Virus record (IMG/VR): IMGVR_UViG_3300025645_000466
Span: 1 to 23,395 of that record
Direction: 5' to 3' (one strand)
DNA: 23,395 nucleotides
From: a virus
A program made the position numbers and the translations under genes. Each line of letters opens with the position of its first letter. The first letter of the stretch is position 1. This document shows positions 1-23,395 of this stretch, in pieces. Below the pieces are notes generated by a model that worked only from the letters and a program-made list of their open reading frames with translations, searched no databases and was not told the DNA's origin.

Positions 1-428
1 TGGCTTTGGTCATAAATGAATCCAGTGAACCCGATCTCTGGCCAACTCTTTGTTGGATCATTTCGGTCTGGAGTCATATCAACTTGAGCGACAAACTTTT
101 TGTCTTTTACCAAATCAAAGAATGCTTCCGGATCTTCCGAATCCAATTGATCTCGGAAGATTTGAACGCCACATGATTTGAGGAACATAAAGATCAATGC
201 CCGCGCCTTATATTCAGAAGTTGGCAATGCCAAGTCTCCCCAAAAGAATGTCTTGCGCATCGATGCCCCATCCTTTGTTGAAAATGTACATTCAAATAAG
301 TCTGTGCCGTCCCGCTGGTTGACTTTATGAGATACATTTGAAGTTTTAAACTCATATTGACCAGCCTCAGTAATGTAACTGTTGCTTGTTGAGTTTGCGT
401 CTGCGTCTGTTGCGATATATTTTGCCAT
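1..428 (-). CDS. DUF669-like phage protein, recombination module (partial, 3' end off window)
   Basis: An open frame starts at ATG 426-428 and runs 142 codons off the left edge without a stop, so the protein is C-terminally incomplete. It begins MAKYIATDADANSTSNSYIT and has an aromatic/charged core with EAGQYEFK, a FECTFSTKDG strand pair, FFWGDLALP and the helix ALIFMFLKSCG. This layout resembles the small DUF669-type proteins that accompany RecT-like annealases in phages and are thought to bind single-stranded DNA or assist recombination. It lies 7 bp after the coiled-coil gene and is the last visible member of the RecT operon. No strong Shine-Dalgarno precedes the ATG; the leader is A-rich. 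The frame is certain, the family assignment is a resemblance only. Confidence 0.6.
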   Translation of the reverse strand, partial: MAKYIATDADANSTSNSYITEAGQYEFKTSNVSHKVNQRDGTDLFECTFSTKDGASMRKTFFWGDLALPTSEYKARALIFMFLKSCGVQIFRDQLDSEDPEAFFDLVKDKKFVAQVDMTPDRNDPTKSWPEIGFTGFIYDQS

Positions 429-435
429 GATTTTT

Positions 436-1104
436 TTAGTATGATTTGATTTCTTCCCAGACTTTAATGCCGGGTATTGTTATGGTGTGTTTTAGTGCTG
501 CCCGGATTTTTGAATCATCCGCGCTAAAAAGATCCGGCCGCGCTGCCATTAAGTCGGCCTCACTTTCGATCTTGAACTTTATTGCTTTGCGAACCTTTAA
601 ACCTTTGACCGCATCATGCTTTAATGCGGCCTCTTGTCTTAATCGCAGAATCTTAGTTTGCGCATCTTCATCAATCTTAGCAATTGAATCTGAATCATTA
701 AATGCAGCTTGAGCGGCCTCACTTAATATTTTGCATTCCTCAATTCTTGTTATTTTATCGGCAGCAATTTTCTTATCACGTTCAACTATTTGAAACGCTC
801 CAAGTATTTTTGCAATCCGGGTTTCTTCTTCTTTTACTTCTGCAATAAACTCTTTGGCAATTGCATCAATCGTTTTTCCGAATTTAAGAATTGGAGCTTT
901 TGCCGCCTTTCTTGATTCTTCAATTTCACTAATTAAATGCCGCAATGATTTTTGACTTGCTGCAACCATCGTTGCTTCAAATCCATCAGTCACTGTTAAC
1001 ATTGTTTTTGAATTATTAAGCAAAGATGTTTTAACATCATAAGCCTCCGGAATAATTGAAATTTCCATTTCACCAACCTTTGGTTTTAAGATTAAATTAC
1101 TCAT
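436..1104 (-). CDS. Coiled-coil protein of the RecT operon (unknown function)
   Basis: The protein has 222 residues from the preferred ATG at 1104. The frame is open further upstream to 1221, but the sequence GGAAGGA lies 5-6 bases before ATG 1104 and the longer form would overlap RecT by over 100 bases. An alternative ATG at 1110 abuts this ribosome-binding site and is less likely. Residues about 45-185 are rich in Glu, Lys, Ala and Ile in a heptad-like pattern, indicating long helices or coiled coil. The C-terminus has a conserved-looking segment, IPGIKVWEE. No enzyme motif is visible. Proteins of this build (some named DUF1351) sit beside RecT in other phages, so a role in phage recombination is likely from context. 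The gene overlaps the RecT stop by 8 bases, indicating translational coupling. Confidence 0.7.
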   Translation of the reverse strand: MSNLILKPKVGEMEISIIPEAYDVKTSLLNNSKTMLTVTDGFEATMVAASQKSLRHLISEIEESRKAAKAPILKFGKTIDAIAKEFIAEVKEEETRIAKILGAFQIVERDKKIAADKITRIEECKILSEAAQAAFNDSDSIAKIDEDAQTKILRLRQEAALKHDAVKGLKVRKAIKFKIESEADLMAARPDLFSADDSKIRAALKHTITIPGIKVWEEIKSY

Positions 1105-1870
1105 GCTCATCCTTCCAACTAGTGTTTCCAATTGCCTTTTGAAAAGATGGAAAATCCATTTCCATTCTTTGCTGAAGATCATCTGGCAAATCGCGCCATG
1201 TTTGGTCAAGATCGATATCAATTTTGCCCTTCACAGTCCAATAGTCATTTGATTTTTGTTCAATGTCGGCATCCCTTATTAAACTTTCAAGGTATAACCT
1301 TTGACTTTTCGGATTTTTATTTTCCGAAATTTCAATTACTTCATTTATTGTTGTTTTGGGAATTTCAATTGGCGTTGCATCTGCAACATCGATTTCCTCC
1401 GGAACATAAACGCCTTGAACAATTTCTGGCGCAATAGCTCTCAGTGTTTCTGAGACGCATCTTGCCCGGAGCATTGCTGCTGGAGTCTTATCCCATGCCG
1501 ATCCCTTGCGAACCAATCCGGCTCGCCGGGCATCTTCCATTGAGAAAGAAGCCTTGGTGTTTTGGTTTTCAAATTCAAAAACCGCAGATTGAATTTCCGC
1601 GTTTTTTAAATCTGACCAAAAGACTTTTCCACCTGCCCGGCGAAAGTCTGCCAGCATCGCATCTGCGCGCTTAGTCAACTTGCCTTTTACCAAATGATAA
1701 TTCTTGGCCATCTCTAATGGCGGTTTATTTTCAACCATACACTGTAAGGCAAAAACAATCCCGGCCTCTTTTGATTCGCAACCAAACATCCCGGAGCGGC
1801 AAATGGCGTTCCCAATTAATTCCAAACCTTCAGAATCATTGATTTTAGAATAAGCTGTTAATTGGCTCAT
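1097..1870 (-). CDS. recT: RecT-family single-strand annealing recombinase
   Basis: This 257-residue protein matches the RecT/Redbeta annealase pattern. A helical N-terminal half (residues 10-90) includes LVKGKLTKRADAML and RRAGGKVFW. The diagnostic segment at residues 106-160 reads KASFSMEDARRAGLVRKGSA, then W, P, ML-RAR, SETLRAI and VQGVYVPEE. Such proteins bind single-stranded DNA and pair complementary strands during phage recombination and replication. The last 100 residues are more variable and acidic. The start overlaps the stop of the preceding 55-residue ORF (ATGA), with an AAAGGA ribosome-binding site about 5 bases upstream, one of the few clear SDs in the window. No partner exonuclease is seen; it may lie beyond the left edge. 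Confidence 0.9.
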   Translation of the reverse strand: MSQLTAYSKINDSEGLELIGNAICRSGMFGCESKEAGIVFALQCMVENKPPLEMAKNYHLVKGKLTKRADAMLADFRRAGGKVFWSDLKNAEIQSAVFEFENQNTKASFSMEDARRAGLVRKGSAWDKTPAAMLRARCVSETLRAIAPEIVQGVYVPEEIDVADATPIEIPKTTINEVIEISENKNPKSQRLYLESLIRDADIEQKSNDYWTVKGKIDIDLDQTWRDLPDDLQQRMEMDFPSFQKAIGNTSWKDEHE

Positions 1871-2034
1871 CGGATTCCTTTCTCATCAACCACAATAGAA
1901 ACTTGTGGCGGTTGTTTATGTCTTGGAAAAACCTGCAAACGGTAAACTTTAATGCCCCGCTTTTCCAGATCTTGAAGAATAGCTTCAACCTTAATTTCGG
2001 CATCAGCTTTCATGTCTTTTATTGATTCATTCAT
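1867..2034 (-). CDS. Small protein leading the recombination operon (unknown)
   Basis: A 55-codon ORF runs from ATG 2032-2034 to TGA 1867-1869, overlapping the RecT start by ATGA. It reads MNESIKDMKADAEIKVEAIL, then a charged helix with a following basic beta-like segment (VYRLQVFPRHKQ) and VSIVVDEKG. I do not recognise a family. Coupling to RecT, the exact packing into the gap, and sensible composition support it as real. It is the first gene after the candidate promoter and operator at 2058-2110, so it may be made early along with RecT. The start has no SD; the leader is AT-rich. Confidence 0.6.
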   Translation of the reverse strand: MNESIKDMKADAEIKVEAILQDLEKRGIKVYRLQVFPRHKQPPQVSIVVDEKGIR

Positions 2035-2057
2035 ATTGTTATTTCTTATTTATTAAA

Positions 2058-2074
2058 ACGATCAGATTGATCGT
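2058..2074. promoter_or_regulatory. Palindromic operator candidate, ACGATCA-N3-TGATCGT
   Basis: A perfect inverted repeat with 7-bp arms and a 3-bp spacer lies in the gap between the phosphoesterase and the recombination operon. It contains two GATC sites. It sits immediately downstream of the proposed -10 element at 2081-2086, overlapping the expected transcription start, a normal place for a repressor site. The arms are too short and the loop too small for an RNA hairpin of consequence. No regulator gene is in the window. Confidence 0.45.
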
Positions 2075-2080
2075 GTTGAG

Positions 2081-2110
2081 TTAATAAATGATTAAACAAC
2101 AATTTGTAAA
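2081..2110 (-). promoter_or_regulatory. Candidate sigma70-type promoter for the RecT operon
   Basis: Read on the minus strand, TTTACA (2110-2105) and TATTAA (2086-2081) are separated by 18 bases. The match to TTGACA/TATAAT is partial. It lies in the only AT-rich non-coding gap before the recombination genes and just upstream of the palindrome at 2058-2074. The module change from late structural to recombination genes argues that a promoter is needed here. Confidence 0.35.
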
Positions 2111-2124
2111 TACTTATGGACAAA

Positions 2125-3255
2125 TTAAATTGAATTAAAAAATCGAGTGACAAGCCCTTCGGTTTTATGATACTCAAATGCGCTTGCACCCTTTTGGCTG
2201 CCAACGAATCCCGCGCCGGAGTGCCAAGCATCCGTTGCGCAAAGTGCTTCCAAATATTCAACCACAAGCCCGGATTGCTCATCAATGACAACAGGAGCAA
2301 TTGTCTTTTTGTGATGAATATGCCCCATTTTTAAATGCCTGTGCTTTGTTTGTCCCCATTCTTTGGCAAACTCTGCCGCAATAATCATTGGCCATTTCTG
2401 CGCCGCGATCCGATCCCCATGCGCCCATAGTAAAAGATTATCGCCCCACACCATGTGCTTTCTTGGAGATGGATCTGATTTGACTTTAATGTTTGGGCAT
2501 TGGCTGTAATAGGCATCCAGAACCCGCGCAAGCCACACCTCACTGTGCCAAGAGTGATTGCCCTCAAGCACTACAATCTCAACCTCAGCGGCCACTGAGG
2601 CAGCAATATTAACCACATCCCGGCAAGCTCTGATTAAGTATTCAACAACCCGATGATATCGAGTATCCACATCCAAAACATGGCCGCTTGCCTCAGTCTG
2701 ATTGCTTCGATTGTCACTGTGCATCATGTCCCCGCCAAAGACCAAAACGCATTTGGCTGGCCGTCTTGCCCTTGCCGCTAATCCTTCAGCCGCCGCAACC
2801 ATTCTGGCCGCCGCAATGTTGCAATTATAGTCTGCATCCTTTGTTTCTTTTTCGTCGGCATACATCCCAACGTGAGCATCAAAAATATCCAGTTCAAAAA
2901 GTAAATCTTCTGAATCTGTTTTGCGTGATTTCCTAATTGGAGCAGTTCCTTTTTCTTTTACTTGGTCACAAAGACCATCAACAAAATCCTGCATCCCTTT
3001 TACTTCCGGGTAAAGCCGCCGCCATTCTTGAATCACGTTTCCATCTGCATCATATTGAACAGTTGTTTTGCCAACTTTTAAATGCGCTGGAGTTTCAGCC
3101 GGAGATTGCCAAGGCACTTGCCCCAATCTTTCCAATCTTTTTAAAATGCCACGTATTGATGATTCACATTTGCCAAGCTTTCTGGCTGCACCCCGATAAG
3201 AACCAACATCAAGATAAGCATCAATTGCTTCACTTTGCGCTTTGGTCAAAGCCAT
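2125..3255 (-). CDS. Phage metallophosphoesterase with N-terminal helix-turn-helix
   Basis: This 376-residue protein has two parts. Residues 1-45 form a helix-turn-helix-like segment (ALTKAQSEAIDAYL, SYRGAARKLG, SSIRGILKRLERLG). Residues 120-345 carry the ordered motifs of a calcineurin-like phosphoesterase: D126-x-H128 (FDAHVG), GD at 175-176 (FGGDMMH), GNH at 232-234 (EGNHSWH), H279 (WAHGD) and GHxH at 311-314 (MGHIHH). All metal-binding positions are present, so the enzyme should be active on a phosphoester, possibly nucleic acid. Similar proteins are common in phage genomes but their substrate is unknown. It starts 3 bases after the putative holin stop and is the last gene before the module boundary. 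Confidence 0.85.
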   Translation of the reverse strand: MALTKAQSEAIDAYLDVGSYRGAARKLGKCESSIRGILKRLERLGQVPWQSPAETPAHLKVGKTTVQYDADGNVIQEWRRLYPEVKGMQDFVDGLCDQVKEKGTAPIRKSRKTDSEDLLFELDIFDAHVGMYADEKETKDADYNCNIAAARMVAAAEGLAARARRPAKCVLVFGGDMMHSDNRSNQTEASGHVLDVDTRYHRVVEYLIRACRDVVNIAASVAAEVEIVVLEGNHSWHSEVWLARVLDAYYSQCPNIKVKSDPSPRKHMVWGDNLLLWAHGDRIAAQKWPMIIAAEFAKEWGQTKHRHLKMGHIHHKKTIAPVVIDEQSGLVVEYLEALCATDAWHSGAGFVGSQKGASAFEYHKTEGLVTRFFNSI

Positions 3256-3258
3256 AAC

Positions 3259-3654
3259 TTATTTGACCTGCGAACTGCCAAAATAGAAACCAACAATGGC
3301 CAATGCCGTTTGTCGAATTTCTGGCAAGATCACAAAGCCTTGCACTGTATCCCATTTGAGTGATTTAAAGAATCCAAAAAAGCCAGTTGTTTCATGTTGC
3401 ACACTGATGCCAATGCTTGTGAAAGCAAAGATGAATGGCGCAAGAACAATGGCAAAGATTACTGAAAATGTAATCAGCCGCCGCATGTAAACACCACCAC
3501 GCGCTGCTGCCTTGTCGGCTGAATCATCCGCGACAGTTTGCCGGGCAATCATGCGTTCAAATAATCGCGCTTGGCTTTCTGCTTGTGCCGCAATCATCTT
3601 CATCACAAAGCCACTCACACCGCCGCCAAGCATTGCTAAAAGTTCTGGAGTCAT
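3259..3654 (-). CDS. Small membrane protein, holin candidate
   Basis: The frame is open upstream to 3810, but that extension overlaps another small gene. The natural start is ATG 3654, giving 131 residues beginning MTPELLAMLGGGVSGFVMKM. A charged amphipathic helix follows (AESQARLFERMIARQ), then a hydrophobic segment at residues 60-82 (ITFSVIFAIVLAPFIFAFTS) and a second, weaker one around 104-126 (VQGFVILP, TALAIVGFYFG). Size, membrane segments, neighbouring small membrane protein and position after the tail fibre suggest a holin or other lysis protein. No endolysin is adjacent, so this remains a contextual call. Confidence 0.65.
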   Translation of the reverse strand: MTPELLAMLGGGVSGFVMKMIAAQAESQARLFERMIARQTVADDSADKAAARGGVYMRRLITFSVIFAIVLAPFIFAFTSIGISVQHETTGFFGFFKSLKWDTVQGFVILPEIRQTALAIVGFYFGSSQVK

Positions 3655-3677
3655 AATATTTGATTTTTGGGTTGATG

Positions 3678-3842
3678 CTATTTTTTGAAGATGTGCCACC
3701 AAGCAATTGCCAATGATGCAAGACCTGCGCAAAAATAAGCAAATGTGCTGGCAATTTCGTTTGTGCTTGGCATTGATGCCGCCATTTGAGCAACACCCAA
3801 TGTTCCCCATATTTTAAAATGTTCAAACAATTGAGAGTTCAT
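3678..3842 (-). CDS. 54-residue membrane protein, possible lysis component
   Basis: A short ORF starts at ATG 3840-3842, overlapping the tail-fibre stop in a TAATG arrangement, and ends at TAG 3678-3680, 23 bases before the next gene. It reads MNSQLFEHFKIWGTLGVAQM, then a hydrophobic stretch at residues 30-50 (IASTFAYFCAGLASLAIAWW) ending in a basic tail HIFKK. One or two membrane spans are possible. Translational coupling and clean packing between two genes support it. Together with the following 131-residue membrane protein it may form a holin/antiholin-like pair, but no family is recognised. Confidence 0.65.
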   Translation of the reverse strand: MNSQLFEHFKIWGTLGVAQMAASMPSTNEIASTFAYFCAGLASLAIAWWHIFKK

Positions 3843-6010
3843 TATAATATATAATTGACCGTTAAACCAGCGTATGTAGTGTTATAGCCTGTTGAATTTA
3901 CTGGAACGTTAATGGTTGTAGTATTAACATTCAAAAATTGATTTATTCCAACTAAAGTTGGTGCTTCCGTTGCATAGCATCTAATTGAGGACAATGCTGT
4001 GCAATCACGGAATGCAGCAGCTTGGATTTGCGTAACGGTTCTTGGTATTTCAATTTGCGTTAATGCTGTGCAGTTTCTTAAAACAGATTCAGAAACTACT
4101 GTAAAAATGTTTTGAGAATCACCAATTTGCTGTGGGAATGTAAACTCTTCTAATGCAGTGCCCCCCTCAAAAGCAAATCGACCAACTGCGGCAAGGTCGT
4201 AATCTGATAAACGAACTGTCTTTAGTGATGTGCAACCTCGGTAAGATGAATTTCCAATTGCAGTAATGTTTCTGCCCAATGTAAAACCATTGCCACCAGC
4301 GTTAATGCCTTGCCCATATTTAATGCAATTCTCAAAACAGTTATCACCAATTGTTCCGGCGGTTGAGTTATGATAATAAAATTCAACCAAAGAATTGCAT
4401 CCTTGAAAAGTCTGCGATCCTAGTGATTTGCAATTAGACCCTAAAGTAACACTTGTTATTGCAGTATTTAAACGATAACCAGAGTTCAAATCAGCGTCCC
4501 GAAGGTTTTTAATTGAACCTATTCCACCAGCAATTGAAGTTGTGTATGGATAAACTGGATATAACTCATCAACTCTGTTATTTAAAGAAGTTATTGAATT
4601 CCTGTTTAACTCAATTTCATTATAATTTTCTGTTATTTGTTCACTTAGTTCTTGCTTCAACTCATAAACGGAAGCCTCATTGTTTATGAAAACACCAAGT
4701 GTTCCATTGTTTTGTCCCAAGCGCAGAACATGGCCAATTTCAACTTCAATTGCTGGTTTCACTGGCGTTAATGCACCAGCAACTGTGTCACTAAGATAAA
4801 CCAAGCCGCCCTCTGTAAATCCATTCAACTGCCGCAGGTCTAAGCCGCGAACCTTACCCACTAAAGTGATAAAGCCTGTGCCATTGTTTCCTGAAATTGT
4901 TTGAGTGGCAACCCCGATTGTTCTGTGCGCTTCTTCAGCATTTGATGCAAGTGCTAGATCAATGTTTGGAGTGTTACCTTGCGCGCCGACAATTTTGACA
5001 ACTTGACCATCAATAATATCAACACCAGTTTTGTTCCGGCAATACATCAAAGTTTCTTGCCCAACTTGAATGACAACATCACTTGACCCTGTAATAATAT
5101 CAAAAGTTAATTCTTGATTGTTCCATTCCATCTTGGCTGCCACTTCATCAAGATTTGTTGACCATGCTTGCACATCTTCACCGACCACCAAACTCAAATC
5201 TTCACGCCAGATTGCAGGGTTGAAGAAACCATTGGTTGTTGGATCGGCAGCAAAGGCATCAAGATTGTTTGGCAATGAATGTGCTGGCAAACTATTTGGA
5301 GCAGCCACCGCCGGAAAAACTGAAATTGGAACTTGGCAAACAACATCTGTGCCAACTTTGATTTCAAAAAAGGCATCTGCGCCTTCTGCAATCAATTCCT
5401 GCACTCTGGCTGTGTTGGCATCCAGTTGACCCGTCCAAGTGCTTCCAACACTTGCCCATTCCTCAGAATAAATTGCAGGTTGCTGGCTAATTTCAATGAC
5501 TTGTTGCGCCCGGATTGTTGGCGAACCAACAACGCTTGTGCCAACTGTCACTTCAGATTCTGGTGCAAGGTCAAGGCTTTGCCCAGCCATATCAACGCGC
5601 GCACCAACATCATCAAAAATCACTCGATAAGAACCATTTGCCAATTTCTGAACTGAAACCTTTGAGCCATAAGCACCAGAACCACCATTGAGAGCATTTA
5701 AAGCACCCGCCACGGCTTCGGCTGATGCGTTCCATGCCAATGCGCTTGTTGATTCAATGCCAGCGTTCAACTTGAATGTGCCAGATGTGGCAGCTTTGCC
5801 CTTGGCTGATATTGCAACCGCAACATCAACTGCTGTGCCGCTCCGGGCATCGTATTGACCATTGGAATTTACCAAATGCAAAACAACGTCTGCAACTTCA
5901 CCCTCAATGATTTGAGGCAGCCGAACCACCTGTGTTGGCCGATTTAGATTTGCAACCGCATTGGCCGTCAAATCCTTTAGTTGTGTGTTGATATAAATGT
6001 TGTTAGCCAT
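3842..6010 (-). CDS. Tail fibre / receptor-binding protein with BspA-like leucine-rich repeats
   Basis: This 722-residue protein is modular. Residues 1-235 are beta-rich and begin MANNIYINTQLKDL; residues 75-135 resemble a domain seen in other phage and surface proteins (GTFKLN ... ALNALNGG ... GSYRVIFDD). Residues 311-445 form a beta domain (GQVVKIVGAQGNTPNIDLAL, IGVATQTI, VYLSDTVAGALTP). Residues 447-484 are a coiled coil, typical of trimeric fibres. Residues 515-722 are BspA-like leucine-rich repeats, with recurring units such as SLGSQTFQGCNSL, AIGNSSYRGCTSLKTVRL, AVGRFAFEGGTALEEF and QIQAAAFRDCTALSSI, and a terminal NVPVNSTGYNTTYAG cap. BspA-type repeats bind host or bacterial surfaces, so the C-terminus is the likely receptor-binding end. 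It follows the tail genes and precedes the membrane proteins. The leader has no SD. Confidence 0.75.
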   Translation of the reverse strand: MANNIYINTQLKDLTANAVANLNRPTQVVRLPQIIEGEVADVVLHLVNSNGQYDARSGTAVDVAVAISAKGKAATSGTFKLNAGIESTSALAWNASAEAVAGALNALNGGSGAYGSKVSVQKLANGSYRVIFDDVGARVDMAGQSLDLAPESEVTVGTSVVGSPTIRAQQVIEISQQPAIYSEEWASVGSTWTGQLDANTARVQELIAEGADAFFEIKVGTDVVCQVPISVFPAVAAPNSLPAHSLPNNLDAFAADPTTNGFFNPAIWREDLSLVVGEDVQAWSTNLDEVAAKMEWNNQELTFDIITGSSDVVIQVGQETLMYCRNKTGVDIIDGQVVKIVGAQGNTPNIDLALASNAEEAHRTIGVATQTISGNNGTGFITLVGKVRGLDLRQLNGFTEGGLVYLSDTVAGALTPVKPAIEVEIGHVLRLGQNNGTLGVFINNEASVYELKQELSEQITENYNEIELNRNSITSLNNRVDELYPVYPYTTSIAGGIGSIKNLRDADLNSGYRLNTAITSVTLGSNCKSLGSQTFQGCNSLVEFYYHNSTAGTIGDNCFENCIKYGQGINAGGNGFTLGRNITAIGNSSYRGCTSLKTVRLSDYDLAAVGRFAFEGGTALEEFTFPQQIGDSQNIFTVVSESVLRNCTALTQIEIPRTVTQIQAAAFRDCTALSSIRCYATEAPTLVGINQFLNVNTTTINVPVNSTGYNTTYAGLTVNYIL

Positions 6011-6047
6011 GCTTATTTATTAGGTTAAATTTAGATTTTTGCAAGAT

Positions 6048-6521
6048 TCAGATTTTGCCCCAGCCATCTGGTGAATCAATCTCACTTACAATTGAATAAT
6101 CAATTGCGTTGCCCGTCCCGTCCCCGGCTTTATTTGGCACAATCATCCTTCGGTTTTCCGTCCCGTCTGAAAACTTAGATTGCAAGACAACATCCCCGGC
6201 ATCCCAAGCACTCCCACCTTGATTTAATGATATGTCAATTTCAGCGTTTTTGCTTGAAGGATCGACCGCAGCATTTTCTTCTCTGATTTCCCTATTCAAC
6301 TCAAGTGAGACATTTCTGGAACTTTGAATTGAACCATTCATTTCTTCAACTGAATCCCTTAAAATGATATCAAAATTGGCGTTGTTTGCTTCTGCCGTAA
6401 TAAACAAAGAATCCAATTTTGGGTATTTAATCAGCCCTTTAATTTTTTCACGCACAAGCCCGGATGCCAAAAGCATCTTTGCCATTATTACTCGGTTTGA
6501 TTTGCCGCGATTGCTTATCAT
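6048..6521 (-). CDS. Tail-tip region protein (unknown)
   Basis: This 157-residue protein starts at an ATG overlapping the previous stop (ATGA). A second in-frame ATG at 6482 (MAKMLLASG) would give 144 residues. The protein is mixed: a basic N-terminus, a helical middle with RNVSLELNREIREENAAVD, and an acidic, Gly/Asp-rich C-terminus ending DSPDGWGKI. No family is recognised. Its place between tape-measure-linked genes and the fibre suggests a tail tip or fibre-attachment role. The 37-bp gap after it holds an AT-rich leader for the fibre gene. Confidence 0.6.
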   Translation of the reverse strand: MISNRGKSNRVIMAKMLLASGLVREKIKGLIKYPKLDSLFITAEANNANFDIILRDSVEEMNGSIQSSRNVSLELNREIREENAAVDPSSKNAEIDISLNQGGSAWDAGDVVLQSKFSDGTENRRMIVPNKAGDGTGNAIDYSIVSEIDSPDGWGKI

Positions 6522-7503
6522 AAAGCCTCAACTGTTATGTTTACGCTTTCCCAAATGTTCCCCATCCATCTTGAGATTTTGGTTGATTCAGCATTAATAA
6601 ATTCTCCGGCTGTAACAATATCCAAATATTGATCTTTATTTGGTGTTGTTGTGGCAGTCAAAGTATCTGTTGGCGTTCCATCGGAAGCAACAACTGAAAA
6701 CTGAGAACCAATTGGAATGCCAATCAAATCATCTGACTTTAAATAACTAATTGTTTTTCTTGAATTGGCATTTTGAGTAAAAGGATTTCTTGATGGCAAT
6801 GATTGAACCATTGTTACAGTTGATGCCGTTGAATTTGGAAATCTTAACCCGTTGTAATTAGAACCCAAAACTGATTTGATTGTGATTTGGTCACCAGAAA
6901 TATCAGTTACAAACCCATTTTGGTAAACGTCCAAAATCCAAGAACCATTGAAAACAATTCTTTTTTCAAACCTATAAGGAAAAGGCTGCGAATTGTTTCT
7001 TACATCAAATTTTTGTCCAATTGCATAGTCACCCGGATTTGTGACTTCAAAAACTAATACGCCACTATCTGTTGCTGATTCATAGCTAGCCAATGGAGTT
7101 GGGCTAGATTTTGAAGTCCCAAAAACTTGCTCGGTTGTGGCTGAAATTCCGGGATAAGTGAAAGCATAAATGCCGTTTCCTTCAAGCCTTGGAGCCGGCA
7201 CATTGGCAAATGTTCTTTGAAAAGAAACAATGCTTGTGCCGTTGTCTGTTGGCTCAGAATCACCAACCCAAAAAGCATTGGCATCATCTGCAAATGGCGA
7301 CCGCACTGGCTTTTGTTGATTCGCCCCGCCGCCAGTTTCCATGAAATTGTTGAAAGCAAGTGGAGCATAATTTGCCCGCGCCACCTGCATGTCATGCACA
7401 TAAACTTTGGTTGCAGAATCACCTTCATTGGCAAATGGGTATTTAATCACGCCGCCAACACAAGTTGGAGTTGCAAAAGATGTTCCGGCTGAGTAAGGGA
7501 TTG

Positions 7504-7507
<4 letters not shown>
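6518..7507 (-). CDS. Minor tail / tail-tip structural protein (unknown family)
   Basis: This 329-residue protein follows the tape measure with an ATGA overlap. It is rich in Ser, Thr, Asn, Gly and aromatic residues with beta-type periodicity, as usual for tail structural proteins. It begins MTIPYSAGTSFATPTCVGG; the opening is similar to that of the tail tube protein (MSIPYSSVANL), although the rest does not align by eye. Other landmarks are FWVGDSEPTDNG, GIYAFTYPGI and ISRWMGNIWESVNITVE at the C-terminus. No catalytic motif is visible. By position it is equivalent to the distal tail or minor tail proteins of siphoviruses. Confidence 0.6.
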
Positions 7508-9848
<2,341 letters not shown>

Positions 9849-9852
<4 letters not shown>

Positions 9853-10463
9853 TTATTCAATTCTGTTAAAATTTCTGATTTAATTTTTCGGATGCTTTCT
9901 GGCTCTTTCAATTTGTAGTCTGGAATTGTTGAAAGTCTTAATGCTTTTTGAAATTGTAAAATTTGATTTATTGGCCAATCAAGAACTTCAATTGGGTTTT
10001 GCCCATATCTGGCCGCCACTTCATCCACTGCTTTTATCATGTGGTCAACATCTTCAATAATTTGGTTTGAATAACTTATAGAATTGCCGGATTGAGAAGA
10101 TGATTGAACCTCTTGAAAAGCAAAATCTAAATGCTCAAAAACCAATGCCAAGATTTCTGAATTAAATTTTTCATATAAAAACCCAATTTTCTTTTTTTCT
10201 TTTTCGGCTTTCCTGCTTTTTTTGAATGAATATTTTTTGGAATTTCTCCAAATGTAAGCCATTATTTCATCATCAGTAATTTCGCCTTGGCAAACCAAAG
10301 CGTTTTCAATCAGCCGCAAATCAATCCATGCCCTGCCAGTCAATGGCCGCAATGAAATGCCCATCAAATCAAATTCATCACAACCCGTTGCCCAAGCCAA
10401 CAATCTGTTTTGTAGAATCTTTTGAGTTTCCTCTGCCAGCTTTTGTTTTAATTCTTCAATCAT
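9849..10463 (-). CDS. Tape-measure chaperone candidate (tail assembly)
   Basis: This 204-residue protein sits directly upstream of the tape measure, with an ATGA overlap, where siphoviruses encode the tail assembly chaperone. It is mostly helical, with a conserved-looking segment GISLRPLTGRAWIDLRLIEN, an acidic turn EITDDEIMAYIWR, a Lys-rich stretch at residues 75-93 and a C-terminal region (AARYGQNPIEVLDWPINQIL). The last part resembles the second half of chaperones such as lambda G-T. I found no overlapping frame for a programmed frameshift product. The ATG lies 3 bases after the U-tract of a terminator, so expression depends on read-through. No SD is possible in that leader. Confidence 0.55.
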
Positions 10464-10466
10464 TGT

Positions 10467-10508
10467 AAAAAAAAAGCCCCGCCCGCTCTAAGGCAGCCGA
10501 GGCTTTTT
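10467..10508 (-). terminator. Intrinsic terminator between tail tube and chaperone/tape measure genes
   Basis: On the minus strand, AAAAAGCC (10508-10501) pairs with GGCTTTTT (10478-10471), with additional imperfect GC pairing in the loop, followed by a run of nine T to 10467. The T-run ends 3 bases before the ATG of the next gene. It lies just after the tail-tube and 57-residue genes. Confidence 0.8.
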
Positions 10509-10522
10509 AGCAAAAGGAATTC

Positions 10523-10696
10523 TTAATCTTCCACTTTTGGCTTTTTAATTTTTTTAACTGTTTTTACTTCTTCAAATTTGCTTGCCCGGCCATCATTAAT
10601 CAATGATTGAGCCGCAAGGTCACCAACATCAACTGTTGTGCCTGCTTCGGTCATTTTGCCCCGAACTGAAACATCAACTTTTAGAGTAATTTTCAC
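10523..10696 (-). CDS. 57-residue protein with GTG start, downstream of tail tube gene
   Basis: The frame runs from GTG 10694-10696, 2 bases after the tail-tube stop, to TAA 10523-10525. It reads MKITLKVDVSVRGKMTEAGT, then VDVGDLAAQSLINDGRASKF and a Lys-rich tail. The pattern of a beta hairpin, 'G...AG..VDV', then a helix and 'LI..GRA' is familiar in small phage head/tail-region proteins whose role is not known. Tight spacing, good composition and a terminator immediately downstream support a real gene. No in-frame ATG would give a sensible longer form. Confidence 0.7.
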   Translation of the reverse strand: MKITLKVDVSVRGKMTEAGTTVDVGDLAAQSLINDGRASKFEEVKTVKKIKKPKVED

Positions 10697-10698
10697 AA

Positions 10699-11085
10699 TT
10701 AACCTTGGTAAGTTTTAAGCACTGCAACCATCTCGAAAGTGTCGAATGCGTCTTTGTCTCGGTTGACTGTAACATCCTTGACAACAAGCGTTGAAGCAGT
10801 GCCGCCGCTTCGGTCATAATCATGAGTGAACTCATCGCCTTGAATTGGAAGGATTGTGCTAGTTTCTGCACGTTGCAAAGTGTAGGTGACTTCGATTTGG
10901 TCTGAACCTTCACGAATCATAAAATCTGCCCGGTCACCATTCGCATCTGTGCGGTTGATGATTCGATTCATGAAAGATGCACCAGAAACCGCATCAATGA
11001 CATAATTCACCGCCGGAGCAGTGCCGATTGTTAAAGTTTCAAAACCTTGTGGAAGGTTTGCGACTGAGGAATAAGGAATTGACAT
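10699..11085 (-). CDS. Major tail (tube) protein
   Basis: This 128-residue, beta-rich protein begins MSIPYSSVANLPQGFETLTI and contains a polar hairpin (RTDANGDRADFMIREGSDQIEV) and a regular beta C-terminus (TLVVKDVTVNRDKDAFDTFE). Small size, position between the tail terminator candidate and the tape-measure pair, and a terminator soon after it fit a tail tube subunit, made in many copies. The leader lacks an SD but is A/C-rich (AACAAGAACAACAAAAATTT), like that of the major capsid gene. The family was not identified by a specific motif, so the call rests mainly on synteny. Confidence 0.6.
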   Translation of the reverse strand: MSIPYSSVANLPQGFETLTIGTAPAVNYVIDAVSGASFMNRIINRTDANGDRADFMIREGSDQIEVTYTLQRAETSTILPIQGDEFTHDYDRSGGTASTLVVKDVTVNRDKDAFDTFEMVAVLKTYQG

Positions 11086-11122
11086 ATTTTTTTTGAGTTA
11101 AATTTTTGTTGTTCTTGTTTAT

Positions 11123-11626
11123 TTATACAGATGGCCAAGCACTTGTCAGCACTGAAATTTGGCCATCATAATTGAGACTTGTTACATCAAAAACATCATC
11201 AACGCTTCTGGATGATGCGCTTGGCCTTAGAAATTCGATTTGGTAATGCTCCAAATAGCCTTCAAGAGCAGATCCTTTAGCTTTAAGCATTGAAACCCAA
11301 GTGCGAACCAAAGCCACAATTTCGTTGTGTCTTGTTTTCACATTCTCGGTTTGGCTGCCTTCTTCATTGTGCCGCCGGGTTTGAATGGTAAATTCAAGCC
11401 CCATTTGGAATTGGTCATAGACTGGATTTTCAGCACCGCCCGGAGCAGCGTTGTAATGCCCTGTTGTCTCTCCCAATGTCAAAGATGCCCCAATGTAGTC
11501 ATTTGGCAATGCCTCAACCCCTTGCGTCTCTCTGACTTCAAGAAATTGATCTTCCAACCATTTGCGAAATGCTGATTCAACATTTCCTTCAAAATTAAAG
11601 ATTTCAGTGTATGATGATGCTGGCAT
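11123..11626 (-). CDS. Tail terminator-like protein
   Basis: This 167-residue protein occupies the tail-terminator (lambda U-like) slot between the neck genes and the tail tube. An N-terminal helix (VESAFRKWLEDQFLEVRE) is followed by beta strands (QFQMGLEFTIQTRRHNEEGS), a central helix (KTRHNEIVALVRTWVSML) and C-terminal strands ending YDGQISVLTSAWPS. This alpha/beta order matches tail terminators and related proteins that form a ring between head and tail tube. The assignment is from fold-like layout and gene order. Confidence 0.5.
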   Translation of the reverse strand: MPASSYTEIFNFEGNVESAFRKWLEDQFLEVRETQGVEALPNDYIGASLTLGETTGHYNAAPGGAENPVYDQFQMGLEFTIQTRRHNEEGSQTENVKTRHNEIVALVRTWVSMLKAKGSALEGYLEHYQIEFLRPSASSRSVDDVFDVTSLNYDGQISVLTSAWPSV

Positions 11627-11661
11627 TAGTTAATTTCTAGCAAGAAACGATAAATTGTCAA

Positions 11662-12438
11662 TTACTTGGTAAACCAGCCAGAATCCTTTGTGGCTTTTTT
11701 AAATATCCATTGCAGCCTTTTTTCCATTGAGCCAAGCCGCCTTCTTTGAATTATGTGAATTGATTTCCCTTTTACGTGCTGCAATCCAAATGCTTTGCCA
11801 GTAAAATTGGCACTCCATCCGGCCTTCAATTTGACCATTTTGGCACTGGCATTTGCCTTTAGAATTTGCTTAAAAATCCAAGCTGGAATTTTTGCTTTTG
11901 GATTAAATTTCAAAACGCCCCAAGCAATTGTCGCTTTTGCAATGCCAACATCTTTTTGCTCTGATTTAACATATTTGTTGAACATTGCTTTTTTGACCCA
12001 CATTTTCTGAAAAGGTCTAAGTGTTCTGGTTCTTCCATTGCTTGGCTTTCTCATGGCATTGTGAAATTTTTTCATTTCAGCCAATGAATTAATTGTGCCA
12101 GCACCAATAACTTCTTTCCCTTTTCTTATTTCTCGGCCTTTGAAATTTTTATCTGCCCAATTAAAGATTTTAACACTGCTTGGTCTGGTAAAGATTTTTG
12201 CCAAATCTTTCAAAATTGCTTTTTTTCCTGTCATTTTGTCGGCAGGCCTTCCCATTGATTTCCCCTCTGAATCTGGAAATTCAGCATATGGAGGAACATA
12301 TCTAGCAACGTCATAAAGAAAAAGCCCAGCTTGCTCAGCGACAAATTTCTTTTCATCAACTTTCCATTTTTTTATAAGCTTCTGCATTTTGGATTGAAAG
12401 ACCGCATCATCCAAAATGAATGTTTCATTTCTTGGCAT
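11662..12438 (-). CDS. Neck / tail completion protein candidate
   Basis: This 258-residue protein is strongly basic, with many Lys and aromatic residues. Near residues 33-85 it has a segment familiar in minor tail or tail completion proteins: a helix (EQAGLFLYDVARYVPPY), then GKKAILKDLAKIF. The middle (AKATIAWGVLKFNPKAKIPAWIF) and C-terminal part (GKSIHIIQRRRLGSMEKRLQ) have no motif known to me. It overlaps the preceding neck gene by 14 bases. Order (head-tail connector, this gene, tail terminator, tube) matches the gpZ/HK97 gp10 position. Confidence 0.5.
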   Translation of the reverse strand: MPRNETFILDDAVFQSKMQKLIKKWKVDEKKFVAEQAGLFLYDVARYVPPYAEFPDSEGKSMGRPADKMTGKKAILKDLAKIFTRPSSVKIFNWADKNFKGREIRKGKEVIGAGTINSLAEMKKFHNAMRKPSNGRTRTLRPFQKMWVKKAMFNKYVKSEQKDVGIAKATIAWGVLKFNPKAKIPAWIFKQILKANASAKMVKLKAGWSANFTGKAFGLQHVKGKSIHIIQRRRLGSMEKRLQWIFKKATKDSGWFTK

Positions 12439-12751
12439 TCAATTTCGTTTCGTTTCTTGCTTCAATTTCAACATTGCCTGTGCTTGTGCTGATTTGAGTA
12501 ATAAAGAAAGTTTCACCAGTTTCAATTCTAGTAAATCGGTCTTTTTTATTTGGCAATTTTCCAATGTCCAAAAATGCAATGACCAACTTTAGCTCCGGGT
12601 TGTCTTGGTCACCAAATTCATTCATTTCCCAATCGCTGATTTCTTCATCAAAAACTGCATTGACAACTTGCCCATTGATTTCAATTGGTTCTCCCATAAT
12701 GGCAGCAGCTTCACTGCAACCAATGTTTAAGAAATTATTAAAATCATGCAT
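12425..12751 (-). CDS. Head-tail joining (stopper/FII-like) protein candidate
   Basis: This 108-residue protein fits the small beta-barrel head-tail connectors. It has GEPIEINGQVVNAVFDEE, a central hydrophobic strand LKLVIAFLDIGKLP, then DRFTRIETGETFFITQISTS and VEIEARNETKL, the usual strand order of lambda FII-like proteins. It overlaps the upstream gene by 8 bases and the downstream one by 14, so translation is likely coupled. Confidence in a connector role is moderate; the exact family is not proven. Confidence 0.55.
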   Translation of the reverse strand: MHDFNNFLNIGCSEAAAIMGEPIEINGQVVNAVFDEEISDWEMNEFGDQDNPELKLVIAFLDIGKLPNKKDRFTRIETGETFFITQISTSTGNVEIEARNETKLNAKK

Positions 12752-13556
12752 TGTTTACAAAAGTAACATTTGAAGATTGATCAGCAAAAGCAAAATTCAA
12801 ATCTCCATCCGTTGAACCCCTTAAAATTCCACGCACTCCAAGGTTGCCAATATCCAAAGTGAAAGAATCGTTTGATGTTAATGATGGTGTATTGTTGAAT
12901 TTGTCTTTAATTGAAACCCAAGTTCCTTGATCCGCGCCCCATCCAGAAACATTGCCCGTGCCATCATAATTCCCAAGAGAATCTTTTTCAATTACTCCAT
13001 CAAGTGTTCCAGCAGTTCTTGATTGCATTTTCCACCATCCGCAAAGCTTGTCATTTTCAAGATCCTGTTCTGCTCCAAGTTGTTTATACAATTTTAAATT
13101 CCTATAATTGCCCCCAGCAGAAGTTGTTCCTTCTCCAATAAATCCGCAGCCAACCAAATTTGGAAGGCCAAACTTTGTCGTAGAAGTTCCCAATGCCAAT
13201 TCTGTTACCGGAAATTGCATAACAATTCCTTCCGCTATAAAGTCACCTACTCCCTGAGTATATCCCAAATTAATAAAAAATGGTCGATTTGGTATGACTT
13301 CACATTGAACATAATAATTCGCCTCACCTTCCGCGCTGCAATCTGCTCGTATTAGTTGAGAAATTACGCCCGGAGGATTTGGATAAAGTGGATCTTCTTC
13401 AGCACTTGAATAAATTGTGGAAGAATTGGAATCAGCACTTGCTTCAATGGTTGCAGTTCCGCCGCCAAAATCCCCGTATGTAAGAACTGTCACAAGCCCT
13501 CCAATTTGAACTGTTTCTGTTGAACCGTATTCTGAAATATTTTTAATTGTAGCCAT
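12744..13556 (-). CDS. Structural protein of the head-neck region (unknown)
   Basis: This 270-residue protein is beta-rich and poor in Lys, with many Gly, Asn, Ser and Thr. It begins MATIKNISEYGSTETVQIGG and contains QLIRADCSAEGEANYYVQC, LVGCGFIGEGTTSAGG, CGWWKMQSRTAGTLDG and a C-terminal beta segment (RGSTDGDLNFAFADQSSN). The middle, with a cluster of Gly and aromatic residues, resembles a carbohydrate-binding or lectin-like jelly-roll only in a general way. Lying after the capsid gene and before the connectors, it could be a capsid decoration or neck fibre protein. No family recognised. Its leader is AT-rich without an SD, following a terminator by about 40 bases. Confidence 0.55.
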   Translation of the reverse strand: MATIKNISEYGSTETVQIGGLVTVLTYGDFGGGTATIEASADSNSSTIYSSAEEDPLYPNPPGVISQLIRADCSAEGEANYYVQCEVIPNRPFFINLGYTQGVGDFIAEGIVMQFPVTELALGTSTTKFGLPNLVGCGFIGEGTTSAGGNYRNLKLYKQLGAEQDLENDKLCGWWKMQSRTAGTLDGVIEKDSLGNYDGTGNVSGWGADQGTWVSIKDKFNNTPSLTSNDSFTLDIGNLGVRGILRGSTDGDLNFAFADQSSNVTFVNNA

Positions 13557-13594
13557 ATTTTATTTGTAAATGATTTTTATAAAAAAGCAATGCG

Positions 13595-13636
13595 AGAAAA
13601 GCCGCCACCCCGGGATCTCCCAGAATGACGGCTTAA
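13595..13636 (-). terminator. Intrinsic terminator after the 78-residue gene
   Basis: On the minus strand AAGCCGTCA (13634-13626) pairs with TGGCGGCTT (13607-13599), with one G-U pair, and the loop can extend the stem with CTGGGA/TCCCGG. Four T follow. It lies 29 bases after the stop of the 78-residue gene and 40 before the next start. Confidence 0.75.
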
Positions 13637-13662
13637 CACATAACCACCATTTTAGCCGCCTA

Positions 13663-13899
13663 CTAAAGAACTTTTTTAGAAGATTTTTTAGCCTTTTTTG
13701 GCTTTGTTTTTTCTTCAGAAATTAAAGGTGCAATGATCTTCTTTTGCTTGTCAAAAACACCTTTCCGAAAATAGATGATTTCTCCCGGCTCATTGCATTC
13801 TTGGAAAGCTTGAAAGCAGATTGATGCATCATCTGAAATTGCAATTTGCTTTAAATCGCCAGATGTTGACCTGTGAATTGTAATAGATGGTTTTTGCAT
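13663..13899 (-). CDS. Small protein next to the major capsid gene (unknown)
   Basis: This 78-residue protein begins MQKPSITIHRSTSGDLKQIA and continues with a short helix containing SICFQAFQECNEPGE, a strand IIYFRKGVFDKQ and a very Lys-rich tail (KTKPKKAKKSSKKVL). The basic tail could contact DNA or capsid acidic surfaces. It is bracketed by two intrinsic terminators, 20 bases downstream of one and 29 upstream of the other. It may be a capsid accessory protein, but I recognise no family. There is no SD; the leader is an A-rich stretch following the terminator U-tract. Confidence 0.65.
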   Translation of the reverse strand: MQKPSITIHRSTSGDLKQIAISDDASICFQAFQECNEPGEIIYFRKGVFDKQKKIIAPLISEEKTKPKKAKKSSKKVL

Positions 13900-13918
13900 G
13901 ATTTGTTTTTTTAAAGTT

Positions 13919-13950
13919 AAAAAAAGCCGCTCTGATTATCTCAGAGCGGC
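13919..13950 (-). terminator. Strong intrinsic terminator after the major capsid gene
   Basis: On the minus strand GCCGCTCTGA (13950-13941) and TCAGAGCGGC (13935-13926) form a perfect 10-bp stem with a 5-base loop, followed by seven T (13925-13919). The stem begins 10 bases after the capsid stop codon. Confidence 0.9.
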
Positions 13951-13960
13951 ATTAAATTAA

Positions 13961-14845
13961 TTAAGCACTTGTTACTCGGATGCCATAGTCAACACCCTTT
14001 GCAACGCCATAAAGAAGGTTGCAGTTGTAATAAAGGATGCCGTCATTGTCGTAGAATCGACGGAATTGAACTGGAAGCCCAAGACCCGGAATCACAACGT
14101 TTTCAACTTCAATGCCAGCATCTTCTGCCATTGTAGTATCAACCGAACGGCCAGCCATTAGCAACGAATTGCGCTGGAATGCAAATGCAGCAAGATTTTC
14201 TGCATTGGCATCAGCAAGGTTTGTTTCGTAGCAATCAAACTTGGCAACGCGAGGGACAATTGCTTCACGCTTTTCTTCAGTGATGCCCGGAATTTCTGCA
14301 CTGTTAAGAGTTTTAACAAGCGAAGCATAATAAGCAGGATTCATGAAAACAGAACGTCCTGTTTGGCCTGCTTGCTTATCGGATGTCAAAGACGCATTAA
14401 GATCAGCAAGAGTATCGCGATCAAAATTTGCGGCAGTAACAACCGAAGAAGTTGTGAAGTTTGCCGCAGTGATTAAATCCCACACGTCACTGAAAACCTT
14501 TTTTCCAAGTGCTTGGAGTGCTGGCTCAATGAAAAGTGCATTTAGATTAATGCTCGACTTGCTGCGCTCAACATCAGTGAAGCCATAAGTGAAGCCATAA
14601 TGCTGATTCAGTGAAACTGTTGCAGAAGTTGTTGAGACATCCGTTGCCGCAGACTTAATGCCAGCAGCCATGCTCGATGCAACTGGTTGCACCGGATAGC
14701 GTGTTGTTACACTTTCCCCAGCATCTTGAACGCTTGAGGAAAAGTCTGTTGTGAGTGCGCTCAGAGGCGCAAAAAGATCACTTAGTCCTGCCAAGCTTTC
14801 TTGTGCAATTTCGGCGAGATTCGCTCCATTTATTGTATTAGCCAT
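13961..14845 (-). CDS. Major capsid protein
   Basis: This 294-residue protein follows the capsid protease in standard order. It begins MANTINGANLAEIAQESLAG and contains a long alpha/beta body with FTYGFTDVERSKSSINLNAL, FIEPALQALGKKVFSDVWDL, the typical helix-loop 'SLTSDKQAGQTGRSVFMNPA' (residues 153-172) and a C-terminal domain ending YNCNLLYGVAKGVDYGIRVTSA. These fit the HK97-fold capsid group. No large propeptide is obvious. The leader is an SD-less run of AAAAC repeats, and a perfect terminator follows the stop. Both suit a very abundant product. Confidence 0.85.
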   Translation of the reverse strand: MANTINGANLAEIAQESLAGLSDLFAPLSALTTDFSSSVQDAGESVTTRYPVQPVASSMAAGIKSAATDVSTTSATVSLNQHYGFTYGFTDVERSKSSINLNALFIEPALQALGKKVFSDVWDLITAANFTTSSVVTAANFDRDTLADLNASLTSDKQAGQTGRSVFMNPAYYASLVKTLNSAEIPGITEEKREAIVPRVAKFDCYETNLADANAENLAAFAFQRNSLLMAGRSVDTTMAEDAGIEVENVVIPGLGLPVQFRRFYDNDGILYYNCNLLYGVAKGVDYGIRVTSA

Positions 14846-14872
14846 TTTTTTGTTTTGTTTTGTTTTGTTGTT
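14846..14872 (-). promoter_or_regulatory. A/C-repeat translation leader of the capsid gene
   Basis: Directly before the capsid ATG the mRNA reads as AAC and AAAAC units (three AAAAC in tandem) ending in A6. There is no Shine-Dalgarno. A G- and U-free leader cannot fold, so it should leave the start codon open; a similar A/C-rich leader precedes the tail-tube gene. Confidence 0.5.
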
Positions 14873-14890
14873 AGATCACTTGGTGTGAAA

Positions 14891-15916
14891 TTATTTTTGA
14901 ATTAAATGTTTGTTTTCTTTGAACCACTTGTTCTTTGCTTCAAGCCCTTCAGCTTTTCCAACCGCTTTGTAGTCAGCCCAGAATGATTCCGCATCAACTT
15001 TTGTTTCGGTTTCGTTTGATGATTCTGCAATTGCCTCTTGGGTTTGCAATGCCATCAACTCAGCCGCAGCGCAAGATACAGCTTGCGCTGTAATTTCTTG
15101 TGATGCTTCAAGCTCTGATTTGTGATTCGTTTCCATGATTTCCTTTTGAGTAATAAAGTCTTTTGCAGAATTTTGCAATTCTTCAATTTCGGTTGAATAT
15201 TCATCAACCGCAGTTTCAAGACCTTGAATTTGATTTTCAAGCAAAGCAACTTTTGCATCATTTTTAGCAACAATGCTTGAAACAATCTTTTCAACTGGAA
15301 GTGTTGCGCCAGCCTGTTTTGCAATTGTTTCCATTTCGGAAAGGGTTGCGGCTGCCTTTAATCCTTCAACAGTTCCATCAATAAACCCGGCTTCAAATGC
15401 TTCATCAGCAGTAAACCAAGTTGTGGAATCCATTAATTCTTCCAGTTCTTCGGTGCTGTAATTGCTCCGGCTGTAAGCGTTAATGATTGCAGACTTCATT
15501 TTATCCATCAAATCAGCATCTTTGCGCAGTTGCTCACTGTCGCCAATTGATACAGTCCAAGGGTTGTGAATCATAAGCAAAGCATTATCTGCCATGAGAA
15601 CTTCATCCCCGGCCATTGCAATGACGGAAGCCATGCTTGCAGCCATGCCGTCAATGTAAACTGTTACGTTTGCAGGATGGCGTTTGATGGCGTTGAAAAT
15701 TACATTGCCCTCAACTATTGAGCCGCCCGGCGAGCTGATGCGCAGATCGATTTGCTCGATTCCTTCAAGTGCTTCCAATTGTCCAATGAAAGTGTTGGCG
15801 TTGACTTCATAGCCACCGATTTCGTCATAAATAAAGATTTCCGCCTTAGAAGATTCATTTCCTTCTGCGTCAATTTTTTGTTCCATTGCATACCATGTAT
15901 TGGTTGATTGTTTCAT
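14891..15916 (-). CDS. ClpP-like head maturation protease, with scaffold-like C-terminus
   Basis: This 341-residue protein has a ClpP/S49-type domain at residues 25-185. The oxyanion segment RISSPGGSIVEG is followed by the catalytic serine S94 in GMAASMASVIAMAG and histidine H117 in LLMIHNPW; the acidic member is probably D133 or D135 in LRKDADLMDKM. The end of the domain, WFTADEAFEAGFIDG, is typical. Residues 210-290 are a long coiled coil (LLENQIQGLETAVDEYSTEI), as in proteases that double as scaffold. It would trim capsid-associated proteins during prohead assembly. The start overlaps the portal stop (TAATG), with a possible GAGG upstream. There is no fusion to the capsid protein. Confidence 0.9.
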   Translation of the reverse strand: MKQSTNTWYAMEQKIDAEGNESSKAEIFIYDEIGGYEVNANTFIGQLEALEGIEQIDLRISSPGGSIVEGNVIFNAIKRHPANVTVYIDGMAASMASVIAMAGDEVLMADNALLMIHNPWTVSIGDSEQLRKDADLMDKMKSAIINAYSRSNYSTEELEELMDSTTWFTADEAFEAGFIDGTVEGLKAAATLSEMETIAKQAGATLPVEKIVSSIVAKNDAKVALLENQIQGLETAVDEYSTEIEELQNSAKDFITQKEIMETNHKSELEASQEITAQAVSCAAAELMALQTQEAIAESSNETETKVDAESFWADYKAVGKAEGLEAKNKWFKENKHLIQK

Positions 15917-17718
15917 TAGTTATTTTCCTCTGTTGGATTATCTTCTGTTTGAGTTTCCTCGGTTTGATTTTCTGAAATTTCAATTTCGGCTTCTGACTCA
16001 CTGCCAGATTTCAAAGTAATTGGCCTGCGATAGCCACCATCTTGTTCCCAAGCTTCAGAAACCGCTTTTCCAATATCTGGCAAACCAGCTTCTTTTCTGA
16101 ATGCTTCCTCATCGCTTTGTTGTGGAGTAATAGAACCCGCCCGCACTGCAACGCCATAAGAATCAAATTTGGCTTTCAAAGTCAAAAAATCCAATTCGGT
16201 TTTTGCTTCGATTTCTTCACCATCTTCAATTTGTCCTGTTTCTTCTTCAACCAAATCAACTGGATCTCCGGGCATTCCCGTTGTGCCAAGTTCTTGTGGA
16301 TTCAATCCGTTTTCCTCGGCAATTTGTTTTTTCAAAACAAGATTTGATGCCCGCTTGCGCAGCAGTTCTTCATAATCCATGCCCCGCGCTTCAACAATAT
16401 GATCTTCGGTTGTTAAACCTGCCCGCAAATCACTGATATCTGCCGCCCTCATTCGGCCTTCATCAACTGTAAATTGTGCAGGTTTGGTAAATCCGATCTT
16501 CCACCAATCATCTGGCAATTCGCCATAAACGCCCTGCTTTGCGCGTTTTGCAATTACATACATGGCCGCCCGCTTCATCCCGGCTTCAATTGTTTCCCGC
16601 CTTGCTGAAATGCTTTTGTTAATGTCAGCCGCGAATCCGCGAACCCCAGCACCGCCAATGGCAGATGAATCAAGCATTTCCCGCCGCCATCCCATTGCAT
16701 AAAATGCCGAAGATTCAACCAGCTTTGTGAAATTTAGCCATTGGTCAGAAGGTCTGTTGCTTTGATGCGCTTTTAAACTGCCGCCGTTTTTAATGTATCT
16801 GATTAATCCGGAATCCATTAATTGTGTTTGCATTCTGCCATCGCTGCCGGGTTGCGGATTAACAATGGAATTGCCCATGTCTGCCCGTCCAGCTTCATTT
16901 GATTCCACCAAAGTCAAAGCACTGTTTACTTTCTCGGCAATCTTTTCTGCATCTCTGGTTTCTGCTAAATCATACCAGTCAAGAATAGCGGCCGCAACTG
17001 TTGGCTGCCCCCGGCTTTGACTAAACCATTCAAAATCAGAAACGTGAATCATGCTATTAGCATTTACATCACGGAATCCATCTTTGTGAGATTCGTCCTG
17101 CACTCGATATGCAACAGGTTGCATATAATCGTTTACAATCACGCCCGCAAATATTCTGCGCCCCTTGTGCCTGCCTTCTTTAACTGTATGACCGCCATGA
17201 AGCCCAAATGAGCCAACCCGATGCGCCTCTAAATATTGCAACTTTGGAAAACCAGTTTCAGCGTTTTCCGTTAATACGATAAAATAGTCACCATCAACAT
17301 CAATGGTTTTTGAGCCAAGCCATGCTGATTTCCTAAATGAAAAACTTGTTCCCCTTGTGTCGAGCAACCGATCAATTTGGGCAAAATCTTTTTCCACGGC
17401 CAAAGCAAATTCAGTGTTTGCGCTGTATGATTGCAACCGCCATGCGTTGCCATAAACATAGTTAGCTTTTTGCTTTACTGCGCCAGATACAGTTGAAAAG
17501 GATTGATAAATGTATCGACTGTCGCCAAGCAGCATTTTTTGGCGGTTTTCCACCATCAATTCAGCAATGTCCCGCGCTAACTTGCCGCGCCCAAACCGCC
17601 GTTGATCATCCGCGCCGCCCGGATAAAACTCATTGCTGCCGCCTCTGCCCCAAAATGAAGCCACTCCGGAAGTGATCTTTTTTAATCTTGGCAGTAATTT
17701 AATTGGTTTCGTTGCCAT
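15916..17718 (-). CDS. Portal protein, lambda B family
   Basis: This 600-residue protein has the lambda-type portal pattern. The basic N-terminus is followed by SRYIYQSFSTVSGAVKQKAN, a Tyr/Asp-rich core (SKTIDVDGDYFIVLTENAET, GRRIFAGVIVNDYMQPVAYR), the conserved 'IHVSDFEWFSQSRGQPTVA' stretch and a helix with GGAGVRGFAADINKSISARRE. The portal forms the dodecameric ring at the capsid vertex through which DNA is packed and ejected. The C-terminal 100 residues are acidic and low complexity (ESEAEIEISENQTEETQTED). It begins 3 bases after the gpW-like gene and overlaps the protease start, consistent with one head operon. Confidence 0.9.
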   Translation of the reverse strand: MATKPIKLLPRLKKITSGVASFWGRGGSNEFYPGGADDQRRFGRGKLARDIAELMVENRQKMLLGDSRYIYQSFSTVSGAVKQKANYVYGNAWRLQSYSANTEFALAVEKDFAQIDRLLDTRGTSFSFRKSAWLGSKTIDVDGDYFIVLTENAETGFPKLQYLEAHRVGSFGLHGGHTVKEGRHKGRRIFAGVIVNDYMQPVAYRVQDESHKDGFRDVNANSMIHVSDFEWFSQSRGQPTVAAAILDWYDLAETRDAEKIAEKVNSALTLVESNEAGRADMGNSIVNPQPGSDGRMQTQLMDSGLIRYIKNGGSLKAHQSNRPSDQWLNFTKLVESSAFYAMGWRREMLDSSAIGGAGVRGFAADINKSISARRETIEAGMKRAAMYVIAKRAKQGVYGELPDDWWKIGFTKPAQFTVDEGRMRAADISDLRAGLTTEDHIVEARGMDYEELLRKRASNLVLKKQIAEENGLNPQELGTTGMPGDPVDLVEEETGQIEDGEEIEAKTELDFLTLKAKFDSYGVAVRAGSITPQQSDEEAFRKEAGLPDIGKAVSEAWEQDGGYRRPITLKSGSESEAEIEISENQTEETQTEDNPTEENN

Positions 17719-17721
17719 TTC

Positions 17722-18078
17722 TTAGATATATCTGCTTCCAGCTTGGTCAGCAAATCGGGCTTTGCTAACGTTAGTGACTTGGTTTGCGGCATCCACAACG
17801 TATTCATTCATCTCTGAATCCGTCATTTGACCACCCGATGCGCCGCCAGTTGTGACGACCTTGTAAAGCAACCTCAGTTGCTCAATAAAATCCGATGCGC
17901 TCCAACCCGGAGGCAACTCATATTGGAATTGCTTGCCAGCAACATTAGCTGAGACAATCCTTGCGCCGCCCCGTGACTGAGTATCAAATTCACCAACTGC
18001 TAGGGTTTCAATAATAGCCAAAGCAGTGGCTGCATCTTTTGACGCTTTAATCCAAATCACGAACAGCAAACTTCTCAT
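17722..18078 (-). CDS. Head-tail joining (gpW-like) protein candidate
   Basis: The preferred start is ATG 18078, giving 118 residues; the frame is open to ATG 18123, but those added residues are unlike a normal N-terminus and a promoter-like element lies within them. The body (KASKDAATALAIIETLAVGE, GARIVSANVAGKQFQYELPP, SDFIEQLRLLYKVVTTGG) has the helix, beta hairpin, helix order expected for gpW-like proteins that sit between terminase and portal. The C-terminus is Asn/Gln/Ala-rich and unstructured. It is longer than lambda W (68 residues). The call is from position and secondary-structure pattern. Confidence 0.5.
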   Translation of the reverse strand: MRSLLFVIWIKASKDAATALAIIETLAVGEFDTQSRGGARIVSANVAGKQFQYELPPGWSASDFIEQLRLLYKVVTTGGASGGQMTDSEMNEYVVDAANQVTNVSKARFADQAGSRYI

Positions 18079-18085
18079 TGCTTTT

Positions 18086-18114
18086 GTTATGTAAAGAAAA
18101 CGGCAAAAAGTCAA
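18086..18114 (-). promoter_or_regulatory. Candidate sigma70-type promoter for the head operon
   Basis: On the minus strand TTGACT (18114-18109) and CATAAC (18091-18086) are separated by 17 bases. The expected start of transcription falls at about 18079-18078, on the ATG of the gpW-like gene, so the message would be leaderless. The -10 match is weak. It is placed after the terminator of the preceding operon, where a promoter would be needed. Confidence 0.35.
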
Positions 18115-18150
18115 TTGCATCATTTAAGCCAAAGCTTAAGCAATCAATGT

Positions 18151-18185
18151 CGTGAAAAGCCCAAGGTTTTCACGCCCCTTTCACG
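18151..18185. repeat. Three copies of a CGTGAAA motif (two in one orientation, one inverted)
   Basis: CGTGAAAA (18151-18158) is followed by its reverse complement TTTTCACG (18167-18174) and then by another TTTCACG (18179-18185). The first pair forms an 8-bp inverted repeat with an 8-base spacer. The cluster lies in the non-coding interval upstream of the head operon and could be a regulator-binding array or an RNA hairpin. Confidence 0.55.
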
Positions 18186-18195
18186 TTAATGGAAT

Positions 18196-18234
18196 TTTAA
18201 ACCGCTTTTATTGATGCGGAAAAAGCGGTTTAAA
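18196..18234. repeat. Perfect 14-bp inverted repeat
   Basis: TTTAAACCGCTTTT (18196-18209) and AAAAGCGGTTTAAA (18221-18234) are perfect reverse complements around an 11-base spacer. A T-rich run does not follow the minus-strand stem as in the terminator nearby. It could be a second hairpin protecting the upstream mRNA 3' end, or a protein-binding site. The AT-rich stem base and long spacer make both possible. Confidence 0.75.
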
Positions 18235-18256
18235 TCATTGAGATAATTTGGAACAC

Positions 18257-18284
18257 AAAAAAACCACACATTTCTGTGTGGTTT
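18257..18284 (-). terminator. Strong intrinsic terminator after the PAPS-reductase-like gene
   Basis: On the minus strand AAACCACACA (18284-18275) pairs perfectly with TGTGTGGTTT (18270-18261) around a 4-base loop, and the T-run continues to 18257. It is 28 bases after the stop of the upstream gene. It closes the packaging/modification operon. Confidence 0.9.
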
Positions 18285-18311
18285 CTTGGTTGATGTATTT
18301 TATTCCTTTTT

Positions 18312-19199
18312 TTACACCCCGCACATTCCTTCGCACTCGGCTTTAAAATCCCAAACCTGCTGACCCTTATCTTCATCATTATCAAAATCAATCTCATCAA
18401 GCGGTTTGCATGAATTATGCAAATAAACCTCCATTTTCATTGCTCGATCTGTTTTGCCTAATTCTCTGATTTTTTTATCAAACTCAATTGCCTTATTGAA
18501 ATATTTTGGATCATTGTCACGCATTCGCCTCCATTCGTGATCACTGTGAAATGGGCAATAATAACAAGCAGAACGCGGTGGGTTTGGAAAACCCCTGTCT
18601 TTCATCCATTCAATAATCTTGGAGCGAGTCATTTTTAATTCCAATAATGGGTATCTTAATTGAGTCCAATGCTGCCTTGCTTCTTTTGCTCGCTGTATTT
18701 CGTCCCAAGAGATTCCAATCCATTGAGTGACAGTAATGTGTTTTTGCCCTCTCTTAATCTCACACAATTCCTTTATCTTTTTTTCAATTGGTTTAATTTT
18801 GTAATCTGCTGTGCAACTTCTGCCAATTGCTGCTGTCTTTTTACCATCTGGCAAGATGCCAAACATCGGAATGATTCGACGCATATATTTTTCGCCAATT
18901 TCATAATTGATTGCCTTTTTAGTAGCGACCGCAGGCTTCAATTGATTTTCAGTAAGATTGCCATGTCTAACAGTATGAATTGGAAATGGATGTGGTGCTT
19001 TATTTATTAAACCGCGCAAAGTTTCCAGCCACTCATATACTTCATCTGGTTCTGCGCCAACGTCTGCAAAGATTGCAAAATCTGGCAATGGAGTTATATC
19101 GCCGTATGCAGCCATCAACGCAAGCGCAGAGGATTGAACCCCTGCACCCAAGTTGAGAACATTAAATTCTGTTTCTTCTGGTTTCTTAAATGGGTTCAT
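18312..19199 (-). CDS. PAPS reductase / ATP-pyrophosphatase family protein
   Basis: This 295-residue protein has the N-type ATP-pyrophosphatase fold signature. The P-loop is NLGAGVQSSALALMA (residues 16-30), where the usual SGGKDS is GAGVQSS. The second motif is FADVGAEPDEVYEWL (45-59). Cysteines at C129 (SCTADYKIKPI), C212 and C215 (ACYYCPFHSD) and C289/C293 at the end (CEGMCGV) could bind iron-sulphur or zinc. Family members adenylate a substrate, and relatives include PAPS reductases, DndC and tRNA thiolases. A phage copy next to ParB, Mom-like and terminase genes suggests nucleic-acid modification rather than sulphate assimilation. It is followed by a strong terminator. Confidence 0.8.
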   Translation of the reverse strand: MNPFKKPEETEFNVLNLGAGVQSSALALMAAYGDITPLPDFAIFADVGAEPDEVYEWLETLRGLINKAPHPFPIHTVRHGNLTENQLKPAVATKKAINYEIGEKYMRRIIPMFGILPDGKKTAAIGRSCTADYKIKPIEKKIKELCEIKRGQKHITVTQWIGISWDEIQRAKEARQHWTQLRYPLLELKMTRSKIIEWMKDRGFPNPPRSACYYCPFHSDHEWRRMRDNDPKYFNKAIEFDKKIRELGKTDRAMKMEVYLHNSCKPLDEIDFDNDEDKGQQVWDFKAECEGMCGV

Positions 19200-19200
19200 A

Positions 19201-19509
19201 TTACAAAAGTTTAAGTGCTAATTTTAAAATGGCTTTGAATTTGTTTGTGTCAGATTCGCGTGTAAATTTAAAGTTGTTTCCGGAAGTTGCATAATAAGCA
19301 TCCCCATGATCATAAACCATGCATAAGCATTCCCCGCCTGTATTTACATCAATCACAATTTCCTGCAATTTATTGTCCCAGCGTTCACAAAAATTCAATT
19401 CAAAGTTTTTTGTGAAAATTTTGCCAGTCTCTTCACCGCCATTGTCTTTGCTGGATACTGTAAATTCTACGTTATTTGTGATTAATTTCTGATTTTTCAT
19501 TTTATTCAT
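19201..19509 (-). CDS. Small protein after terminase (unknown)
   Basis: The chosen start is ATG 19509 (102 residues), which follows an A-rich leader like those of its neighbours. The frame is also open from ATG 19572, 12 bases after the terminase stop; that form would add a hydrophobic/basic segment (MIGFISLLHASKQFLRRIKS). The body is beta-rich: VEFTVSSKDNGGEETGKIFT, FELNFCERWDNKLQEIVIDV, ECLCMVYDHGDAYYATSGNN, ending in a helix KFKAILKLALKLL. No family recognised. It ends 1 base before the PAPS-reductase-like gene, suggesting co-translation. Confidence 0.6.
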   Translation of the reverse strand: MNKMKNQKLITNNVEFTVSSKDNGGEETGKIFTKNFELNFCERWDNKLQEIVIDVNTGGECLCMVYDHGDAYYATSGNNFKFTRESDTNKFKAILKLALKLL

Positions 19510-19584
19510 ATTTGATTTTATTCGTCGCAAGAATTGCTTCGATGCATGCAACAAACTAATAAAACCAATCATTGTCAATACAAT

Positions 19585-21369
19585 CTATTCATCAACTGCA
19601 ATAATTTCAGTTCCAAGTGATTTGCACATTGCCGCGCAAACCATCTGCATTGCCTCGCAGTCATAAAAGTGATCATTGTTTTTGTCCCGATTAATCCAAT
19701 CATAATAAACTGAGCCATCTGGTCTTTCCTTTGCGATCTTTACCCAAGCATTGATTTGCCGTTCATACATCTGCCCAGCATTGTCGGCATAAGTCCAAAT
19801 CGGATTGCCCCGATGATCTTTCAGCGACCGCATCAAGCTAAGTCGATTCTTTGCTGATTGCTTTGAAAAGAAGAACTGCCCAACTCTTGCGCCTCGGCTC
19901 ATTGCCGTTCCGTCATAAGCATCCACTGGTTTTAAATCTGAGTAAATGCGCCGGAATCCATCTTGGTTCATATAATCCTTTGACGCATCACCACGGAAAA
20001 CCATCCATCCATTTTCTAAAGCAATCCGATGCACTTGGTTTGTATTGTAATTGCCATCTAAAAAGACCCGGCAAGCTCCGCCGCTTCCAAGTTGATGTTG
20101 TGGGATTTTCCACTTGTCGCAAGCTTCCCGGATTTCTGCCGTTGTTATTACTTTGCGACAATCCAAAAGCCTTGACCGCAAAGTGCCATCAACAATTGCC
20201 CAAGACCGGATTAAATAATAGTAATGATCTTTTTGAACGTCCACAGTGCAGAAGATAAATTGCCCGGCTGCGTCCCAAACTTCATTCAACTCATATCCAC
20301 CCATTGCATTTGCTTGAATGTCGGCAGACATATAATCATTGACCGCCCAACTTTCTGCAAGCCGCTTGCGTATAAAATTCTCTAAAGAATCAAGATTGCC
20401 CCGTTCCCGGTCAACTTGTGAAAGTTTAAATTGCTCAACTAACTTTGGCCAAGGAATGTGCGCCAATGCATTGTAATTAAAAAAGTCAATATTTTCATCA
20501 CCATCCGGATTCAAAGAAATATATTTGCCAGACAAGTTCCGGGCTTTCTGCTTCCCAATGTCTGAGCTAAGTTTTCCGCCACACAATTGACATTCATAAT
20601 AAACAGAAGCGGCCAGCAAAACAAAATCAATCCTTCCATCTTCTTTTAAATAATCTTCTTTTGCTGCCCATCTCATTCCACCAACTGGGACTTCATCACC
20701 AATTGCATTTGCTCGCCAAATGTAAGGAATAAATTCTTTGCAACAATCACACTTAATGTGCCAAGTCTTTTGAGTTGATCTTTCCCACATCTCATCAAGT
20801 TCACTTCCTTTAGTTTGCCCGGAAGTTGGCAGAAACATTTGGCTGCTCCAAGAATAAGAACTCATCCGGTCTCGAATCTGGTCAAGCCAATTATCTTTGT
20901 AAGCCCAAGCTTCATCACAAGTAATTCGCTCAAGTGTCTTTGAATTTCTAGCAGCCAAGACATTTGCAGACAACAATCGGATTGCACCAAAATCACTTGA
21001 AGTAAAAAACTTAGTGCGCCTGTATGCTTGTTTTGGGATTAAGCCTAAAACTGATTCAGTTGAATCAATTAATGGTGTAAATTTATCATCTGAAAATTCT
21101 TTCAGTGCAGCCTCGGTCAAGTCATACATTGCCGCCCGTCCCGGCTCAATTTGCAAAGCGTAAAGATGCCACAACTGAGATAAAAGCGTTTTAATGTGCT
21201 GCACTGAGCCAATTAATCCAATTGTTTTTCCTCTTACATTTACCAGTGACTGAAATGGCTCAACAATCAATGGATGATTGTCCGGATTAAATGAACCATA
21301 ATCCAAAAGAATATTTTTTTTGCACCATTCAATTGGCTCAACTGTCTTATATTTATTAAGAACTTTCAT
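19585..21369 (-). CDS. Terminase large subunit, GpA family
   Basis: The best start is ATG 21369 (594 residues); a TTG one codon earlier is less likely. The protein has the lambda GpA-type layout. The ATPase P-loop region is at about 54-61 (GSVQHIKT), a divergent form without the usual glycine before Lys. Walker B is ITCDEAW (149-155), preceded by ARNSKTLER. The coupling region LPTSGQTKGSELDEMWERS follows. A four-or-more-cysteine zinc module lies at 207-210 and 260-263 (CDCC, CQLC). The nuclease domain starts at D377 (CTVDVQKDHYY) with D438 (FLDGNY) and a C-terminal acidic site near DHFYDCEA (566-572). It cuts concatemers and pumps DNA into proheads. It overlaps the small subunit gene by 14 bases. 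Confidence 0.93.
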   Translation of the reverse strand: MKVLNKYKTVEPIEWCKKNILLDYGSFNPDNHPLIVEPFQSLVNVRGKTIGLIGSVQHIKTLLSQLWHLYALQIEPGRAAMYDLTEAALKEFSDDKFTPLIDSTESVLGLIPKQAYRRTKFFTSSDFGAIRLLSANVLAARNSKTLERITCDEAWAYKDNWLDQIRDRMSSYSWSSQMFLPTSGQTKGSELDEMWERSTQKTWHIKCDCCKEFIPYIWRANAIGDEVPVGGMRWAAKEDYLKEDGRIDFVLLAASVYYECQLCGGKLSSDIGKQKARNLSGKYISLNPDGDENIDFFNYNALAHIPWPKLVEQFKLSQVDRERGNLDSLENFIRKRLAESWAVNDYMSADIQANAMGGYELNEVWDAAGQFIFCTVDVQKDHYYYLIRSWAIVDGTLRSRLLDCRKVITTAEIREACDKWKIPQHQLGSGGACRVFLDGNYNTNQVHRIALENGWMVFRGDASKDYMNQDGFRRIYSDLKPVDAYDGTAMSRGARVGQFFFSKQSAKNRLSLMRSLKDHRGNPIWTYADNAGQMYERQINAWVKIAKERPDGSVYYDWINRDKNNDHFYDCEAMQMVCAAMCKSLGTEIIAVDE

Positions 21370-22177
21370 CAATTAAATCAACCCCTTGCAAATAGTTTTC
21401 CCCTTCAGACTGGAAGCATTCCACCACCCAAATTGGAAGATTCACTTGGCTGTCTGATTTAATTAAAACCTTTAACCCTTCAAATATCCGGCCGCCCAAG
21501 ATTGCTGGAGACAATATTTGATATATTTTAGCTGGTGAATCTTCAGCCGCCAGCACTTCGGCAATCTCTTTAATTTGAGCCCGGATGCATGCATTGCCCC
21601 CATAAATCATTGCCCGGATAATCCGCTCGGCTTCTTCCCGTGCAATTGCTTCTCCGCTTTCAATATTAAGCTTTTTTTGATGCGCTTGAAGCTCACGCAA
21701 GCTTTTATCAGTTTTGAGTAAAAGATCATTCCAATATTTAATTTGATTTTGATCATTTCGCTTTGCCGCTTTGCTTAACTTTTTAAAATAGAAGTCACGC
21801 AACTTTTCTTGGCTTTCAAATTCTTCCCCAATATCTTCATCAGTTGTTTTATCAATCTGAGTAAATCCTTTTTTAATTTGCCATTTTATAAATTCATTTG
21901 GAACAATCTTTTGATTTATCACCCAAAGATTTAATGCTTCATCATTATCTAATGGAGCGTTTGCTTTCTTCCATCTGTTAATTGTTTTGGTGCAAGTGTG
22001 ATATTCTTTTGCCATCTGGGCAATAGTTCGCTTTTCACGCAATCCATTTGCTTTTGATTCTTCATCGTCAAGTGTCCTTTTTTCCGCTGCCGTTAAAGGC
22101 TTTCCGGCTTTAACCTTAGACAGAATGTTTGCAATGTTTCGTTTCCGAATGGCATCAAATGGTATCTCTTGAGCCAT
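21356..22177 (-). CDS. Terminase small subunit
   Basis: This 273-residue protein directly precedes and overlaps the large subunit. Residues 49-72 form a helix-turn-helix (RTIAQMAKEYHTCTKTINRW), the DNA-recognition unit of small terminases. Residues 110-190 are charged helices (KLRDFYFKKLSKAAKRNDQN, KSLRELQAHQKKLNIESGEA) suited to oligomerisation. The C-terminal part is mixed alpha/beta. It would recognise the cos or pac site and recruit the large subunit. The N-terminus is basic and helical. It begins 3 bases after the Mom-like gene's stop, so the modification and packaging genes are expressed together. Confidence 0.8.
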   Translation of the reverse strand: MAQEIPFDAIRKRNIANILSKVKAGKPLTAAEKRTLDDEESKANGLREKRTIAQMAKEYHTCTKTINRWKKANAPLDNDEALNLWVINQKIVPNEFIKWQIKKGFTQIDKTTDEDIGEEFESQEKLRDFYFKKLSKAAKRNDQNQIKYWNDLLLKTDKSLRELQAHQKKLNIESGEAIAREEAERIIRAMIYGGNACIRAQIKEIAEVLAAEDSPAKIYQILSPAILGGRIFEGLKVLIKSDSQVNLPIWVVECFQSEGENYLQGVDLIDESS

Positions 22178-22179
22178 AA

Positions 22180-22830
22180 TTAATGGAGCGTATTGGTCAG
22201 AGTTGCACTGCCCTTTTCAGACTGGATGTCTGATGTGTCACTGGTTTCACTTAATACGCGCTTTGGATAAGGTTTTGAAAGTTTTGATACACTATTAAAC
22301 ATTGAGTTGTCAAGCGGCATCAAATACCTGTGTTTGCCTTTTGCAACCCTAGTTTTTGTATTTTTATTCATTTTGTAAAATGCTCCGCGCATGTGAACCC
22401 ATCTGCCATCAATAAAAACTTCAGTTGTCTCAGTTGAAGTCCCAGAATAAATCCAATTGGTTGCTTGATAAATTCCACCATGATGCCCTTGGTTTTGATC
22501 AGCAAAAGAAACAATTAATTTCAAGCCTTTGCAATTTCTCTTTAAGAATTTAAAAGCAATTGCCATAATTCTGCTCACTGGCGTTTGATGTTTAGTTAAA
22601 GCAATGCGAACTAGCTCACAAACTTCACTTTGATTCAATCCAAATTTATTGCCAAGAAATGGTGATGCGCCTCGGCCAAAAATAACCGCGCCAATATATT
22701 GGCCATGTTCCCAAACCCCAACTTTAACTAATTTCCCAACTGGAAGGCATTTGCTATAATGCCAATTAACACACGCATGCTTTGCCGCTTCATGTGTCGC
22801 CCAATCTATTTTCAAATCAGATTTTTTCAT
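22180..22830 (-). CDS. Mom-like DNA-modification protein (GNAT-like fold)
   Basis: This 216-residue protein matches phage Mom-like proteins. Marked residues are H24-Y25 in NWHYSKCLPVGKLV, the strand VGVWEHGQYIGAVIFGRGAS, CELVRIAL with E72 and R75, SRIMAIAFKFLK, and the highly characteristic SFADQNQGHHGGIYQATNW (residues 108-126) followed by YSG. In phage Mu, Mom converts adenine in DNA to N6-(1-acetamido)-adenine and protects against restriction. The C-terminal tail (TSDTSDIQSEKGSATLTNTL) is also typical of Mom-like phage proteins. It overlaps the ParB-like stop (ATGA) and precedes the terminase. Whether this protein makes the Mu product or another acyl-type modification cannot be read from sequence. 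Confidence 0.82.
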   Translation of the reverse strand: MKKSDLKIDWATHEAAKHACVNWHYSKCLPVGKLVKVGVWEHGQYIGAVIFGRGASPFLGNKFGLNQSEVCELVRIALTKHQTPVSRIMAIAFKFLKRNCKGLKLIVSFADQNQGHHGGIYQATNWIYSGTSTETTEVFIDGRWVHMRGAFYKMNKNTKTRVAKGKHRYLMPLDNSMFNSVSKLSKPYPKRVLSETSDTSDIQSEKGSATLTNTLH

Positions 22831-23345
22831 GGATTATGCTCATTATTTCTTGAGTCAAAAACATGATCGCAGCTTGGGCACTTTACAAATTTAGGTTCAA
22901 GCTCATCGAGTTGTCCCTGTTCATCTTCATTTCCCGGATTAAAATCTGGTGTGTTTATATTAATTTCATCTTCAGAAAATCCAGTTAAATCCAAATCGAA
23001 ATTATCTTCAAGCAGTCTTTCGATCTCGGCCGCTAAAGCTTCTTCATCCCAGCCTGCATTTAAAGCAAGTTTGTTGTCCGCAATTACGTATGCCCTCCGC
23101 TGAGGATCGCTCAAATGGCCAAGCCTTATGCATGGCAAAACTTCCATCCCTAATTTCTGAGCGGCCAATAATCGGCCATGACCGGCAATAACTCCATTGG
23201 CTGAGTCAATTAGAATTGGGTTTGTAAATCCAAATTCTTTAATGCTAGAAGCAATTTGCGCAACCTGTTTTTCGTTGTGCGTCCTAGTGTTTCCGGAATA
23301 AGGAATTAACTTTTCAATTTTCAGTTCTTCAATTTTTTGGGACAT
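22827..23345 (-). CDS. ParB-like nuclease-domain protein, short form with zinc half-knuckle
   Basis: From ATG 23345 the protein has 172 residues; the open frame extends upstream to a TTG with no support. Residues 5-100 are a ParB N-terminal domain: KLIPYSGNTRTHNEKQVAQI, IKEFGFTNPILID, the GxxxAGHGRLLAA box (NGVIAGHGRLLAAQKLG) and a helix region SDPQRRAYVIADNKLALNAG. It then stops after DLTGFSEDEI, where longer relatives continue into a DNA methyltransferase. The C-terminus instead has KCPSCDHVFDS, half of a zinc-binding motif. It may bind DNA and guide modification with the neighbouring Mom-like protein. The leader lacks an SD. Function is inferred from context. Confidence 0.85.
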   Translation of the reverse strand: MSQKIEELKIEKLIPYSGNTRTHNEKQVAQIASSIKEFGFTNPILIDSANGVIAGHGRLLAAQKLGMEVLPCIRLGHLSDPQRRAYVIADNKLALNAGWDEEALAAEIERLLEDNFDLDLTGFSEDEININTPDFNPGNEDEQGQLDELEPKFVKCPSCDHVFDSRNNEHNP

Positions 23346-23395
23346 AATATTAAATTTTAAATTTGCGTAGAAAAGCAAGAGAAGTCCTCTTACCA

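Follow-up and report, generated by a model that had tools for sequence, protein, structure and literature searches.

The window analysed here, the whole 23,395 bases of a single virus record, contains a gene whose 722-residue product had been read from sequence alone as a phage tail fibre ending in a leucine-rich repeat (LRR) adhesin of the BspA type. The question raised by this locus is whether the distal end is indeed such a module, by what route it reached a phage and what it may do there.

Setting of the gene and architecture of its product

The protein is encoded by one open frame on the minus strand, where the plus strand is full of stops (Table 1). Its neighbours on the same strand are the genes for terminase large subunit, lambda-type portal, ClpP-type head protease and major head protein; the position of the tape measure is taken by a long coiled protein (7504–9852), which presumably has that role. 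Such a place within a phage structural cluster is unlike that of a bacterial BspA surface adhesin, and by eye no hydrophobic stretch as in a bacterial-type secretion signal was seen in the N-terminus MANNIYINTQLKDL....

Few Verrucomicrobia phages have been cultured, and the window is related across most of its length to one of them, P8625 (identity of 74% for portal, 62% for terminase large subunit and 60% for major head protein), which the title of its report presents as the first lytic phage of Verrucomicrobia and which is described there as a siphovirus with a tail of 71–75 nm, lytic on a strain of marine Verrucomicrobia (PMC4642752). Because of this relatedness, and because a contig of an uncultured Opitutae MAG carries a portal relative with 74% identity, the host of the window phage is probably a marine Verrucomicrobia bacterium. 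The window fibre has the platform N-terminus (37% identity over residues 1–274), the gene order and siphophage relatives in common with P8625 gp22 (KP792622), but gp22 bears YadA-head-type repeats (a weak, sub-threshold Pfam match) and a further C-terminal domain, and no LRR. Synteny with this annotated fibre, together with an N-terminus that resembles baseplate proteins, agrees with the earlier view that the repeats are joined to a phage tail domain.

Table 1. Features of the fibre locus, in positions of the window
Feature	Residues	Position	Strand	Evidence
Tail fibre / baseplate-anchored receptor-binding protein candidate	722 aa	3842..6010	-	Single ORF; syntenic with P8625 gp22 'tail fiber protein'
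N-terminal virion-anchor platform, predicted BppU-like fold at about 1–70 and 165–235	1–290	5141..6010	-	AF2 model and VIA-align; homologues with other C-terminal ends
Beta domain inserted in platform	about 71–164	5519..5800	-	phrog_10909, Bxb1 gp23 and 9d93 matches
Shaft domain	291–445	4676..5140	-	tblastn matches to fibre/tail genes; common to L005–L008
Helical stalk, predicted coiled coil, starting at the exchange join NNEASVYELKQEL	446–484	4559..4675	-	Helix in low-confidence model; join motif
BspA-type LRR end (N-cap, six repeats, C-cap)	485–722	3845..4558	-	LRR_5 and 4fs7 matches; repeat layout
Exchanged cassette, 95.4% identical to an unrelated phage lineage	449 to just past stop	3831..4665	-	blastn against L007/L013
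Small gene directly downstream of fibre, phrog_38283		3259..3810	-	phrog_38283, E = 5.2e-56; kept in both lineages; 72.8% nucleotide identity in L013

A Pfam search with the 722-residue protein gave LRR_5 / BspA-type LRR (PF13306) at 85.5 bits against a gathering cut-off of 27.7 (E = 3.6e-24) and no second family at E <= 0.1, and the nearest solved chains by sequence were likewise BspA-type LRR proteins (4fs7, E = 4.2e-18; 4gt6, E = 1.2e-16; T. pallidum TpLRR, 6mlx, E = 1.3e-7), so the match lies far beyond chance and the BspA-like end is borne out. Counted by eye, an N-cap (PYTTSI...) is followed by six repeats, mostly of 23–24 residues with two of 30–31, and by a C-cap (...TTINVPVNSTGYNTTYAGLTVNYIL). 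The repeats are therefore C-terminal as had been claimed, with an extent of about 235 residues, from about 485–488, in place of the 200 proposed. The repeat family and the solenoid homology are common to the window LRR and to these solved proteins, which are described as bacterial and several of them as cell-surface, whereas the window LRR sits on a phage platform.

The predicted model of residues 291–722 was poor (mean pLDDT 41), showing a helix at 445–483 and then strands at regular spacing; the helix is consistent with the coiled coil that had been placed ahead of the repeats. VIA-align with the C-terminal half of this low-confidence model returned LRR proteins nearly throughout (best Z 13.0 for 4cp6, 185 residues, 3.5 Å), and Foldseek with the LRR model gave no match at E <= 0.001. 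Our assignment of the LRR fold thus draws mainly on homology of sequence.

The platform (residues 1–290) was modelled with AF2 from an 11-sequence alignment, with a mean pLDDT of 67 and values of 81–91 for residues 1–60. The top five structures by VIA-align were all phage baseplate or connector proteins (Bas63 connector, Z 9.1, 3.0 Å over 106 residues; 4v96, Z 8.3; 80alpha baseplate, Z 8.3; N-domain of TP901-1 ORF48, 3uh8, Z 7.6, 2.8 Å over 103 residues; NF5 baseplate, Z 7.5); such proteins at Z 7.6–9.1 aligned over 103–116 residues with an rmsd of 2.8–6.4 Å, and unrelated beta proteins followed from Z 5.6 down. Because a Z of 7–8 by VIA-align is common also for models with no clear match, and because Foldseek with the platform model gave no match at E <= 0.001, we call the predicted fold BppU-like and not BppU, the protein encoded in TP901-1 by ORF48. 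Unlike BppU, the window protein carries a beta domain within its platform and ends in an LRR of its own, and no sequence match to BppU was found in Pfam or among solved chains. The inserted domain matched phrog_10909, a major tail protein (residues 63–139, E = 1.9e-4), and the Bxb1 tail tip cage protein gp23, both by sequence (residues 69–112, E = 9.3e-6) and by VIA-align (9d93, Z 7.4, 31% identity over 88 aligned residues). The shaft matched fibre/tail genes of Pseudomonas phage Rollin, Nitrincola phage 1M3-16 and Roseobacter phage CRP-6 by tblastn.

Exchange of the distal end and variation in repeat number

The fibre of a close relative, L003, is 91% identical to that of the window up to residue 462. 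At the nucleotide level its positions 1–1361, comprising platform and shaft to about codon 454, are 90.7% identical; from about codon 455 the end is unrelated to the LRR, being about 370 residues long with a sub-threshold GLUG match, and homology resumes at codon 722, the last before the stop, to continue at 92.5% through the next gene. The stalk and LRR of the window were found on short unrelated N-termini in L005/L014, L006/L015, L007/L013 and L008, with amino acid identities of 92–94% (L013–L015) and 90% (L008) over 278 residues, and of 93–95% over the 239-residue LRR; in L013 the nucleotide identity is 95.4% from residue 449. On the whole 35,430-base contig behind L007 (L013 and L154), only the fibre and the next gene matched window proteins by tblastn, and the major capsid protein of this second lineage is SU10-type (PF17236, E = 2.1e-31), unlike that of the window; a podovirus shape is our guess. 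Since the same tip sits on the fibre of an unrelated phage, these results suggest that phages trade the LRR tip as a ready-made host-recognition part. The second lineage also encodes a very long protein (L013:15818–17143 and L154:4–4539) with a polyvalent-protein ADP-ribosyltransferase-type domain (PF18760, E = 1.5e-13).

At the join, 17 of the 76 upstream ORFs, counted with duplicates, have a linker of the form [SA]V[YH]EL[KE]Q[EQ][LV], which precedes LRR and GLUG-like ends alike. Exchange of the cassette could proceed by homologous recombination, at this conserved linker on one side and at the downstream small gene on the other, which is conserved in both lineages and is a possible homologous anchor. 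The join is also flanked by a perfect 17-nt inverted repeat (4526–4542 and 4741–4757), and when the window was shuffled by dinucleotides, 0/100 shuffles had two matches of this 17-mer. We nevertheless rejected a switch by inversion or hairpin, since the arms occur singly, without a partner, in L003 (with one mismatch), L008 and L013–L015, and since a perfect repeat of at least 16 nt arose in 6/300 codon shuffles of the gene; for the same reasons the inverted repeat is probably a coincidence.

In order to locate fibre genes of such phages, the downstream phrog_38283 gene is a handy marker, with 195 relatives in viral contigs and matches in 6/286 genomes of the class of the Opitutae MAG. The best 80 of the 195 loci were surveyed; in 11 of them, no upstream ORF of at least 100 aa had its end within roughly 1 kb of the marker. 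Before clustering, 14 of the 76 upstream ORFs were left out: seven on the same contigs as kept loci (L066, L068, L070, L082, L139, L141, L142), six short ORFs (L076, L099, L121, L135, L136, L138) and L071, on a separate contig assumed to be a near copy of L070. Among the 70 proteins scanned, which take in P0001 and several contigs from the same phages, LRR_5 was detected in 13 and DUF285, presumably another BspA-like repeat family, in two. Single-protein scans with the LRR matched other viral LRR proteins. LRR-like repeats as in the window are also present in the phage families phrog_18805 and phrog_35892 and in phage-labelled gut records (MT83xxxx, which carry no annotation), but these match the window only in the repeats.

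A conserved anchor with differing distal ends was found in L003, L009, L010, L021/L022, L024, L073, L098, L127, L137 and L144. The end of L009 consists of YadA-type repeats (E = 7.7e-16) and that of L021/L022 is repeat-rich and, by eye, beta-helix-like; L024, L137 and L144 join the platform to other ends, and L025/L026 have the platform with no distal end. Between its YadA-type fibre and the marker gene, L009 has a sulfotransferase gene (7917–8744; PF13469, E = 2.9e-15), whose product might modify the fibre itself or a sugar at the surface. The platform relatives L024 (5001–6734), L025 (223–1380) and L026 (5001–6158) have an additional domain, about 125 residues long, inserted near residue 117, and the L024 locus also matches the window gene 12744–13556 (30% over 153 aa).

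The number of repeats between related caps varies as well, being one in L073, six in the window and nine in L098 and L127. The latter two are 95% identical to each other, with platforms 22–24% identical to those of the window and L003, and with LRRs about 33% identical to the window LRR; between L073 and L098, platform identity is about 49%. Among the 1-, 6- and 9-repeat versions conservation is highest in the C-terminal cap, as would be expected if the LRR were a structural cap or an element for assembly or trimerisation that binds nothing. This role is very unlikely in our judgement, because an unrelated module replaces the whole end in the close relative L003 and because the number of repeats varies so widely.

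Selection on the LRR and its origin

The sequence-only reading had called for a comparison of this end among close phages for rapid divergence, which is not borne out: where the LRR end is present, conservation is highest there, at the identities given above even where the N-termini are unrelated, and its dN/dS was 0.33–0.64 in six pairs among the window, L013, L015 and L008, so that rapid point divergence is not seen. The stalk gave values of 0.18–1.89 from 36 codons only, which are not informative. The variation lies in whether the module as a whole is there and in how many repeats it has: the fibre changes via whole-module exchange and repeat number. Conservation of the end as high as that of the N-terminus, across phages with different hosts, had been named as speaking against a receptor-binding end; of the two elements of this argument, high conservation and differing hosts, the first is seen here.

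The end had further been regarded as an adhesin captured by a phage. Homologues are indeed common in the presumed host class: of the 286 genomes that were sampled from the class to which the Opitutae MAG belongs, 46 gave LRR matches at E <= 1e-6. The GC3 of stalk and LRR (0.23–0.24) is below that of the rest of the gene (0.34–0.36), which is compatible with a foreign source. Both observations would fit a recent capture of a host BspA-type adhesin by the window phage itself. However, identity to the bacterial matches is at most 41%, and these all start at residue 15 or later of the LRR query (239 residues), leaving most of the N-cap with no counterpart among them. Scanning GTDB species genomes specifically for the LRR yielded no confirmed relative. 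The closest relatives of the LRR are phage fibres throughout, and the exchange that can be seen runs from phage to phage. A recent bacterial donor was therefore rejected, and recent capture is to us extremely improbable; since the bacterial matches are at most 41% identical, a capture from bacteria, if any, appears to have been old or from an unsampled source, and the view of a captured adhesin has partial support only.

Putative role of the LRR end and relation to known systems

We consider it likely that the protein is a baseplate-anchored fibre of a P8625-like Verrucomicrobia siphophage, whose stalk and LRR form an exchangeable cassette for the host-recognition tip. The BppU-like N-terminal platform would dock on the virion or its baseplate, the shaft and the helical stalk, which is probably trimeric, would hold the tip away from the virion, and contact with the cell surface would be made there by the BspA-type LRR solenoid. 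Residues of about 449–722 would then be a self-contained cassette that moves between unrelated phages, and long-term diversification would combine its replacement with changes in repeat number between the caps. This reading is favoured by the clean swap in L003, by the occurrence of the same LRR on unrelated N-termini and by the platform relatives with YadA-type, GLUG-like and beta-helix-like ends. The low dN/dS, which a fast arms race at the tip would not lead one to expect, speaks against it. The LRR could bind a glycan or a protein, or could be merely structural, and the main receptor-binding site could lie in other tail genes of the window (6048–6521, 6518–7507).

Cellular BspA-type LRRs act as adhesive domains at the surface, and the window LRR might accordingly be an auxiliary adhesive of low specificity, for exopolysaccharide, mucilage or particles, that raises encounter while another tail protein picks the host. 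Such a function would suit an end that is conserved, not diversifying, and moves among unrelated phages, next to tail genes with no assigned role, but the LRR fills the terminal site that is taken by YadA-type or GLUG-like modules elsewhere, as expected of exchangeable recognition parts, and we regard the auxiliary function as unlikely.

Under the preferred reading of a recognition tip, a module common to two unrelated lineages with so little divergence predicts that both use one and the same surface molecule. Its repeat scaffold lies outside the usual folds of fibre tips, and specificity could shift through gained or lost repeats. We would suggest, only tentatively, that Verrucomicrobia phages use the LRR solenoid, with kept caps and variable repeats, as an evolvable recognition tip by the logic of animal and plant LRR receptors, and that the cassette is passed between unrelated lineages, one siphophage-like and one with an SU10-type capsid, sharing a host pool.

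Modular exchange of fibres is already known, and the window fibre would add to it a BspA-type LRR end passed on as a cassette. C-terminal specificity modules are described as exchanged across podovirus/siphovirus borders in the Klebsiella phages KP34 and KP36, where the module is an enzymatic depolymerase at 42% identity, whereas the window has an LRR with no recognised enzyme domain at 93–95% (PMC8262889). Judged by its 95.4% nucleotide identity, the exchange between the window and L013 looks far younger. Searches of one library of open PMC papers gave no report of a BspA-type LRR as a phage fibre tip; LRRs come up in PMC12750041, PMC11476376, PMC13370021 and PMC7432712, in mentions that are unrelated or part of a keyword list.

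Further genes of the window were recognised outside the fibre locus. A Mom-type DNA modification protein (PF25680, E = 1.7e-45; phrog_1384) is encoded on the minus strand at 22180–22830, adjoining a ParB-like gene (22827–23378), and a phosphoadenosine phosphosulfate reductase-like gene (18312–19199, minus strand; phrog_424, E = 3e-49) is flanked by packaging genes.
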